Origin: Alphaproteobacteria bacterium
Lineage (GTDB): Bacteria > Pseudomonadota > Alphaproteobacteria > Caulobacterales > Hyphomonadaceae
Reading direction: 5' to 3'
Length of the DNA: 64,000 bases
Assembly: GCA_018830285.1 (NCBI GenBank)
Contig: JAHJSB010000002.1
Span: 1 to 64,000, forward strand
Shown here: positions 1-64,000 of the stretch, piece after piece
Position numbering within the stretch: position 1 is the stretch's first letter
Layout of the letters: every line of letters starts with the position of its first letter
Program-made: the position numbers and the translations under genes
The notes under the pieces: model-generated
Database searches by the model: none
Seen by the model: only the letters and a program-made list of their open reading frames with translations
What the model was told of the DNA's origin: nothing

Positions 1-282
<282 letters not shown>

Positions 283-583
283 GTGTTGATCTGACGATCC
301 GTCCTTTGGAATAAGGACGGCAACTGTTGCTATATAAGCATCAAGTAATTGCGTTCTTTGACGAGAAACCCTTAGTCACAAAGACCAGGCCGAAACCTGA
401 TCGATGGAAAAAGAATTTTCTCAAGAAACGCATCCGTCGTGATCGTTTGGACCGTAGCCGAAGCTCGTGTCCGCTAGCCGTCACGCCGCCTGCGTTTCTC
501 TTCCTAATCTCTTACAATGTCAAACAGCTGGAACCGAAGTTCCGGTAGGCCATCCAGGGCGCTGCCCCTTCCGGAAGAGGCGG
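283..583 (-). other. rRNA operon leader (transcribed spacer upstream of 16S)
   Basis: About 300 nt between the inferred rRNA promoter and the mature 16S start, with no protein gene. It contains the block TTTGACATTG (complement of 515-524), followed by a purine-rich stretch and GAGAAACGC. To my recollection this arrangement recurs in alphaproteobacterial rRNA leaders, where boxA-like antitermination and RNase III processing signals lie. The role is inferred from position. Confidence 0.6.
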
Positions 584-612
584 CTTATATGGGCCACCCA
601 ACTCCCCGTCAA
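584..612 (-). promoter_or_regulatory. rRNA operon promoter (sigma-70 type)
   Basis: On the minus strand TTGACG (complement of 607-612) is followed after exactly 17 nt by TATAAG (complement of 584-589) and then a GC-rich discriminator GCCGCC. This is the best sigma-70-like match in the intergenic region and fits an rRNA promoter that is sensitive to the stringent response. Expected start of transcription is near 577. Confidence 0.75.
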
Positions 613-733
613 CACCCTTTTTTGCGTCTTCTGCAGTCTCCGTGTTTGACCACGTTTTCTACTGAATTTTGGCACAAATGAAATTGTCGACCGTTGTGAC
701 GGCCTGCAAAATCAGGCATTTCGAAGAACCGCA

Positions 734-763
734 TATATAGCCGCTGTTCGGGTGAAATATCAA
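734..763 (-). promoter_or_regulatory. possible second, upstream rRNA promoter
   Basis: On the minus strand TTGATA (complement of 758-763) is followed after 18 nt by TATATA (complement of 734-739). It points toward the rRNA genes and would be an upstream tandem promoter. The match is fair, and nothing but sequence supports it. The remainder of 613-918 is AT-richer than its surroundings, and I see no gene in it. Confidence 0.4.
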
Positions 764-918
764 GAACTATTTCACTTAATTAGCAGCCCGTCTGCGGGGC
801 CCGCTTTGGAAACCGTTAGGTCTCTGCAGCGGAGGCCGGGGAATACCCCCCTGATGCCGAAGCCGCAACCCCTTAAAACAGGGTTTCCGCAGAAAACGAC
901 ACTTTTGTTGCAATCAGC

Positions 919-1353
919 CTAGTATTGCGCGGACAGATACGACTTCATCGCCTCTGCTTCGGCTTCTGTTTCGGCAATTTTCCATTTCACCAGATCGCCG
1001 ATCGAGACGAATCCGATCAGGTTTTCGTTGCGCAGCACCGGCAAATGCCGAATCCGTCGGTCGGTCATCAGCTGCATCGCGTGATCAATCCGCATCGTGG
1101 AGGGCACCGTGACGACATCGCGGGTCATCGCGTCGCCCACTTTCATCTCGAGCGCGGCCTGACCGTGACGGGCAACCTGGCGCACGATATCGCGTTCAGA
1201 CAGGACGCCGATGATAGATTCACCGGAATCCAGAGCGACGACCGCCCCGATTCGGCGCAAATCCAGCACCTTGGCGGCGGCACCCAACGTATCGTCCGCT
1301 CCCACGGAGATGACTTCACGCCCCTTGTCGTTCAGAATCTGGTCAATTGTCAT
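919..1353 (-). CDS. CBS-domain protein
   Basis: A 144-residue cytoplasmic protein made of two CBS motifs: roughly residues 5-62 and 72-130. The first ends in the typical GVLSERDIVRQ and the second in GFVSIGDLVKW. Such stand-alone CBS pairs bind adenine nucleotides or NAD(H) and act as energy or redox sensors. The physiological partner cannot be told from here. I chose the ATG preceded by GGAGGA at a 7-nt distance, seven codons inside a longer reading frame. It reads away from the rRNA operon's upstream region; the next gene upstream is the rhomboid, also minus strand, 91 nt away. Confidence 0.88.
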   Translation of the reverse strand: MTIDQILNDKGREVISVGADDTLGAAAKVLDLRRIGAVVALDSGESIIGVLSERDIVRQVARHGQAALEMKVGDAMTRDVVTVPSTMRIDHAMQLMTDRRIRHLPVLRNENLIGFVSIGDLVKWKIAETEAEAEAMKSYLSAQY

Positions 1354-1444
1354 GTAACATCCTCCAAGCCTCAATCGGTGAGTCCGATTTATTTATGCAG
1401 TCAGGATACCATATCCGGCGCGCCGAATCGATCACGAACGCAAA

Positions 1445-2152
1445 TCAGGCCTCAACGCCTTGCCGGCGCCAGACGAGGAAGCGGAACACGAGGGCGCCGG
1501 CGACGTATCCACCGACATGGGCCTGCCAGGCGATTCCCGCCCCCAGCATGGACGGCCCGATGAAGGCCAGGACCAGGTTGGCGACCAGGAACACCACAGA
1601 ACCGGCTATGAAGGGCCGTGAGGCAAGACGCGGCTCTGCACCCTGCTGGGCCATCAGAACGACGGCTATAAGGCCCGACACGCCCCCGGACGCACCAATC
1701 GCCGGCTGCCCGATCGGATAGTTCGCGGCCAGGTGCGCCAACGAGCCGCCAGCCACGCTCATGAAGAACAGGAAGAGGAACATTTCGCCGCTCCGGTTGC
1801 GTCCACGCCCACGGGTCCGTTCCAGGTATTCGTAAACCGGCTTGCCGACGCCGAGCAGCATGGCCGCGTTCAGGCCGACATGGACCCAGTCGCTGTGAAC
1901 GAACGCAATCGTGAGGACCGGCGCGATGGCTGCGATGGTATTTGAATAGGGCTCGGACGCTCCCGGCGGCAGGCTGGCGCCCAGCCACCCCCAGAACCGG
2001 TCGGGGATCAGCGCGACGTTCCACAGCAACGCGTCCTGCAGTCCGGTGCTGAGCAACACCCTCCCCCCATGCGCGGCCAGCAGGACCAGCGCCAGCGCCG
2101 TCACCCAGGGCGGCGCATTGATGATGGGCGGACGTCCGGGATTGCGGGCCAT
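1445..2152 (-). CDS. rhomboid-family intramembrane serine protease
   Basis: A 235-residue multi-pass membrane protein with the rhomboid active site. HxxxN is at His91/Asn95 (HVGLN), the nucleophile motif GASGGVSG puts Ser at 155, and the catalytic His212 lies in AHVGGYVAG. This Ser-His dyad cleaves transmembrane substrates within the bilayer. About six hydrophobic segments are visible. The ATG has AGGAGG five bases upstream. The motif shows GASGGVSG where many active rhomboids have GASGAxxG, which is still compatible with activity. The substrate is unknown and no likely client lies adjacent. Confidence 0.9.
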   Translation of the reverse strand: MARNPGRPPIINAPPWVTALALVLLAAHGGRVLLSTGLQDALLWNVALIPDRFWGWLGASLPPGASEPYSNTIAAIAPVLTIAFVHSDWVHVGLNAAMLLGVGKPVYEYLERTRGRGRNRSGEMFLFLFFMSVAGGSLAHLAANYPIGQPAIGASGGVSGLIAVVLMAQQGAEPRLASRPFIAGSVVFLVANLVLAFIGPSMLGAGIAWQAHVGGYVAGALVFRFLVWRRQGVEA

Positions 2153-2253
2153 GCAGCCTCCTGAGGGGAATCACACTTCCCTCTATATAGACACGGTCGC
2201 GCATAATGGCAGGCTGCGCCTGCGCCGGGCCGGAGAATTCGGTCGCTGAATGC

Positions 2254-2283
2254 AAAAAGCCCCGCCGCGAACGACGGGGCTTT
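2254..2283 (-). terminator. intrinsic terminator downstream of the TonB-dependent receptor
   Basis: A strong hairpin with arms AAAGCCCCG and CGGGGCTTT. On the minus strand it is followed by a T run (GGCTTTTTGC). It sits 25 nt after the receptor stop codon and separates that gene from the rhomboid gene. Confidence 0.85.
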
Positions 2284-2307
2284 CTTCAATGTACTCGCTG
2301 GCCGGAC

Positions 2308-4911
2308 CTAGAACGCCTTACGAACGGTAACGCCGTACGTCTTGGGCTGGCTCGGATAGCCGCTGATCGATCCGCTTTGCGCCGTGGTCGGGAATGCCAC
2401 TGTGACGTACTCATCATCAAAGATGTTGCGTCCCCAGAATGTAACGCCCAGGCCGCCTTCGGTCGTGAAGCCGGCTGACGCATTCCACGTGCTGATTTCG
2501 TGCTGGTCGTTGATGAGCGCCTGATTGGCCGGATCATCGAAATAATCCGTCGGGCTCTCATACTGCCAGTCGGCCCGCACGAATGCCGCAAGCGACTTCA
2601 CGTCGAAGCTGTAGGTCGCCGAGGTCGACGTCGCTGTTTCCGGGATGTCGTACGGCTTCTTGCCGGACAGATCGAGTTCGTTCGATGCCGACAGCGGCAG
2701 GTTCGGGTCGATTCGGATACCCGTGCTGGTGAAGTCGTCATACACCGGATCCTGGAACGTCCCTGCAAACGTGAGCAGCAGGTTGTTGGTCACGTTCCAT
2801 GATGCGTCCACTTCGAGGCCTTGGGTCGACTGCTTGCCGGCATTGGTCAGGTTGAAGCCTGTGCCGGAGAAGGTGTTCGACTGGAACCCTTCGATGCTCT
2901 GATCGAACAGGGCGACGTTCACCGCGAACGAATCATAGGCCAGTTTCGCGCCGACTTCGAAGACAGTCGCGTCTTCCGGTCCGGCAAATCGCGTACCGAT
3001 CGTCAGGTTGTTGACGGCAAGCCCCGCATCGCGGATCGCCGAGGATCCCGGGCTGGTAACGGGAGACCCGGGCGTGAAGTCGCTCGAGAATGGGCGGCTG
3101 TCGCGCGAGAGGTTCCAGGACGTCGCCTTGAAGCCCGTACCATACGACCCATAGAGGTTCAGGTTGTCGGTCGCATCATAAGCCAGCCGGAACGTGTAGG
3201 TCAGCTGGTCATCCTTCGAATGGCCATCTTCCACGGTATTCGGGAAGTCCAGGAAGGGCGGCAGGAACTGAAGGGGCTGGAGACCGAGCAGTGGGTTCGT
3301 TGCGGGATCCTGTACGCCTGCCTGGATCGCGGCAAAGGCGAGTGGGTTGGCACCCGCAAAGGCGGCGACCTGCGCCGGATCGGTCGCATCGACACTGTAG
3401 CTCGCCAGCGTCTGCGCGAAACCGATAGCAACAAGATCGAGCCCCGAGAACACATCAGTGCTCACGATGTTGCCGTAGGCATCCTTCTCGTCCTCGGTAT
3501 AGTTGAGGCCGACCGTCGCCGTCAGGCGGTCCGTGGCATGCCAGTCGACCGTGCCGAAGATCGACCAGGCCGAGTTGTCCTGACCGAACTCTTCGGTGAG
3601 GCCTTGTCCCGCCTGCCCGAAGACAAGCCCGACAGGCAGGCTAAGCGCGCCTTCGACCAGATCCAGCGCACCGCCGGACAGGAAGTCTGCATAGCCGCGG
3701 AAGTCCGCGCCATAATAGATTTCATTCTTGATCGCGACGGTTTCATCGAAATAGAAGCCGCCGACCATCCAGTCGATCGGGCCCTCGCCGGTCGACGTGA
3801 GCCGGACTTCCTGCGTGAACGTCTCGATGTCGGTCGCATTATAGTTCCGGCTGAGCAGGTCCGCGCTCGTGAAGTCAGAATCGGCATTCTGCTCAAGATC
3901 GGACTCGCGATAGGCTGTGATCGACGTGAGCGTCATGTTGCCAAGGTCGAAATCGCCCTGGAGGGACAGGCCGCCATTATCGATATTGTTGGTTGAGCCA
4001 AAATTGTACGCCACTTTGTAAGACGTTGGATCTTCGGGCACGATCTGGCCGCCGAGCGCGTTGACAATCGCCCCCGTCGGGCCGTTCACCACATTCGCAG
4101 CGGCGCAGCACAGCTCGTCGATCGTGTCATAGTCGCCGATCAGGCGGAACGACATGTTTTCAGTCGGTTCGAACAACAGCTCGCCGCGCAGGCCGTAGCG
4201 GTTGCGCTCATTGGTGTCCTGGCCCGTTCCGATGTCTTCGATATAGCCGTCGCGCGTATTATAACTGCCGCCCAGGCTGAACGCGAGCGTGTCGCTGATC
4301 GGTCCGGTGACATAGGCCTTGGCGCGGTAGCCGTTGTAATTACTGACAGTGCCTTCAACATTTCCGCCGAGTTCGAAGGACGGCTTCTTGGTGATCACCG
4401 AGATGACACCGGCCGAGGCATTCTTTCCGAACAGCGTCGACTGAGGACCGCGCAGCACTTCGACGCGCTCGATATTCGGCAGGTCCGAAATCTGCGACGC
4501 CGAACGCGAACGGTACACGCCATCGATGAACACACCGACCGAGGGCTCGATGCCCGCATTGTTCGCGCCGTTGCCAAAGCCACGGATTACGAAGTTCGTA
4601 TTGGACGACGACTGGAGCTGGCCGACGCTAAGCGATGGCACAAGCGACTGGAGATCATTGAGATCGAGAATTTGGGCTTTCGCGATGACGCTTTCATCAA
4701 CCACCGAAACGGCGACCGGGACGTCCTGGAGCGTTTGCTCCCGCTTCGTCGCCGTGATCGTCACGGTCTGCAGCGTACGCGGTGATTCGTCGTCTGCTTC
4801 CTGCGCAATGGCGGGCAGAGCGGCGCTCGCAATGGCCGCAAAGCCCACGCCAAGGCAAAGGGCGGTTTTCAGATTCGGACGCGCAGGGGCGCGTAAAGGT
4901 GTCTTGGACAC
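2308..4911 (-). CDS. TonB-dependent outer-membrane receptor
   Basis: An 867-residue outer-membrane transporter precursor. A signal peptide covers about residues 1-36 (cleavage near AIAQ/EA), a TonB box-like TVTITATKRE follows, then a plug domain (DVPVAVSVV, VLRGPQSTLFGKNASAGVI) and a long beta-barrel. The barrel ends in an aromatic C-terminal Phe, the usual BAM signal. The plug and barrel style is that of the large alphaproteobacterial receptors of unknown ligand (siderophores, saccharides or hydrophobic compounds). No periplasmic binding protein or ABC transporter lies next to it, so the substrate is not assigned. Translation starts at GTG, with GGGAG nine bases upstream. A terminator follows the gene. 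Confidence 0.93.
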   Translation of the reverse strand: MSKTPLRAPARPNLKTALCLGVGFAAIASAALPAIAQEADDESPRTLQTVTITATKREQTLQDVPVAVSVVDESVIAKAQILDLNDLQSLVPSLSVGQLQSSSNTNFVIRGFGNGANNAGIEPSVGVFIDGVYRSRSASQISDLPNIERVEVLRGPQSTLFGKNASAGVISVITKKPSFELGGNVEGTVSNYNGYRAKAYVTGPISDTLAFSLGGSYNTRDGYIEDIGTGQDTNERNRYGLRGELLFEPTENMSFRLIGDYDTIDELCCAAANVVNGPTGAIVNALGGQIVPEDPTSYKVAYNFGSTNNIDNGGLSLQGDFDLGNMTLTSITAYRESDLEQNADSDFTSADLLSRNYNATDIETFTQEVRLTSTGEGPIDWMVGGFYFDETVAIKNEIYYGADFRGYADFLSGGALDLVEGALSLPVGLVFGQAGQGLTEEFGQDNSAWSIFGTVDWHATDRLTATVGLNYTEDEKDAYGNIVSTDVFSGLDLVAIGFAQTLASYSVDATDPAQVAAFAGANPLAFAAIQAGVQDPATNPLLGLQPLQFLPPFLDFPNTVEDGHSKDDQLTYTFRLAYDATDNLNLYGSYGTGFKATSWNLSRDSRPFSSDFTPGSPVTSPGSSAIRDAGLAVNNLTIGTRFAGPEDATVFEVGAKLAYDSFAVNVALFDQSIEGFQSNTFSGTGFNLTNAGKQSTQGLEVDASWNVTNNLLLTFAGTFQDPVYDDFTSTGIRIDPNLPLSASNELDLSGKKPYDIPETATSTSATYSFDVKSLAAFVRADWQYESPTDYFDDPANQALINDQHEISTWNASAGFTTEGGLGVTFWGRNIFDDEYVTVAFPTTAQSGSISGYPSQPKTYGVTVRKAF

Positions 4912-5316
4912 TCAGTATTCTCCCTAGGATTTTGTATTCAAGTTTGAGAGGAAGCCACGAGATTCGCGGCAGCGGATAGGCAACGGTACGCGCAGGACTA
5001 ACGGAGACGTAATTCTACGCAAGACCTCCACCGCAAAATTTCCGCCCTGACGCCGGGTCCGCAGCAGAGCGCCGCTGCCAGGTCTCCCGGCATCCATCCT
5101 GTTTGGGTCACTGACGTGTTTCGACTTGGTACGATCTGGCACATTCATGCCGCCTGGGCTGGCACCCATGCCGCGTGCGCAATCCCTTTGAGGCGAATTT
5201 CGCGCCCGCGACGCCTGCTTTTCCCCAGACACATGACCCTGCATCTGGAATGGATATTGCGAATGCCTGTGCTGGACGGTTCGGAGCGGACCAAATCATT
5301 ATGGAGACAGCCTGTC
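4912..5316. other. 405-nt intergenic region with a B12-box-like element
   Basis: Divergent intergenic region between the receptor (minus) and the PAS_5 gene (plus). No convincing protein gene. On the minus strand, i.e. in the receptor's upstream region, positions 5077-5091 read GCCGGGAGACCTGGC. This resembles the B12 box of cobalamin riboswitches, and a small GCAG/CTGC hairpin follows it. The other conserved cobalamin-riboswitch blocks are not recognisable, so it is recorded only as a candidate. Confidence 0.35.
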
Positions 5317-5868
5317 ATGCAAGACCGGTCGATACACCCAAACACCCGGATTCTGATCGACGCATGGCGCCGGATGAGCCGAGGGCAGGACACGAATGCG
5401 GTCGACGACCCGCGTGTGGCTGAACACCCGGACCTGATCACGCAATTATTTGTCGTGCAGCACAGCAAGGACAATGGCTGGCGCTTCCGCACCGCTGGAC
5501 AGGGCCTGTCCGACCTGCTCGGTCGCGACCTGACCAATCACGATTTCCTCGAACTCTGGAGCGGTCCCGACCGGTTCATGATGACGCATTTCATGGAAGC
5601 GATTCGCTATGATGGCGCCCCCGGCATCGTCCGCGGCCGCGGCGAAACCCTGGCTGGCCAGCGCGTTGAAGTCGAGATCACGCTGATGCCGCTGGTGCGC
5701 CCGGGCGGCCGGACCGACACGCCCCGCCTCCTCGGCCTGTACCAGACGCTCGGTGGCGAACCCATGCTGAAAGGGCGTCCGATCTGGCGTCACCGCATCT
5801 CGATGCTGGTGCCGCCCGATACCCGGATCGAAGGCCCGCAATTGCGCCTCGTCACCACGAACGCCTGA
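5317..5868 (+). CDS. PAS_5-family protein
   Basis: A 183-residue soluble protein with the layout of PAS_5 (PF07310) proteins, common in Alphaproteobacteria. It has an N-terminal helix ILIDAWRRM, then QLFVVQHSKDNGWRFRTAGQGLSDLLGRDLTNHDFLELW, a helix containing DRFMMTHF, and a beta-sheet with VEVEITLMPLVRP. PAS_5 proteins lack an obvious catalytic domain and are thought to sense or bind a ligand or membrane component; the function is not established. I chose the internal ATG with GGAG about ten bases upstream, because the residues before it do not look like coding sequence. Its stop is two bases from the converging GMC gene. Confidence 0.8.
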   Translation: MQDRSIHPNTRILIDAWRRMSRGQDTNAVDDPRVAEHPDLITQLFVVQHSKDNGWRFRTAGQGLSDLLGRDLTNHDFLELWSGPDRFMMTHFMEAIRYDGAPGIVRGRGETLAGQRVEVEITLMPLVRPGGRTDTPRLLGLYQTLGGEPMLKGRPIWRHRISMLVPPDTRIEGPQLRLVTTNA

Positions 5869-5870
5869 CC

Positions 5871-7505
5871 TCAGGCTGGCGTGAGGCTTTCCTCACGCGC
5901 CAGGGCTGGTCTTCCCAGCATCATGTCGGCGGCTTTCTCAGCCACCATGATCGTCGGCGCGTTCGTGTTTCCGCCGACCAGTGTCGGCATCACCGACGCA
6001 TCGACGACACGCAGCCCGTCCACGCCGCGCACACGCAACTGGCCATCGACCGGGCTCGCATCGCTCGTCCCCATCGCGACCGTGCCGACAGGGTGATAAA
6101 TCGTCTCCCCGGTCCGGCGGATGAAAGCGTCGATATCCTCGTCGGTCACGACACTCGCTCCCGGCATGATCTCGGAACCGCGCAGCGCATTCAGCGCCGA
6201 CTGGCCACACACATCCCGCACCATTTTGACGGCCTCGCGCATCGCCCGGCGGTCTTCCTCCGCCGCGAGGTAGTTGGGGTCGATGGCCGGATGCGCGAAC
6301 GGATCGGCCGACGCGAGGCAAATCGTGCCTCGGCTTTCGGGACGCAGCTGGCAGGCATGGACGGTAAAACCGTCCTTCTTTGGATCGTGATTGCCATGGT
6401 CCATCATGATCGCATTCACCAGGTGCAACTGGATGTCCGGCATCGACAGGCCTTCGCGTGAATTGATGAACGCGCCCGCCTGCAGGAAATTGTCCGCCCC
6501 GGCACCAGTCTGGTTGAAGAGATACCGCAGACCCACGCCGAGTTTCTTGAGACCCTTCTGCTGCGAATAGGCCGACACGGGCTGGGTCATCTCGTGGATC
6601 ACCGTCACGTCCAGGTGGTCCTGGAGGTTCTGGCCGATACCGGGCGACTTCACCTTCGCCTTGATGCCGAACCGGTCGAGATGTTCCGGATTGCCGATGC
6701 CCGACAGCATCAGGATTTGCGGCGACTGGACAGCCCCGGCGCAGACAATGACTTCCTTGTCAGCCTGGATCACCTGGGCCAGCGCGCCCTTGCCTTCGAC
6801 AACTTCAACACCCGTCGCGCGCCCGTTCTCGATCAGCACGCGCGTCACCAGCCCGGTCGAGATGACCGTCAGGTTGGGCCTGACGCCCTCGATCGGGCGC
6901 AGGTAGCCGTATGAGGCACTCCAGCGCTCGCCCTTGTGGATCGTGCGCTGGTAACGGCCGAAGCCTTCTTGCTGGGCGCCGTTGAAATCATCGGTGAGCT
7001 TGAATCCCGCCTGTTCGCCGGCCTGCACGAAGGCCCGGTAGATCGGGCTGGACATCGGGCTTTCCGAGACGCGCAGCGGTCCGGCCCCGCCATGGAACGT
7101 GCTATCGCCGGATTCGTGGGCTTCCGAGCGTTTGAAATAGGGCAAGACGTCGGCATAGCTCCAGCCTGTCAGGCCCATCTGGGACCATTGGTCATAATCG
7201 CCCGCATGCCCGCGAATATAAACCATGCCATTGATCGAGGACGATCCGCCCCAGCCCTTGCCCCGGGGCCAGTAGAGCTTGCGTCCGTTCATGTGCTTCT
7301 GGGCTTCGGTATGGAAGCCCCAATTGTGGTCATTGGCCTGCTTGATCAGGCTGCCGACACCGGCCGGCATCCGGATCATCAGCGAATTGTCTTTCTTGCC
7401 CGCTTCAATCAGGCAGACCTTGATGGCGGGATCAGCCGACAGGCGGTTCGCCAGCGTGCACCCGGCGCTACCGGCGCCAACGACGACATAATCATAAGTT
7501 TCCAT
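5871..7505 (-). CDS. GMC-family FAD-dependent oxidoreductase (choline dehydrogenase-like)
   Basis: A 544-residue flavoprotein. The N-terminal dinucleotide fold YDYVVVGAGSAGCTLANRLS binds FAD. GMC signature regions follow (GKGWGGSSSINGMVYIRG, then GAVQSPQILMLSGIG), and the C-terminal active-site His/Asn pair is in YHPVGT and GGNTNAPTIM. It oxidises an alcohol to an aldehyde or ketone; choline dehydrogenase, alkyl alcohol dehydrogenase and glucoside oxidoreductases share this layout. No betaine genes are adjacent, so choline is not implied. The chosen ATG begins METYDYVVVG; a longer frame upstream has no ribosome site. A perfect 8-bp hairpin, GCGTGAGG/CCTCACGC, overlaps the last codons and could end transcription. 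Confidence 0.92.
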   Translation of the reverse strand: METYDYVVVGAGSAGCTLANRLSADPAIKVCLIEAGKKDNSLMIRMPAGVGSLIKQANDHNWGFHTEAQKHMNGRKLYWPRGKGWGGSSSINGMVYIRGHAGDYDQWSQMGLTGWSYADVLPYFKRSEAHESGDSTFHGGAGPLRVSESPMSSPIYRAFVQAGEQAGFKLTDDFNGAQQEGFGRYQRTIHKGERWSASYGYLRPIEGVRPNLTVISTGLVTRVLIENGRATGVEVVEGKGALAQVIQADKEVIVCAGAVQSPQILMLSGIGNPEHLDRFGIKAKVKSPGIGQNLQDHLDVTVIHEMTQPVSAYSQQKGLKKLGVGLRYLFNQTGAGADNFLQAGAFINSREGLSMPDIQLHLVNAIMMDHGNHDPKKDGFTVHACQLRPESRGTICLASADPFAHPAIDPNYLAAEEDRRAMREAVKMVRDVCGQSALNALRGSEIMPGASVVTDEDIDAFIRRTGETIYHPVGTVAMGTSDASPVDGQLRVRGVDGLRVVDASVMPTLVGGNTNAPTIMVAEKAADMMLGRPALAREESLTPA

Positions 7506-7583
7506 GGAATGCGGCTCCGGCCCCGGGTGGATAATGAATGACGCGTCCGGAACCCGTGTTCCGGCCTGCCTCTGCAACACTTT

Positions 7584-7615
7584 GTGAACCTAAAACGCCT
7601 AAGTAAAGCGTTCAC
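7584..7615. promoter_or_regulatory. nested inverted repeat between divergent genes
   Basis: GTGAAC (7584-7589) and GTTCAC (7610-7615) form an outer inverted repeat around an inner one, AACGC (7594-7598) and GCGTT (7608-7612). It lies between the divergent GMC and PilZ genes, where an operator could serve either. No regulator is adjacent and no family motif is recognised. Confidence 0.3.
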
Positions 7616-7657
7616 GGTGGGACAAGCGCGGGAATTCCGGGCTTTCGGGAGCAGTTT

Positions 7658-8248
7658 ATGACCGGTCCGCGCAGCTCAACGGTCAGCACCAGTCCGCTGG
7701 TAAATCCTGACAAGGACCGGCGCCTCCACAAGCGTGTTGCCCTGAGTATTGCCGGACGCGTCCTCGATGACGACGGCATCGACCACGAGATGACGACAAT
7801 CGACATTTCCTGCTCCGGAGCGATGATCCGGTCGGAGCACCGCCCGGAAGCCGGCGCCCAGGTAATCTGCTATTTCAACGAGCTTGGCCGCGTCGCCGCG
7901 ACGGTCATCCGCGCAACGCCGACCGGCTTTGCCGCGCATTTCCGGATCGTGCAGCACAAGCGCGAAAAGCTGGCCGACCGCCTGACCTGGCTTCTCAACA
8001 AGGACAGGCTCGATCTCACCGATGACCGCACCGGTCAGAGGACCGCCGCCGGCGGGCCTGCCCTGCTGACGCTTGATGACGGGCGCGAGATCAAGTGCCG
8101 CGTCCTCGACATATCGCTCACCGGTGCCAGCTTCGAGGCCGAACGCGCGACACCCATGGTGGGCGACACGGTATTTGCCGGCAATGTGCGCGGCGAAGTC
8201 GTCCGCGTGACCGGCAAGACGTTCGCAATCCGCTACCTGCGCAAGTAA
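7658..8248 (+). CDS. tandem PilZ-domain protein (c-di-GMP binding)
   Basis: A 196-residue cytoplasmic protein with two PilZ-type barrels. The first (about 20-95) has RRLHKRVAL, fitting the RxxxR switch, and IDISCSGAMI, fitting (D/N)xSxxG. The second (about 125-196) keeps VLDISLTGASF but lacks a clear RxxxR arm, so only the first barrel is likely to bind c-di-GMP in the standard way. Such proteins transmit c-di-GMP levels to motility, stalk or surface functions. An EAL phosphodiesterase elsewhere in this window could act on the same messenger, though no direct link is shown. It converges on the carbonic anhydrase gene five bases away. Confidence 0.85.
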   Translation: MTGPRSSTVSTSPLVNPDKDRRLHKRVALSIAGRVLDDDGIDHEMTTIDISCSGAMIRSEHRPEAGAQVICYFNELGRVAATVIRATPTGFAAHFRIVQHKREKLADRLTWLLNKDRLDLTDDRTGQRTAAGGPALLTLDDGREIKCRVLDISLTGASFEAERATPMVGDTVFAGNVRGEVVRVTGKTFAIRYLRK

Positions 8249-8253
8249 CCCGA

Positions 8254-8784
8254 TCAGTCGATGCGTTTCGCGCTGTCGCGGTGCTTCTTCCAGTTCTCGA
8301 CATAGTGCAGCGCCGACATTTTCAGCATCTGGACCTGCGGCTCCGACAGCGTCTTCACCACTTTGCCCGGCGACCCCATGACCAGCGAATTGTCGGGGAT
8401 CTCCTTGCCCTCGGGAATCAGCGTGTGCGCCCCGATGATACAATTCTTCCCGATCTTCGCATTGTTGAGGATGGTCGAGCCGATGCCGATCAGAGTCTCG
8501 TCGCCGATCGTGCAGCCATGCAGCATCACCATATGTCCCACCGTCACGTCCCGGCCGATGGTCAGCGGCGCGCCGACATCGGTGTGCAGCACGCTGCCAT
8601 CCTGGATATTGGTGTTCTCGCCGATCGTGATCGGGTCATTGTCGCCGCGCAGGACGGCACCATACCAGACAGAGGCGTTCTCCTTCAGGATCACGTTGCC
8701 CATAACTTGGGCATTTTCCGCCACCCAGTAGTTTCCGCTTGCCGGCAGCTGGGGTCGGGCCTCTCCGATCTGGTAGATTGCCAT
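8254..8784 (-). CDS. gamma carbonic anhydrase-like protein (left-handed beta-helix)
   Basis: A 176-residue hexapeptide-repeat protein of the gamma-carbonic anhydrase/YrdA/PaaY group. Repeats run from about residue 18 to 145, with the metal-site segments [35 protein letters not shown] and the following helix. Three His residues of the usual zinc/iron site appear ([15 protein letters not shown]). These trimers reversibly hydrate CO2 or are related hydrolases or metal-binding proteins. The chosen start MAIYQIG has AGAGGA upstream; an ATG six codons earlier is possible. It stands alone on the minus strand. Confidence 0.88.
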
Positions 8785-8982
8785 GATGATTCGTCCTCTC
8801 ATTTCGCCTGCGGAATATCGCTTAAAGGGTTTGATAACCCTGCTAGAGTTTAATCAACAACAGATTCGGACGTGGAGACGGTCATAAACAGGCCCAGTCG
8901 CACCTCGCCGCCGGGACCGAGTGTTTCCGGACTGGCCACGCCGCCCACAGGGCGGTCCCCCCATCTGCCCCCGTTTTTCGCC

Positions 8983-9015
8983 AAGCCGTCCGCAATTCTG
9001 CTGACGGCTTTTTTT
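8983..9015 (+). terminator. intrinsic terminator inside the phoH leader
   Basis: AAGCCGTC (8983-8990) pairs with GACGGCTT (9003-9010), with a run of seven T at 9009-9015, reading on the plus strand. It ends only 25 nt before the phoH start codon and no plus-strand protein gene precedes it. It therefore terminates either a short leader or small RNA, or acts as an attenuator for phoH. Another small hairpin, CCGCCC/GGGCGG, precedes it at 8941-8955. Confidence 0.7.
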
Positions 9016-9040
9016 CTGCCTGGAACCAAGGAGTCCTCCC

Positions 9041-9853
9041 ATGGGTAAACGCAACGCCGCCAAGCGAATGAAGACAGCATCAGAGGTGAAAGCCACCGCC
9101 TGGATTCAGGATGCCGGTCGCGGCCAGCCGCCCCTTCTCCACGCTATAGACGGGGGCCGCAGCTGGCATCCCGACGATGCAGACACACGCAAGCGAAAGC
9201 CGACTGCCGCTGAGCCTGACCGCACCCAGCGCTACCAGAAAACCGTCAAGCCCCGGTCGGAAAACCAGGCCCAGCTGATGAAGGCCATGGACACCTATGC
9301 CCTCGTCGCCGCGCTCGGCCCCGCCGGCACGGGCAAGACCTATCTCGCCGTATGCAAGGCGGTCGAAGCCCTGCAGGCTGGCAAGGTCGCCCGCATCATC
9401 CTGTCGCGTCCCGCCGTTGAGGCCGGCGAACAGATCGGCTTCCTGCCGGGCGCCATGGAAGACAAGCTCGCGCCCTATTTGCGGCCCCTCTATGATGCCC
9501 TGTCCGACCGGCTCTCGCCGGCCCAGCTGAAACACATGCTGTCGGAAGGCGTGATCGAGATCGCCCCCATCGGCTTCATGCGCGGACGCACGCTCAACAA
9601 TGCCTTCATCGTCGTCGACGAGGCGCAGAACTGCACCTATACCCAGATCAAGATGCTGCTCACCCGGCTCGGCTGGCACTCGACCATGGTGATTACCGGC
9701 GACCCGGCCCAGACCGACCTGCTGCCGGAATTCTCCGGCCTCGCCAATGCTGCCGAACGGCTCGAAAAACTGGCCGGCGCCGCCGTCATCCGCCTCGAAG
9801 GCGTCGACGTCGTCCGCCACCCGCTCGTGCAGGAAATGCTCGAAGTCCTCTGA
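9041..9853 (+). CDS. phoH: PhoH-family ATPase
   Basis: A 270-residue P-loop protein. Walker A GPAGTGKT starts at residue 93 and Walker B FIVVDEAQN lies near residue 190, with sensor-like MVITGDPAQTDL after it. PhoH proteins are RNA-associated ATPases or helicases linked to RNA processing and stress; the exact role varies. The first ~70 residues are basic and low in structure. This is the shorter, phosphate-starvation type without a PIN or KH domain, not the PhoH next to ybeY. AAGGAG lies seven bases before the ATG. Terminators sit both just upstream and just downstream, so it is a single-gene unit. Confidence 0.92.
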   Translation: MGKRNAAKRMKTASEVKATAWIQDAGRGQPPLLHAIDGGRSWHPDDADTRKRKPTAAEPDRTQRYQKTVKPRSENQAQLMKAMDTYALVAALGPAGTGKTYLAVCKAVEALQAGKVARIILSRPAVEAGEQIGFLPGAMEDKLAPYLRPLYDALSDRLSPAQLKHMLSEGVIEIAPIGFMRGRTLNNAFIVVDEAQNCTYTQIKMLLTRLGWHSTMVITGDPAQTDLLPEFSGLANAAERLEKLAGAAVIRLEGVDVVRHPLVQEMLEVL

Positions 9854-9873
9854 GGCGAACCGATCCCCCGCCC

Positions 9874-9905
9874 AGCCCGTCCGGGACACCGGGCGGGCTT
9901 TTTCT
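9874..9905 (+). terminator. intrinsic terminator after phoH
   Basis: AGCCCGTCCGG pairs with CCGGGCGGGCT (one bulge or mismatch), followed by TTTTTCTT. It begins about 20 nt after the phoH stop. Confidence 0.85.
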
Positions 9906-10004
9906 TGGCCCGGCGTCCGGGCCGCTCACCAGATTGTTATTCACAATCGGCCCCGCGTCCCTACATGTAGGGCCAAGGCGAAACGCCAAGCTGGAGGACT
10001 GAAC

Positions 10005-10877
10005 ATGAGCGACCCGACCTACACGCCCCCGAAAGTCTGGACATGGGACAAGGAAAGCGGGGGCCGGTTCGCCAGTATCAACCGCCCGATCGCCGGCCCG
10101 ACCCATGAAAAGGAGCTGCCCGTCGGCAAGCATCCTTTCCAGCTTTACTCGCTGGGCACGCCCAATGGCGTCAAGGTCACGATCATGTTCGAGGAACTCC
10201 TGGCCGCCGGCCATGCAGGCGCCGAATATGACGCCTGGCTGATCAATATCGGCGAGGGCGAGCAATTCAGCTCCGGCTTTGTCGCCGTCAACCCGAATTC
10301 CAAGATCCCGGCCTTGATGGACCACAGCACGACCCCGCCGACCCGCATCTTCGAATCCGGCGCGATGCTGATTTATCTGGCCGAAAAGTTCGGCGCCTTC
10401 CTGCCGACAGAAAACCCCCAGCGCGCCGAAACGCTCAGCTGGCTGATGTGGCAGATGGGCAGCGCGCCCTTCCTCGGCGGCGGCTTCGGCCATTTCTACG
10501 CCTACGCGCCGGAGAAATACGAATACCCGATCAACCGCTATGCCATGGAAGTGAAGCGCCAGCTCGACGTGCTCGACCGTCAGCTCAAGGACAATGAGTA
10601 TATTGCCGGCGCCGATTACACGATTGCCGACATGGCGATCTGGCCCTGGTATGGCGCGCTGGTCACCGGCGCGGTCTATGATGCCGGCGAGTTCCTGCAG
10701 GTGCAGGACTACAAGAACGTCATCCGCTGGATGAAACAGGTCGGCGCCCGCCCTGCCGTCGAACGCGGCAAGATGGTCAACCGCACCTTCGGCAAGCCGG
10801 AATCGCAATTGCGCGAACGCCACGATGCCAGCGACTTCGACACCAGGACGCAGGACAAGCTCGAAGCGCAGAGCTAG
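10005..10877 (+). CDS. yghU: YghU-type glutathione-dependent disulfide-bond oxidoreductase
   Basis: A 290-residue member of the Nu-class glutathione transferases. The N-terminal extension (TYTPPKVWTWD...GGRFASINRPIAGPTHEKELPVGKHPFQLYSLGTPNG) is diagnostic of YghU. It is followed by a thioredoxin-like domain with NPNSKIPALMD and ESGAMLIYLAEKFG, and an all-alpha C-terminal domain with NEYIAGADYTIADMAIWPWYG. These enzymes bind two glutathiones and reduce disulfides or organic peroxides in the cytoplasm. GGAGG precedes the ATG at a good distance. The gene is transcribed alone; gshA, which makes the first glutathione precursor, is about 22 kb away. Confidence 0.93.
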   Translation: MSDPTYTPPKVWTWDKESGGRFASINRPIAGPTHEKELPVGKHPFQLYSLGTPNGVKVTIMFEELLAAGHAGAEYDAWLINIGEGEQFSSGFVAVNPNSKIPALMDHSTTPPTRIFESGAMLIYLAEKFGAFLPTENPQRAETLSWLMWQMGSAPFLGGGFGHFYAYAPEKYEYPINRYAMEVKRQLDVLDRQLKDNEYIAGADYTIADMAIWPWYGALVTGAVYDAGEFLQVQDYKNVIRWMKQVGARPAVERGKMVNRTFGKPESQLRERHDASDFDTRTQDKLEAQS

Positions 10878-10885
10878 CCTCCAGG

Positions 10886-10917
10886 CCCTCTCTCTCCTAT
10901 GGACGGGAGAGGGCCAC
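10886..10917. repeat. palindromic intergenic element
   Basis: GGCCCTCTC and GAGAGGGCC form a long hairpin just after the yghU stop. It lacks a clear T run. Two other intergenic spots in the window (near 11586 and 37403) carry related CTCTCCC...GGGAGAGG text, which suggests a REP-like family. Confidence 0.5.
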
Positions 10918-10959
10918 TCCACCCGGACTGCCCCATGACCCGACCACAGGAGCGGCGCC

Positions 10960-11568
10960 ATGTCCCCCGACCTCGTCCTCACCCTGTTCGACCGTATCGG
11001 CGTGTTCGTCTTCGCCATTTCCGGCGGCATCGTCGCCGTGCGCAAGGACATGGACCTGTTCGGCGTCATCGTGCTCGCCTTCCTGCCCGCCATTGGCGGC
11101 GGCACGCTGCGCGACCTGATCCTGGGACAGCCAGTCTTCTGGCTGTCAGACACGCCGACCCTGCTGCTCGCGCTGGCGGGCGGGCTGACCGCTTATGTGT
11201 TTCACCGCTTCCTGGAAAACTTCCGTCCCCTGCGCTGGGCCGACGCGTTCGGCATGTCGCTCTTCGCGGTCACCGGCGCGGCCAAGGCCATGAACCTCGA
11301 TCACGGGCTCGCGGTCGTCCTCATCATCGGCGCCCTCACAGCCAGCGCCGGCGGCCTGATGCGCGATGTCGTCGCCAATGAGGAACCGCTGCTCCTGAAG
11401 AAGGACATCTACGCCACCGCCGCCCTGCTCGGCGCAGGCGTCTATTTCGGCCTCACCACATACGGCCTGCCCGAGTCCAGCGCCTTCATCGGCGGGTTGG
11501 CCGCGGCTTTTACCCTCCGGGCCCTGGCGATCATCTTCAAGCTGTCACTGCCGAAATCGCCATTTTGA
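10960..11568 (+). CDS. TRIC/UPF0126-family cation channel-like membrane protein
   Basis: A 202-residue inner-membrane protein made of two UPF0126 (YicG-type) repeats. The first repeat contains FAISGGIVAVRKDMDLFG and IGGGTLRDLILGQ; the second contains FAVTGAAKAMN and SAGGLMRDVVANEEP. About seven transmembrane helices are expected. Structures of bacterial relatives resemble trimeric intracellular cation (TRIC) channels that pass K+. Some family members have been linked to glycine uptake, so transport of a small solute is equally possible. AGGAG precedes the ATG. Followed by a REP-like element. Confidence 0.88.
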   Translation: MSPDLVLTLFDRIGVFVFAISGGIVAVRKDMDLFGVIVLAFLPAIGGGTLRDLILGQPVFWLSDTPTLLLALAGGLTAYVFHRFLENFRPLRWADAFGMSLFAVTGAAKAMNLDHGLAVVLIIGALTASAGGLMRDVVANEEPLLLKKDIYATAALLGAGVYFGLTTYGLPESSAFIGGLAAAFTLRALAIIFKLSLPKSPF

Positions 11569-11585
11569 GGGGGTCGTCTGCTCGC

Positions 11586-11620
11586 CTCTCCCTCGGGAGA
11601 GGGGCCGGGGGTGAGGGGTC
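11586..11620. repeat. REP-like palindromic element
   Basis: CCTCTCCC TCGGGAGAGG followed by GGCCGGGGGTGAGGGGT. This text resembles the abundant extragenic palindromes found between genes in many Proteobacteria. A shorter variant lies near 37403. It is not coding. Confidence 0.55.
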
Positions 11621-11704
11621 ACTATCCTTCCCAAATGTCCCGCGACCAGCAGCGACGCCGAACCAAAACAAAAGCTTATTCCACCCCTCCGCGCTGCCGG
11701 TATA

Positions 11705-11872
11705 ATGGCGCGCATGCAATTCACGCCCCAGATCCTGCTTGACCTGATCGCTGCCAACTGGCCGCGCGCGGCCAAGCTCGCCTGGTGGGCGCGGCAACTG
11801 TTGAAGGAGCCGGACGCCGCCACCGTCGCCCGGCATGTGCACGCAAAATCCGGGGCCTCGGGCCACACATGA
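11705..11872 (+). CDS. small protein of unknown function (55 aa), coupled to next gene
   Basis: A 55-residue reading frame beginning MARMQFTPQILLDLIAANWP, with an alternative start three codons in. It has a hydrophobic, Trp-rich N-terminal half (LLDLIAANWPRAAKLAWWARQLL) that would form an amphipathic or membrane-associated helix, and ends in a short basic tail. Its codons show the high third-position GC of real genes here. The TGA stop overlaps the ATG of the following frame (ATGA), a classical translational-coupling arrangement. No family recognised. No strong ribosome site is seen upstream. Confidence 0.55.
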   Translation: MARMQFTPQILLDLIAANWPRAAKLAWWARQLLKEPDAATVARHVHAKSGASGHT

Positions 11873-12177
11873 CCACCCGCGCACCCCCGCCCGATTCCCC
11901 CCTCACCATCCGCCTGCCCCGGCAAGGCCTGGTGCCCCCTGCCCCCGGACAGGCGCCTCGCCCCCTTCCCACCGCGCCCCTGCTCGCCCGGCTCAGCCGG
12001 CTCGACGCCGTGCTCGCCGACCCGGACGCGCATGCCGCCCGTCTCGCCCGCTTGATCGCCCGCAATCGCGGCGCAAGGGCGGCTGGCCGCCCGCTCGGCA
12101 GGCTGACGCATTCGGCCATCACCTATGTCTGCTGGTGCGCCGACGCCGCGATGGATGGCGCGTGGCAACCGGGCTAG
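11869..12177 (+). CDS. hypothetical protein (102 aa), second gene of overlapping pair
   Basis: A 102-residue protein starting MTTRAPPPDSPLTIRLP. The first ~45 residues are Pro-rich and probably unfolded. The rest is helical: LLARLSRLDAVLADPDAHAARLARLIARN, then a short segment with two Cys (YVCWCADAAMDGAW). It overlaps the 55-aa gene by ATGA. I do not recognise a family. The two-Cys segment and the Arg/Ala-rich helix could bind a partner, but that is a guess. It ends ~100 nt before the fasciclin gene. Confidence 0.5.
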   Translation: MTTRAPPPDSPLTIRLPRQGLVPPAPGQAPRPLPTAPLLARLSRLDAVLADPDAHAARLARLIARNRGARAAGRPLGRLTHSAITYVCWCADAAMDGAWQPG

Positions 12178-12208
12178 GTGGCGCTTGAAATTTTTTTGCC
12201 GTCAAATG

Positions 12209-12233
12209 TGAACCGTTTCCGCGTGGCTCCGTA
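12209..12233 (+). promoter_or_regulatory. ECF sigma-type promoter upstream of the fasciclin gene
   Basis: TGAACC at 12209-12214 and CGTA at 12230-12233 leave 16 nt between GAAC and CGTA. This matches the general AAC...CGT pattern of extracytoplasmic-function sigma factors. It is two mismatches from the EcfG consensus (GGAAC-N16-CGTT) and also resembles RpoE/ChrR-type sites. Transcription would start about 40 nt before the ATG. Confidence 0.45.
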
Positions 12234-12277
12234 CAAAGGGGTATGCGTACCTCTGCGCATCGCATGGAGAGTCACAT

Positions 12278-12904
12278 ATGCCCCTCAAGACCAATCTGTT
12301 GATCACGGCGGCCATTGCCGCGTCCCTGTCGCTCGCGGCCTGCGAAGATGCCTCCGACAAGTCAGACTATGATGCCGCCCCGGCTGCCGAGGTCGAAATG
12401 CCGACCGAAGCGGCAACACCGCCTGCTGAACCCATGATGGAAGAAGCCGCTGTCGAAACCGGCACGATCGTCGCCGTCGCCGCTGGCAATGACGCCCTGT
12501 CCACACTGGTCGCTGCCGTCACGGCGGCTGGCCTTGTCGACACGCTGAACAGCGACGGTCCGTTCACGGTGTTCGCGCCGCCGAACGACGCATTTGCCAA
12601 ACTGCCGGAAGGCACAGTGGAAACACTGCTGCTGCCAGAGAACAAGGCCACATTGGCTGGCATTCTCACCTATCACGTGGTCGCCGGAGAAGTGATGGCG
12701 GCTGACCTTGTCCAGGCCATCACCGACAATGGCGGCACGTACACCGTTCCGACCGTCAATGGCGCCGACCTGACCGCCTCCATCGTCGATGGCAATGTCA
12801 TCCTGACCGATGCAGCCGGCGGAACCGCCACCGTGATCGCGACCGATATCGACGCATCAAACGGTGTGGTTCACCTGATCGATACTGTTGTCATGCCGGG
12901 CTAA
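12278..12904 (+). CDS. fasciclin-domain lipoprotein
   Basis: A 208-residue lipoprotein: signal peptide with lipobox SLAAC (Cys at about residue 22), an acidic Ala/Pro/Glu-rich linker to about residue 60, then one FAS1 (fasciclin) domain. The domain signatures are [30 protein letters not shown] and [13 protein letters not shown]. Bacterial FAS1 proteins sit in the cell envelope and mediate adhesion or protein contacts; in several bacteria they are induced by ECF sigma factors under oxidative or photo-oxidative stress. The upstream ECF-like site agrees with this. GGAGAG precedes the ATG. Confidence 0.92.
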
Positions 12905-12928
12905 GCCCCCGAATTCCGGCATGATTTG

Positions 12929-12965
12929 TGGCCCCGCATCCCTCCCGGTGCGGGGCCATTTTTTT
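12929..12965 (+). terminator. intrinsic terminator after the fasciclin gene
   Basis: TGGCCCCGCA pairs with TGCGGGGCCA, followed by a run of seven T. It closes the fasciclin transcript and precedes the S10 peptidase gene. Confidence 0.9.
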
Positions 12966-13033
12966 ACTGCCCTTGCCCCGGCTCGTTCCGCTGGTACTGT
13001 CCCGGCCACACCAGATTGCTGAGGGTTGATAAG

Positions 13034-14554
13034 ATGCGTGGACTGTTTCTGGCACTGTGCCTGGCACTCGTTGCCGTTCCGGGGTTTGCCGACGAAAAGG
13101 ACGACAAGGCCGAGGCGGCCAAGGAAAAGCCGGACATCCCGGAGGCCAGGGCCTTCTCCTCCGACCATTCGCTCAAGCTCAACGGCCAGACCATCAAGTA
13201 CAAGACCGTCGCCAGCGAGACCTACCTGCGCGACGCCAAGGACGAGCCCACGGCCTCTATCTTCTCGGTCGCCTATGTGCGCGACGGCGTTTCCGATGCC
13301 CGCCAGCGCCCGTTGACCTTCGTGTTCAATGGCGGGCCGGGTTCGGCCTCGCTCTGGCTGCACATGGGCGCCTTCGGCCCGAAACAGGTGATCACGCCGT
13401 CCGATGCCAGCGGCGTCGGCGCCCCGCCCTATACGATCCGAGACAACCAGAACTCCCTGCTCGACGTGACGGACATGGTCTTCATCGATCCGGTCGGCAC
13501 CGGCTATTCGCGCCCGCTCGGCGAGAATGACGGCAAGGAATTCTATGGCGTCAACGAGGACGCCGAGAGCATCGCCGAATTCATCCGTATCTGGATCACC
13601 GAGAATGGCCGCTGGAACAGCCCGAAATACCTTGCCGGCGAAAGCTATGGCACCACCCGCGCCGCCGCCCTGACCGAGAAGCTGCAGGGCGGCTGGAACG
13701 GCATCGGCCTGAACGGCGTGATCCTGATTTCCGCGATCCTCGATTTCCAGACCGGTGAATTCGCGCCGGGCAATGACACCGCCCACATTTCCTATTTCCC
13801 GTCGGAGGCCGCCATCGCCTGGTATCATGGCAAGGTCGACACGGCGAAGTGGAATGGCGACTTTGATGCCTTCGTCAACGCCGCGCGCACCTATGCCATC
13901 GACACGCTGGCCCCGGCCCTGATCCGTGGCAATACGCTCGGCGCCACGCAGGAGGCCGTCGTCGCCAGTGAGATGAGCGCCTATCTCGGCGTCTCGGCCG
14001 AATGGATCCGTCAGGCGAAGCTGCGCATCGACCCGACCCGGTTCCGCAAGGAATTGCTGCGCCGTGAAGGCTATTCCATCGGCCGGTTCGATGGCCGCTA
14101 CAAGGGAGTCGACAGCGAAGGCACTGCCGACTCGCCGGAGAACGATCCGTCAGGCTACGGAATGGATGTCGCCTATGTCGCCGCCATCAACGACTACCTG
14201 ACCCGCGAACTGAAGATCGACTTCACCCGCCCCTACAAGGTGCTGACCGGCGAACCCGGTTCGAAATGGAACTGGAGCACCAATGACAGCGGCTGGCCGG
14301 AATACGTCAACGTCACGCCATGGCTCGGCAAGGGCATGCGCGAGAATCCGCAAATGAAGGTTCTGCTGGCCTCGGGCTGGTACGACCTCGCGACGCCCTT
14401 CTTCGGGGCCGAGATGGCGCTGTTCAAGAATGGCGTCGTGCTCGACCGGGTCGAGTTCGACTATTACGACGCCGGCCACATGATGTACCTGTCAGAACCC
14501 GAAGGCGCAAAACTGTCAAATGACGTGCGCGCCTTTATCCGGGCCGGCCAGTAG
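13034..14554 (+). CDS. S10-family serine carboxypeptidase, exported
   Basis: A 506-residue secreted alpha/beta-hydrolase of peptidase family S10. A signal peptide MRGLFLALCLALVAVPGFA is followed by an acidic/Lys-rich stretch, the substrate-binding loop FNGGPGSASLWLHMG, and the nucleophile Ser204 in GESYGTT. The catalytic Asp is probably near YDLATPFFG and the His is in YDAGHMMY close to the C-terminus. It would trim C-terminal residues from peptides in the periplasm or outside the cell. I chose the ATG before the signal peptide, not a frame that starts inside the upstream terminator. It converges on nfeD three bases away. Confidence 0.92.
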   Translation: MRGLFLALCLALVAVPGFADEKDDKAEAAKEKPDIPEARAFSSDHSLKLNGQTIKYKTVASETYLRDAKDEPTASIFSVAYVRDGVSDARQRPLTFVFNGGPGSASLWLHMGAFGPKQVITPSDASGVGAPPYTIRDNQNSLLDVTDMVFIDPVGTGYSRPLGENDGKEFYGVNEDAESIAEFIRIWITENGRWNSPKYLAGESYGTTRAAALTEKLQGGWNGIGLNGVILISAILDFQTGEFAPGNDTAHISYFPSEAAIAWYHGKVDTAKWNGDFDAFVNAARTYAIDTLAPALIRGNTLGATQEAVVASEMSAYLGVSAEWIRQAKLRIDPTRFRKELLRREGYSIGRFDGRYKGVDSEGTADSPENDPSGYGMDVAYVAAINDYLTRELKIDFTRPYKVLTGEPGSKWNWSTNDSGWPEYVNVTPWLGKGMRENPQMKVLLASGWYDLATPFFGAEMALFKNGVVLDRVEFDYYDAGHMMYLSEPEGAKLSNDVRAFIRAGQ

Positions 14555-14557
14555 GCG

Positions 14558-15025
14558 TCAGACCTTGCGCACGATCGCAATGGTCTTGCGTGCGCCTTCG
14601 ACGATGACAGAGTCGCCGGCACGGATGGGGATCATCCGGTCGGCGGCCTCTGCGCCCCAGACCGAGTCGCCGACCTTGATCTGGCCATTTCCGCCGGAGA
14701 AGTCGCCCGTCGCCTGGCCGCGCTGGCCGATCAGGCCGGCCATGCGTTTGTTCAACGTCGGGTGTTCCTCGACCGTGCCGCGCAGGCCGGAGAACAGGGT
14801 CCGGCCAAGGGCGACAAGCACGAAGGCCGCCGCGCCAAAGAAGACCAGCTGCCCCTGCCACGAAGTGTACGTGTCCGGGCCGAAAAAGGCGAACGCCCCG
14901 GTCAGCCAGGCGGCAATCGACAGCATCATCAGGTCGAACGTCCCGGTCATCATCTCGATACCGAACAGGACAAGGCCCAGGGCCAGCCAGTGCCAGACGG
15001 TGAGTTCGGTGAAAATCTGTTCCAT
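14558..15025 (-). CDS. NfeD-like membrane protein
   Basis: A 155-residue protein with three hydrophobic helices in the first ~75 residues and a C-terminal OB-fold typical of NfeD (GQRGQATGDFSGGNGQIKVGDSVWGAEA, then AGDSVIVEGARKTIAIVRKV). NfeD proteins without the protease domain pair with a stomatin/SPFH partner, here the gene just upstream on the same strand with an 18-nt gap. They are thought to work together in membrane microdomain organisation or quality control. AAGGA lies about ten bases before the ATG. Confidence 0.88.
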   Translation of the reverse strand: MEQIFTELTVWHWLALGLVLFGIEMMTGTFDLMMLSIAAWLTGAFAFFGPDTYTSWQGQLVFFGAAAFVLVALGRTLFSGLRGTVEEHPTLNKRMAGLIGQRGQATGDFSGGNGQIKVGDSVWGAEAADRMIPIRAGDSVIVEGARKTIAIVRKV

Positions 15026-15043
15026 GGTCGGGTGTCCTTTCGT

Positions 15044-16012
15044 CTACTCGCGGCGCGTCGGCGGCACGGCGCCGCCCTGCGGACGCTGCGGATTAGCCTG
15101 CGCCTCTTTGGCTGCGCTTGTCAGACCCCGAATGCCCTCAATGGTCCCGAGGATACTGGAGAATTCCGCCGGGATGATGACGGTCCGCTGCTGCGGGCTG
15201 GTCGCCAGTTTCTCGAATGCGGCGACATAGGCCTGGCCGAGGAAGTAGTTGATCGCGTTGACGTCACCCTTGGCGATGGCCTCGCTGACCATGGCGGTCG
15301 CCTTGGCTTCGGCCTCGGCTTCACGCTCGCGCGCCTCGGCGTCACGGAAGGCGGCTTCGCGGCGGCCTTCGGCTTCGAGGATCTTGGCCTGCTTCTGGCC
15401 CTCGGCCTTGAGGATCGCTGACTGCTTGTCGCCCTCGGCCGTCAGGATTTCCGCCCGCTTCAGGCGCTCGGCCTTCATCTGGCGGTTCATCGCCTCGGTA
15501 ATATCCGCTGGCGGGCTGAGATCGGCGATCTCGATCCGCGTCACCTTGATGCCCCACGGATTCGTCGCCGCATCGATTACCCGCAGCAGCCGCGCATTGA
15601 TATCGTCGCGGTTCGAAAGCACCTCGTCGAGGTCCATCGAGCCGACCACGGTACGGATATTGGTCAGCGAGAGGTTCTGGATCGCGTGATGCAGGTTGTT
15701 CACTTCATACGCGGCAGAGACCGCATCGATCACCTGGATGAACACGATGGCATCGCACTTCACCATCGCATTGTCCTTGGTGATGACTTCCTGCTGGGGA
15801 ATGTCCAGCACGGTCTCCATCATGTTCATCTTGCGGCCGACCTTCTGGTAGACCGGCATGATGAAATGCAGGCCCGGCGTCAGCGTCTTGGTGTAGCGCC
15901 CGAAATTTTCGACCGTCCAGTTGTAGCCCTGCGGCACCTGTTTGACGGTGGACACGATCAGAATGAGGCCGACGACTGCGATCAGCACCGGCACGGTCAC
16001 TAGAAAGTCCAT
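15044..16012 (-). CDS. qmcA: SPFH/band-7 (stomatin-like, paraslipin) membrane protein
   Basis: A 322-residue protein with one N-terminal membrane anchor (residues ~5-22), an SPFH domain (QVPQGYNWTVENFGRYTKTLTPGLHF onward, to about 200), and a coiled coil rich in Glu/Ala/Lys (KAERLKRAEILTAEGDKQS... to ~250). The C-terminal end is the paraslipin tail. It oligomerises at the inner membrane and pairs with NfeD; E. coli QmcA-YbbK is the model. GGAGAGGG precedes the ATG. First gene of a two-gene operon with the NfeD gene. Confidence 0.92.
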   Translation of the reverse strand: MDFLVTVPVLIAVVGLILIVSTVKQVPQGYNWTVENFGRYTKTLTPGLHFIMPVYQKVGRKMNMMETVLDIPQQEVITKDNAMVKCDAIVFIQVIDAVSAAYEVNNLHHAIQNLSLTNIRTVVGSMDLDEVLSNRDDINARLLRVIDAATNPWGIKVTRIEIADLSPPADITEAMNRQMKAERLKRAEILTAEGDKQSAILKAEGQKQAKILEAEGRREAAFRDAEAREREAEAEAKATAMVSEAIAKGDVNAINYFLGQAYVAAFEKLATSPQQRTVIIPAEFSSILGTIEGIRGLTSAAKEAQANPQRPQGGAVPPTRRE

Positions 16013-16078
16013 GTATCCCTCTCCTCTTCAACTCTTGTTCATGTGGGGGAGAATTTACCGATATTCAATAAGATTCGA

Positions 16079-16114
16079 ACAAAATCGGCGCGCCCGGGTC
16101 CCCCGAACGCGCCG
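16079..16114 (-). terminator. intrinsic terminator after the peroxiredoxin gene
   Basis: CGGCGCG at 16108-16114 (minus reading) pairs with CGCGCCG at 16086-16092, with further CGGG/CCGG pairing inside. It is followed on the minus strand by ATTTTGTT. Confidence 0.65.
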
Positions 16115-16155
16115 ATAATGGCTTGATTTGTTTAACAGATACTACGCAGGCAGCC

Positions 16156-16638
16156 CTAAAGCTGGCCGAGCAGGTAATCCGCGCTGGAAACCTTGAATTC
16201 CGGCCCCTGCTCGACATTGAGCTCAGCGACGACGCCGTCTTTGACCAGCATGGAATAGCGCTGCGAGCGCTTACCCATGCCGAAGCCCGATGCATCCATT
16301 TCGAGGCCGAGTGCTGTGGCGAAGGCGCCATTGCCGTCCGCCAGCATGCGCACGTCCTGTTCGGCACCAGCCGACTTGCCCCAGGCCCCCATGACGAACA
16401 CGTCATTGACCGACGTGCAGACGATCTCGTCGACGCCCTTGGCCTTCATGTCACCGGCCTTGTCGATGAAGCCGGGCAGGTGGCGCGCCGAACAGGTCGG
16501 CGTGTAGGCACCGGGTACGGCGAACAGCGCGATCGTCTTGCCACCGAAAACGTCGGCCGTCGTGCGCGGCTGAGGGCCGTCGCCCGTCATTTCCATGAAT
16601 GTTGCGTCCGGAAGCTTGTCGCCAACCTTGATGCTCAT
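16156..16638 (-). CDS. Prx5-type peroxiredoxin
   Basis: A 160-residue thiol peroxidase of the Prx5/Ahp1 (redoxin) family. The peroxidatic Cys49 lies in VPGAYTPTCSARHLPGF, the Prx5 hallmark; the Thr and Pro of the PxxxT/SxxC site are present. Later motifs DVFVMGAWGKS and LADGNGAFATALGLEMDAS complete the fold. It reduces H2O2 and organic hydroperoxides using glutathione or thioredoxin; no fused glutaredoxin domain is present. AAGGAG lies nine bases before the ATG. It is divergent from yqgE, with a 123-nt shared promoter region. Confidence 0.94.
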   Translation of the reverse strand: MSIKVGDKLPDATFMEMTGDGPQPRTTADVFGGKTIALFAVPGAYTPTCSARHLPGFIDKAGDMKAKGVDEIVCTSVNDVFVMGAWGKSAGAEQDVRMLADGNGAFATALGLEMDASGFGMGKRSQRYSMLVKDGVVAELNVEQGPEFKVSSADYLLGQL

Positions 16639-16761
16639 CTGTCTGTCTCCTTGCAGGTTTGGCATTGGACATAGGGCCGACCTAGTGTCGCTGCAAGCCG
16701 GATCACCCTTGCCAAATTCCCAGCCATGCCTCAGCGTCACCAGAATGGAGATCGTTAGCGC

Positions 16762-17322
16762 ATGAATACAGACCTCACAGGCAGGCTCCTGATCGCCCTG
16801 CCCGGCATCGGCGACTCGCGGTTTTCCCGGTCGGTCATCCTGCTCTGCGCGCACTCGCCAGACTTCGCCATGGGCATCGTGCTGAACAAACCCATGGACG
16901 GCATTCGCCTGCCGGAACTGTTCGAGCAGCTCGATGTAGAAACGGAACTTGGCGTGCCGGACACGTGCGTGCTCGACGGCGGGCCGGTGAGCACCGAACG
17001 CGGCTTTGTCATTCACACTGATGACGTCATCAGCGAAGGCGCAACGCTCGAGATCGACGGCGCCCTCTGCATGACGGCCACACGCGACATGTTGCTGATG
17101 ATCGGTTCAAGTGCCGCCCCGCGAAAATCGGTGCTTGCGCTCGGCTATTCCGGCTGGGGCGCCGGGCAGCTGGAAGAGGAACTGGCGGCCAATGCCTGGC
17201 TTGTCGGGGACCCGGACGACAATATCGTGTTCGGTGATGAGTACGACCTGAAATGGCGTCATGCTCTTGGCCGCATGGGTGTCGATTCGGGGCGCCTCCA
17301 GGTCGATGGCGGCTCCGCCTGA
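16762..17322 (+). CDS. yqgE: YqgE/AlgH-family protein
   Basis: A 186-residue cytoplasmic protein of the UPF0301 (YqgE/AlgH) family. Characteristic segments are LIALPGIGDSRFSRSVILLCAHS, MGIVLNKP, VLDGGPVSTERGFVIH and the C-terminal ALGYSGWGAGQLEEEL. The family is widespread but biochemically unclear; Pseudomonas AlgH was once named an alginate regulator. The stop codon immediately abuts the converging EAL gene. Confidence 0.92.
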   Translation: MNTDLTGRLLIALPGIGDSRFSRSVILLCAHSPDFAMGIVLNKPMDGIRLPELFEQLDVETELGVPDTCVLDGGPVSTERGFVIHTDDVISEGATLEIDGALCMTATRDMLLMIGSSAAPRKSVLALGYSGWGAGQLEEELAANAWLVGDPDDNIVFGDEYDLKWRHALGRMGVDSGRLQVDGGSA

Positions 17323-18354
17323 TCAGGCGACCAGGAAGGCGGCGGCCGATGCGGCATTCATCGGCCGGGCGAAGGCGAAGCCCTGCACATGATCAAAGCC
17401 AAGGCCGCGAAGTTTTACCGCATCATCCTTGTTCTCGACTCCTTCCGCCGTGCTCGTCATGCCCAGGCGGCTCGCCAGAAGCGTGATTGTCGTCAGGATC
17501 GTGTCGATGCGTCTCTGGCCGAGACGGCAGGTCAGGCCATGGTCGATTTTCAGGCTGTCCGCCGGCAGGTCAGCCAGCCACGCAAAGGACGAATGCCCCG
17601 TCCCGAAATCATCGAGCACGAGGCCTGCGCCGACGGCTTTCAGGGCCATGGCACCTGCCAGCGCATTGCTCACATTGCGCAGCGCGGCCTGTTCGGTCAG
17701 TTCGATCCTGAGCGAACCGGGCGGCAGCGTGTATCCATTCATCAGCGCTTCGACCAGGGCAGGCATGGTCCCCCGGGCCAGGTCCCGAGCCGTCAGGTTC
17801 ACATGCATGAACACATCCTCACGGCCGGATTTGTCCCGTAGCATGGCCAGCGTCTCGGCCGACCGGATGAGCATGTTCGACGCGAGTGCCTCGTCCTCGT
17901 AACGGCTTGGGGGCGACGTGCCTTCCGCGCCGTCCCAGCGGGCCAGCGCCTCGAAGCCGGCGATGCGGCCGTCCCGCAAGGAAATGATCGGCTGGTAGAC
18001 AGGCGAAAGATCCGGACCCGGCTTCAGGTCGGACGGATCGATTTCCGGGAAGTCGTCGCCAACCAGCAACATGCCGCGTGCCTCGGATTGTCCGACGAAC
18101 GCCCCGACGAGGTGAACGTCGCGTCCATTCGACAGACGCAAGGCACAACGCACCGGACCATCGCCGGTTCCGAAGGCCTTGCCGAGCCGGCCGCGGCTCA
18201 GGCCTTCCAGCATCTGCTCCAGCGCATCAATCGACCAATCGCCCGACAGGTCGGAAAGGGGTGTCGCCTGAGGCGCCTCGATCAGCAGGCGCTCCGATGG
18301 CGCATGCCAGTACCAGTTGCCATGAGGCTGGGTTGGATTGGATTTGGCCATCAT
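17323..18354 (-). CDS. EAL-domain c-di-GMP phosphodiesterase
   Basis: A 343-residue protein with an N-terminal region of about 110 residues that I do not recognise, then a complete EAL domain. Catalytic elements are all visible: FEALARW (EAL), MHVNLTARDL (Asn), RIELTE (Glu), VLDDFGTGHSS (Asp-Asp), SLKIDH (Lys), TAEGVE (Glu) and VQGFAFARPM (Gln). It should hydrolyse c-di-GMP to pGpG. No GGDEF or membrane segment is present, so the unknown N-terminal part is the likely sensor. It starts seven bases after the acetyltransferase stop without a clear ribosome site, which suggests translational coupling. Two ATG codons in a row could start it. Confidence 0.9.
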   Translation of the reverse strand: MMAKSNPTQPHGNWYWHAPSERLLIEAPQATPLSDLSGDWSIDALEQMLEGLSRGRLGKAFGTGDGPVRCALRLSNGRDVHLVGAFVGQSEARGMLLVGDDFPEIDPSDLKPGPDLSPVYQPIISLRDGRIAGFEALARWDGAEGTSPPSRYEDEALASNMLIRSAETLAMLRDKSGREDVFMHVNLTARDLARGTMPALVEALMNGYTLPPGSLRIELTEQAALRNVSNALAGAMALKAVGAGLVLDDFGTGHSSFAWLADLPADSLKIDHGLTCRLGQRRIDTILTTITLLASRLGMTSTAEGVENKDDAVKLRGLGFDHVQGFAFARPMNAASAAAFLVA

Positions 18355-18361
18355 CTTGAAT

Positions 18362-18931
18362 CTAACTGCGTTTCGATTGCCTGACGAGACCGAAAAGGAC
18401 GTGGTCACGCCGCTCGCCTGCAATCTCGAGATAGGCCCGGGCATAGCCTTCTTCCTCGAAGCCCGCAGCTTCGAGGACTTTGCGCGACCGGTTGTTCTCG
18501 GCCAGCGTGCCAGCTTCGATCCGCCAGAGATGCAGATGCGCAAAAGCCCAGTCGCACACCGCGATCACGCTTTCCCGCATATAGCCCTTCCCTTCAAAGT
18601 CCGCTCCCAGCCAGTAACCGAGACTTGCGCTGGAAGCAGGCCAGTTGCGCACATGTGTCAGAGAGGCGCCGCCAATGAGGGTATTATCCGAAATGTTGCG
18701 GATCAGGAAGACATAGGCCTGTCCCGCCTTCCAGGCCGCCGTCCAGACTTTCAGGCGCCGTGCCCAGTCGGCTTTCGAGTGGGCGTCGCCCGGCCAGAGC
18801 GGTTCCCAGGGCTCGAGGTGCTCCCGGTTGGCAGAACGCAACGCCGCCCAGTCGTCATAGTCGGCCTTGTGGGGCGGTATGAGGACCACGCGTTCAGCCG
18901 TGATCAAAGTATCGCGCTGCAGGACGGCCAT
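18362..18931 (-). CDS. RimJ/RimL-type GNAT N-acetyltransferase
   Basis: A 189-residue GNAT-fold enzyme. Markers of the RimJ group are RVVLIPPHKADYDDWAALR at the start, SLGYWLGADFEGKGYMRESV (acetyl-CoA loop region) and NNRSRKVLEAAGFEEEGYAR. It would acetylate an N-terminal amine, possibly of ribosomal protein S5, but substrate specificity cannot be read from sequence. Its ATG overlaps the thrC stop codon (TGATG), so it is the next gene in that transcript; the EAL gene follows. Confidence 0.9.
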   Translation of the reverse strand: MAVLQRDTLITAERVVLIPPHKADYDDWAALRSANREHLEPWEPLWPGDAHSKADWARRLKVWTAAWKAGQAYVFLIRNISDNTLIGGASLTHVRNWPASSASLGYWLGADFEGKGYMRESVIAVCDWAFAHLHLWRIEAGTLAENNRSRKVLEAAGFEEEGYARAYLEIAGERRDHVLFGLVRQSKRS

Positions 18932-20316
18932 CAGGGGGCCGCTTGTATCTTGGCTTCAATCACGCTGCGCACGGCCGCCACGTCTGCGGGAAGGCGGTCG
19001 AACACTTCGCCACGCGCCAGAAGCGAGCCGCAACGATGCGGCAGGGGGGCTTCGAGGCCGGTGGCCTCTTTCACAGTCTCCGGGAACTTCGCAGCGGCGG
19101 CTGTCGCCAGCACCACGGTCACCACGTCGGTGCGCGGCGACTGGCGCGCTTCGAATGTGCCGACAGCGGTGTGCGGACAGATCAGCCAGCCGGTTTCGGA
19201 TTCGAATGTCGCCATTTCGGCCAGCGTGTCTGTATTGTTGACGGCTGACGCCGTGATGCCGACGCAGCCGAGCCGGTTCCTGGCGACGTCAGGCAGCGCG
19301 GCTTCTCCCGCCTGTTTGTATCGATCATAGACACCGCGCACGGCGTCGCCGTCGCGACCCGTGGCTTCATACAGCAGCCGCTCGAAATTGCTGGGAACGG
19401 AAATGTCCATGGCCGGGCTCGGCGTCGCGACGGCCGCGGCACGCGACATGATTCCTGTTTTGAAGAGACGCGCCAGCGCGTCATTCTCGTTGACGGCGCA
19501 GGCGATCTCGAAACCGCCGGTCATCAGCCCGCAGCGGGCCGCAACATAGCCGGCAAGCGCATCGCCCATGTTCCCGCTCGGCACGACGAAGCGGATCTTT
19601 CCGCCGAGGGCTGCCTGCGCGGTAGCATAATAGACCGACTGCGCCGCGATGCGCGCCCAGTTGATCGAGTTCACACCGGAAAGACCGACGCCATCGGCAA
19701 AGGCCTTGTCGGCGAACAGGGATTTCACGATCGCCTGGCAGTCATCGAAATCGCCATCAAGAGCGAGGTTGGTGACATTCGCAGCGCCCGTCGTGGTCAT
19801 GAACAGGCGCTGCACGGGCGAGATGCGCTCGTGCGGGTGGAGAATGAACAGGTCGGCATGCTTCGCCCCGGCAAACGCCGCCGCGGCTGCGCCGCCCGTG
19901 TCACCGGACGTGGCGCAGACGATGGACAGGCGCTTGCCCGTCTTGCCGAGCATATAGTCATAGAGCTGGGCGATGATCTGCATCGCCACGTCCTTGAAGG
20001 CCAGCGTCGGGCCGTGATGCAGTTCCATCAGCCAGAGGCCGGGTCCGGCCTGTGTCAGCGGCGCGACCGAATGGTGGGCAAAGCTCGCATAGGCGCGTTC
20101 GCACATGGCCAGCATGTCGGCCTCGGGAATGGCATCGCCTGCAAAGGCCGACAGGATGCGCGCGGCGACCTGCGCATAAGGCTCATCGGGCCTTGGCGGC
20201 GCTATCTGGGGATAGGTCTCGGGCACATAGAGACCACCATCCGGTGCCAGACCCGCGAGGCAGGCGCCAATGAAGTCTACCGGTGCGGCCTGTCCGCGTG
20301 TCGAGACATATTTCAC
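18931..20316 (-). CDS. thrC: threonine synthase
   Basis: A 461-residue PLP enzyme of threonine biosynthesis that converts O-phosphohomoserine to threonine. N-terminal KYVSTRGQ is typical. The PLP lysine is Lys108 in HGPTLAFKDV, and ATSGDTGGAAAAAF is the phosphate-binding loop. The length fits the class of bacterial/fungal long threonine synthases. Translation starts at GTG, supported by AAAGGGAG six bases upstream and by the 4-nt overlap (GTGA) with the surf1 stop. Placement after surf1 is a common alphaproteobacterial arrangement; a second-position gene here ties amino-acid synthesis to the oxidase transcript. Confidence 0.95.
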   Translation of the reverse strand: MKYVSTRGQAAPVDFIGACLAGLAPDGGLYVPETYPQIAPPRPDEPYAQVAARILSAFAGDAIPEADMLAMCERAYASFAHHSVAPLTQAGPGLWLMELHHGPTLAFKDVAMQIIAQLYDYMLGKTGKRLSIVCATSGDTGGAAAAAFAGAKHADLFILHPHERISPVQRLFMTTTGAANVTNLALDGDFDDCQAIVKSLFADKAFADGVGLSGVNSINWARIAAQSVYYATAQAALGGKIRFVVPSGNMGDALAGYVAARCGLMTGGFEIACAVNENDALARLFKTGIMSRAAAVATPSPAMDISVPSNFERLLYEATGRDGDAVRGVYDRYKQAGEAALPDVARNRLGCVGITASAVNNTDTLAEMATFESETGWLICPHTAVGTFEARQSPRTDVVTVVLATAAAAKFPETVKEATGLEAPLPHRCGSLLARGEVFDRLPADVAAVRSVIEAKIQAAP

Positions 20317-21005
20317 GCATCGCTCCCTTTGCGCAGCCGCAGACGGCCCTTCTGATAATGGAAGGCGAGATACACGCCGAGCAACGCCATGGCGAGCCCC
20401 CACCAGGTGATCGCATAACCAAAATGACGCTGCGGCGGCAGTTTGAAGTCGGCGCGGACACGCGCGAAAGGATTATCGCCAACCATGGTGCGGCCGTTTT
20501 CGCTGAGCTGGATCGTGTCGGGCTCGAACACGCGGCCATGCACACGGCTGGCCTCGCCTGCTGGCAGGACCTTCGCGAGAACATCGGGATCCAGTGTGTA
20601 GAAGATACCTGTTTCCGGGCTGTCGGTGCCGCTGAAGGCATTGCGGCCGCGCGGCACCTGGTAAAGACCGCGCGCGGCAAAGCGCAGGCCGGCACCGCAT
20701 TCCGGGCCCTGGCAGGGCTGTGGCGGCTCGACCTGGTAGATCACCTCAGTCGGTGTGAAGACGACCTCCTCGCCCGTGTCGATGGCAACCACCCGCCGCC
20801 ATGCTGCGGCGGCGTCGATATAGGAATAGACCATGGCCTCGCTGCCCGGCACGACCGCTCCATCGATCACGGTCCATTCGGGTTCGGACTTGTCCAGCGC
20901 CATTTTCTCGAGGAAGCGGCCATACTGCCAGTTGCCCAGCCAGACCAGCAGCACGAGGCTGAGCACGGTGAACAGTGTCAGCACGGGCATCGGACGAAAC
21001 GACAT
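20313..21005 (-). CDS. surf1: SURF1-family cytochrome oxidase assembly protein
   Basis: A 230-residue inner-membrane protein with the SURF1 plan: an N-terminal helix with LSLVLLVWLGNWQYGRFLEKMAL, a periplasmic domain and a second helix near the C-terminus (FGYAITWWGLAMALLGVYLAF). It helps insert heme a into subunit I of the aa3 oxidase. A Cys pair in the middle (PPQPCQGPECGAGL) is in the exported part. The gene follows coxC after a probable terminator and overlaps thrC by four bases. Confidence 0.93.
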   Translation of the reverse strand: MSFRPMPVLTLFTVLSLVLLVWLGNWQYGRFLEKMALDKSEPEWTVIDGAVVPGSEAMVYSYIDAAAAWRRVVAIDTGEEVVFTPTEVIYQVEPPQPCQGPECGAGLRFAARGLYQVPRGRNAFSGTDSPETGIFYTLDPDVLAKVLPAGEASRVHGRVFEPDTIQLSENGRTMVGDNPFARVRADFKLPPQRHFGYAITWWGLAMALLGVYLAFHYQKGRLRLRKGSDA

Positions 21006-21021
21006 GGGGCAGGCCTCTTAA

Positions 21022-21061
21022 GAAAAAGGCCCGCCGGGCGGTTGGACGCGCCGGCGGGCCT
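21022..21061 (-). terminator. intrinsic terminator between coxC and surf1
   Basis: AGGCCCGCCGG and CCGGCGGGCCT form a strong hairpin. On the minus strand it is followed by TTTTTCTT. It lies 30 nt after the coxC stop, so surf1-thrC may be partly expressed by read-through or by a separate promoter. Confidence 0.8.
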
Positions 21062-21090
21062 GGGATCGGGTCAGGTTCGCGTGAAGGCGC

Positions 21091-21969
21091 TTACTTGCCG
21101 CCTTCCATAATCAGGTAGGGTGCAACATACACGAACGCGAAAAGGAACAACCACACGACATCGACGAAGTGCCAGTACCAGGCGGCAAACTCGAAGCCGA
21201 GGTGATGCTTCGGTGTCATGCCGCCCATCATCAGGCGCATCAGGCAGATGGCGAGGAAGATAGTGCCGATGACGACGTGTGCGCCGTGGAAGCCGGTGGC
21301 CATGAAGAAGGCCGAACCATAGAGCGTACCGTCATAGGTGAATCCGGCATGGCTGTATTCAATCACCTGAAGCGCGGTGAAGCCCATGCCGAGAAGAATG
21401 GTCAGCAGCAGGCCGAGCTTGGCACCGGACCGGTCATTGTGCTGCAGCGCGTGGTGCGCCCAAGTCACCGTAGTGCCTGACAGGAGCAGGACCAGCGTGT
21501 TGATCAGCGGAAGGTGGAAAGGGTCAAACGTCTCGACACCGACCGGCGGCCATTCCTTGAAGCGCGACAGTGCATCGGCATAGAGCGGGTTGGTTGCGTC
21601 CCAAGTGCTGCCGGTACGTGCCGATTCGAAGATCGTGAACTCAAAGAAGCCCCAGAACCAGGCGACGAAGAACATGACTTCCGAGGCGATGAACAGGATC
21701 ATGCCGTAGCGCAGGCCAATGCTGACAACCGGCGTATGGTCCCCGAGAGCGCCTTCCTTGGCGACTTCGCGCCACCAGCCGATCATCACATAGGCGACCA
21801 TGGCAAAGCCGAGAGCCATCAGCCACATGGTGCCTTTTTCGAGGCCGAACAGGCCCTTCATATAGGTCACGCCGCCGACGGCAAGGACCAGCACGGCGAG
21901 CGAGCCGAGCAGCGGCCAGGGCGAGGGATTTACGAGGTGGTAGTCGTGTTTGACGTCGCCGCTGGACAT
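21091..21969 (-). CDS. coxC: cytochrome c oxidase subunit III
   Basis: A 292-residue inner-membrane subunit with seven expected helices. Family markers are HDYHLVNPSPWPLLGS at the N-terminus, SEVMFFVAWFWGFFE (with the conserved Glu of helix III), SGTTVTWAHHAL, and GFHGAHVVIGTIFLAI. The C-terminus WYWHFVDVVWLFLFAFVY is classical. Subunit III stabilises the aa3 oxidase and its proton uptake. It is separated from ctaG by 77 nt and followed by a terminator. Confidence 0.97.
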   Translation of the reverse strand: MSSGDVKHDYHLVNPSPWPLLGSLAVLVLAVGGVTYMKGLFGLEKGTMWLMALGFAMVAYVMIGWWREVAKEGALGDHTPVVSIGLRYGMILFIASEVMFFVAWFWGFFEFTIFESARTGSTWDATNPLYADALSRFKEWPPVGVETFDPFHLPLINTLVLLLSGTTVTWAHHALQHNDRSGAKLGLLLTILLGMGFTALQVIEYSHAGFTYDGTLYGSAFFMATGFHGAHVVIGTIFLAICLMRLMMGGMTPKHHLGFEFAAWYWHFVDVVWLFLFAFVYVAPYLIMEGGK

Positions 21970-22046
21970 GGCTTGGAAAACCCCTTGAAATTATCACGTA
22001 TAGCTTTGCGCTGTTTAGCCCGCTCCGCGCCAAAAACGCAACTGGT

Positions 22047-22625
22047 TCAGCCCGGGCTGGCTGAATTCGCCGCACCCCGGGCTTCCTGCTTGAGTGGCCC
22101 TTTATAGGCCGTGCTGTCGAAAAACGTGTAGCTGAGCGTGATCGTCTCGAGTCGCCCGGCCACGTGATCCTCGATCATGTCTGGGGAAATGAAGTAGACG
22201 ACCGGCAGCTTCTTCGATTCGCCAGGCGCGATCACACGCTCCTCGAAGCAGAAACACTCCAGCTTGTAGAAATAGGGTCCCGCAAAATGCGGCGTCACAT
22301 TATAGCTCGCGATGACGCGAATCGGTTCGCTCGTGGGGTTCTCGACCTCGAAGAAGGCGAGCCCGTGTTGCCCTATTTTCACCGTCTGCTCACGCTGCAA
22401 GGGTCGAAATATCAGCGCCGTATCAGCCACGTTCGCATCGAAGCGCATGGTGACCTCCTGATCGAGGATTTCCTTGGGCGCACGCGTTGCGATCCGGGTC
22501 GTGCCGCCAAAGCCGGTGACCTGACAAAAACTCTTGTAGAGCGGCTCAGCCATGAAGGCGAGGCCGAGCATGCCGGTGAAGACGCCTGCCGAAATGAGAC
22601 CAATGGTGCGGTTGGACAGTTTCAT
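22047..22625 (-). CDS. ctaG: cytochrome c oxidase assembly protein CtaG/Cox11
   Basis: A 192-residue membrane-anchored periplasmic protein that delivers copper to the CuB site of subunit I. One N-terminal helix is followed by the Cox11 domain with PLYKSFCQVTGFGG, ASYNVTPHFAGPYFYKLECFCFEE (copper-binding CxC, LECFCF) and PVVYFISPDM. Both copper ligands and the membrane-proximal Cys are present, so it looks functional. Its ATG overlaps the stop of the preceding small gene by four bases (ATGA). Confidence 0.96.
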   Translation of the reverse strand: MKLSNRTIGLISAGVFTGMLGLAFMAEPLYKSFCQVTGFGGTTRIATRAPKEILDQEVTMRFDANVADTALIFRPLQREQTVKIGQHGLAFFEVENPTSEPIRVIASYNVTPHFAGPYFYKLECFCFEERVIAPGESKKLPVVYFISPDMIEDHVAGRLETITLSYTFFDSTAYKGPLKQEARGAANSASPG

Positions 22626-22930
22626 TCCGGCACCTCGTCGGGCGCCAGTCCCGCTGGCGGAGCGGCCTGCTCCTCGCTCATGCCCGGCGGCAGCGCTGGC
22701 GCTTCGCCGACTGGCGTGCGGCTGTCACTATTGCTGTAATAGAATCCTGCGCCCTCGCTGAGATCGGTATTCGACAGACGGATGATGGTCGTCACGGCAA
22801 CAAGCACCACGAAGCCGAACAGGGCCAGGCCAAGCCAGACATTGCGCTTCTTGCGGGCGGCAATCGCTTCCGGCGCCATGTGCGGCGCATCCACGAACTC
22901 GCCGGCGTACGGTTCTTTCTCGTCAGTCAT
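22622..22930 (-). CDS. CoxF-like small membrane protein of the cox operon
   Basis: A 102-residue protein with one transmembrane helix (NVWLGLALFGFVVLVAVTTI), a short N-terminal cytoplasmic part rich in acidic residues, and a Pro/Ala/Glu-rich C-terminal tail. Its position between ctaB and ctaG matches the coxF gene of alphaproteobacterial cox operons. CoxF has no established role, though assembly is presumed. Its ATG starts directly after the ctaB stop (TAGATG). Confidence 0.8.
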   Translation of the reverse strand: MTDEKEPYAGEFVDAPHMAPEAIAARKKRNVWLGLALFGFVVLVAVTTIIRLSNTDLSEGAGFYYSNSDSRTPVGEAPALPPGMSEEQAAPPAGLAPDEVPE

Positions 22931-23884
22931 CTAGAAACCCTTCACAGCGAAATAAAGGCCGGTCGCATGCTCGATGATCAATGCGGCAAACACGATGAAC
23001 AGGTAGAGGATCGAAAACAGGAACATCGAGCGCGCCAGTTTCTTCTCGGCCGCCGTGCAATCGGCATCCCCGGCTTTCGACAGGAAAACCCGCACGGCAT
23101 AGGTCATGAAGACCGCGCCCAGCGCCCCTGCCGTGACCGCATATATCCACCCGCCGAGACCGGTCAGGGCAGGCGTCAGCGCCAGCGGAACCAGGACGAT
23201 CGTATAGAGCAGCATCTGCAGGCGGGTCGCCTTGGCGCCATGCGTGACGGGCAGCATGGGCACGCCCGCCTTCTCGTATTCACCATGCGCCAGCAGGCTG
23301 AGCGCCCAGAAGTGCGGCGGCGTCCAGAAAAAGATGATGGCAAACAGGATCCACGCATCGAGCGGCGTGTTGCCGGTGACAGCGGCCCAGCCAATGACCG
23401 GCGGGAACGCCCCTGCCCCACCGCCAATGACAATGTTCTGCGGCGTCGAGCGCTTCAGCCACATCGTGTAGATGACGCCATAGTAGAAAATGGAAAACGC
23501 GAGCAGCGCGGCCGCCAGCCAGTTGGACGCCAGCCACATCAGCATGACCGAGACGCCCGACATGATGAGGCCCATGGCGAGGGCTTCCTCGCGCGGCACC
23601 GCGCCGGACGGGATCGGGCGCGTGGACGTGCGCGTCATGATCGCGTCTATGTCGGAGTCGAACCACATGTTGATCGCGCCAGCCGCTCCCGAGCCAAGAG
23701 CCACAGCCAGCAGCGCGATGGCGCCCATCAGCGGGTTGATTGGCGTCTGCGTGACGCTGGCGGCAGCGATAAGGCCCGCCGCAGCCGTGAAGACAACCAG
23801 CATCATGATGCGCGGTTTCATCAGGTTCACATAGTCGCTCGCCGTGGCGTAGCGCTTTGCGGGAGTGGCGGGGGCGTCGGTCAT
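22931..23884 (-). CDS. ctaB: protoheme IX farnesyltransferase (heme O synthase)
   Basis: A 317-residue UbiA-superfamily membrane enzyme that attaches a farnesyl group to heme b to make heme O, the precursor of heme A. The polyprenyl-diphosphate/Mg site is NMWFDSDIDAIMTRTSTRP; the second acidic site and helix follow at HPHFWALSLL-like (PPHFWALSLLAHGEYEKAGVPM). About nine helices. I chose the ATG starting MTDAPATPAK; another ATG lies seven codons earlier. Gene order coxA-ctaB-coxF-ctaG-coxC is the standard assembly cluster. Confidence 0.95.
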   Translation of the reverse strand: MTDAPATPAKRYATASDYVNLMKPRIMMLVVFTAAAGLIAAASVTQTPINPLMGAIALLAVALGSGAAGAINMWFDSDIDAIMTRTSTRPIPSGAVPREEALAMGLIMSGVSVMLMWLASNWLAAALLAFSIFYYGVIYTMWLKRSTPQNIVIGGGAGAFPPVIGWAAVTGNTPLDAWILFAIIFFWTPPHFWALSLLAHGEYEKAGVPMLPVTHGAKATRLQMLLYTIVLVPLALTPALTGLGGWIYAVTAGALGAVFMTYAVRVFLSKAGDADCTAAEKKLARSMFLFSILYLFIVFAALIIEHATGLYFAVKGF

Positions 23885-23999
23885 GGTCAGAGCCTTATGG
23901 GGCATTCAAGCGAAACGGCCCATACGCCTTTTCAGCGCAGGGCCGCCCGATTTTCGTATCCGTGTGCGGGCCCCGACAAGGGGCCGGCACCGCAAGCGT

Positions 24000-25682
24000 C
24001 TAGTGGCCACCCTTGTTCGTGACGTGCGGCAACTCGTTATACTGGTGGAATGGTGGCGGCGAAGGCAGCGTCCATTCCAGCGTCGTTGCGCCCTCGCCCC
24101 ATGGATTGGCAACACCCTTGCGACGGCGGATCATCGCTTCGGCAAGGCCGATGAAGAAGACGAGCGTGGCAGCGAGCGTGATCGCATAGCCGAACGATGA
24201 CACGAGGTGCCAGGTGTGGAAGCCGTCCGCGTAATCGATGTAGCGGCGCGGCATGCCCTGCAGGCCGAGGAAGTGCTGCGGGAAGAACAGGACGTTCGAC
24301 CCCACGAACATCAGCCAGAAATGCAGGCCGCCGATCATGCCATTGTACTTGATGCCGAACATCTTCTCGAACCAGTAATACCAGCCCGCGAACAGGCCGA
24401 ACACGGCGCCGAGCGACAGCACATAGTGGAAGTGTGCCACGACATAATAGGTGTCGTGCAGGGCATGGTCGATGCCGGCATTGGCCAGCACCACGCCCGT
24501 CACACCGCCGACGGTGAACAGGAAGATGAAGCCGATGGCCCAAAGCATTGGAACCTTGAAGTCGATCGAACCGCCCCACATCGTCGCGATCCACGAGAAG
24601 ATCTTGATACCCGTAGGCACCGCGATGACCATGGTGGCAGCGATGAAGTAGGCTTTGAGGTCAACGTTCATGCCGACCGTGTACATGTGGTGTGCCCACA
24701 CGACGAAGCCGATGACACCGATCGAGACCATCGCATAGGCCATGCCGAGATAGCCAAAGATCGGCTTCTTCGAGAAGGTCGAGACGATATGGCTGACGAT
24801 CCCGAAGGCCGGCAGGATCATGATGTAGACTTCCGGGTGACCGAAGAACCAGAACAGGTGCTGGAACATGACCGGGTCGCCGCCACCTGCCGGGTTGAAG
24901 AATTGCGACCCGAAATTGCGGTCGGTCAACAGCATGGTCAGCGCGCCGGCCAGGACAGGCAGCGACAGGAGCAGCAGGACGGCCGTGACGAGGACGCCCC
25001 AGGCGAACAGCGGCATCTTGTGCATGGTCATGCCAGGCGCGCGCATGTTCAGGATGGTCACGATGAAGTTGATGGCGCCGAGAATGGACGCAATGCCGGC
25101 CGTGTGCAGCGACAGGATCAGCAGGTCCATGGCCGGACCGGGGTGGCCCGTTGTCGAGGAAAGCGGAGGATACAGAACCCAGCCGCCGCCGAAACCGTTA
25201 CCGGCCGAGTTGCCCGGAACAGTCATCGAGATACAGGCGAGCACAAAACCGGCAACCGTCAGCCAGAACGAGATATTGTTCATGCGTGGGAAGGCCATGT
25301 CCGGCGCGCCGATCATCAGCGGCACCATCCAGTTGCCGAACCCGCCAATCAGCGCCGGCATGACCATGAAGAAGATCATGATCAGGCCGTGATAGGTGAT
25401 CACGGTATTGTAGAAATGCTTGGCATGCGTGATGGCCGCATCGCCCTGCACGCCCTGGAAGTGCTCGACGATCCAGAGCATTGGACCGATGCCCGGCTCA
25501 GCCAGTTCCCAGCGGATCAGGCCCGACAGCGTGTAGCCGACGATACCGGCAAACAGCGAGAATATCAGATAAAGTGTACCGATGTCCTTGTGGTTCGTCG
25601 ACAGGAACCAGCGCCTGAAAAAGCCTGGCTTGTGATCGTGCGCATCGTCGTGATGGTCGAGGGCGATTTCATCCATTGGCAT
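24000..25682 (-). CDS. coxA: cytochrome c oxidase subunit I (aa3 type)
   Basis: A 560-residue catalytic subunit of the terminal heme-copper oxidase. It has twelve expected helices with the CuB/heme ligands: [15 protein letters not shown] (low-spin heme His), [14 protein letters not shown] (CuB His and Tyr crosslink), [11 protein letters not shown] (two CuB His) and [16 protein letters not shown] (heme His pair). It reduces oxygen to water and pumps protons; the ExxH-type D-channel region is consistent with the A family. It is preceded closely by coxB (25 nt gap) in the same transcript. Confidence 0.97.
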
Positions 25683-25707
25683 GGCGGATCTACTCTTCTC
25701 TCAAAGC

Positions 25708-26682
25708 TTAGTGGTTAGCGGCGAGCTGGGTGCTCGGCTCAAGGGCGGCCATGGTCCGTACGGACGCGGCGGCGGCGTCATAGTCGCCGGCCAGCATCAG
25801 TTGGGCCCAGGCATCGAACTGGTCCTGAGGCACGACACGCACCTCGATCGGCATGTAGGCATGATCAACACCGCAAAGTTCCGAACACTGGCCGTAATAG
25901 ACGCCCGGTTCGTCGACCAGGAACCAGCCTTCGTTGAGGCGGCCCGGCACGGCATCTGTCTTCACGCCGAAGGCAGGCACGGTCCATGAATGGATCACGT
26001 CGGCAGCGGCCGTGTAATAGCGGACATAGCGCCCTGCCGGGATGACCATCGGATAGTCGACGGCCAGATTGCGCGGACGCACGTCCGAATCGGCCGGATC
26101 GGCAGCCGTGCCTTTGTGGATTCCGTTGGACACGAATTCCAGCGCAAATCCGTCGGCATCGACAATGTCAGGATAGGAATAGGTCCAGTTCCACTGGTTG
26201 CCCTGCGCCTTGACGTTGACGAAGCCCTTGGCCGCAGCATCCGGGAAATAGTTCTTCGTGTAGCGCTCATATTCGGCCGATTTGCCGTCGGCCAGAAGGG
26301 CGGCTGATTCGGTCTGGATCTTCTCGAGGTTCGGCACCACGTCCTGATAGTAGAGGTTCGGGAACGACAGCCCGGCAATCGCGACCAGGATCAGCGCCGG
26401 AACGACCGTCCAGATCACTTCGATCAGCGAGTTGTGGCTGAACTTGCGCGACACCGGATTGGCCTTGCGATTGTAGCGCACCATGACCCAGACCAGCAGC
26501 AGTGACACGAAAATCGTGATCGCCGTGATGATCCACATGACATAGTCATCGTGGAAGAAGTGAATGCGCTCGGCAATGCGCGTTGCAGCAGGCTGGAAGC
26601 CGAGCGCCCCGTCGACGGGGGTGGCAGCGAAGGCCGGTGCAGCCAGTATTGAAGCGCACAAGGCGGCAAAGAAGTGTCGCAC
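25708..26682 (-). CDS. coxB: cytochrome c oxidase subunit II
   Basis: A 324-residue precursor: signal peptide VRHFFAALCASILAAPAFAA, two membrane helices (about 45-70 and 90-115), and a periplasmic cupredoxin domain. The CuA ligand loop YGQCSELCGVDHAYMPIEV contains both Cys, the Glu carbonyl site, His and Met; the distal His is in DVIHSWTVPAF. It accepts electrons from cytochrome c. I chose a GTG start preceded by GAGGA; a longer upstream frame lacks a signal peptide. First gene of the cox operon; transcription diverges from the TPR gene. Confidence 0.96.
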   Translation of the reverse strand: MRHFFAALCASILAAPAFAATPVDGALGFQPAATRIAERIHFFHDDYVMWIITAITIFVSLLLVWVMVRYNRKANPVSRKFSHNSLIEVIWTVVPALILVAIAGLSFPNLYYQDVVPNLEKIQTESAALLADGKSAEYERYTKNYFPDAAAKGFVNVKAQGNQWNWTYSYPDIVDADGFALEFVSNGIHKGTAADPADSDVRPRNLAVDYPMVIPAGRYVRYYTAAADVIHSWTVPAFGVKTDAVPGRLNEGWFLVDEPGVYYGQCSELCGVDHAYMPIEVRVVPQDQFDAWAQLMLAGDYDAAAASVRTMAALEPSTQLAANH

Positions 26683-26837
26683 GAAGGAATCCTCGTCTCG
26701 TTGGAATTGCTCCGCTGTATCTATATCAGACCGCCCCGGCAACCCAGCAGTTTTGACGCTCAATATTGTCGCAGGCGCTCGCGGCTGGGGGGATTTCGTG
26801 CTATTCTGGCAAAAAGTAAAAGAACAGGGAGACGACA

Positions 26838-27392
26838 ATGGTGAAATTCCCCGCGCTCGCGTTGATTGCATTGACGCTGTCGGCCCCTCTGGCCTTTGCT
26901 CAGGTGTCGATCATCGGAGGCGGCGTCGCGAAGGACTGTTACGAGGCCGCCAAGTATCAGCGCGTTTCCGCCTCCGCTGGCGAGAAAATCTGCACCAAGG
27001 CCATTGAATCCGAGATCATGAACCTGACCAACAAGGCCGCCACCTACACCAATCGCGGCGTGCTGCGCATGCGCGCCGGCCGGCTCGAGGCGGCCCTTTC
27101 GGACTATGACATCGCCAAACGGCTGAATCCGGACGAAGGCGCGACCTACCTGAACGAAGGCGCGGCCCATATCATGCGCAAGGATTACAATTCGGCGATG
27201 GTGTCGCTGAACAAGGCGATCGAACTCGATTCCCACGATCTCTATGCAGCCTATTATAATCGCGCGATCGCCAAGGAGCACACAGGTGACATCCAGGGCG
27301 CCTATTTCGACTTCAAGCGGGCCGATGAATTGAACCCCGAGTCAGACCTGGCCAAGCGCCAGATGGAACGGTTCCAGATCACCACCAACTGA
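26838..27392 (+). CDS. exported TPR-repeat protein
   Basis: A 184-residue protein with a signal peptide (MVKFPALALIALTLSAPLAFAQ) and three tetratricopeptide repeats from about residue 65 to 170: AATYTNRGVLRMRAGRLEAALSDYDIAK, ATYLNEGAAHIMRKDYNSAMVSLNKAI and DLYAAYYNRAIAKEHTGDIQGAYFDFKRA. Two Cys near the mature N-terminus (DCYEAAK, KICTKAI) could form a disulfide. It probably acts as a periplasmic scaffold. No partner is evident. GGGAG lies before the ATG. It diverges from coxB. Confidence 0.85.
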   Translation: MVKFPALALIALTLSAPLAFAQVSIIGGGVAKDCYEAAKYQRVSASAGEKICTKAIESEIMNLTNKAATYTNRGVLRMRAGRLEAALSDYDIAKRLNPDEGATYLNEGAAHIMRKDYNSAMVSLNKAIELDSHDLYAAYYNRAIAKEHTGDIQGAYFDFKRADELNPESDLAKRQMERFQITTN

Positions 27393-27443
27393 TCGTCAGG
27401 GCATCCACGCGCACAGGCCCGTTAACGTGCGGTCGTAAAGTGT

Positions 27444-27468
27444 GGAACCAAATTCCCTTCCTGCCGTT
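27444..27468 (+). promoter_or_regulatory. EcfG (general stress response) promoter upstream of DUF1328 gene
   Basis: GGAAC at 27444-27448 and CGTT at 27465-27468, separated by 16 nt. This is an exact match to the alphaproteobacterial EcfG consensus GGAAC-N16/17-CGTT. The start of transcription would fall about 30 nt before the DUF1328 ATG. It suggests that the downstream pair is induced by the PhyR-NepR-EcfG cascade. Confidence 0.65.
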
Positions 27469-27506
27469 GCTTTTTTCAGACCCCACAATGGAAAAGGAAA
27501 CAGAAC

Positions 27507-27671
27507 ATGCTGCGTTGGGCCATTATCTTTCTCGTCGTCGCGCTGGTCGCGGCTGTCCTCGGCTTTGGCGGCATCGCCGGCACGGCCGCCGGCATCGCCA
27601 AGATTCTGGCGCTGATCTTCGTCATCCTCTTCGTCGTATCGCTCGTCTTCGGCGGATTGCGGCGGGGATGA
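27507..27671 (+). CDS. DUF1328 (YtjA/UPF0391-type) small membrane protein
   Basis: A 54-residue protein, [20 protein letters not shown] at the start, followed by a small Gly/Ala-rich turn and a second hydrophobic helix ending in FGGLRRG. This two-helix pattern is the whole of the DUF1328/UPF0391 family. Members are often induced by stationary phase, envelope or general stress; the molecular role is unknown. The EcfG-like promoter upstream agrees with that. The stop overlaps the start of the AI-2E transporter gene (ATGA), so the two are translated together. Confidence 0.9.
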
Positions 27672-28888
27672 CTTCCGACGCATCCAGCAATTCGGATGAA
27701 TCACCGCGAGCGCCCAGCAATCACAGCTGGGCGCTCGTTGGCATTTTCTGGATCATGGCCCTGAGCGCCCTGACGATCGCGCAGGGCCTTATCGTTCCGA
27801 TTGTCACGGCGATGATGCTGGCGCTGATACTCAGCCCCGTCCGCCGGGCGATGGACCGGTTTGGCTTCTCATCCGGCGTCTCGGCGGCGATCATCCTACT
27901 GACCTTGCTTGGCTCGATTGGCACGCTCGGCTATTTCGTGTCCGGTGCCGTGCAGGACCGGCTCGCCAGCGCTCCGCACATGATCGAGGAGATTGGTGAC
28001 AAGCTGAATGAGCTGACCGGTACCGTCCAGCCGGTCATGGATGCCACCGAGCAGATTGGACACATGGCGGCCAAGGAACCCGCTACAGATACTGTCACCA
28101 TTCGCGAACCGGGTTTCATGGCCGGATTTACGGACCAGATGCCCGTCATGGCCGGCCAGGTGGTGATCTGCCTGACACTCGCCTTCTTCCTGATCGCGTC
28201 CGGCGACCTGTTCTACGAAAAGCTGGTCCAGGCGATGCCGACGCTGAAAGACAAGCGGCGCGCACTCGCTGTGGCCCGGGCGATCGAGAACCAGCTATCG
28301 GTCTACCTGCTGACCATCACCCTCATCAATATGGGACTCGGAGTCGCCATCGGCCTTGCGATGTGGGCCCTCGGCATGCCGGACCCGATCCTGTTCGGAC
28401 TCGCCGGATTCCTGTTGAACTACATCCCCTATATTGGGGCGATGGCAGGCGTCGGCATTTCCTTCCTCGTCGCCTTGGTAAGTTTTGATTCGGCGACGGC
28501 GGCTGTCCTGCCCGCATTGGTCTATTGGGGGCTGACCTCGTTTGAGGGACAATTCGTGACCCCGGTCATGGTCGGTCGACGGCTGCGGCTCAATGCCGTG
28601 GTCGTGTTCGTCTCGTTCGCGCTCTGGGCGTGGCTCTGGTCGTTCATGGGCATGCTGCTGTCCACGCCGATGCTGCTGACCATGAAGGTCGTCTCCGACC
28701 ATGTTCCCGGCATGGCCGGCTTCGGCAAGTTCCTGGCTGACCGGGATGACCTCTCAGGCTCCGACCGCCGCATCCTGAAATTCATTTTTGGCCGCGATGT
28801 TCCGCTCAGCAAGCGCCAGGAAGCCCGGCAAGCCCGGGAGGCAGACGCGAACCCTTTGCCCCTGCCCGACGCCAAGCCACCAGCCTAG
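27668..28888 (+). CDS. AI-2E/TerC-like family transporter (PerM)
   Basis: A 406-residue inner-membrane protein of the AI-2E exporter (UPF0118, PerM) family. An N-terminal hydrophilic stretch (~20 residues) precedes helices with [26 protein letters not shown] and a central soluble segment (100-140). The C-terminal family block [21 protein letters not shown] is followed by [24 protein letters not shown]. Members export small molecules or ions; AI-2 transport is shown only for some. ATGA overlap with DUF1328 indicates a shared transcript. Confidence 0.9.
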
Positions 28889-28953
28889 CCGATTGTGCAT
28901 GGATGACAGGGTTTACCCTTGCTGCGGGCGCCGATCACCCGCATTTAGGATGG

Positions 28954-30357
28954 ATGACCCAGACCCAATTGCCTTTCGACGTCGCCCGCGCTGCGGATAT
29001 CCTGTCTGATGCCGTGTCCGGCGGAGATGACGGTGACCTGTTCATCGAGCGCTCGCGCTCTGAAAGCTTCATGTTCGATGACGGCCGGCTGAAATCGGCC
29101 GCCTTTGATACCGACCAGGGCTTCGGGCTGCGGGTCGTCGCCGGCGAAGCCCAGGGCAGCGGTTATGGTTCGGAACTGTCGATTGGCGCGATTACCCGCG
29201 CGGCACAGACGGCCTCGCAGGCCAAGCGCGGCTATTCCGGCAAACTGGCCGACGGCCCACAGCCGACCAATCGCCGCCTCTATGCGCCGATCGACCCGAC
29301 GTCAGCACCTGACTTCACGGTCAAGACCGGCCTGCTGGCTGAGATCGATGCCTGGACGCGGGCGCTTGATCCGCGTGTCGTACAGGTCTCGGTATCGCTC
29401 GCCGGCAGCCATCGCGAGATCGACATCATCCGCCCGGACGGCGCGATGTTCTCCGAGATCCGTCCGCTGGTACGGCTCAATGTTTCCGTGACACTGGAAG
29501 AAAATGGCCGGCGCGAATCGGCCAGCGCCGGCGCCGGTGGCCGCGCCGCTTATGATGAGTGGATCCAGCCTGGCCGCTGGCAGGACCTGGTTCGCCGCGC
29601 ACTGGGCAAAGCCTCGGTCAACCTGCAATCCATCCCGACCCCGGCAGGCGTCATGGAGGTCGTGCTCGGCCCCGGCTGGCCGGCTGTCTTGCTGCACGAA
29701 GCTGTCGGGCATGGTCTGGAGGGTGACTTCAACCGCAAGGGCACGAGTGTCTATGCCGGACGGATCGGCGAACAGGTGGCGGCCAAGGGCGTCACCGTGA
29801 TCGACGATGGCAGCATTGAGGCCCGCCGCGGCTCGCTCTCTTTCGATGATGAAGGCACGCCGACCCAGCGCACGGTCCTGATCGAGGACGGTATCCTGAA
29901 GGGCTATATGCAGGACCGGCTGAACGCCCGCCTGATGGGCGTCGCCCCGACCGGCAATGGCCGCCGGGAGAGTTATGAGGCCCAGACCATGCCGCGCATG
30001 ACCAATACGGTCATGCTGGGCGGCGACAAGGACCCGGCCGAGATCGTCGCCTCGATCAAGCGCGGCCTTTGGGCCGTCGATTTTGGCGGTGGGCAGGTCG
30101 ACATCACGTCCGGCAATTTCGTGTTCCAGTGCACCGAGGCCTATCTGGTGGAAAACGGCAAGGTCGTCGCGCCGGTCAAGAATGCCACGCTGATCGGCCA
30201 TGGGCCGACCGTGCTGCAGCAGGTCTCGATGATCGGCAACGACTTCGCGATGGACGATGGTGTCGGCGTGTGCGGCAAGGCCGGGCAATCCATTCCCGTG
30301 GGCGTCGGACAGCCTACCCTCAAGGTGGGTGCCTTGACCGTGGGCGGCGCTGGATAA
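28954..30357 (+). CDS. tldD: metalloprotease TldD
   Basis: A 467-residue zinc metalloprotease subunit. The active-site motif HEAVGHGLEGD (HExxxH, His248 and His252) is present, with the substrate-side segments FDDGRLKSAAFDTDQGFGLRVVAGEAQGSGY and GFDIDQGF-like N-terminal half. It works as a heterodimer with TldE/PmbA, which is encoded about 24 kb away in this window on the other strand, to trim modified peptides and degrade antitoxins. The start is uncertain: an ATG 17 codons upstream is in frame, neither has a good ribosome site, and the chosen one leaves an N-terminus closer to relatives. Confidence 0.94.
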   Translation: MTQTQLPFDVARAADILSDAVSGGDDGDLFIERSRSESFMFDDGRLKSAAFDTDQGFGLRVVAGEAQGSGYGSELSIGAITRAAQTASQAKRGYSGKLADGPQPTNRRLYAPIDPTSAPDFTVKTGLLAEIDAWTRALDPRVVQVSVSLAGSHREIDIIRPDGAMFSEIRPLVRLNVSVTLEENGRRESASAGAGGRAAYDEWIQPGRWQDLVRRALGKASVNLQSIPTPAGVMEVVLGPGWPAVLLHEAVGHGLEGDFNRKGTSVYAGRIGEQVAAKGVTVIDDGSIEARRGSLSFDDEGTPTQRTVLIEDGILKGYMQDRLNARLMGVAPTGNGRRESYEAQTMPRMTNTVMLGGDKDPAEIVASIKRGLWAVDFGGGQVDITSGNFVFQCTEAYLVENGKVVAPVKNATLIGHGPTVLQQVSMIGNDFAMDDGVGVCGKAGQSIPVGVGQPTLKVGALTVGGAG

Positions 30358-30468
30358 AATTCCTGTCATTTTGAACGGAGACTCTTGCAGCCTCGCGGAG
30401 GGTTTGCCACTTTGCTGCCACATTAACCAAGGGCCAGGCCCCTGGCGGCGCAGAGGTGAGTGACGGCG

Positions 30469-30900
30469 ATGAGAGTTCAGTTCCTGGCACTGGTATGCGG
30501 GGCTCTCGGCCTTGGCGGCGAGGCGATGGCTGACGTGGAGACCCTGAGTGCCGATTCAGCTTTCCAGATGTCGCAGAAAGGCGAACTCATCCTGATCGAC
30601 GTGCGTACGCCGTCAGAATGGGCGATGACCGGCATGCCGCGCGACAGTGTGGGAGCCACGCTACAGGATATCGATTTTGTGGCGCGGGCGCGGGGCGCCG
30701 TTTACGGTGATCTCGAACAGCCCGTCGCAGTGATCTGCAAATCAGGCAACCGATCGACCTCGGCGGCTGAGAAACTGGCCTCGGAAGGCTTCGCCCACGT
30801 ATTCAACGTGACCGAGGGCATGACGGGCCATCTCGGCTCGGGTGACGGCTGGATCAAGCGCGGACTGCCGACCGATCCGTTCAATCCCCCGATGCGATAG
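30469..30900 (+). CDS. exported rhodanese-domain protein
   Basis: A 143-residue protein: signal peptide MRVQFLALVCGALGLGGEAMA and a single rhodanese domain with LIDVRTPSEWAMTGMPRDSVG. The active-site loop is ICKSGNRSTSAA with Cys90. It could transfer sulfane sulfur or act as a thiol sensor in the periplasm. The six-residue loop after Cys90 fits sulfur-transferase size. A GTG three codons upstream is an alternative start. A bidirectional terminator follows. Confidence 0.88.
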   Translation: MRVQFLALVCGALGLGGEAMADVETLSADSAFQMSQKGELILIDVRTPSEWAMTGMPRDSVGATLQDIDFVARARGAVYGDLEQPVAVICKSGNRSTSAAEKLASEGFAHVFNVTEGMTGHLGSGDGWIKRGLPTDPFNPPMR

Positions 30901-30921
30901 AACTGTTCTCATCCGCAACGA

Positions 30922-30956
30922 AAAAGGGCGGCCTTTGCGGGCCGCCCTTTTGTTTT
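30922..30956. terminator. bidirectional intrinsic terminator
   Basis: AAAAGGGCGGCC and GGCCGCCCTTTT form a long stem, with A run on the left and TTTTGTTTT on the right. It serves the rhodanese gene (plus) and the POT transporter (minus), which converge here. Confidence 0.9.
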
Positions 30957-30973
30957 GAACCTCGCAGCCCGGC

Positions 30974-32725
30974 CTAGACCATCGTGCCGTCGTCCGTTTT
31001 CATCCAGCTCTTGATCAGCGGCGAGATCAGCAACATCACGACCGCAATGCCGATCCCGATATAGCCGACCGAACTGTAGACGCTGACATAGGTTGCCTTG
31101 GCCGCCGCCACGTCGGTCAACTGACCGCCAATCGTCTCGGACCCCGTGGACCGGGCGATAACGCCGGCGAGGAAATTCGACAGCCCCGAATAGAGGAACC
31201 AGGCGCCCATCGTCATGCCAACGACTTGCGCTGGCGCGAGCTTGGTCACGGCCGAGAGGCCGACCGGCGACAGCATGAGTTCTGCCATCGTGTGAATCCA
31301 GTAGATCAGGAAGATGAACAGGACCGGCGTCATGGCGGACGGACCGACCGTCTGGATCCCCGCAACAAGGGCGAGAAATCCGAGGCCAACACCAAAGACG
31401 CCAATGGCAAATTTCACCGGTGTCGAGGGCTCCTTGCTACGCTTGGCCAGCCAAATCCACAGCCAGGCGATGATCGGCGCAAAGATGAAGATGAAGGCGG
31501 CATTGAGTGACTGGAACACCGGCGCGGGCACCGACCAGCCAAACAATGTCCGATCAACGAGACGGTCGGTGAACAGGTTCAGTGAAGACCCCGCCTGCTC
31601 GAACAGGGCCCAGAACGGGATCTGCGCCAGCACGAAATAGATCGCGGCGAACATCCGGTTCCGCTCCGTCCCTTTGAGGCGCAGGATCGCGTATCCGACG
31701 AGGAACAGGAACATCAGGATGCCGATAGGGCCAAGGATGCCGCCGACAATCTCTTCGTTCATCACGAGCAGCATCGAAACACCGATCATCACGAGCCCGG
31801 CGAGATAGCATGCCCATTCCACGTTGATCGGACCAAGAACCGACTGCCGCAGCTTTTCGGCATCCGGCGGATCCGCGCGGCCGCCAAGATATTTCTGGCC
31901 CCAGAGGAACACGACCAGGCCGGCCAGCATGCCGATGCCTGCCAGGCCGAAGCCCCAGGCCCAGCCATACACGATGCCGAGGATACCGCAGGTGATCGAC
32001 GACAGGAATGCACCAAGGTTGATGCCCATGTAGAACAGGGTGAAACCGGAATCGCGGCGTGCGTCGCCGACACCGTAGAGCGCGCCCACGATGGTCGAGA
32101 TATTTGCCTTGAGGAAGCCGACCCCGGCAATGATCAGGGCAAGCGACAGGAACAGGATGTTCTTGTATAGGTCCTGCTGGATGATCTTCGTGTCATAGCT
32201 GGCCCGGTCGATGCGCTCCGGCAGGCCCATCAGTGCGGGGTCGCCGATCACGAGTTCATTGGTTTCATTGTCGAAACTGATCAGGGAGACCTTGTCGCCC
32301 TGGACGATGATCTGGTTGCCGTCGCCGCCGCGGCCATCGAGGGTCAGTTCGTATTCGGCGCCGTTGATCGTTGCGATCTCCTGCGAGCCCGACCCTTCGA
32401 AGGCCATGCCGAAGTGGCCGAGAACTAGCAGGATTGCCCCGAATGTCACGGCTTTGCGCTGCCCGAGATACTTGTCGGCGAGCGTGCCGCCAATGATCGT
32501 CATGACATAGACCAGCGCCGTATAGGCACCGTAGATCAGGGCAGATTTCTCGTCCGAGAACAGGAAATGCTGGGTCAGGTAGATGATCAGGAGACCACGC
32601 ATCCCGTAATAGGAAAAGCGCTCCCACATCTCGGTCAGGAACAGGATCAGCAGGCCCTTCGGATGTCCGAAAAAGCTTGTATCCCCCTCGACGGGATCCG
32701 TCGTTGAAACTGGAATGTCTGTCAC
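30974..32725 (-). CDS. POT/PTR2-family peptide transporter
   Basis: A 583-residue proton-coupled oligopeptide symporter. PTR2 signatures are WERFSYYGMRGLLIIYLT (the ExxER-like TM1 end) and FTLFYMGINLGAFLS. About 14 helices are expected, with an insert of roughly 70 residues between helices 4 and 5 (GSQEIATINGAEYELTLDG and following). The insert is in the periplasmic or cytoplasmic loop and is longer than in E. coli Dtp proteins. Di- and tripeptides are the expected substrates. I chose the GTG preceded by GGGGAGG over a longer frame. Confidence 0.93.
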   Translation of the reverse strand: MTDIPVSTTDPVEGDTSFFGHPKGLLILFLTEMWERFSYYGMRGLLIIYLTQHFLFSDEKSALIYGAYTALVYVMTIIGGTLADKYLGQRKAVTFGAILLVLGHFGMAFEGSGSQEIATINGAEYELTLDGRGGDGNQIIVQGDKVSLISFDNETNELVIGDPALMGLPERIDRASYDTKIIQQDLYKNILFLSLALIIAGVGFLKANISTIVGALYGVGDARRDSGFTLFYMGINLGAFLSSITCGILGIVYGWAWGFGLAGIGMLAGLVVFLWGQKYLGGRADPPDAEKLRQSVLGPINVEWACYLAGLVMIGVSMLLVMNEEIVGGILGPIGILMFLFLVGYAILRLKGTERNRMFAAIYFVLAQIPFWALFEQAGSSLNLFTDRLVDRTLFGWSVPAPVFQSLNAAFIFIFAPIIAWLWIWLAKRSKEPSTPVKFAIGVFGVGLGFLALVAGIQTVGPSAMTPVLFIFLIYWIHTMAELMLSPVGLSAVTKLAPAQVVGMTMGAWFLYSGLSNFLAGVIARSTGSETIGGQLTDVAAAKATYVSVYSSVGYIGIGIAVVMLLISPLIKSWMKTDDGTMV

Positions 32726-32856
32726 AGTGGCCCTCCCCAGGCTCGTTGCAGTCTGTGGTGCGCCATCCGCGCAAGGGGGCAGTTTGACCATGCGCCGGGC
32801 AAAGGCTCAAGGCAATTTGTGCTTATGCTCGGCTCCAAAGGCGCAAAAGCGTGCCC

Positions 32857-34236
32857 CTAATACGCCTCTTCCGTGAAAATCGGACGCACATCCCGGTTCC
32901 ACGGGCCGTAATAGCGGGCCAGCAGGCGGTCGGCAGGGGTGAGGCCGGTGGTTGCTATGTCATCGAGTTCGGTGAGGTAGCCGGTCTCGTCGTCCCCGGA
33001 CGTGGAGAGGTTCGCCCGGTTCTTCAGGCCCTGCCGGGAGAGCGCGAGCACCTGTTTGGCGAGGTCCTGCATCGAACCGCCGCCGGGAACGGGCGTGCGC
33101 AACCCCAGGGTTCGCACGCCCTGGCGCATCGATTCGCGGTCTGCCGCCGTCCAGTCCTTCACGAGGTCCCAGGCGGCATCGAGGCAATCGGGGCAATACA
33201 ACAGGCCTGTCCAGAAGGCGGAGAAGGCGCACAAGCGGCTCCACGGGCCGGCATCAGACCCGCGCATCTCGAGGAATTGCTTCAGGCGCACTTCCGGGAA
33301 AATCGTCGAGAGATGATCGATATAATCGTCCATGGCGGGCTTTTCGCCCGGCAGGATCGCCAGCTTTCCGGCCATGAAGTCGCGGAAACTGAGGCCGCTG
33401 GCATCAAGATACTCGCCCTTGCGGCGGACGAAATACATCGGCACGTCGAGCGCATAGTCGACATATTGCTCGAAGCCGAAGCCCTCTTCGAACACGAAGG
33501 GCAACATGCCGGTACGGTCCGGGTCGGTATCGGTCCAAATCTGCGAGCGATAGGAGAGGAAACCATTGGGGCGCCCATCGAGGAAGGGCGAATTGGCGAA
33601 CAGGGCCGTGCCGAGCGGCTGGAGAGCCAGCGAGACGCGGAATTTCTTCACCATGTCGGCTTCCGAGCCGAAATCGAGATTTGTCTGCACGGTGCAGGTG
33701 CGGAACATCATCTGGCGCCCGAGGCGGCCGACCTTGTCCATGTAATTGGTCATGATGCGATACCGGCCCTTGGGCATGACCGGGGTTTCGGCGAGGCTCC
33801 AGAGCGGGCTGGCGCCGAGGCCGAGGAAGGCAATGCCCAGCGGTTCAGCCACCTGGCGCACTTCTTCCAGATGGCGCCCAACTTCATTGCAGGTCTGGTG
33901 GATGGTTTCGAGCGGCGCGCCGGAGAGTTCAAACTGGCCGCCGGGCTCGAGCGAGACGCTGGCGCCGTTCTGTTTCAGGCCAATCAGGTGGCCGCCCTCG
34001 ACTATCGGCTCCCAGCCAAACTGGTCGCGCAGGCCTTCAAGCATGGCGCGAATCGACGCGACGCCCTCGTAGGGCAACGGGCGCAGGCCGTCCTTGATGA
34101 AGCCGAATTTCTCGTGCTCGGTGCCGATCCGCCAGTCCGCCATGGGCTTTGACCCAGCGGCAAGGTAATCGACCAGTTCGGACTTGGATTCAATACGTGC
34201 GGAGGACTCGTCGATGTCCGACGTCGGTGTGGTCAT
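32857..34236 (-). CDS. gshA: glutamate-cysteine ligase (plant/alphaproteobacterial type)
   Basis: A 459-residue enzyme of glutathione synthesis that ligates glutamate and cysteine. It belongs to the GCS2-like plant-type class, with the substrate site RIGTEHEKFGF, LEPGGQFELSGAPLETIHQTCNEVG and MTNYMDKVGRLGRQMMFRTCTVQTNLDF. Two Cys (FRTC and LLYCPDC) could form the redox-regulatory disulfide seen in some of these enzymes, though this is inference. GGAGG precedes the ATG. It diverges from the DUF6891 gene. The YghU and possible MAPEG enzymes in this window would use its product. Confidence 0.95.
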   Translation of the reverse strand: MTTPTSDIDESSARIESKSELVDYLAAGSKPMADWRIGTEHEKFGFIKDGLRPLPYEGVASIRAMLEGLRDQFGWEPIVEGGHLIGLKQNGASVSLEPGGQFELSGAPLETIHQTCNEVGRHLEEVRQVAEPLGIAFLGLGASPLWSLAETPVMPKGRYRIMTNYMDKVGRLGRQMMFRTCTVQTNLDFGSEADMVKKFRVSLALQPLGTALFANSPFLDGRPNGFLSYRSQIWTDTDPDRTGMLPFVFEEGFGFEQYVDYALDVPMYFVRRKGEYLDASGLSFRDFMAGKLAILPGEKPAMDDYIDHLSTIFPEVRLKQFLEMRGSDAGPWSRLCAFSAFWTGLLYCPDCLDAAWDLVKDWTAADRESMRQGVRTLGLRTPVPGGGSMQDLAKQVLALSRQGLKNRANLSTSGDDETGYLTELDDIATTGLTPADRLLARYYGPWNRDVRPIFTEEAY

Positions 34237-34341
34237 CAGGTGCCTCCCATGAATCGGCGATGGAAGTGCACATAGGGATGTTTCATCCGAACGCCAACCG
34301 GGTTATCCTAACCTTTAAACTGAGATTTCAGAGGGACTGGC

Positions 34342-34974
34342 GTGAACAGGCTGAAGGCAGACGAACGTGACGACCTGAAAATGTGGGCACATATCCACGT
34401 ACGGGGAGGCTATGAGGAAATCGACGAGATCGAGGATATTCTCTTCGAACTCACCGAGGACTTCGAGACGCCCATGTCCGAACGTGACCGCCGGGTCGAG
34501 GTGCGCCAGGTGCTGGTCAATGCTGTACAGGCTCTGGTCGACGAGCAGGAACACTGGCCCGTGCTGACCGACTATGACCGCCTCGAACTGGCCATGGATA
34601 CGCTGGAGGACAATGGCGTGATCGCCCGGCAGAACTTCACCTGCTGCGGCAATTGCGGCGCTGCGGAAATCGGCGTCGAGATCGAAGACTATGAAGCCAT
34701 GGGCCACCTCGCCCGGGGTTATGTCTTTTTCCACCAGCAGGACACCGAAAGCGCCGTTGAAGGCCACGGCCTGTATTTCAGCTATGGCGCGGCGCATTCG
34801 GAACTGGACGTTGCCCATATCGCGATAGCGCAGGAATTGTTCGACCTGTTGCAGGCCGTTGGCCTGAAACCGCACTGGGACGGCAAGATCGACCACCGGG
34901 TCGGCGTCGTCCTCGACTGGAAACGCCGCTGGGTCGACGACGTACCGATGCCGCTGAAACGCTGGTCGTTCTAG
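34342..34974 (+). CDS. DUF6891 family protein
   Basis: A 210-residue soluble acidic protein. The segment NFTCCGNCGAAEIGVEIED, followed by ARGYVFFHQQDTE and GLYFSYG, matches DUF6891. The paired Cys (CCxxC) may bind zinc. Function is unknown; the family occurs in diverse bacteria. Translation begins at GTG with GAGGG upstream. A broken acetyltransferase gene follows seven bases later on the same strand. Confidence 0.75.
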   Translation: MNRLKADERDDLKMWAHIHVRGGYEEIDEIEDILFELTEDFETPMSERDRRVEVRQVLVNAVQALVDEQEHWPVLTDYDRLELAMDTLEDNGVIARQNFTCCGNCGAAEIGVEIEDYEAMGHLARGYVFFHQQDTESAVEGHGLYFSYGAAHSELDVAHIAIAQELFDLLQAVGLKPHWDGKIDHRVGVVLDWKRRWVDDVPMPLKRWSF

Positions 34975-34980
34975 GCGGCC

Positions 34981-35171
34981 ATGACGGGCCTTGTGATTCG
35001 CCCGCTGACAGCCTCGGACGAGGCTGGGTGGCGCAGGCTCTGGACCGCCTATCTTGTTTCTACGAAACCGAGCGTCCCGAGGCGGTCTATGCGTCGAGCT
35101 TTGCGCGGATGCTGTCAGGCGCGCCGAACGAGTCTCGCGGCCTGATCGCCCTGCTGGACGGGCCCGAGGGG
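34981..35171 (+). pseudogene. GNAT acetyltransferase remnant (frameshift and C-terminal loss)
   Basis: Frame one reads MTGLVIRPLTASDEAGWRRL and on to YLV. The next frame continues as FYETERPEAVYASSFARMLS, then LIALLDGPEGLV. Together these match the N-terminal third of a GNAT acetyltransferase. The break is near 35056-35060, where one T seems missing in a T run. The remaining ~100 codons with the acetyl-CoA site are absent: the frame runs into the rsmE stop. So the gene is both frameshifted and truncated. A sequencing error could explain the shift but not the truncation. Confidence 0.75.
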
Positions 35172-35945
35172 CTAGTCCCGCCAATCCCCGCAGATGGCCT
35201 GCCAGAGCGTCATCGCGGCCACGGCCGCCGTTTCGGCCCGCAGGATGCGGGGGCCGAGACCGACGGGACGGGTATCGGCGCGGGCGCGAAGGTGTGAGCG
35301 TTCGGCCGGGCTGAAACCGCCCTCGGGGCCGATCAGGATGGCGGCGGGGCGGCCTTTGATGTCCGGCAGCACATCGGCCATCGGACGGGCCCGGCCCGCC
35401 TGCCCGCCCCAGGGGGCATCCGCCTCATCACCGGCCTCGTCACAGAAGATCACCGCCGTTCCGTCCGGCAGGGCCGCCAGCGCGGCATCAAGACTGACCG
35501 CGTCGGTTACCTCCGGCAGGTCGAGACGCTCGGTCTGCTCGGCGGCCTCGAGGGCGATTTTCTGGAACCGGTCGAGGCGGACGGTGCGGGTCTGGGTGCG
35601 TTCAGTGATGACGGGCTGGATCCGGGCGGCGCCAAGTTCGGTCGCCTTCTCGACGATGAAGTCGGTCTCGGATTTCTTGACCGGGGCAAAAAGGAGCGTC
35701 AGCGGTGCGCCTCCGGACGTCGCTTGCTGGCGTAACTGGTCAACGGGCGTCAATTCGGCGCGGCGGCCTTCAATCTTGCTGATCTCGGCGCGCCACTCAC
35801 CGTGGCGGCCATTGAAGACGCGCGCGGCATCGCCAATGCCGAGGCGCATGACGCGGGTCAGGTAGTTCGCTTGCCCCTCGTCGAGCGCGAAGGCGCCGCC
35901 TGCAACAAGATCACTGTTCACGAAAAGGCGAGGCATGGAACTCAT
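35172..35945 (-). CDS. rsmE: 16S rRNA m3U1498 methyltransferase RsmE
   Basis: A 257-residue SPOUT-fold methyltransferase. N-terminal PUA-like domain starts PRLFVNSDL; the SAM-binding knot is AAILIGPEGGFSPAERSHL and PVGLGPRILRAETAAVAAM. The conserved KKSETDFIVEKATELGAARIQPVITERTQTR segment lies in the middle. It methylates U1498 in 16S rRNA. The start may be the ATG three codons later (MPRLF). It converges on the broken acetyltransferase. Confidence 0.95.
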   Translation of the reverse strand: MSSMPRLFVNSDLVAGGAFALDEGQANYLTRVMRLGIGDAARVFNGRHGEWRAEISKIEGRRAELTPVDQLRQQATSGGAPLTLLFAPVKKSETDFIVEKATELGAARIQPVITERTQTRTVRLDRFQKIALEAAEQTERLDLPEVTDAVSLDAALAALPDGTAVIFCDEAGDEADAPWGGQAGRARPMADVLPDIKGRPAAILIGPEGGFSPAERSHLRARADTRPVGLGPRILRAETAAVAAMTLWQAICGDWRD

Positions 35946-35996
35946 TGGGGCTCTATATGCCTATATAGGATTGAAGTTAAGCCGAAGGATCGCCCC

Positions 35997-37370
35997 ATGA
36001 GCACGCCAGTCGTCACCTCGATCAATCCCGCCACCGGAAAGGTGCTGCAAAGCTTCACGCCGCTGGCCAGCGCCAATCTCGATGCAGCGATCGAACGGGC
36101 GGATGACGGGTTCCAGACATGGCGCCTGACCAGCTTCACCGAGCGTGCGCGCCTGATGCACAAGGCCGCCGACATCCTGGAGAACCGAAAGGACGCCTAT
36201 GCCCGCACGATGGTGCTGGAAATGGGTAAGCCGCTGCGCGAAGCCGTGGCGGAGGTCGAGAAATGCGCCCTCGTCTGCCGCCACTATGCCGAGCATGCGG
36301 AAGCCTACCTCGCCGATGAGCCCGTCAAGACAGAGGCGAAACGCGCTTATGTCCGCCACCTGCCGGTCGGGCCGGTGCTGGCCGTGATGCCGTGGAACTT
36401 CCCGTTCTGGCAGGTTTTCCGCTTTGCCGCGCCGACGCTGATGGCGGGCAATGTCGGCCTGTTGAAGCATGCTTCGAACGTCTGGGGTTCGGCCCTGAAT
36501 ATTGAGGCCGTGTTTCGTGACGCGGGATTTCCGGAAGGCTGTTTCCAGACGCTGCTGATCGGCTCGAAAGCCGTTGAAGGCGTGATCCGCGACCCGCGCG
36601 TGAAGGCGGTGACGCTGACGGGATCGGGCCCGGCCGGGCGGGCCGTGGCCAGTGTTGCCGGTGAGGAACTGAAGCCGTCGCTGCTGGAACTTGGCGGGTC
36701 GGACGCGTTCATCGTGATGCCATCGGCCGACCTGGACAAGGCGGTGGATACGGCCGTCAAATCGCGCACACGCAATAATGGCCAGTCCTGCATCGCGGCG
36801 AAACGTTTCTTCGTCCATGCCGACATCTACGACGCTTTCACCAAGGCCTTCGTGGCGGAGATCGAAGCGCTGCGCGTCGGCGACCCCTTGCTGGACGAGA
36901 CAGATATCGGGCCGCTGGCGACCGAAGCGATCCGCGACGAACTGGCCGAGCAGGTCGCGGCGACGCTGAAGGGCGGCGCCAAGCGGATCAGCACGCCGGC
37001 AGAAGTGGACGACACAGGCTGGTGGTTTGCGCCGCAGGTTCTGGCCGAGGCACCGGACGGTACGCCCGGCGCGGACGCGGAAATGTTCGGGCCGGTGGCG
37101 AATGTCTGGCGCGTCAACGGCCTGGGCGAGGCGATCACAAGGGCCAACCGGAGCGTTTACGGCCTCGGCTCGGCGATCTTCACGCAGGATGAAGGCGAGA
37201 TCGAACAGGCCGTGTGCGACCTTGAAGCGGGTTCCACCTTTGTAAATGCTCTCGTCGCCTCGGACCCGCGCCTGCCCTTCGGCGGGATTAAACAGTCCGG
37301 CTACGGACGGGAACTCGCAGCGGACGGCATCAAGGCGTTCGTGAACCGGAAGACGGTTTCGATCAGCTGA
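35997..37370 (+). CDS. NAD(P)-dependent aldehyde dehydrogenase (succinate-semialdehyde type)
   Basis: A 457-residue aldehyde dehydrogenase. The catalytic Glu231 is in LLELGGSDAF and Cys265 in NNGQSCIAAKRF; the NAD loop is LTGSGPAGRAVA. NNGQSCIAAKRF and the short N-terminus (SINPATGKVL) resemble succinate-semialdehyde dehydrogenases of the GabD/YneI type. Substrate is inferred only. AAGGA lies near the ATG. No gab genes are adjacent. A REP-like element and an aldo-keto reductase follow. Confidence 0.93.
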   Translation: MSTPVVTSINPATGKVLQSFTPLASANLDAAIERADDGFQTWRLTSFTERARLMHKAADILENRKDAYARTMVLEMGKPLREAVAEVEKCALVCRHYAEHAEAYLADEPVKTEAKRAYVRHLPVGPVLAVMPWNFPFWQVFRFAAPTLMAGNVGLLKHASNVWGSALNIEAVFRDAGFPEGCFQTLLIGSKAVEGVIRDPRVKAVTLTGSGPAGRAVASVAGEELKPSLLELGGSDAFIVMPSADLDKAVDTAVKSRTRNNGQSCIAAKRFFVHADIYDAFTKAFVAEIEALRVGDPLLDETDIGPLATEAIRDELAEQVAATLKGGAKRISTPAEVDDTGWWFAPQVLAEAPDGTPGADAEMFGPVANVWRVNGLGEAITRANRSVYGLGSAIFTQDEGEIEQAVCDLEAGSTFVNALVASDPRLPFGGIKQSGYGRELAADGIKAFVNRKTVSIS

Positions 37371-37402
37371 GCCGCCGGGCGTGGACCGGGTCGATCCGAG
37401 AC

Positions 37403-37437
37403 GCTCCCTTCTCCCTTGGGAGAGAGGGGGGATTCGG
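37403..37437. repeat. REP-like palindromic element
   Basis: GCTCCCTTCTCCCTTGGGAG followed by AGAGGGGGGATTCGGG. It shares the CTCCCT..GGGAGAG core with the elements near 10886 and 11586 and lies in an intergenic space. Confidence 0.45.
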
Positions 37438-37559
37438 GACGCCATCGCATGAGGTCCCGGCATTCGCCTGGACTGCGGCGGCGGAAGGTATGGGGGCTGG
37501 CCTCGCGCGGCCCGGCCCGCTAGGCTGTCCCTGAAACCAAATCATCAGAGAGCCGCATC

Positions 37560-38573
37560 ATGAGTATAGCACCGCGCAAGCTGGGGTCGGACACGGTTTA
37601 TCCTGTAGGACTAGGGTGCATGAACCTGCATCATGGCTATGGGCCGCCATCGGATGAGCGCGATGCCGCAGCGCTGCTGCATGAGGCACTCGACCTCGGC
37701 TACAATTTTCTCGACACGGCGACGATCTATGGCTTCGGCAAGAACGAGGCGCTGATCGGCGAGACGCTGAAGGACAGGAAGAACGGCTACGTGCAGGCGA
37801 GCAAATGCGTGTTGCTGTACGATGGCGAGAAGCGGCGGATCGATGCGCGGCCAGAAAGCATCAAGGCGGCCTGCGAGGCGAGCCTGAAGCGGCTGCAGCG
37901 CGATGTGATCGACCTGTACTACATGCACCGGCCCGACAAGACCGTGCCGATCGAGGATTCCATGGGCGCGATGGCGGACCTCGTGAAAGCGGGCAAGATC
38001 CGCATGGTGGGCCTGTCGGAAATGGGTGAGGGTCTGCTGCGCCGGGCCCATGCGGTGCATCCCGTTTCGGCGATGCAGTCTGAATATTCGCTGCTGACGC
38101 GCAATCCGGAGATCGCGGTGCTGGACGCCTGCAAGGAACTGGGCGTGACCTTCGTACCCTTCTCGCCGGTTGGGCGCGGCTACCTTGCCGACAACCCGCC
38201 TGCGCCGAAGGACTACCATGCTGCCGACATGCGGCGCATCTTCCCGCGCTGGACCGAACCCTACTGGAGCGAGAACCTGCCGCTGCTGAATCAGGCGCAG
38301 GAGTTGGCGGGCGACCTGGGGCTGACGACATCGCAGCTCGCGATTGCCTGGACGCTAGCGAAGGACCCCGATTGCGTGCCGATCCCGGGCACGACGAACG
38401 CCAAGCATTTGCGGGACAATTTCGCGGCGGCGCAGGTCTCGCTGACGCCTGAGCAGGTGGCGCATCTCGACGCAGTGTTCACGCCCGAGGCGGTGAAAGG
38501 GCCCCGCTATAACGAGATGGCGCAGGCCAGCGTGGATACCGAGCAATACGCCTTCGAACTGGCGGCGGGATGA
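37560..38573 (+). CDS. aldo-keto reductase
   Basis: A 337-residue NADPH-dependent reductase of the AKR13-like group (YakC type). The tetrad is visible: Asp52 and Tyr57 in NFLDTATIYGFGKNE, Lys82 in VQASKCV, and His in YYMHRPDKTVPIED. The cofactor segment is PIPGTTNAKHLRDN near the C-terminus. It would reduce small aldehydes or ketones. It stands as a single gene, with ubiA beginning 61 nt downstream. Confidence 0.93.
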   Translation: MSIAPRKLGSDTVYPVGLGCMNLHHGYGPPSDERDAAALLHEALDLGYNFLDTATIYGFGKNEALIGETLKDRKNGYVQASKCVLLYDGEKRRIDARPESIKAACEASLKRLQRDVIDLYYMHRPDKTVPIEDSMGAMADLVKAGKIRMVGLSEMGEGLLRRAHAVHPVSAMQSEYSLLTRNPEIAVLDACKELGVTFVPFSPVGRGYLADNPPAPKDYHAADMRRIFPRWTEPYWSENLPLLNQAQELAGDLGLTTSQLAIAWTLAKDPDCVPIPGTTNAKHLRDNFAAAQVSLTPEQVAHLDAVFTPEAVKGPRYNEMAQASVDTEQYAFELAAG

Positions 38574-38634
38574 GCGTTCGCGTAATGGTTGCGTGAGGCT
38601 GTGAAAGGCCGGATTTCCCTGTATAAGCCGGGCA

Positions 38635-39774
38635 ATGAACCAGATCGACACTTCCGGCAGGCCCAGCCTGCAAGCCATTCCGGCTGACAGCGCCCTGCCC
38701 GGGCTGCTGGCCAGGCTGCCGGACTGGATGCAGCCTTACGCCATGCTGGCGCGGCTGGACCGGCCCGTCGGCATCTGGCTGCTCTACCTGCCCTGCCTGA
38801 TTGGCCTCGCCTTCGTGCGGATGCGCACGGGGCTGTACCTTGTGGACCTGTTCTGGGTGCCGCTGTTCCTGCTGGGCGCGGTGGCTATGCGCGGCGCGGG
38901 TTGCACCTGGAACGACATTACCGACAAGGATTTCGATGCGCAGGTGGCACGCACGGCGCTGAGGCCGCTGCCGTCGGGCGCGGTGACACTGCGCGAGGCA
39001 TTCACTTTTCTCGGTGTGCAGCTGGCGGTGGGGCTGGCCGTGTGGGCCTGCCTGCCGGGCGACGCGAAACTGGTGGCGCTGTTGGCGCTGCCCCTGGTGG
39101 CGGCCTATCCGTTCATGAAACGGGTGACCTGGTGGCCGCAGGCCTGGCTGGGCCTGACCTTCAACTGGGGCGTTCTCGTCGGCGCGGCGACGGCAGGCAT
39201 CCTGTCGGTGCCGGTGTTCATCCTCTATGCCGGGCTGGTCCTGTGGACGATTGCCTATGACACGATCTACGCCCTGCAGGATCGCGAAGACGACGCGCTG
39301 ATCGGCGTGCGCTCGACCGCGCGCCTGTTCGGCAAGCGGGCGGTTCTGGCGAGCTTTTGTTTCCATATGGGCGCAGCCGCGCTGGTGGCGCTGGCCGCCG
39401 TGTTCAACGGGTCGGTCCGGGCGGGCGCCGTGACTGCGCTGGCTTTCTTCGCCCATGGCGTGTGGCAGGTGGTGCGGCTGAAAACGAGCCAGGAGCAGGA
39501 CGCACTGGGCGTGTTCAAATCGAATGTCTGGGCCGGGGCGATCATTGCCGGCGGCTTCCTGCTGGCGGCGATGCTGCCGACGCCGAAGCCGCGCTCGCTG
39601 TTTGCCGAGCACGAGACCGTTCCTGCCGGACCTTCGGAAACACTTGTCCTGCCCTTCGGACTGGAACTCAAGCGCGAGCCCAAGGCTTCACACGCGGAAA
39701 CCTGGATGGCGAGCGATGTGCTGCGCGCGCTGGAAAAGGAAGGCGTCGTCGTGGCGCCGGCGCAGCCTGAATAG
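38635..39774 (+). CDS. ubiA: 4-hydroxybenzoate polyprenyltransferase with extra C-terminal tail
   Basis: A 379-residue membrane enzyme of ubiquinone synthesis that prenylates 4-hydroxybenzoate. The two Asp-rich Mg/prenyl-diphosphate motifs are GAGCTWNDITDKDFDAQVAR and YALQDREDDALIGVRSTA. About nine helices end near residue 315. Usual UbiA is 290-320 residues; this one adds about 60 hydrophilic residues (AEHETVPAGPSETLVLPFGL...), with a short helix WMASDVLRALEKEGV. The tail is not needed for the catalytic core and its role is unknown. It overlaps the end of an antiparallel hypothetical frame. Confidence 0.93.
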   Translation: MNQIDTSGRPSLQAIPADSALPGLLARLPDWMQPYAMLARLDRPVGIWLLYLPCLIGLAFVRMRTGLYLVDLFWVPLFLLGAVAMRGAGCTWNDITDKDFDAQVARTALRPLPSGAVTLREAFTFLGVQLAVGLAVWACLPGDAKLVALLALPLVAAYPFMKRVTWWPQAWLGLTFNWGVLVGAATAGILSVPVFILYAGLVLWTIAYDTIYALQDREDDALIGVRSTARLFGKRAVLASFCFHMGAAALVALAAVFNGSVRAGAVTALAFFAHGVWQVVRLKTSQEQDALGVFKSNVWAGAIIAGGFLLAAMLPTPKPRSLFAEHETVPAGPSETLVLPFGLELKREPKASHAETWMASDVLRALEKEGVVVAPAQPE

Positions 39775-40320
39775 GGCGGATTCGCCAGCACGAAAGCCCG
39801 GCGCAGGGTACGCGGTCACTGTCGGCAAGACGGCGCAAAGATCGCTGACGATCCGGAACGTCCGGGCATCCGGTCGGATGGCCGGCACGGGGCGCAGGCG
39901 TCCGCCGCGGGCCTTTGGCCATGCGCAGGGCGTGCGGTTCCGGATTTCGGAAGGGGGGTGGCGCGGGTATGGGGCGCGGACGGAACGCGCCCGCAAATGC
40001 GTTGCCAACGGCCACGGAAAACGCGCGGGCGGTGCCGGGCGGGTTGATCGGGCGGTACGCGCCAGACCGACCGCCCATGGCGCACGCTCCGTTGGCGGCG
40101 CCTTGCGACCCATCAGGATCAGCAGGCAGCGCAGGGCATGTTCCAGCATGGCGAGACTCGCCGATGTGCCCCGCAACAGGCGCGTCCGGACCCGGCCCGG
40201 TGCCAGCCGCATCACGGCCTTCACATAGAGGTGCAGCGCCCGTGTCGCGGCGCGCATCAGAGGCCAGGCGCGAGCGACGCGGCGGCGGGTTTGTGAGGGA
40301 TCCGGAACATTTCGGGTCAT
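39688..40320 (-). CDS. uncertain hypothetical protein, possibly frameshifted
   Basis: An open frame of 210 residues on the minus strand fills most of the 744-nt gap between ubiA and copA. It begins MTRNVPDPSQTRRRVARAWP; the first ~70 codons (to LLILMGRKAPP) have good third-position GC and a helical pattern, as in a real gene. After that, codon choice weakens in this frame, while a second frame (SGAYRPINPPGTARAFSVAV onward) becomes better, so a frameshift is possible. The last 87 nt overlap ubiA. It could equally be chance in GC-rich DNA. Confidence 0.35.
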   Translation of the reverse strand: MTRNVPDPSQTRRRVARAWPLMRAATRALHLYVKAVMRLAPGRVRTRLLRGTSASLAMLEHALRCLLILMGRKAPPTERAPWAVGLARTARSTRPAPPARFPWPLATHLRARSVRAPYPRHPPSEIRNRTPCAWPKARGGRLRPVPAIRPDARTFRIVSDLCAVLPTVTAYPAPGFRAGESALFRLRRRHDDAFLFQRAQHIARHPGFRV

Positions 40321-40457
40321 GGCGCTTAGATAAGCCACAGACCTGTCACGGTCGGAGACGCGCGATGCGCTTTGCCGTGCCGGCAACAGGTCGGCAGAGG
40401 CAGTGGGGGGACAGGCCCGGCCTTGCAGGACAGGCGGGGGGCCATCATCGCCGCACT

Positions 40458-40485
40458 TGCATATACCCCCATAGGGTATTATATA
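40458..40485 (+). promoter_or_regulatory. copA promoter with CsoR-type operator
   Basis: TTGCAT (40458-40463) and TATATA (40480-40485) are spaced by 16 nt. The spacer is occupied by the dyad ATACCCCCATAGGGTAT (40463-40479). This G/C-run-flanked-by-AT palindrome is the classic target of CsoR/RcnR regulators (TAC-C4/5-...-G3/4-TA). CsoR is encoded as the third gene of the operon, so autorepression relieved by Cu(I) is expected. Confidence 0.8.
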
Positions 40486-40518
40486 AAGGCAGGACTCACC
40501 AAACGGAGCGAACGCACC

Positions 40519-42768
40519 ATGGATACGTCTTCACACGATCATACACATCACACACACAAGACAGCCGACTCGCCTGCGGCGGATGCCTGCTGCCACGGCG
40601 GCGCTGCGGCGAAGGCCGGCACGGAATATGACCATGTGCCGGAACATTATTCCGGCACCGTGTGGACCTGCCCGATGCACCCGCAGGTGCGCGAGACCTC
40701 GAACACTGGCTGTCCGATCTGCGGCATGTCGCTGGAACCGGAAACCGTGTCGCTGGACGAGGACACGAGCGAAATGGATGACATGACGCGCCGGTTCTGG
40801 ATCAGCACGGCGTTTGCCCTGCCCCTGTTTGTCTACGCGATGAGCGACATGATTCCGGGCCAGCCCCTGCACGGGATAGTCCCGCCTGGCGTGGCGCAAT
40901 GGATCCAGCTGGCGTTGGCCGCGCCGGTCGTGCTGTGGGGCGCAGCGCCCTTCTTCGTGCGCGGCTGGCGCTCGGTCAAAACCATGAACCCGAACATGTT
41001 CACGCTGATCGCGCTGGGCGTGGGCACGGCGTTCCTGTTCAGCCTGGTCGCAACTATCGCGCCGGGCCTGTTCCCCGACGACTTCCGGGACATGGATGGC
41101 AACGTCCACGTCTACTTCGAAGCCGCCGCTGTCATTGTGGCGCTCGTCCTGCTTGGGCAGGTGATGGAACTGCGCGCGCGCAGCGCCACGTCCGGCGCGA
41201 TCCGCGCCCTGTTGCAGCTGACGCCGCCGACGGCGCGGATCATCCGCGCGGATGGCAGCGAGGAAGATGTCGATCTCGACACGGTCAAATCCGGAGACCG
41301 CCTGCGCATCCGCCCCGGCGAGAAAGTGCCGGTGGACGGCGAGGTGGCCGAGGGCCATTCCTCCGTCGATGAATCCATGGTGACGGGCGAGCCCGTGCCG
41401 GTGGCGAAGGCGGTCGGCGATGCGGTCACCGGCGGCACGGTGAACACAACCGGCGCGCTGGTGATGACCGCAACGCGCGTGGGCGACGATACGGTTCTGG
41501 CGCAGATCGTGCGCATGGTGGCCGAGGCGCAGCGCTCGCGGGCGCCGATCCAGCGGCTGGCCGATATTGTGGCAGCCTGGTTCGTGCCAGCCGTCGTGGC
41601 ATCGTCCGTATTGACGTTCATCGTGTGGGCCCTGTTCGGGCCGGACCCGGCGCTGGCCTTTGCGCTGGTCAATGCCGTGGCCGTGCTGATCATAGCCTGC
41701 CCCTGTGCGCTTGGCCTCGCGACACCGATGTCGATCATGGTGGGCACAGGAAAGGGCGCGCAGAACGGCATCCTGATCCGCAATGCCGAAGCGCTGGAGA
41801 CGCTGGAGAAAGTGGACACTGTCGTCGTCGACAAGACCGGCACACTGACCGAAGGCAAGCCGAAACTGGTGACCGTGGAGCCCGCCGGGGGCTGGGACGA
41901 AACCGGGCTGCTGAAGCTTATCGCGGCCGTCGAAGCGGCGAGCGAGCACCCGCTGGCAGCCGCCATCGTGAGCGGCGCGGAAGCGCGCGGCATCAAGACG
42001 AGCGTGGCCCAGGACTTCGAGTCCGTCACGGGCGAAGGCGCTCAGGGTACGGTTGACGGCAAGTCGGTTGCCATCGGCAATGCGAAGATGATGCGCCGGG
42101 TCGGTGGGTTTGATGACGCATGGGGCGAGGCCGCCCAGTCATACAGGGAAGACGGCCAGACCGTGATGTTCGTGGCGGTCAATGGCAAGGCGGCAGGCCT
42201 GATCGGCGTCGCCGACCCGATCAAGGCGACCACGAAAGAAGCGATTGCGCGCCTGCACGCGCAGGGCCTGAAAGTGGTGATGCTGACTGGCGACAACGAG
42301 GCGACGGCGCGGGCCGTGGCCCGGCAGGTGGGCATTGATGACGTGCACGCCGACGTTTCGCCGGAGGACAAGAACCGGATCGTGCGTGCGCTGCAGGCGG
42401 GCGGCGCGGTGGTGGCGATGGCGGGAGACGGCATCAATGACGCCCCGGCGCTGGCACAGGCCGATGTCGGCATCGCGATGGGCACCGGCACCGACGTTGC
42501 CATGCAGAGCGCCGGCGTGACGCTGGTGAAGGGCGACATGCTGGGCATTGCCCGGGCGACCGCGCTGAGCCGCGCCACGATGCGCAATATCAGGCAGAAC
42601 CTGTTCTTCGCATTCATTTACAATACGCTGGGCGTGCCGCTGGCGGCAGGCGTGCTCTATCCCGTGTTCGGCCTGTTGCTGAGCCCGATGATTGCCGCCG
42701 CCGCGATGAGCCTGTCATCGGTTTCGGTGATCGGCAACGCGCTGCGCCTGCGCGCATTGAAGCTGTAA
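40519..42768 (+). CDS. copA: copper-exporting P1B-type ATPase
   Basis: A 749-residue Cu(I) exporter. The N-terminus is His-rich (HDHTHHTHK) with CCHGG. In place of the usual HMA domain it has the metal-binding module [20 protein letters not shown] at about residues 49-68. Membrane CPC motif C394-P-C396 ([11 protein letters not shown]), phosphorylation Asp438 in [11 protein letters not shown] locus SEHPLAAAI and hinge [14 protein letters not shown] identify a P1B-1 type pump. The stop and the next start overlap (TAATG). GGAG lies 11 bases before the ATG. It should export Cu(I) from the cytoplasm. Confidence 0.96.
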
Positions 42769-44078
42769 TGGGCACTTCATATGAAAAGAACAGCCTGACG
42801 CTTCCGGGCGCCGTGGCTATGGGAACAGGCGTGATGATTGGCGCGGGCATTTTTGCGCTGACGGGGCAGGTCGCCGAGCTGGCGGGAGCCCTGTTCCCGC
42901 TCGCCTTCCTGATGGCAGCGATCGTGTGCGGATTCAGTGCGTACTCGTACATCAAGGTGTCGAACAAGTATCCGTCGGCGGGCGGCATCGCGATGATCCT
43001 GAAGAAGGCCTATGGCCCGGGCATGGTGACCGGCGGGGCAGCCCTGCTGATGGCCTTTTCGATGATCATCAATGAGAGCCTCGTGGCGCGCACGTTTGGC
43101 ACTTATACATTGCAGCTGTTCGGAATCCAGGGCGGCATTCTCGTTCCCGTGCTGGCGCTCGGGCTGATTGTCGGCGCCTTCCTTGTGAATATCGCCGGCA
43201 ATGACGTGGTCGGATCGGTGTCGAAAGTGACTGCCGTGCTGAAGATTGGCGGCATCCTCGTGTTCGCGCTGGTGGCGCTGTGGGCGGCGGGATTTGCGTT
43301 CCAACCCGCTGCGAACGGCGTTGCCGAGACGGCATCGGCTGGCGGATTCCTTGCGGGCGTCGCGCTCGCCATCCTAGCCTACAAGGGCTTCACGACGATC
43401 ACCAATAGTGGCGACGAGGTGAAGGACCCGAAGAAGAATGTCGGCCGGGCGATCATGATCTCGCTGGCAATTTGCACGCTGATCTACCTGCTCGTCTGCT
43501 ATGCCGTCGGCTCGACCCTCAGCATCGAGGAAATCGTCAAGGCGAAGGATTATGCGCTGGCCGAGGCCGCGCGTCCCGCCGTCGGCGAATACGGTGTCTG
43601 GTTCACGGTGGCGATTGCCATCATCGCGACCGCCTCCGGCCTGCTGGCGAGCGTGTTCGCCGTGTCACGGATGCTGGCCATGCTTGTCGAGATGAAGCTG
43701 ATTCCGGAGCCGAAGCTCGGCCTGCCGGGTGACACGCAGACCCATACGCTGGTCTATACGGTGGCACTGGCGGGCCCGCTGGCCGCGTTTTTCGACCTGT
43801 CGCGCATCGCGTCGCTGGGCGCCATTTTCTACATCGTCATGGACATCATCATCCATTGGGGCGTCTACCGGCACCTGCGCGAGGATGTAGGCGCAAGCGC
43901 GCCAATACTGATCACCGCGATCGTTCTGGACGCTGTTGCGCTCGGCGCATTTCTGGTGATGAAATCGCAAAGTGATCCGGTCATTGTCGTGATCGCGGTG
44001 ACAGGCATGGCCGTGATCTTCGCCTTTGAAAAATTCTATCTATCAAGGGCCGGGGATACGGCCAAAACAGAGACTTGA
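42768..44078 (+). CDS. APC-family amino acid permease in the copper operon
   Basis: A 436-residue, twelve-helix secondary transporter. The first helix carries the unwound APC motif GVMIGAGIFALTGQ, followed by NKYPSAGGIAMILKKAYGPG and the helix-6 region AILAYKGFTTITNSGDEVKDPKKNVGRA. Family members exchange or import amino acids, amines or thiols. Its TAATG coupling to copA and its place before csoR mean it is made under copper stress. Import of cysteine or histidine, or export of a metal-chelating amino acid, are plausible but unproven. Confidence 0.9.
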   Translation: MGTSYEKNSLTLPGAVAMGTGVMIGAGIFALTGQVAELAGALFPLAFLMAAIVCGFSAYSYIKVSNKYPSAGGIAMILKKAYGPGMVTGGAALLMAFSMIINESLVARTFGTYTLQLFGIQGGILVPVLALGLIVGAFLVNIAGNDVVGSVSKVTAVLKIGGILVFALVALWAAGFAFQPAANGVAETASAGGFLAGVALAILAYKGFTTITNSGDEVKDPKKNVGRAIMISLAICTLIYLLVCYAVGSTLSIEEIVKAKDYALAEAARPAVGEYGVWFTVAIAIIATASGLLASVFAVSRMLAMLVEMKLIPEPKLGLPGDTQTHTLVYTVALAGPLAAFFDLSRIASLGAIFYIVMDIIIHWGVYRHLREDVGASAPILITAIVLDAVALGAFLVMKSQSDPVIVVIAVTGMAVIFAFEKFYLSRAGDTAKTET

Positions 44079-44096
44079 AGCCAGAGGAACCGCCAG

Positions 44097-44372
44097 ATGA
44101 AGACAGAGACACGAGACAAAGCCGCCAAACGTCTTGCCCGGATCGAGGGACAGGTGCGGGGCGTCGCCAAGATGGTGGGCGAGGACCGCTATTGCGTGGA
44201 CATCGTGCGGCAGGTGCAGGCGATCAAGGCGGCACTGACCGGACTCGAGGGACTGATTCTCGACGACCATATCGCGACCTGCGTCGAGCATGCGCTGGAA
44301 GGTGGCGATCTCAATGCGCGGCGGGAAAAGGTGGAAGAACTGGTCGCCGTGCTGGGCGGGCGAAAGAAGTAG
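44097..44372 (+). CDS. csoR: CsoR/RcnR-family copper-sensing repressor
   Basis: A 91-residue helical regulator (DUF156). Cu(I) ligands Cys33, His58 and Cys62 (RYCVDIV, DDHIATC) form the CsoR triad, which separates it from the RcnR nickel and FrmR aldehyde groups. N-terminal RLARIEGQVRGVAKM holds the DNA-contact residues. It should bind the operator upstream of copA as a tetramer and let go when it binds Cu(I). It is 18 nt from the permease gene. A short hairpin, CGGGCG/CGCCCG, lies just after the stop. Confidence 0.94.
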   Translation: MKTETRDKAAKRLARIEGQVRGVAKMVGEDRYCVDIVRQVQAIKAALTGLEGLILDDHIATCVEHALEGGDLNARREKVEELVAVLGGRKK

Positions 44373-44560
44373 GCTGGACGGGCGATGCGCTTCGCCCGCC
44401 GTAAGCTGCGTGCGTCGCGGTGCCGGACGCTTGATACGCATCTGAGTTGCTGCGCGCCGGTACTGAAAGCGAAGTTGACGAGAATTGTTCACTATTCTAG
44501 GAAAACAGCGTTCTCAGGCTCGTCTCAGTGCACTGGCATGAACACCAGGGAAGATGGACG

Positions 44561-45652
44561 ATGCTCGCAGCCAAGCACCCTCACGAGGCTGAACGCCTGG
44601 CTGCCCTGTACCGATATGACATACTCGACACGGACCGAGAGGCCGATTTCGACGATATCGTCGAGCTGGCTGCCGAACTGTGTGGCGCGAAGATTTCGGT
44701 CATCAACCTGATCGATACCGACCGCCAGTGGTTCAAGGCGGAGACCGGACTGGGCGTGCGCGAAACGCCGCTGGACACATCGATCTGTTCGCACGTTATC
44801 CTTGAGAATGATTTCGTCGAGATCACGGACACGCGCGCCGACAATCGCACGCAGGACAACCCGCTCTGCCTCGATGAGCCGGGCCTGCGCTTCTATGCTG
44901 GCGCGCTGCTGAAATCCCACGACGGTTTCCCGATCGGCACGCTCTGCGTCCTTCACGACGAGCCCTATGCGCTGAGCGCATTTCAGAAGAAGTCCCTTCG
45001 CACGCTGGCCAGGCTGGTCATGCGCGAACTGGACCTGCGAATGGCGCTTCGCGACCAGCAGGTGCTGCTGGGCGAAATGGATCACCGCGTGAAGAATTCG
45101 CTGCAATCGGTGAGCTCGCTGGTGCGGCTCTACCAGTCACGCGCCGGCGAGGAAAACCATGACGCATTCGACGCGGTATCCCGACGGGTCGATGCCATTT
45201 CCCTGCTGCACCAGGAGCTGCACCAGGCCGCAGAAATCGAGACCGTGCCCCTGGCGCGGTTCATTCCGCGCGTGATCGCGCTGTTGCAGGATTCAGCACC
45301 GGAAAACATCACGATCGAAGCCGACATCGACAAGATCAAGGTCGGATCGACCCATGCCTCGGCCATCGGCATTATTGTCAGCGAGTTCGTCGCCAATTCG
45401 ATCAAGCACGGCTTTGCCGACAATCGCGCGGGCACCATTTCGCTAAGCCTGCTGAACGGGGCGGACAGGCACGTGACCCTGACCTGCAGCGACAATGGCG
45501 CGGGCACAGGTTCGCCCACCCGGCCAACGAGCGCCGCCGAGGGGCTCGGGCACCGGCTGGTCGATGCGGCCGCCTCGCAGCTCGGCTCGAAAGTGACGCG
45601 CACGGCTACCGAAGACGGCTTTTCGCTAAGCCTGAAATTCGCCTTGGCCTGA
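44561..45652 (+). CDS. GAF-domain sensor histidine kinase (HisKA_2/HWE type)
   Basis: A 363-residue cytoplasmic kinase. A GAF domain covers about 20-160 (AERLAALYRYDILDTDREADFDD to LGTLCVLHDEPY), then a HisKA_2-type phospho-acceptor box EMDHRVKNSLQSVSSLVRLY with His175. The ATPase domain has SEFVANSIKHGF (N box) and DNGAGTG plus GLGHRLV. This kinase family is frequent in Alphaproteobacteria and often feeds the PhyR/EcfG general stress pathway. No response regulator is adjacent. The chosen ATG starts MLAAKHPHE; a GTG 11 codons upstream is an alternative. Confidence 0.9.
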   Translation: MLAAKHPHEAERLAALYRYDILDTDREADFDDIVELAAELCGAKISVINLIDTDRQWFKAETGLGVRETPLDTSICSHVILENDFVEITDTRADNRTQDNPLCLDEPGLRFYAGALLKSHDGFPIGTLCVLHDEPYALSAFQKKSLRTLARLVMRELDLRMALRDQQVLLGEMDHRVKNSLQSVSSLVRLYQSRAGEENHDAFDAVSRRVDAISLLHQELHQAAEIETVPLARFIPRVIALLQDSAPENITIEADIDKIKVGSTHASAIGIIVSEFVANSIKHGFADNRAGTISLSLLNGADRHVTLTCSDNGAGTGSPTRPTSAAEGLGHRLVDAAASQLGSKVTRTATEDGFSLSLKFALA

Positions 45653-45709
45653 ACCGGCACCATTCTTCCCGACACTGACATATTCCAGTTCTGCTCACGG
45701 AGCATAAAG

Positions 45710-45723
45710 CCGGAACGTTCCGG
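45710..45723. repeat. perfect 14-bp palindrome between converging genes
   Basis: CCGGAACGTTCCGG is perfectly self-complementary and sits in the 100-nt space between the kinase gene and the S41 peptidase gene. No T run follows, so it is at most a weak terminator or an uncharacterised site. Confidence 0.4.
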
Positions 45724-45752
45724 TCCAAATAACAAGGTTGCCCTGCCCCTCC

Positions 45753-47090
45753 CTACTGCCTCAGGGCTGATTCCGTCGACACTGCCTCACCTGAGGATCG
45801 ATCAAGATTTTCCACGATCCATTCAATGGATCGACCATCCGCATTCGACCATGGAATGTCCGGTATGACCCCGGCGCCACTCTCCTCGCCGGAAGCGCGT
45901 GTGAGCACGTAAAGCGGTGCCCGAACGTTAAATCCTGTTCGCGGCAGCTCAAAATGCTGGACTTGCGCAGTTTGGTTGGCCCTACCCTCTGTCTCTTCTC
46001 CAGCAACCGATCCAAGTTGGAAATCCTGGATGATCGTTGAAAAGACGATGGCTTGGGAGTAAGTCGCCGGGCCGACCAGTATGATTACCTCACCATCGAA
46101 AAGCTGGCCCATGGAGTTTACAGGCTCAACCCACTGGGCGAAGGGCATTGCCACCACAGAACCCGGCTCGGCCCCCGGAATAAGCCCCATATTGTCTTCA
46201 GTCACACGGGCGCGGACCGCAGACATTGGCGTGTAACGCTCCGACGTAAGATAACCGAGCAATCGATCCGAAAGTTCATGCGCGCCGCCGCCATTGCCGC
46301 GCAGATCAATGACCAGGCGCGTTGCTCGCGCACTTTCGATTCGCGCGAAACTCTCTTCAAGAAATGCGGTAAAGGCCGCCTCGTAATCTCTCTCGAAAGT
46401 ATCAATCCGCATTACCGCTGTTGAATGAACAAGCAGCAAGTCGAAAGGGGCGGCCTCCGAAGCGCTTACCGTTGATGATATCTGAGTTACGACGCGCTCA
46501 GTACCGTCCGTTCCCTGCAGTCGAATCTCCGCCGGCATTGCGCCATCAAGATGAAGCGCCAGGAATTCCCCGAAGCGGAGCTCAAGAATGCGCGATCTCA
46601 AGGTATCAGATTCGCCGCGCAACAGTGGCAAGGTCCGAACAATCATGTCCGAGACCGAAGCGCCGTTTACCGCTATGATCTCCTCGCGCTGCTCGTCCGG
46701 ATTGCCTGCCGGAATGTAGGCGCGAGCACCTTCAATTTCGACGCGCCAGGCCTCGGATTCCCGGACTGCCGCAGGCAGATCCAGCCCCATGTGTGCGTCA
46801 TCCAGATAACGGTTGAGTTGCGCAAATGTGTGCCATACTTCAGATACGCTCATTTCATTACGTATCTGCGCACGAACCCGATCGACCTGGTGCCCGAAAG
46901 CGTCCTGTTCGACAGCCAGTTCGAACGCCGGATGGGTCGAGCGTGTCCAGTCCAACCAGGTATCGAGATCCGTCTCCAGTTCCGCCTGGCTCCATCCAGC
47001 AGGCTCTCGCTGGACCTTAGGGGTTGCCACACAGCCCACGAGCGCGAGAGCGGTCGCGATGAAGGTCGCGGTGATCGCAGAATTCAGCAT
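45753..47090 (-). CDS. S41-family peptidase lipoprotein
   Basis: A 445-residue lipoprotein: lipobox ALVGC (Cys20), an alpha-helical N-terminal part (GWSQAELETDLDTWLDWTRSTHPAF), a PDZ-like region around EEIIAVNGASVSDMI, and an S41 (tail-specific protease-like) core with RLVIDLRGNGGGAHELSD. The proposed nucleophile Ser345 is in ILVGPATYSQAIVFSTII, and GEETEGRANQTAQ lies in the following loop. The Lys of classic Ctp proteases is not evident, as in tricorn-like members. Base composition looks lower in GC than in flanking genes, suggesting recent arrival. Confidence 0.85.
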   Translation of the reverse strand: MLNSAITATFIATALALVGCVATPKVQREPAGWSQAELETDLDTWLDWTRSTHPAFELAVEQDAFGHQVDRVRAQIRNEMSVSEVWHTFAQLNRYLDDAHMGLDLPAAVRESEAWRVEIEGARAYIPAGNPDEQREEIIAVNGASVSDMIVRTLPLLRGESDTLRSRILELRFGEFLALHLDGAMPAEIRLQGTDGTERVVTQISSTVSASEAAPFDLLLVHSTAVMRIDTFERDYEAAFTAFLEESFARIESARATRLVIDLRGNGGGAHELSDRLLGYLTSERYTPMSAVRARVTEDNMGLIPGAEPGSVVAMPFAQWVEPVNSMGQLFDGEVIILVGPATYSQAIVFSTIIQDFQLGSVAGEETEGRANQTAQVQHFELPRTGFNVRAPLYVLTRASGEESGAGVIPDIPWSNADGRSIEWIVENLDRSSGEAVSTESALRQ

Positions 47091-47156
47091 TGAAAATCAC
47101 TCCTCATCCGATTGAAAGCGGACTGAACCGGTCGGGCTCACATCATCTCTGACCAC

Positions 47157-48095
47157 CTAAGCTGGCTTGCACCAGTCGGGCGGGGACATGCCTGCCGGAT
47201 CTGCCGGGTGCGGCAGCAGCATGAACTCAGGAAAGGGTGTGACGCGTGGATAGTCGCCGATCCCGGCGAAGGCGGCGGTCACGTCGCCCAGCGCATTTCC
47301 CGGCAGCTCCAGCAGGTGTTCACCGCGGCGCGACTTGTCCTGTTGGCCAAACGACTGGCCCGGCGCTGCCTTCATCTCCACATGCCCGCCAAGCAGCCAG
47401 TCGATTTGATGGATTTCCGCAAAATCAGCAACACGGTCGAGGGAGGCCGCATACTCACCGGCCTCTTCGCATACGAAGTACAGCCGCCCCGGATAGATGG
47501 CGTCCCCCGAGAACATGATGCGCGTGGCTGCGTCATAGACCATGACGTGCGAGGCATGATGCCCCGGGGTCGGCAGTACGTCCACTTTGCGTCCGCCAAG
47601 ATCCAGCGTTCCTACATCGTCCGGCCACCGATCGATACCGAAGAACCCAGCCACGTCGTCAGTCGTGTGCCCGACAACAATTGTATCGGGCCGGCCGGCA
47701 AAGCCGGCATCGCCGCCGACATGATCGCCGTGACCATGCGTATGCATGACCACGAGCGGCAGTCCGGCGTGTCCGGTGTCCGCGAGCAACCTGTCCACTT
47801 CGGCGCGAGTGTCTGCGCCTTCAGCGCCTGTGTCGATGAGGAGCGCCTTGTCCTCTCCGATCAGGAGGTAGAGGAATGGCGCCTCGAAACTGGTGCGCAG
47901 CGACTGGCGCAGGACGAACGTGTTCGCATCGATCTCCTGCACCTGGAACGCGGGTTCATCCGGATCAATGCCACTGTTCCACGCTTGCGCGAATATTGAA
48001 GAAGGCTGCACTGCGATGGCGGCTTCCTGCGTTTCGCAGGCCGAGAGGCTGGCGAGCAGGACTGTAGACAGGAAAAGGTTTGTGAGTCGGGTCAT
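47157..48095 (-). CDS. metallo-beta-lactamase-fold lipoprotein
   Basis: A 312-residue lipoprotein: lipobox SLSAC (Cys20), then an MBL hydrolase core. The metal motif HTHGHGDH is at residues 118-125; other ligands are in PTPGHHASHVMVYDA, FSGDAIYPG and LLGGHVEMK. Such proteins hydrolyse lactones, thioesters or beta-lactams in the envelope; substrate unknown. It lies directly after the MarR gene (stop TGA, one base, ATG), so the pair forms a regulator-effector operon and the lipoprotein is probably induced by the small molecule that MarR senses. Confidence 0.9.
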   Translation of the reverse strand: MTRLTNLFLSTVLLASLSACETQEAAIAVQPSSIFAQAWNSGIDPDEPAFQVQEIDANTFVLRQSLRTSFEAPFLYLLIGEDKALLIDTGAEGADTRAEVDRLLADTGHAGLPLVVMHTHGHGDHVGGDAGFAGRPDTIVVGHTTDDVAGFFGIDRWPDDVGTLDLGGRKVDVLPTPGHHASHVMVYDAATRIMFSGDAIYPGRLYFVCEEAGEYAASLDRVADFAEIHQIDWLLGGHVEMKAAPGQSFGQQDKSRRGEHLLELPGNALGDVTAAFAGIGDYPRVTPFPEFMLLPHPADPAGMSPPDWCKPA

Positions 48096-48096
48096 G

Positions 48097-48582
48097 TCAG
48101 TCGTCTTTCATGCGAGTGAGAAGTGGCGCGTTGAGAAGGGAGTTTGCCGCGCGCTGGATGACGGCGGAGAGGTCGCACCCGAGTTCATCGGAGAGGGCTT
48201 CGAAAGCCAGGCCGGCTTTCGCGAGCCGCGCCGTGAGCACCTCGAATTGAGCGGTTCCCTGCCGCGTCAGGCGGAGCAGCTTGCGGCGACCATCGCCTGG
48301 ATCGTCGATGCGCTCCACGATACCAAGCTGAATCAGGAGGTCCACGCGCTGGGTGGCAACCTGATGAGGCTGGCCAAGCGCCCGGGCGATATCGGCGGTC
48401 GAGGTCGGCTGATGCTCGCCGATAAACAAAACAGTCGAGACAGCCCGCGACGGGAATGTGATCCCGGCCGCGTCCAGCATATCGTTTCCCTGGGCGACGA
48501 TCAGTTCTGCCAGCCGCTCAAGCTGGTAGGCGATGAATGCGGGACCCAGCCTGTGTGTATCGATGAAATTTTCGTCGCGCAT
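48097..48582 (-). CDS. MarR-family transcriptional regulator
   Basis: A 161-residue winged-helix regulator. The DNA-binding part is TFPSRAVSTVLFIGEHQPTSTADIARALGQPHQVATQRVDLLIQLGIVERIDDPGDGRRKLLRLT, with the wing DPGDGRRKLLRL. N- and C-terminal helices form the dimer. MarR proteins repress nearby genes until a phenolic or other small ligand binds. The downstream MBL lipoprotein is the obvious target. GAGG lies just before the ATG. The 136-nt space upstream (to frnE) should hold the operator; it contains AT-rich text with TTGACA on the minus strand, but no clean dyad. Confidence 0.9.
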   Translation of the reverse strand: MRDENFIDTHRLGPAFIAYQLERLAELIVAQGNDMLDAAGITFPSRAVSTVLFIGEHQPTSTADIARALGQPHQVATQRVDLLIQLGIVERIDDPGDGRRKLLRLTRQGTAQFEVLTARLAKAGLAFEALSDELGCDLSAVIQRAANSLLNAPLLTRMKDD

Positions 48583-48718
48583 TTGCCTCGCACCCTTTTA
48601 TACAGTCTATTGTGCAATTGGTTGTATTGTTGAGCACTGTCAAGCCCGACGGCCTGCGCATCCATCACATCTTGTCGTGCCGGTTGCGTGCGCGATAAGT
48701 GCAGAATAGGCTGGGGCC

Positions 48719-49393
48719 ATGACAGTTGTAGTGGAAATGGTATCGGACCTGGTTTGCCCGTGGTGCTGGCTGGGACTTCGCAGGATCGAGGCGGCGCGCA
48801 AGCTCGCCCCCGAGGTAGATGTGCAACTCGTGTTCCGGCCCTTCGAGCTGGACCCGACGATCCCGGCGGCAGGCGTCGACTACAAGGCCTACATGAAGGA
48901 GAAGTTCGGCGTTTCGGACGAGAGCCGCGAACGCTCCGGCACCATGCGCCAGGCACTGGTCGACTATGGCGAGGCCGAGGGCATTCCCTACCATTTCGAC
49001 AAGATCACGCGCCGGCCCAACAGTTTCGACGCGCACCGGCTGGTGCGCTGGGCACAGGGACAGGACAAGGGCGCCGAAGCCAAGGAAGCGCTGTTCAAAG
49101 CCTTCTTCGAGGACGGGCGCGATATTGGCGACCATGAGGTCCTCATCGATGTGGCGCGGGAGATCGACCTCGACCCGGCGATCGTGGCCGACCTGCTCAA
49201 GAGCGATGCCGATGTGCAGGCCGTGCGCGAAGAGGCCGAGACCTTCCGCCAGATGGGCGTGAGCGGCGTGCCGACCTATATCGCCAATCGCGCGGTGGCC
49301 GTGCAGGGCGCCGAGAGCGCCGAGAAGCTGGCCAAGTTCCTGCAACATGCTGCGGCGCAACTGCCGCAGGAACGCCCGGCAGGCGGCGCCTGA
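48719..49393 (+). CDS. FrnE-like DsbA-family oxidoreductase
   Basis: A 224-residue cytoplasmic thioredoxin-fold protein. The N-terminal active site is DLVCPWCWLG (Cys13, Cys16), followed by FRPFELDPTIPAAGVDY and the helical insert with RRPNSFDAHRLVRWAQ. VSGVPTYIANRAVAVQGAE is the cis-Pro end. This is the FrnE/2-hydroxychromene-2-carboxylate isomerase-like group that acts on disulfides or small molecules. The crotonase gene begins immediately after the stop (TGAATG), so they are cotranscribed. Confidence 0.9.
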   Translation: MTVVVEMVSDLVCPWCWLGLRRIEAARKLAPEVDVQLVFRPFELDPTIPAAGVDYKAYMKEKFGVSDESRERSGTMRQALVDYGEAEGIPYHFDKITRRPNSFDAHRLVRWAQGQDKGAEAKEALFKAFFEDGRDIGDHEVLIDVAREIDLDPAIVADLLKSDADVQAVREEAETFRQMGVSGVPTYIANRAVAVQGAESAEKLAKFLQHAAAQLPQERPAGGA

Positions 49394-50185
49394 ATGAGCG
49401 ACCTTGTCAGCGTGACGCGCGAAGGACGAATTGCCACCGTGCGCTTCGATACGGGCAGCCGCTCCAATGCCCTCAGCCAGAAACTGATGCGGGCGCTGAC
49501 CGAGACGGCGCAGGGCTTCCATGACTGCCCGGATATTTCCGCCGTCATCCTGACAGGTCGCGACGACCAGTTCTGCATGGGCGCCGACCTGAAGGACCCG
49601 GAAGGCAATACGGCAGCCCAGGTGCCGCTGGGCCAGCGGCGCGTGCAGCTGCGCCGGGGGCCACGCCTGTGCCAGGCGTGGGAGGATATCGATGCGCTGA
49701 CCATTTGCGCTGTCGAAGGCTGGTGCGTCGGCGGCGGCACGGCGCTGGCGACGGCCTGCGACCTGCGGGTGGCGGCGGACAATGCCACCTTCTACGTGCC
49801 GGAAGTCGAGCGCGGCATGAACATGAGCTGGGGCTCGATCCCGCGCTTCGTCGCGCTGGTCGGCCCGGCGCGGACGAAGCGCATCGCGGCCCTGTGCGAG
49901 AAGATTGATGCGGCGACGGCGCTGGCCTGGGGCCTGTGCGACCATGTCGTGCCGGCGGGCGCGGCGCTGGCCAAGGCGCGCGAGATTGCCGAAGCGGCCG
50001 CCGCCCTGCCCCCGACGGCGCTGAAAAGCGTGAAGCAGGACGTGAATGTCGCGGCAATGGCGCTGGCCCGGGCGACCGGCCACCGCGACCTTGAGGCGTT
50101 TGCCCTGCTGCAGCAGTCGGATGATTTCAAGGAGGGCGTCAGCGCCTTCCTCAAAGGGCGAAAGCCCGACTTCACCGGAGACTGA
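49394..50185 (+). CDS. enoyl-CoA hydratase/isomerase-family protein
   Basis: A 263-residue crotonase-fold protein. The oxyanion-hole segments FCMGADLKD and EGWCVGGGTALATACD are clear. In true hydratases the first catalytic Glu sits in GGGxELA; here that residue is Thr, while the second Glu is kept (YVPEVERG). This suggests an isomerase, hydrolase or decarboxylase activity rather than simple hydration. It is the middle gene of a frnE-crotonase-methyltransferase run. Confidence 0.88.
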   Translation: MSDLVSVTREGRIATVRFDTGSRSNALSQKLMRALTETAQGFHDCPDISAVILTGRDDQFCMGADLKDPEGNTAAQVPLGQRRVQLRRGPRLCQAWEDIDALTICAVEGWCVGGGTALATACDLRVAADNATFYVPEVERGMNMSWGSIPRFVALVGPARTKRIAALCEKIDAATALAWGLCDHVVPAGAALAKAREIAEAAAALPPTALKSVKQDVNVAAMALARATGHRDLEAFALLQQSDDFKEGVSAFLKGRKPDFTGD

Positions 50186-50189
50186 GCGC

Positions 50190-50633
50190 ATGACCTGGCT
50201 GATCCCACCGCGCCTTTTGCTCGCCCTGTCGCTGCTGATGATCCTCGTGCATTGGCTGGCGCCGCTGGCGACAGTGGTGCCACCGCACTGGAACCTGATC
50301 GGCATCCTGCTGATGGCGGGCGGGTTCTGGATGGCGCTGGCGATCGCGCGGCGCTTCCGCAAGGTGGACACAGAGATCAACACGTTCAAGACACCGCGCC
50401 AGCTGGTCACGGACGGCCTGTTCGGGCTGACGCGTAACCCGATCTATCTCGGCATGACGATATTCCTGGCCGGGCTCGCCGTCTTCCTCGGCACCGCCAG
50501 CCCCTGGACCGGACCGGTCGTGTTCTTTCTCGTGGCCAATGGCTGGTATATCCCGGTGGAGGAACGCAATGCGGCAGAGCATTTTGGTGCCGACTATGCC
50601 GCATACCGCACGCGCGTACGCCGCTGGCTGTGA
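50190..50633 (+). CDS. isoprenylcysteine methyltransferase-like (ICMT/PEMT) membrane protein
   Basis: A 147-residue membrane protein with four hydrophobic helices. The SAM-site text is DGLFGLTRNPIYLGMTIFL, and VEERNAAEHFGADYAAYRTRVRRWL closes the protein, as in ICMT/PEMT-type methyltransferases. Bacterial members methylate isoprenoid or phospholipid-like substrates; the real substrate is unknown. The start has GGAG upstream inside the crotonase gene; the gap is four bases. Confidence 0.88.
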   Translation: MTWLIPPRLLLALSLLMILVHWLAPLATVVPPHWNLIGILLMAGGFWMALAIARRFRKVDTEINTFKTPRQLVTDGLFGLTRNPIYLGMTIFLAGLAVFLGTASPWTGPVVFFLVANGWYIPVEERNAAEHFGADYAAYRTRVRRWL

Positions 50634-50636
50634 GGC

Positions 50637-52385
50637 CTAGCTGAGCTGGAGGTCGACGAGGCGGCGATAGGCGCCGTTCTTGTCCATCAGCGCCGCGTGG
50701 GTGCCATCCTCGACGGCGCGGCCGTCTTCCATGACGATGATGCGGTCGGCGGCGCGGACGGTCGAGAGGCGGTGGGCAATGATCAGCGTGGTACGTCCGG
50801 CGGAGAATTTGGCGAGGGCGTCCTGTACCTTCGCTTCGCTCTCGGCATCGAGGGCGGAGGTGGCTTCATCGAGCAGCAGGATCGGCGCGGCGCGCAGGAT
50901 GGCGCGGGCGAGCGCGACGCGCTGGCGCTGGCCGCCGGAGAGGTTGCGGCCCATTTCACCGGCGGGGGCGTCATAACCGCCCGGCAGTGCACGGATGAAC
51001 TCGTGGGCGTTGGCCGCATGGGCGGCGGCTTCGATCTCGGCCTCGCTAGCGCCGAGGCGGCCGAGCGCGATATTGGCGCGGATCGTGTCGTCGAACAGAG
51101 CCGCGTCCTGGGCGACAAGGCCCATATGGGCGCGCAGACCGGCGCCGCTGACATCGCGAACATTCGTTCCGTCGACGGAGACTGTGCCGCCTGTGGGATC
51201 GTAGAGGCGCAGGAGCAGGTTGAAGACGGTGGACTTGCCGGCGCCGGACGGGCCGACAAGGGCGATCGTCTCGCCGGGATTGGCCGTGAAGGAGAGGCCT
51301 TTCAGGGCCTCGGTGCCATCCGGATAGGCAAAGCGGACATCATCGAAAGCGATGGTGCCGGTGACCCAGGCGATGGGCTGGGCGCCGGGAGCGTCGGCGA
51401 TCTCGGGCGCGGCATCGGTGATTTCGAAGACGCGGTCTGCGGCGGCGCCGCCTTCCTGCGCTACCGAGTTCAGCGTGCCCAGCGCCCTCAGTTCCGGCGC
51501 GGCGACGGCAATGGCGCCGACGATGCCGACGAAGTTGCCGAGCGACGTGTCGCCCTGCGCGATACGCCAGGCGGTAAGCGCGAGAATGCCGACAAGGGCC
51601 AAGCCACCGGTGATTTCGAGGATGGGATCGACGGCGGCACGGTCTGTGAGCACTTTGAGAAAGAGTCGCGAGCGTTCGGCAAAGCCGCGCCCGGCGCGGG
51701 CCTTCTGGTAGTCCTCGAGGCCATAGGCCTTGACCACGCGGGCGGACTGGAAGGCTTCGCCGAGCAGGGAAGTCACCTGGCCGATCTGCTGTTGCGACTG
51801 ACGCGAGCGTTTGCGGACCCGGTTGCCGAGGGCAAGGACGGGTGCGAAGGCGATGGGATAGATGACGAGGAGGACGAGGGTCAGCTTCCAGTCCATGACG
51901 AGCATGGTGATAAAGACGCCGATGACGGTGAGCACGCCCTTGGTGAGATTGTTCGCGATGCGCAGGCCGGCGTCGCGCAGGGCATTCACGTCATTGATGA
52001 AACGCGAAACGAATCCGCCCGACGCCTCAGCCGCGATACGGGCATAGTCGCCATCGGTGAGGGCACCGAACTGATCCTGCTGGATATCGACAATGGCGCG
52101 CTGGACGCCGGTATTGTTGAAGATCGTCATGCCATAGAGCGCCAGCGAGCGGACAATGGCGGCGAGGCCGATTATGGCGATCAGCCACCAGAGGCTGGTT
52201 GGGACCTCAACCCGTTCGGGTCCGGTCAGGGCTTCGAGGCCTTCGACGACGAGTTTCAGGAGGTAGCCATAGGACGCGGCCGCGACAGAGGTCAGCGCGG
52301 CGCACAGCGTTCCCGCCGCGAACCAGCGCCAGTGCGCGGCAAAGCGCTCCCGGCCGAGACGCGTCAGGGCGCCGGAGCGGCGCAC
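50637..52385 (-). CDS. ABC exporter, MsbA/ATM-like fused permease-ATPase
   Basis: A half-transporter of about 582 residues. Six helices (about 15-300) precede an ATPase domain with Walker A VGPSGAGKST, signature NLSGGQRQRVALARA, Walker B ILLLDEATSALD and the switch His in LIIAHRLSTV. This is the lipid/multidrug exporter type; as a homodimer it could flip lipid A or other lipids, but no lipid gene neighbours it. The start is unclear: the reading frame extends into the upstream IMPase gene, and the best first residue I see is a GTG (VRRSGALTRLGRERF). Confidence 0.9.
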   Translation of the reverse strand: MRRSGALTRLGRERFAAHWRWFAAGTLCAALTSVAAASYGYLLKLVVEGLEALTGPERVEVPTSLWWLIAIIGLAAIVRSLALYGMTIFNNTGVQRAIVDIQQDQFGALTDGDYARIAAEASGGFVSRFINDVNALRDAGLRIANNLTKGVLTVIGVFITMLVMDWKLTLVLLVIYPIAFAPVLALGNRVRKRSRQSQQQIGQVTSLLGEAFQSARVVKAYGLEDYQKARAGRGFAERSRLFLKVLTDRAAVDPILEITGGLALVGILALTAWRIAQGDTSLGNFVGIVGAIAVAAPELRALGTLNSVAQEGGAAADRVFEITDAAPEIADAPGAQPIAWVTGTIAFDDVRFAYPDGTEALKGLSFTANPGETIALVGPSGAGKSTVFNLLLRLYDPTGGTVSVDGTNVRDVSGAGLRAHMGLVAQDAALFDDTIRANIALGRLGASEAEIEAAAHAANAHEFIRALPGGYDAPAGEMGRNLSGGQRQRVALARAILRAAPILLLDEATSALDAESEAKVQDALAKFSAGRTTLIIAHRLSTVRAADRIIVMEDGRAVEDGTHAALMDKNGAYRRLVDLQLS

Positions 52386-52398
52386 CGGTTTGGCCGGA

Positions 52399-53523
52399 TC
52401 AGACGTGATGGTGTTCCCCCGTCTCCGGGTCGAGCAGCCGGTGGGCGTGGAGGATGAAATACCGCATTTCGGCATTGTCGACCGTGCGGTGGGCTGCGGC
52501 CTTCCAGGCGTCATAGGCTTCCCTGTAGGAGCCGAAGGCACCGATGAAGTCCATTTTCGAGAGGTCTTCGAATTCGACCTTGTTCACGTCCTTCAGCTCA
52601 CCGCCAAACACGATATGGAGAAGCTGTTTTCCGGCTTGAGGCGCGTCGCCCATCTTGACTGGCTCCGTTTTGACAATGGTTACGGCCTGGACCGCTTTTT
52701 CCTGTGGGTCGGGTATATCCACAAAACCTGACCGGCGCACTAACAGAGGATGCAGCCGTTTGCCAGACGCGATGATGCTGCGCTGAGCCGGAATGGCCCG
52801 GTTGAACTGCAGCGTCTCGCCCTTGTGGGTGGTGGCGATGCCACCCGCTTCGCTGACCAGTATGGCCCCTGCAGCGAGATCCCAGTCGGACTTGTGGCTT
52901 AGGACCAGCGTGGCATCCCAGGCGCCGGACGCCACGAAGGCCATGCGCAGCAGCGTGGAATTGGGCTTCGGGCGCGGCACAGTGACGGCGGGCCAGGGTT
53001 CGGGCCAGCCCTTGTGGTTCAGCATTTCCTCAGCAGCGATCAGGCGGCACCCGGTCTCGCTCTGGCACTCGGAGACGCGCATGACTTCGCCGTTGAGGTA
53101 GGCGCCGGCGCCGATACGGGCCTCGTAGAGCTGGCCGAGCGCAGGCGCATAGAGGACCCCGGCGACGGCCCGGCCTTCTTCGACGATGGCAAGGCCGACA
53201 CACCAGTTCGGATCGCCGCGCATGTAGGCGCGGGTACCGTCAATCGGATCGACGACCCAGCAACGGTCCCTCTGACGGGCGGCAGGGTCGTCGAGCGTCT
53301 CTTCCGACAGCCAGCCATATTCCGGCCGGGAGGCCGAGAGGCGCAGGTCGCAGAGCTGGTTGACGGCCATGTCGGCTTCAGTGACTGGGCTTCCGCCCGT
53401 CTTCTCCCAGGCGCGCGCCGACTGGCCTTCCAGCGTATAAGACAAAGCCAGCTGGCCGGCCTCGATGGCGAGGCTCCGCAGTGTAACCAGATCTTCGATC
53501 AGCGTACGTTCAGCTGCCGGCAA
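52399..53523 (-). CDS. inositol monophosphatase-family enzyme fused to DUF4170
   Basis: A 374-residue protein. Residues ~1-270 form an IMPase/CysQ phosphatase with the metal sites PVTEAD, SEET, VVDPIDGTRAYMRG (91-104) and DWDLAAG; likely substrate is 3'-phosphoadenosine-5'-phosphate, inositol phosphate or a histidinol phosphate. Residues ~301-374 (LLHIVFGGELKDVNKVEFED to FILHAHRLLDPETGEHHHV) form DUF4170, normally a separate small protein. A ~20-residue linker joins them. The ATG overlaps the pmbA stop by 14 nt, so both are in one operon. Confidence 0.9.
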   Translation of the reverse strand: MPAAERTLIEDLVTLRSLAIEAGQLALSYTLEGQSARAWEKTGGSPVTEADMAVNQLCDLRLSASRPEYGWLSEETLDDPAARQRDRCWVVDPIDGTRAYMRGDPNWCVGLAIVEEGRAVAGVLYAPALGQLYEARIGAGAYLNGEVMRVSECQSETGCRLIAAEEMLNHKGWPEPWPAVTVPRPKPNSTLLRMAFVASGAWDATLVLSHKSDWDLAAGAILVSEAGGIATTHKGETLQFNRAIPAQRSIIASGKRLHPLLVRRSGFVDIPDPQEKAVQAVTIVKTEPVKMGDAPQAGKQLLHIVFGGELKDVNKVEFEDLSKMDFIGAFGSYREAYDAWKAAAHRTVDNAEMRYFILHAHRLLDPETGEHHHV

Positions 53524-54856
53524 GACTCATGTCCTCGACGAGGATGCTGGGCGCGTCGCGCGTGCCACGGAATTCAAGATCGGAAGCCGGAATGAGGCGC
53601 GCAAAGATCGCCGGCAAGTCGCCCGCGATGGTCACTTCGGACACCGGATAGGCAATCTCGCCATTCTCGAACCAAAAGCCCGCGACGCCGACGGAATAGT
53701 CGCCGGTGTTCGGATTGATCGACGGACCGAACATGTCGGTGACCATGAGGCCCTTGCCGGCCTGGGCCATAAGTTCGGCAGGCGTCTTCTCGCCAGCCTT
53801 AAGATAGAGGTTCGAGGTCGTGACGCCCGGCGGGTCGCCGAAGCCGAGCGCGGAGAAGCCATTGGGCTTGAGGCCGAGCTGGCGAGCCGAAGGGCCGTTG
53901 AGCAACCATTCGGTGAGTCGGCCATCCTCGATCAGGTAGGTCTCCTTCACGGGCAGGCCCTCGCCATCATGGCTGCGCGAGCCCATGCCCATGGGACGGA
54001 ACGGATCATCGATCACATTGACGCCCCTGGCAAAGACCTGCGTGTCCATGCACTCTTTCAGGAAGCTGACGCCACGCGCGATGGATGGACCGGAAATCGC
54101 GCTCATCAGCGCGCCGATCAGGCCGCTTGAGACGCGCCGGTCATAGAGGACAGCAGCCTTCTGGGTTTCCAGCTTGCGGGCGCCGAGGCGGGCAATGGTC
54201 CGCTCGCCAGCGGTGCGGCCGATCTCTTCGGCGGACGGGCGGTCGGCGGCGTAGCGCACCGACCAGCTTTCATAGTCGCGCTCCATGGCGCCATTTTTTT
54301 CGGCAACCGAAGCAAGGCCGAGGCTGGTGCTTGTGCCGGTCTTGTAGGCGGCAAAGCCGTTGGACGCGGCAACCCAGCGGCTGGACCGGTTCCATGAAGC
54401 GCCGCAGCCGGCGACCGTCTTGATGCCTTTAACGGCCAGCGCGGCGGATTCGGCCGCGAGGGATTCGCTTTCGAGCGTCTCGGCGGATATTTCAGGCTCG
54501 CCCGTCAGGTCCATGTCGAGGGCGCCGGTGGCAAGTTCGCTGGCGTCCGGCAGGCCGCAATACTTGTCTTCCGGCACGGCGCGGGCCATCGCGGCGCAAC
54601 GGGTGGCGAGGGCGTGGAGCCCTTCGGTGGAGAGATCGGAGCCGGACACGTGCGCCTGCCGCTTGCCGAAAAAGGCGCGAAGGGCGACGCTTGTGCTTTC
54701 TTCGCGCTCGATGCTTTCCATCTTGCCGTCACGGACGGAGACGCTGACGCCTTCGGCAGCGCCGATACGCGCATCTGCTGCGTCGGCGCCTGCTTTCAGG
54801 CACTGGTCTATGAGACCGGCGAGCAAATCAGCCGGTGGAGTCTTGAATTCAGCCAT
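53510..54856 (-). CDS. pmbA: TldE/PmbA, partner subunit of metalloprotease TldD
   Basis: A 448-residue protein. N-terminal DARIGAAEGVSVSVRDGKMESIEREESTSVALRAFFGKRQAHVSGSDLS and the C-terminal FMGM-type block FRPMGMGSRSHDGEGLPVKETYLIEDGRLTEWLLNGPSARQLGL are typical. It lacks the HExxxH motif of TldD, as expected, and forms the inactive half of the heterodimer. The partner tldD is about 24 kb away on the opposite strand. It is the first gene of the pmbA-IMPase operon, followed by the ABC exporter. Confidence 0.94.
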   Translation of the reverse strand: MAEFKTPPADLLAGLIDQCLKAGADAADARIGAAEGVSVSVRDGKMESIEREESTSVALRAFFGKRQAHVSGSDLSTEGLHALATRCAAMARAVPEDKYCGLPDASELATGALDMDLTGEPEISAETLESESLAAESAALAVKGIKTVAGCGASWNRSSRWVAASNGFAAYKTGTSTSLGLASVAEKNGAMERDYESWSVRYAADRPSAEEIGRTAGERTIARLGARKLETQKAAVLYDRRVSSGLIGALMSAISGPSIARGVSFLKECMDTQVFARGVNVIDDPFRPMGMGSRSHDGEGLPVKETYLIEDGRLTEWLLNGPSARQLGLKPNGFSALGFGDPPGVTTSNLYLKAGEKTPAELMAQAGKGLMVTDMFGPSINPNTGDYSVGVAGFWFENGEIAYPVSEVTIAGDLPAIFARLIPASDLEFRGTRDAPSILVEDMSLAGS

Positions 54857-54900
54857 ACCGGCTAGATGGACCGCGCCGCCGGGCTGTGCAACCGGTCAAA

Positions 54901-55278
54901 TCAGGCGAGCGCGTGATAAATAAGCATGACTGCGATCAGGATCATCGCGATCCAGGTGACCACCATGCCAATCGCCCGAAGCGGCAAGATCGTGCGCGAC
55001 AGGCCAATGGCATGGAGGACACGGCCCGCCGTGAAGGCGCTGCCGAGGATGTGGATCCAGAGCGCCGGGATGCCCATGAAGGCGGCTGTCACGAGACCGA
55101 CCAGCATGGCCGGAATGTATTCGCTCGCATTGCCGTGCGTGCGCGTTCTCAGCTCAAGTTCGATATTCCCGCCATGACCGACTGAGACCTGCGCAGAACG
55201 GCGCATGAACACGACGCGCGAAGACAGGTAGATCAGCAATAATATATTGATGCCGACATAGATGGCGGCGGCTTCCAA
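54901..55278 (-). CDS. MAPEG-family membrane protein
   Basis: A 125-residue, four-helix membrane protein of the MAPEG family (microsomal glutathione transferase/eicosanoid synthase-like). Helix 2 motif is RTRTHGNASEYIPAMLVGLV, with the ERxHxNxxEYxP-like pattern. The helix with LWIHILGSAFTAGRVLHAIG is the usual helix 3. It may conjugate glutathione to lipophilic compounds; glutathione is made by the gshA in this window. Translation appears to start at TTG; GGAGGAG is about 15 bases upstream, a little far. Confidence 0.85.
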   Translation of the reverse strand: MEAAAIYVGINILLLIYLSSRVVFMRRSAQVSVGHGGNIELELRTRTHGNASEYIPAMLVGLVTAAFMGIPALWIHILGSAFTAGRVLHAIGLSRTILPLRAIGMVVTWIAMILIAVMLIYHALA

Positions 55279-55304
55279 TGGTGGCAGGGTTCACTCCTCC
55301 CAGT

Positions 55305-55335
55305 AAAAATGCCGCCGGAATGTTCCGGCGGCATT
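55305..55335 (-). terminator. intrinsic terminator after the 91-aa membrane protein gene
   Basis: AATGCCGCCGGAA and TTCCGGCGGCATT form a 13-bp stem. Read on the minus strand it ends in ATTTTTACT. It lies between the 91-aa gene and the MAPEG gene. Confidence 0.85.
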
Positions 55336-55363
55336 GTCAGTTTTCCCCAATCGATCACGTCGC

Positions 55364-55639
55364 TCAGTCGTCGCGACGGGCGTCCGGCAGGCGGTCGTTT
55401 ATGTCGTCGCGGATATCCATGAGCGTGACGATCAGGCCGCAGACCAGGCTGGCGGCGATCCAGCCGCCGGCTGTGAAGATCGCAAAGTCGGCAACCTGGG
55501 CCAGTCCACCGGTCAGGCCCAGCATTTCGTTGCTGAATTCGCCCTTGTTGTAGAGGCCGAGCGCAATGCCGCCGACGATGATCGCAATATAGGCCACGTA
55601 GACCATGATGCGGAAACTGTTGATGATTAAGAACTTCAT
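55364..55639 (-). CDS. small membrane protein of unknown function (91 aa)
   Basis: Two predicted membrane helices: residues ~8-30 (IMVYVAYIAIIVGGIALGLY) and ~52-75 (FAIFTAGGWIAASLVCGLIV). Between them is a Gly-rich loop; the C-terminus is charged (DIRDDINDRLPDARRDD). No family recognised. AGGGG lies before the ATG and a terminator follows, so it is a single-gene transcript. Confidence 0.75.
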   Translation of the reverse strand: MKFLIINSFRIMVYVAYIAIIVGGIALGLYNKGEFSNEMLGLTGGLAQVADFAIFTAGGWIAASLVCGLIVTLMDIRDDINDRLPDARRDD

Positions 55640-55764
55640 GGGTGTCCCCTTCCTGTTGCGGTGCCGAATTTAGGCAGATTAGCGCGTGCCGTCACGCGAT
55701 TACACGTATGAAACGAAGTTCGGGGCCGGAACGGTGCGAAATTGCATCAGGCCCGGCAGGCGAT

Positions 55765-56073
55765 TTACTCCTTTGACGGCGCCAGTTTGCAGGTGAACAT
55801 GTCGTTGACGACGGCGGCAAACTGGAGCTGTTCCTCATTGCTCAGCGACGTGACGAAGGTTTCGACATCGCGCTTTTCGCGTCCAATCGACTGGGCCGTG
55901 CGCTTGAACAGGTCCGGATCGAGCTTGGCCTCCATGGCATCGGCGATGCAGGCGCATGTCCGGGCGTTTTCGCCGCCTGTCGTGCAGGCTGTCACGATTG
56001 CCTTGTTATCGTTGTTGCCACTACAGGACGCGAGCAGCGTGATGGCCGCGAGAGAGAGGGCGAGGTGGCGCAT
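55765..56073 (-). CDS. small lipoprotein of unknown function
   Basis: A 102-residue lipoprotein: signal peptide and lipobox LLASC (Cys17). The mature part contains four Cys (VTACTTG, RTCACIADA, MFTCKLA), which could form two disulfides. The segment CACIADAMEAKLDPDLFKRT is helical. No family recognised; similar Cys-rich small lipoproteins are common in this clade. It precedes the phosphatase gene on the same strand, after a 64-nt gap. Confidence 0.75.
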   Translation of the reverse strand: MRHLALSLAAITLLASCSGNNDNKAIVTACTTGGENARTCACIADAMEAKLDPDLFKRTAQSIGREKRDVETFVTSLSNEEQLQFAAVVNDMFTCKLAPSKE

Positions 56074-56137
56074 TCTGGCGGCTCCGTAATCATATTCGTC
56101 GCGGAGCCAATCATGAATCTTTCGTCAGGGGAAGCGG

Positions 56138-56851
56138 CTATTCCCGCCCGATAATCTTGTCGATCTGCACTTTCGTGCCGAAGGATTCGAGGAAATCCTC
56201 CTTCACCGCGAGGCGATCATAGTCTTGCGCGACCCAATCGAGAAAGGGTTTCCAGTCGCCCGGCGCCCTGCCCTCATTGAACCGCGCATAGGTGTCGAAA
56301 AAGGCATCCAGCATGCCCGTCTTGCCGTGCTTGATATGCAGGTATTTGAATGACAGCTGCTCGCGCGCCACTTCGAACGGCACTTTTTCGTGCAGCAACT
56401 TGTACAGGACCGCCATCAGGCCAGCCCTGTCCGCGCCGGATTTGCAGTGCATCAGGGCCGGGTATTCGATCCGCGCGAACAGGTCACGGGCGCCGAAAAT
56501 AGCTTCTTTCGTCGGCGTGTCGCGGGAAAAGACCTGGAAATCGACCAGTTCGATTCTGGCGGCCTCGCAGGCTTCCTTTTCCAGCAGGTAATAGCCCTTG
56601 GTGCTGGCGCCGCGCAGGTTGATGATGGTTCGAATGCCACGCTCGCGTGCATGCGCGGCGACCTGGCGCGGCGAGGGCTGATTGGCGCGCCACATGCCGG
56701 GGCCGCATTCGTGCAGGTTGCTGAACGCCGCCCGCAGGAAGCCGTGGTCGCCCCAGACAAGCTCGCGCCGCGCCCGTTTGCGCCCTGACAGCGTGGCGAG
56801 ATCGGGCGCCACATGCGGGCGTTTCCTGGATTTCGGCGTGAGTTTGACCAT
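56138..56851 (-). CDS. tyrosine/dual-specificity phosphatase-like protein
   Basis: A 237-residue cysteine-based phosphatase. The P-loop is ALMHCKSGADRAGLMAVLY, with Cys136 and Arg142 (CX5R). The general-acid region is probably ARIELVDFQVFSRDTP. N-terminal MWRANQPSPRQVAAHARERGIRTIINLRG is typical of DSP/DUF442-like phosphatases. The first ~35 residues are basic (KLTPKSRKRP). Its substrate is unknown. AAGG precedes the chosen ATG. Confidence 0.85.
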   Translation of the reverse strand: MVKLTPKSRKRPHVAPDLATLSGRKRARRELVWGDHGFLRAAFSNLHECGPGMWRANQPSPRQVAAHARERGIRTIINLRGASTKGYYLLEKEACEAARIELVDFQVFSRDTPTKEAIFGARDLFARIEYPALMHCKSGADRAGLMAVLYKLLHEKVPFEVAREQLSFKYLHIKHGKTGMLDAFFDTYARFNEGRAPGDWKPFLDWVAQDYDRLAVKEDFLESFGTKVQIDKIIGRE

Positions 56852-57005
56852 GCTGCCTTCGCGATTACAGGGGTGCCCCGCCGCCTGCAAGGCGAGGCGG
56901 CAGTAAGTTTTTTTGATGATGGCTGCATCCAAACGGACGGCTCGCGGCATCTCCCCTGTGAAGCCGGGCAAAAGGATCCGGTGAAACCGTGAGAAAGACT
57001 ATCCA

Positions 57006-57377
57006 ATGGAAGACATTCTTGTTCCAATCGTCCTGTTCTCTGTCGTGCCCGTGTGCATCTGGCTGGTCAGCTATTTCAACTATCGCAAACGCCTGACGGC
57101 CCACGAGACCGTGCGCCATGCGATCGACAGCGGCCAGACCATCTCGCCGGAACTGATCGAGAAAATGTCGCTGCTGGTCGATCCGATCCGCGCCGACCTG
57201 CGCCGCGGCGTCCTGTTCATCGCCTTCGGCGCCGCCTTCGCTGTCCTCGGCCTGATGGTCGGTCACGAAGAAGGCGAAGCGATCCTGCCCATGCTCGGCG
57301 TGGCCTCGTTTCCGGTTTTCCTCGGACTGGCGTATCTTGGCCTCTGGGCATTCGGTCATGGCCGCAAACCGGCCTGA
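57006..57377 (+). CDS. DUF6249 membrane protein, first of the sigma-factor trio
   Basis: A 123-residue membrane protein: one helix at residues 5-25 (LVPIVLFSVVPVCIWLVSYF), a cytoplasmic segment with FNYRKRLTAHETVRHAIDSGQTISPELIEKM, then two helices (about 68-87 and 95-115). This is the DUF6249 pattern. The family is often encoded next to an ECF sigma factor, as here (31-nt gap). It may be a membrane regulator or an envelope stress sensor; direct evidence is lacking. Confidence 0.85.
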   Translation: MEDILVPIVLFSVVPVCIWLVSYFNYRKRLTAHETVRHAIDSGQTISPELIEKMSLLVDPIRADLRRGVLFIAFGAAFAVLGLMVGHEEGEAILPMLGVASFPVFLGLAYLGLWAFGHGRKPA

Positions 57378-57408
57378 TCTCTGGATCGTCGCTGAGGGAG
57401 GCACCGAC

Positions 57409-57936
57409 ATGCGCACTGACCCCGACCTGGCAGCCGATGCCGCACGCGGCAGCGACAGCGCGTTCGCTGAACTCGTGCGGCGCCACCAGGCCAGGGTGCG
57501 CGGCATGTCCCGGCGCCTTACCGCCTCGTCCGGCGATGCAGACGATATTGCGCAGGCGACGTTCCTGACCGCCTGGCAGAAAATCGGCACCTATGCCGGA
57601 GGCACCTTCGCGGCCTGGATCTGCACGATCTGCTACCGGGAATTCCTGCAGGTGCGACGCCGCCAGAAGCAAGAGATCGAATTTGACGAGACGGCGGAGA
57701 TCATTCCCTTCGACCGGTCACAGGCGGACCCCACAGGCGACAGGATGGACCTGTCGCGCGCTCTCGCCAAACTGCCCGAAGCCCAGCGCATCTGCGTCAC
57801 GCTATGTGTCGCCGCCAGCCTGAGCCACAGGGAAGCTGCCGAAGCGACCGGATGGCCGCTTGGCACGATAAAATCACATGTGACGCGCGGCGTGGCCGCG
57901 CTTCGCAAACACCTTGCCGCCACCGAAGTGGCATGA
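57409..57936 (+). CDS. ECF-type RNA polymerase sigma factor
   Basis: A 175-residue sigma-70-family protein. Region 2 spans about 20-85 (AFAELVRRHQARVRGMSRRL, then DADDIAQATFLTAWQKIGTY and FAAWICTICYREFLQVRRR). Region 4 spans about 115-170 (ALAKLPEAQRICVTLCVAASLSHREAAEATGWPLGTIKSHVTRGVAALRKHL). The start has GGGAGG upstream. A small membrane protein gene follows after 13 nt. The subgroup is not assigned. Confidence 0.94.
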   Translation: MRTDPDLAADAARGSDSAFAELVRRHQARVRGMSRRLTASSGDADDIAQATFLTAWQKIGTYAGGTFAAWICTICYREFLQVRRRQKQEIEFDETAEIIPFDRSQADPTGDRMDLSRALAKLPEAQRICVTLCVAASLSHREAAEATGWPLGTIKSHVTRGVAALRKHLAATEVA

Positions 57937-57949
57937 TGGAGTAGAGACC

Positions 57950-58297
57950 ATGCGAGACGAAGACACTCATGCCGACCTGACAGCCCTGTTCGCCGCCGAA
58001 GACCGCGAACATGAGGCCAAGCCCTTCGTGGACCAGGTGATGGGCCGGATCCGGGCGCAGGCCCGGGTGCGCAAGCTGTTGCTGGCGGTTGTTGGCGTGG
58101 GCGGCGCGCTGCTGGCGGCCTCGCAATTGCCGAATCTGCTGGCCGATTCAGTGGGCCTTGACGCGTCGCTGACGACATCCATCATTCAGGCTCAGAATGA
58201 AGTGAGTGCGCTGGCCAGCGCCAATCCGCTGTGGCTCGGCATTGCTGCGGTTGTGGGGCTGAGCCTGATGGCTGTGGCGGCGATGGAGCGGACTTAG
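57950..58297 (+). CDS. small two-helix membrane protein after the sigma factor (possible anti-sigma)
   Basis: A 115-residue protein. The N-terminal ~42 residues are acidic and helical (DLTALFAAEDREHEAKPFVDQVMGRI). A first helix RKLLLAVVGVGGALLAAS is followed by a ~35-residue loop and a second helix WLGIAAVVGLSLMAVAA. The order sigma factor then short cytoplasmic domain plus membrane segment is the anti-sigma layout. However, no zinc-binding HxxxCxxC motif is present, so it would be an unusual anti-sigma. GGAG lies before the ATG. Confidence 0.75.
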   Translation: MRDEDTHADLTALFAAEDREHEAKPFVDQVMGRIRAQARVRKLLLAVVGVGGALLAASQLPNLLADSVGLDASLTTSIIQAQNEVSALASANPLWLGIAAVVGLSLMAVAAMERT

Positions 58298-58355
58298 GCT
58301 TGCGGCGCTGCCTAAGCGGCAGATCTGAACGCTCAGGATGAGCCGCTCCGAGAGA

Positions 58356-58946
58356 TCAGCTGGATGGGCTGGCCCGCCAGCCCATGCCCTCGAGCAGGGC
58401 TTTCGTTTCATAGAGTGGCAGGCCGACGATCGTCGTGTAGCTGCCATTGATATGGGTGATGAAGGCGCCGGCCATGCCCTGGATGCCATAGCCGCCTGCC
58501 TTGCCCTGCCATTCGCCGCTGGCGACATAGACGGCGATCTCCTGATCGGTGAGGCGTTTCATCCTGACACGGGCAAGGACGGTGCGCGACTGCACCCGGC
58601 CGTCCGGTGCTTTCACGGCAATCCCGGTAATGCACTGGTGGGAACGCCCTGACAGCAGGCGCAGGAAGGCTTCGGCTTCAGCCGCGTCTTCGGCCTTTTC
58701 CAGGTTCCGTGTTCCCAGCGCGACGACCGTGTCGGCCGCAAGCACAAAGCCGTCGGCATCGCACGCCGCCGCCTTTTCGCGGGCGAGGCGTTCGGCCAGC
58801 GCGCGCGGAGACTCGTCCTTGCGCCGCGTTTCGTCAATGTCGGTGGGGGCGATGCGGGCCGGGACGATGCCGATCTGGGCAAGCAGGTCCCGCCGGCGCG
58901 GACTGGCGCTCGCAAGGATGAGCGGCGCGTGTCCGAAGCTCGCCAT
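58356..58946 (-). CDS. maf: Maf-family nucleotide pyrophosphatase
   Basis: A 196-residue protein with the Maf/Ham1-like fold. N-terminal LILASASPRRRDLL binds the triphosphate, and VLAADTVVALG supplies metal ligands. The C-terminal YGIQGMAGAFITHINGSYTTIVGLPLYET is the third conserved block. It hydrolyses non-standard or modified nucleoside triphosphates (dTTP/UTP type). It follows infA after five bases, a common alphaproteobacterial pair. Confidence 0.95.
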   Translation of the reverse strand: MASFGHAPLILASASPRRRDLLAQIGIVPARIAPTDIDETRRKDESPRALAERLAREKAAACDADGFVLAADTVVALGTRNLEKAEDAAEAEAFLRLLSGRSHQCITGIAVKAPDGRVQSRTVLARVRMKRLTDQEIAVYVASGEWQGKAGGYGIQGMAGAFITHINGSYTTIVGLPLYETKALLEGMGWRASPSS

Positions 58947-58951
58947 GCGTC

Positions 58952-59170
58952 TTACTTGAAGCGGTAGGTAATGCGACCCTTGGTCAGGTCGTAGGGGGTC
59001 ATTTCAACCATGACCTTGTCGCCCGTCAGCACGCGGATACGGTTCTTGCGCATCTTGCCCGCTGTGTGAGCGATGATTTCGTGTTCGTTCTCGAGTTTGA
59101 CGCGGAACGTCGCGTTCGGCAGCAGTTCGACGACCGTGCCTTCAAATTCAATCAGTTCTTCTTTCGACAT
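58952..59170 (-). CDS. infA: translation initiation factor IF-1
   Basis: A 72-residue S1-like OB-fold protein. The whole sequence is standard: [68 protein letters not shown]. It binds the A site of the 30S subunit in initiation. GGAG lies nine bases before the ATG. It heads the infA-maf operon. Confidence 0.98.
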
Positions 59171-59328
59171 GAAGTCTCCAAATTCAGAGCGGTCCGTTGC
59201 GCCGCCGAAACATATGTAGGGCGCGCCATAGCCCTTTGCACAGATTCCGGCAAGCGCGGAAGGTCAGAGGGGCTCGCGCTTGGCGATCGGTCACCGCTGG
59301 CTTAATGCTGGAAGCTCTGGAGGATACC

Positions 59329-59862
59329 ATGCTTGATCTTGATCGCTTCGTCGAAGATTGCCGTGCCGCGGTGGCTGCTGACCCGACCCACAAGACCGTT
59401 CAGGACATCGTGGCGCGTGCGTTCAGCGATCCGGCGGACGTGCTGGCCGCCGTTGGCGAACCGACTGCGGGGGGAATTGTTCCGCTCCATGTCGCCGACG
59501 ACCTCACGATCCTGAATGTGATCTGGAAGCCCGGAATGACGCTGATGCCCCACAATCACGAAATGTGGGCGGTGATCGGCGTCTATGGTGGCCGGGAAGA
59601 CAATATCTTCTGGCGCCGGGTGAAGGACGATCCGGAGGGCCGTATCGAGGCCGCAGGCGCGAAAGCCCTGTCGACTGGCGATGTCACGCCGCTGGGCAAG
59701 GACGTGATTCACTCGGTGACGAACCCAATCCAGAAACTGACCGGGGCGATCCATGTCTATGGCGGCGACTTCTTCAAAATCCACCGCAGCGAATGGGATC
59801 CGGAACACCTCACAGAACAGGCCTATGACATCGAAAAAGCGAAAGCCATGTTCGGTCGCTGA
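59329..59862 (+). CDS. cupin-fold metal-dependent protein (cysteine dioxygenase-like)
   Basis: A 177-residue double-stranded beta-helix protein. Metal-site text is TLMPHNHEMWAVIGVYGGRE (two His and a Glu), and VIHSVTNPIQKLTGAIHVYGGDFFKIHR carries another His. The fold and spacing resemble cysteine/3-mercaptopropionate dioxygenases, though the family (COG5553) is not well characterised. GGAGGATACC precedes the ATG. It is the only plus-strand gene between UPF0262 and infA, interrupting an otherwise minus-strand set. Confidence 0.8.
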   Translation: MLDLDRFVEDCRAAVAADPTHKTVQDIVARAFSDPADVLAAVGEPTAGGIVPLHVADDLTILNVIWKPGMTLMPHNHEMWAVIGVYGGREDNIFWRRVKDDPEGRIEAAGAKALSTGDVTPLGKDVIHSVTNPIQKLTGAIHVYGGDFFKIHRSEWDPEHLTEQAYDIEKAKAMFGR

Positions 59863-59903
59863 GCGGCGAAAGACAGAATGTATGGACGCAGGACGACGCC
59901 AGC

Positions 59904-60380
59904 CTAGCGCGTCTGGCCCGCATGCAGGGCGCAGATAAGGGTGAACAGGCGGCGGGCGGTGTGGAAGTCGACATTGACCTTGCCTTCCAGCCGTTCGGCC
60001 AGGAGTTCGGATCCTTCATTGTGGATACCGCGCCGGGCCATGTCGATCGCCTCGATCTGGTGCGGCGTCTGGTTCCGAATGGCGTCGTAATAGCTGTCGC
60101 AAATCATGAAATAGTCGCGGATCACGCCCCGGAACGGGCCCATCGACATGATGAATGTGTGGACGTCCTCGCCCGCCTCGTCGCGAATGGCGAACACCAG
60201 CTTGCGCTCGACCTGCGAGAGGCTGAGGGCATAGGGACCGCGATCATGGTCTGGCAGCGCGAAACTGTTTTCCTCGATCAGGTCGAATATCGCGACGCGG
60301 CGCTCATGCTCGGCGTCCGGACCCGACGCGCCGAGGGTCTCGTCGTCAATGCTGACGGATATCAGGCGGTTGTCACCCAT
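59904..60380 (-). CDS. UPF0262 family protein
   Basis: A 158-residue soluble protein. [13 protein letters not shown] at the N-terminus, [30 protein letters not shown], and [22 protein letters not shown] are the UPF0262 hallmarks. Function unknown; it is nearly always encoded downstream of hisD in Alphaproteobacteria. Its start overlaps the hisD stop by eight bases, so it is cotranslated with hisD. Confidence 0.92.
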
Positions 60381-61680
60381 CGCCCCCACTCCGGTTCGTG
60401 CGGATGGAGATCGAGCGCGCATGGGCTGGCAGGCCTTCGGCTTCGGCGAGACGCATCGCCGCCGGGGCCAGCGCAGCAAAGCCTTCGGCACTGACGCGCT
60501 GGACGCTCATGCGTTTGAGGAAATCGTACAGGCCGAGGCCGGAGCCGAAGCGCGCCGCGCGGCTGGTCGGCAGCACATGGTTCGACCCGGTGACATAGTC
60601 GCCGAGCGCTTCCGGCGTCAGGTGCCCCAGGAAGACCGCGCCTGCATGGCGGACCAGGGGCAGGAGGGCGTCCGGATCAGCGATAGCGAGCTCGAGGTGT
60701 TCTGGCGCGATCCGGTTGGCAATGGCTGCGGCAGTTTCCAGATCAGGGACGGTGATGATGGCCCCGTGGCGTTCCCATGACACGCGGGCGCGTTCACCTG
60801 TCGCCAATTCCCTCAACTGGTTTTCCACAGATAATTCCACAGCTTTGCCCACAGCGTCATCCACAGTGATCAGGATCGACTGGCTGGACGGGTCATGCTC
60901 GGCCTGGGACAGCAGGTCGGCCGCTACCCAGTCCGGGTTAGCGGTGTGGTCGGCGATTATCAGGATTTCCGACGGACCCGCAATCGTGTCGATGCCGACA
61001 CGGCCGAAAACCTGGCGCTTGGCTTCCGCCACGAAAGCGTTGCCCGGGCCGACAATCTTGTCGACAGGCTTCAGGCGTCCGGCACCGAAGGCCAGGGCCC
61101 CGACAGCCTGCGCGCCGCCGATCGGGTAGTATTCATGCACGCCTGCCCTGAGCGCGGCATAGGCAACGGCGGGCGCGAGTTCCCCGCCCGGTGCCGGCGC
61201 CACCATGACGATGCGCTCCACACCGGCGATCTTGGCCGGAACCGTGTTCATCAGCACGGATGAGGGATAGCTCGCGCGGCCCCCGGGCACATAGACGCCA
61301 ACGCTTTCCAGCGCGGTCCAGCGCCAGCCGAGTTCGACGCCTGCATTGTCGGTGAAGGCATGGTCCGCCGGGCGCTGCGCAGTATGATAGGCCGCGATGC
61401 GGTCGTGGGCGAAATCGATCGCCTCGCGCAGGTCTTTGGGGCAGTCCGCAGCGAGCGCATGCAGGTTCACATTGTCGGATTCCAGCGTCGTCGGATCGAG
61501 CTGCAATTCGTCATACTTGGCGGTGTAGTCAGCCACGGCCTTGCCGCCATGGACTGCGACATCCTCAAGTATCTTGCTCACGATGCTGGCGACATCATGC
61601 CCGGTGCCGCGATCCTCGGCGAGGAAGGCAGCAAATTCGCCCTTGAATGACGGCGTTTCGGAATTGAACCTGCGCAACAC
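60373..61680 (-). CDS. hisD: histidinol dehydrogenase
   Basis: A 435-residue enzyme that oxidises L-histidinol to histidine in two NAD-dependent steps. Key text: [77 protein letters not shown] (zinc and catalytic residues) and the C-terminal [21 protein letters not shown]. The length fits the family. The start is GTG with AAAGG upstream, one base after the DUF2948 stop. Confidence 0.96.
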
Positions 61681-61681
61681 G

Positions 61682-62134
61682 CTACAGGCGCCTTTGTTCG
61701 TGGCTCGGCAGGTTGCGGGTCGGCCAGACATAATCGCTGTCGAGCAGGGTCGCATCGAGCACTTCGACATCCAGCGTGATTTCGCCGTCGCCTGCAAACA
61801 GCAGTGTCACGGTCCCGCCGGGCGGCTCGTCCGCTGGCGTGAAGGTGGCCGCCAGCAGGGAGAGGATGAGTTCCGGATCGGCCTTGGTGACCGCGCGGGT
61901 TTTCGCGCCCAGCACGCCGTCAAAGGCAAGCAGCGAACGAACGCGAACGCCTTCCTTCGCACGCGGCTGGCCGGCTTCCCAGCGGAACCGGTTCAATTCC
62001 AGCGAGAAGCGGTTCTTGCGCGCCTCGTATTTGAGGCCGCCAGCCTTGACGACCGAATCCTGGACCGCCGCTGCAATGACTTCAAGATCCTCGGCCGTTT
62101 CGGCGAGGAGACGCAGCGCGTGTGGTTCGGACAT
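61682..62134 (-). CDS. DUF2948 family protein
   Basis: A 150-residue protein with EDLEVIAAAVQDSVVKAGGLKYEARKNRFSLELNRFRWE and a C-terminal beta-rich half LLFAGDGEITLDVEVLDATLLD. This is DUF2948, an alphaproteobacterial family without a known role, always near murA and hisD. It is followed by hisD after one base and preceded by murA after nine. Confidence 0.9.
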   Translation of the reverse strand: MSEPHALRLLAETAEDLEVIAAAVQDSVVKAGGLKYEARKNRFSLELNRFRWEAGQPRAKEGVRVRSLLAFDGVLGAKTRAVTKADPELILSLLAATFTPADEPPGGTVTLLFAGDGEITLDVEVLDATLLDSDYVWPTRNLPSHEQRRL

Positions 62135-62143
62135 TGTGGCCCC

Positions 62144-63424
62144 TTATTCGTCCTCGCCCGACAGGCGCTGGATATTGGCGCCGCAGGCATTCAGTTTCGC
62201 TTCCAACCGCTCAAACCCGCGATCCAGATGGTAGATACGGTTCACCACAGTCTCACCCTGTGCGGCAAGCCCTGCAATGACAAGTGAGACCGACGCACGC
62301 AAGTCTGTTGCCATCACGGGCGCGCCGGTCAGCTGTGGCACGCCTTTGACCACGGCCTCCTGCCCCCGGACATTTATGTCGGCGCCAAGGCGCGACAATT
62401 CCGGAGCGTGCATGAATCGGTTCTCGAAAATCGTCTCGCGGATGATGCTGGTGCCATCGGCCAGGCTCATCAGGGCCATGAACTGGGCCTGAAGATCGGT
62501 CGGGAAGCCGGGGTGCGGCTGGGTGGAGACACTGACGGCCTTGAGGCGCGTGCCATTGCGGCGAATGCGCAGGGTGGACGCGGCCTCGTCAGCATCGACC
62601 GTGACTCCGGCTTCGCGCAGCTTGGCGATCATGGCGCCCAGCGCCTCGACCGGCGCGCCGTCCAGCGTGACATCGCCGCCCGCCGCTGCCGCCGCCATCG
62701 CATAGGTGCCGGCTTCAATCCGGTCGGGCATGACGGCGTGCGTGGTGCCGTGCAGTTTCTCGACGCCGGTGATCCGGATCGTCGATGTGCCGGCGCCGGT
62801 CACTTTCGCGCCCATGCTGTTGAGGCAGTCGGCGAGGTCTTCGATTTCGGGTTCGCGCGCGGCGTTTTCGAGAATGGTCTCGCCCTTGGCCAGGGTCGCC
62901 GTCAGCATGGCGTGTTCGGTGGCGCCAACGCTGGGCATGGCAAACACGATATGCGCGCCCTTGAGGCCCTGGATGGCAGCCGCTTTCACATAGCCGCTTT
63001 CGACCTTGAGGTCGGCGCCCATGGCTTCGAGGGCCTGCAGATGGAGGTCGACGGGGCGGGCGCCAATGGCACAGCCGCCGGGCAGCGAAACGGTCGCGTG
63101 GCCCGAGCGGGCGATCAGCGGGCCCAGCACATTGAAACTGGCGCGCATTTTCCGCACCTGTTCATAAGGCGCGATCGTGCTTTTCAGCTCGGCCGCGTTG
63201 AGGTGGCAGGTCGACTCGCCCTTCGGCCAGTAGACTTCGACGCCCAGTGTTTCCAGCAATTGCGCCAGGAAACGGGTGTCGGCCAGGCTCGGCATGTTGG
63301 TGAGCGTGATCGGCTCGTCGGTGAGCAGGCACGCGACCATGAGCTTCAGGGCCGAGTTCTTGGCGCCGGAAACGCGGATGCGGCCATTCAGCTGAGCGCC
63401 GCCAATGATGTTCAATCTATCCAT
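62144..63424 (-). CDS. murA: UDP-N-acetylglucosamine 1-carboxyvinyltransferase
   Basis: A 426-residue enzyme, first committed step of peptidoglycan synthesis: it adds enolpyruvate to UDP-GlcNAc. Catalytic Cys118 is in [23 protein letters not shown] (Cys115 in E. coli); with Cys present it should be fosfomycin-sensitive by this criterion. N-terminal [11 protein letters not shown] and C-terminal [16 protein letters not shown] fit. The start is MDRLNIIGG; a GTG three codons upstream is an alternative. TATAAG lies 12 nt before the ATG, so the mRNA may be nearly leaderless. Confidence 0.97.
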
Positions 63425-63580
63425 GGCGCGCACTTATAGTCTGCTTCACGGCGCGGGAAAGGCGTGATTGTGGAACCTTGAGGCGCAATAGCAGCAGGTT
63501 CGCGGCAGCGCGGGTCCATGACAGGCGGATTGGCCGCGCCTGCAGCCCGCACAATCCGGACCGCCTGATCGATCAGGACG

Positions 63581-63733
63581 TCAGTTCCGGCCAGCTTGTC
63601 CGGGTTTGCGACCGGGCGCCGGAGGCGGGTCGTCTTTCGGCTTGCGGCTGGCGGCTTTGCGGCGCTTCAGGTTCGCCCGTAACGCTTCTGCGCGGCGGGC
63701 AACTTTTTCGGGGTCTTTCGGCGTGTGGGACAT
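63581..63733 (-). CDS. small basic protein of unknown function near murA
   Basis: A 50-residue highly basic protein starting MSHTPKDPEKVARRAEALRA and continuing NLKRRKAASRKPKDD. It resembles short conserved alphaproteobacterial proteins with the DPEKVARRAEALRANLKRRK pattern that lie near murA. Function unknown; it may bind RNA or a ribosome. The start could be 16 codons earlier (MPSQMKRPFNREK); neither has a strong ribosome site. Confidence 0.65.
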   Translation of the reverse strand: MSHTPKDPEKVARRAEALRANLKRRKAASRKPKDDPPPAPGRKPGQAGRN

Positions 63734-63811
63734 ATCCTGCAGCTTTTCGCGGTTAAACGGTCTTTTCATCTGGGAAGGCATAAGCTAAAGCCGCGACTTG
63801 CAAACGGCAAC

Positions 63812-63886
63812 GCCGCGGTAGCTCAGTGGTAGAGCGCGTCATTGGTAATGACGAGGTCGGGAGTTCAATTCTCCCTCGCGGCACCA
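63812..63886 (+). tRNA. tRNA-Thr (anticodon GGT)
   Basis: GCCGCGG acceptor arm, D-arm with GCTCAGTGGTAGAGC, anticodon stem CGTCA/TGACG with loop TTGGTAA giving anticodon GGT, T-arm GGGAG-TTCAATT-CTCCC, and 3' CCA encoded in the DNA. The acceptor pairs with TCGCGGC (one G-T). All arms are intact, so the gene is functional. The 114 bases to the window edge show no gene. Confidence 0.97.
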
Positions 63887-64000
63887 GTTTTCTCTCTGGT
63901 TTTCAGCGCATTGCCGGCTTCGCTACGCCCCTGCGTCGCTCCGGACCGTGCTCGCGATCATCGCATGCTCCACAGCGCTTATAGCCGGGACGATCAAACA

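Follow-up and report, generated by a model that had tools for sequence, protein, structure and literature searches.

The permease encoded between copA and csoR in the DNA analysed here, which comes from a marine bacterium, belongs to a distinct subfamily of APC transporters that is associated with copper-resistance genes, and the permease is very probably dedicated to copper. Copper-resistance clusters are usually described in terms of pumps, oxidases, chaperones, and regulators; since members of the subfamily are found again and again next to such genes in several phyla, the permease is probably an overlooked component of bacterial copper tolerance. Recurrence of the subfamily in five phyla suggests that many bacteria link the export of copper to the import (or release) of one particular small molecule.

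Layout and putative regulatory site of the copper operon

Within the window (the whole stretch of DNA that was analysed, 64,000 nucleotides in length), positions 40457-44372 hold, in this order, a promoter-like site with a CsoR-type operator, copA, the permease gene, and csoR (Table 1). The initial annotation had described a copper operon with an operator and an intact CsoR site, in which the permease is joined to copA by TAATG. Gene content, the dyad, and C33/H58/C62 bear this description out, and at the copA/permease junction (...TGTAATGGG) the stop and start codons do overlap at TAATG, with one base in common. The csoR gene starts 18 bp 3' of the permease stop and is preceded by AGAGGA; judging from spacing and direction, copA, the permease gene, and csoR would be expected to form a single transcript.

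Table 1. Coordinates of the features of the copper operon in the window.
Feature	Position	Strand	Description
Promoter-like site	40457..40485	+	TTGCAT, 17-bp spacer, TATATA; read from sequence
-35-like element	40457-40462	+	TTGCAT; fits TTGACA in 3/6 bases (hand count)
CsoR-type operator	40463..40479	+	ATACCC-CCATA-GGGTAT (ATACCC-N5-GGGTAT); fills the 17-bp spacer
-10-like element	40480-40485	+	TATATA; fits TATAAT in 4/6 bases (hand count)
copA	40519-42768	+	P1B ATPase for Cu(I) export, 749 aa
Copper-linked APC permease	42768-44078	+	436 aa; PF13520; ApcT-like predicted fold
csoR	44097-44372	+	Copper-sensing repressor, 91 aa; PF02583

The copA product has an N-terminal His-rich stretch and HMBD (CPMHP/CPICGM) as well as CPC at 394, and it scored 609.7 bits against TIGR01511 (cut-off, 397); CPC, DKTGT, and SEHP, which we take to be the motifs of P1B Cu-ATPases, are all present. 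CsoR scored 94.0 bits against PF02583 (cut-off, 22.8) and 80.6 bits, below the 175-bit cut-off, against the RicR NCBIfam, and no other gene in the genome matches PF02583. The protein displays the RLXR motif (RLAR at residues 12-15) and the Cu(I) site Cys-X24-His-X3-Cys (C33, H58, and C62), presumably spaced exactly as in M. tuberculosis CsoR. C-H-C is named as the copper site of CsoR in PMC10141476.

The segment at 40457..40485 is a weak candidate for a sigma-70 promoter; a consensus scan of 40200-44700 flagged no promoter, and every terminator-like match that it gave fell inside copA or the permease gene. The dyad in the spacer is an exact core match to the consensus for CsoR of Streptomyces at positions 3-8 and 14-19, where that consensus is most conserved (PMC3902906). 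Genome-wide (3.56 Mb), the dyad occurs exactly once and a second site differs from it by 1 mismatch; with the pattern reversed as a control, 3 sites were counted on each strand when up to 1 mismatch was allowed. Three orthologous loci (L033, L034, and L036) have the dyad before copA at about the same position, with the -35-like element also conserved and the -10 not clearly so. A chance dyad was rejected, given the single exact copy in the genome and the conservation in relatives. By its sequence and place, the dyad is a putative type 2 operator before CsoR's own operon; as in CsoR-/RicR-type regulons, a C-H-C CsoR and a type 2 operator would stand over a Cu ATPase, the difference being the extra permease within the operon.

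Most loci searched lack an ATACCC-type dyad in the 250 bp 5' of copA, and a scan of whole stretches placed it farther upstream of copA in several loci that the 250-bp search had missed. At one locus (L088), the dyad lies directly before a DUF5676 gene and the fetched stretch lacks a csoR match. At three others (L082, L108, and L131), the operator is downstream of the permease gene, so the permease there is not under that dyad. A second dyad, CCGCCC...GGGCG at -68 of copA, is common to eight closely related loci.

Copper genes around the permease subfamily

A permease inside a copper-repressed unit had initially been called "not usual"; we found instead that this subfamily in particular turns up repeatedly beside copper genes. 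Among the best 80 of at least 562 related stretches, that is, the closest ones, a CopA-type pump was encoded within about 6 kb of the permease in 57, CopA, a multicopper oxidase, CopB, or RND was nearby in 69, and any of 14 recurrent neighbour families was present in 74; several of these 80 loci share their contigs with loci of the relatives set. The 14 families were named after clustering, with ten representatives checked by Pfam; the remaining families (CopA, CsoR, TVP38-like, and ICMT-like) were identified by similarity or by eye.

From the sampled genomes, 40 of 42 distinct places were fetched (window excluded), leaving out the fragment G260 and the four-stop gene G720:C26; two of the 40, L211 and L212, are part-genes at the two ends of one contig, and the short fragments G025:C10 and G002:C10 were left out of the family-level match rows. 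A CopA match was found in 30 of the 40 loci (28 at ≥45% identity), where CopA means similarity to CopA and some may be other P-type ATPases (L116 and L119 at 38-39% and L207 at 33% are examples of doubtful matches), and a copper core gene was found in 33. In the relatives set, CopA was found in 18/27 loci and a core gene in 23/27, or 24/27 if RND/CusB is counted. As a control, none of 13 distant APC paralogs, hand-picked among matches of 24-32% identity and mostly the highest-scoring, had a copper gene nearby. Seven sampled loci are without a copper core gene. Of these, L227 and L234 each span an entire short contig and L221 has one short flank, whereas L196, L204, and L230 have full flanks with zero marker genes; the seventh is L197.

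The linkage holds across both gene orders, several regulators (csoR in 3/40 and MerR-type in 11/40 sampled loci), and several phyla, the subfamily being present in copper clusters of Pseudomonadota, Planctomycetota, Bacteroidota, Bacillota, and Actinomycetota. The permease lies directly 3' of copA in Ruegeria pomeroyi DSS-3 (SPO_RS21690) and Dinoroseobacter shibae (DSHI_RS19860). Annotated copper genes were also found within 6 kb of the permease in all ten plasmid records inspected, which were hand-picked for taxonomic spread from 40 of the 113 that carry it. A search for the permease beside copA in many genera, proposed as a check on the first reading, was therefore positive (CopA in 57/80 and 30/40 loci, and copper genes on 10/10 plasmids), and with it the objection that the permease might lie near copA only in this strain falls away. 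In the literature, such a permease is labelled in the legend of Fig. 5 for a Psychrobacter copper cluster (PMC4754876); beyond this legend and E. coli ybaT, the searches of open-access PMC papers yielded no other mention of such a permease in copper clusters.

Fold, invariant residues, and possible cargo of the permease

The permease scored 102.3 bits against PF13520 (AA_permease_2; cut-off, 27) and 112.4 bits, short of the cut-off of 556.8, against TIGR00909 (amino acid transporter 2A0306). The 17 family rows in our tree form one group (97/99), in a tree whose bootstrap has not settled and in which YbaT and ApcT are long branches. The predicted model matches ApcT with a Z of 49.4 and an rmsd of 2.2 over 410 residues. 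A KimA-like K+ carrier (Z 39.8 at 13% identity) was considered and left aside; since the APC fold is widely shared, this structural match shows no function. MjApcT (MJ0609, PDB 3gi9/3gia), the best structural and sequence match at 26% identity, has to our knowledge no copper link.

K159 in TM5 aligns with ApcT K158, and both K159 and K206 are invariant across the aligned family; K206, in the TM6 break, is lysine in 128/128 distinct members (129 rows, the window protein being counted twice). In a by-hand reading of the sequence alignment, this position is Met in ApcT, Ala in YbaT, and Ile234, a pocket/gate residue, in GkApcT, and Glu115, Asp237, and Met321 of GkApcT correspond to Ser98, Thr209, and Ser295 of the permease. 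GkApcT (a bacterial CAT homologue; 5oqt/6f34) shares the fold and the TM5 lysine. In PMC5803215, its proton coupling is attributed to Glu115 rather than the TM5 lysine; as that position is Ser98 here, proton coupling of the permease is not assured.

The copper link of the permease is strong, and as an overall explanation we lean toward a CsoR-repressed copper-tolerance operon with a proton-coupled, carboxylate-type amino acid importer. Cu(I) would bind CsoR at C33/H58/C62, and the Cu(I)-loaded CsoR would leave the dyad in the promoter spacer, upon which copA, the permease, and csoR would be produced together. The permease would act as a proton-coupled importer via its ApcT-type TM5 lysine and carry a substrate whose side chain bears a carboxylate, either an amino acid or a compound closely derived from one, with K206 in the pocket; K206 could also serve coupling or packing instead of side-chain binding. 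Glutamate would be the first candidate, a glutamate-type cargo being a tentative proposal, and the imported cargo would restore glutamate/glutathione in cells whose iron-sulfur enzymes, GOGAT among them, have been poisoned by copper. Several observations speak against this explanation: the seven sampled loci that have no copper core gene, the downstream dyads of L082, L108, and L131, the variety of regulators, and the missing glutaminase partner described below. The roles put forward in the initial annotation, namely supply of a copper-binding amino acid or thiol or export of a chelate, are further candidates.

In E. coli, glsA(ybaS)-ybaT-cueR by copA likewise places an APC permease between copA and a copper regulator. 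The ybaST genes are reported to be copper-induced and to rescue copper stress with glutamine (PMC10903455, PMC1526738, PMC9628877), and the review among these papers adds that glutamate or glutamine relieves copper stress, the latter through YbaST, and that ybaST is not directly CueR-controlled (PMC10903455). The E. coli system has CueR and a glutaminase partner, whereas the window operon has CsoR, and no glutaminase gene was found near the permease family in 40 sampled loci or 27 relatives. A simple YbaT orthologue was rejected on this count and because YbaT has 31% identity to the window permease, carries Ala at the K206 position, and stands apart from the family in the tree.

It is unlikely that the permease is a general nutritional or stress helper, either importing a broad range of neutral or branched-chain amino acids and so making up for branched-chain synthesis damaged by copper, or serving in stress islands with no specificity for copper. 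Copper damages IPMI and branched-chain amino acids partly rescue, according to the review (PMC10903455); ApcT, the closest solved relative, is an amino-acid symporter (PMC5803215); and some loci without copper genes carry stress-type ORFs, such as the KatG-, SOD-, and NhaA-like ORFs (named by eye) near the permease in L230. However, K206 would be unexpected with a neutral substrate, and 33/40 sampled loci are copper loci.

We consider it doubtful that Cu(I), or copper complexed with a ligand such as a thiolate or an amino-acid chelate, is itself carried by the permease via a methionine-lined inner vestibule, by import of a chelator or expulsion of the complex. Equally doubtful is the wider form of this idea, in which the unnamed APC subfamily would be a dedicated copper-tolerance transporter on copper islands of at least five phyla that carries an anionic copper ligand or Cu(I) complex via the invariant lysine and the methionine-lined vestibule; if true, such carriage would be a new mode for a secondary carrier in metal resistance. 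Besides the tight copper linkage, Met occupies 6 of 23 family-specific invariant positions (M95, M99, M302, M305, M309, and M358; 15 Met in 436 residues of the window permease; hypergeometric p about 4e-5), a post hoc tally for which the comparison set was just 12 sequences (YbaT, ApcT, and 10 paralogs), and some members have His-bearing N-terminal tails (e.g., MDHSQHGK). Against it, the fold and the TM1/TM6 motifs are of the amino-acid carrier type, the invariant pocket Lys would disfavour free Cu+, and the window permease has no His tail.

Finally, it is very improbable that the permease has been carried along by chance on mobile copper islands and plays no part in copper tolerance: 53 of the 113 plasmid records are predicted conjugative and the distribution of the permease in the genus is patchy, but its linkage is kept in several phyla, in either gene order, and alongside different regulators, copA and the permease gene overlap by one base in the window, and both flanks of the operon are syntenic with relatives, which rules out a recent mobile insertion in the window lineage.

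Layout and operator of the copper operon

The unit of operator, copA, permease and csoR described in the initial annotation was confirmed in the window, which comes from a genome of 3.56 Mb in 65 contigs, and its reading as a copper operon is well supported by the sequence. The CopA product, a copper P1B ATPase of 749 aa, begins with a His-rich stretch and has a heavy-metal-binding domain and a CPC motif; copA overlaps the permease gene by TAATG, and 18 bp separate the latter from csoR. A profile search of the window genome gave csoR as the sole PF02583 match, and CsoR retains C33, H58 and C62. A GAF/histidine-kinase-like gene (named by eye) starts ~150–190 bp past csoR on the same strand, and a simple scan found no terminator between the two. 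Elsewhere, the genome encodes a second copper-type P1B ATPase, which is without an exact copy of the CsoR-type operator.

Coordinates of the features discussed (window positions unless a genome and contig, G:C, or a fetched locus, L, is named)
Feature	Coordinates	Remarks
Copper operon	40457-44372	single strand: promoter-like site, copA, APC permease, csoR
GAF/histidine-kinase-like gene	44528-45652	
Second copper-type P1B ATPase	G000:C3:155412-157085	window genome
Permease remnant	G002:C10:71865-71957	
Ion/potassium-channel gene	L244 818-1213	plasmid locus
Ion/potassium-channel gene	L246 2855-3739	plasmid locus
Ion/potassium-channel gene	L250 7326-7748	plasmid locus
Ion/potassium-channel gene	L251 4985-5989	plasmid locus

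The sequence ATACCC-CCATA-GGGTAT forms the 17-bp spacer separating TTGCAT and TATATA, hexamers that fit the sigma-70 consensus weakly (3/6 and 4/6 bases) and were not flagged by a promoter scan. According to the consulted portion of PMC3902906, the most conserved positions of the Streptomyces CsoR consensus are the same two half-sites, flanking a free 5-nt spacer. Since the exact ATACCC-N5-GGGTAT-type pattern occurs once in the window genome, its CsoR seems to have a single target operon. The distance from the start of the dyad to that of copA is 56 bases in the window and ~62 to 68 in four other permease-bearing loci (L033, L034, L036, L040); its arms are conserved across relatives and the adjacent bases vary. 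Scanning ~1.95 Mb (the window with 27 relatives, 80 related, 40 sampled-genome and 13 control loci, a set in which some sequences are duplicated and many are close kin) revealed exact dyads in 30 of 161 sequences and in 0/13 control loci. At L082, L108 and L131 the dyad is located past the permease, which is therefore not downstream of it. Eight loci with the arrangement copA-DUF411-permease (L049, L050, L087-L092) carry an exact CsoR-type dyad upstream of copA and no csoR match in their fetched stretches; common to all eight is a second dyad, CCGCCC-N5-GGGCG, at ~-68 of copA.

Copper genes beside the permease family

Among 27 full-length family members from the genus and order, CopA was within 6 kb of the permease in 18, always on the same strand and within 900 bp, and a copper core gene (CopA, MCO, CopB, CsoR or DUF411) was near in 23, or 24 with RND/CusB counted. 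A genome collection contained at least 562 related stretches; among the best 80 of them, 57 loci had CopA, 69 had CopA, MCO, CopB or RND, and 74 had any of 14 recurrent neighbour families; those named in these best 80 were multicopper oxidase (31), RND pump (24), DUF2231 (19), DUF302 (19), DUF411 (18), DUF5676 (15), CopB (13), CusB (12), DUF305 (11), MerR (11) and CsoR (10). The family is uncommon in evenly drawn genomes (class 17/385, phylum 23/398; the samples overlap and both include the window's own genome), and at the sampled-genome loci we found a CopA match in 30/40 (28/40 at ≥45% identity) and a copper core gene in 33/40. Marker genes stood beside 0/13 distant APC paralogs, hand-picked at 24–32% identity from the genomes of the relatives search. 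The neighbourhood check proposed in the initial annotation, namely whether the permease is conserved beside copA/csoR across genera, was thus positive, and its view that a permease is unusual in a copper operon gives way to a copper-linked permease subfamily in several phyla.

The family occurs on 113 of 72,556 plasmid records, and at all 10 plasmid loci inspected, genes annotated for copper lie no more than 6 kb from the permease; at a Rhodococcus plasmid locus the sole copper neighbour is a four-helix-bundle copper-binding protein. The permease immediately follows copA in Ruegeria pomeroyi DSS-3 and Dinoroseobacter shibae. With annotated copper neighbours, the subfamily spans at least five phyla (Pseudomonadota, Planctomycetota, Bacteroidota, Bacillota and Actinomycetota); the neighbours of a cyanobacterial member (Oscillatoria, L096) are limited to an RND pump and an ICMT-like gene. 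An ion channel/potassium-channel gene lies near the permease in 4 of the 10 inspected plasmid loci, directly adjacent in 2. One member (L094) is on a contig labelled Methanoculleus, an archaeon, a placement that may reflect bin contamination or transfer. Genome G002, whose two full-length permease copies are only about 70% identical, also holds a remnant of 31 residues that matches the start of the window permease at 94% identity and is possibly a lost copy.

Permease structure, pocket and proposed role

The permease belongs to the APC superfamily; its predicted model (pLDDT 82.3, pTM 0.84) has ApcT as closest solved relative (Z 49.4, rmsd 2.2 over 410 residues, 26% identity). Seventeen family sequences formed one group (97/99) separate from YbaT, ApcT and paralogs, in a tree where the branches of YbaT and ApcT are long and bootstrap values had yet to settle. 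An alignment of 129 rows, 128 of them distinct because the window protein was entered twice, gave 109 positions ≥97% conserved, 23 of which are not shared by YbaT, ApcT or ten paralogs. Short His-bearing N-terminal tails, such as MDHSQHGK and EGHKHGAD, occur in the permeases of L106, L109, L110, L111, L118, L131, L145 and L218; the window permease is without such a tail.

Permease K159 aligns with ApcT K158, the residue mutated in 3gi8. K206 falls in the TM6 break (the modelled helices end at 205 and resume at 208) and aligns with GkApcT Ile234, a pocket and inner gate residue in the consulted part of the GkApcT source. Read by hand, the pocket alignment pairs Ser98, Asn102, Thr209, Gly291 and Ser295 with GkApcT Glu115, Ala119, Asp237, Val317 and Met321, respectively, and Asn occupies position 102 in 107/129 rows. 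The pocket is thus predicted to be roomy and polar with a fixed positive charge, a site that would favour, as we infer, a carboxylate-bearing substrate. The same part of the source assigns proton coupling to Glu115, not the TM5 lysine; Glu115 is not retained in the window permease, so this mechanism is not easily transferred.

Methionine accounts for 6 of the 23 family-specific positions. From the alignment and the usual topology, we place these sites in TM10 and in the cytoplasmic half of both TM3 and TM8, and because of them the permease may have a direct copper role.

Our proposal is that copper would induce the permease jointly with CopA, and that the permease could bring in a glutamate-, glutamine- or branched-chain-type substrate, or glutathione precursors, while CopA would expel the metal. 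GOGAT and IPMI are named as targets of copper poisoning in the consulted part of a review (PMC10903455), according to which E. coli under copper grows better when supplied with glutamate, glutamine or branched-chain supplements, the glutamine effect requiring YbaST. The broader result is an APC permease subfamily tied to copper genes; the substrate, direction and copper induction proposed for it are putative. YbaT differs from the window permease, with 31% identity and another residue at the K206 pocket position, and it has a glutaminase partner, whereas the permease family has one at 0/67 loci; it therefore looks as though APC carriers were recruited to copper loci twice, independently. Such convergence, provided that the tree is correct, argues that the permease is at copper loci for a physiological reason rather than by accident.
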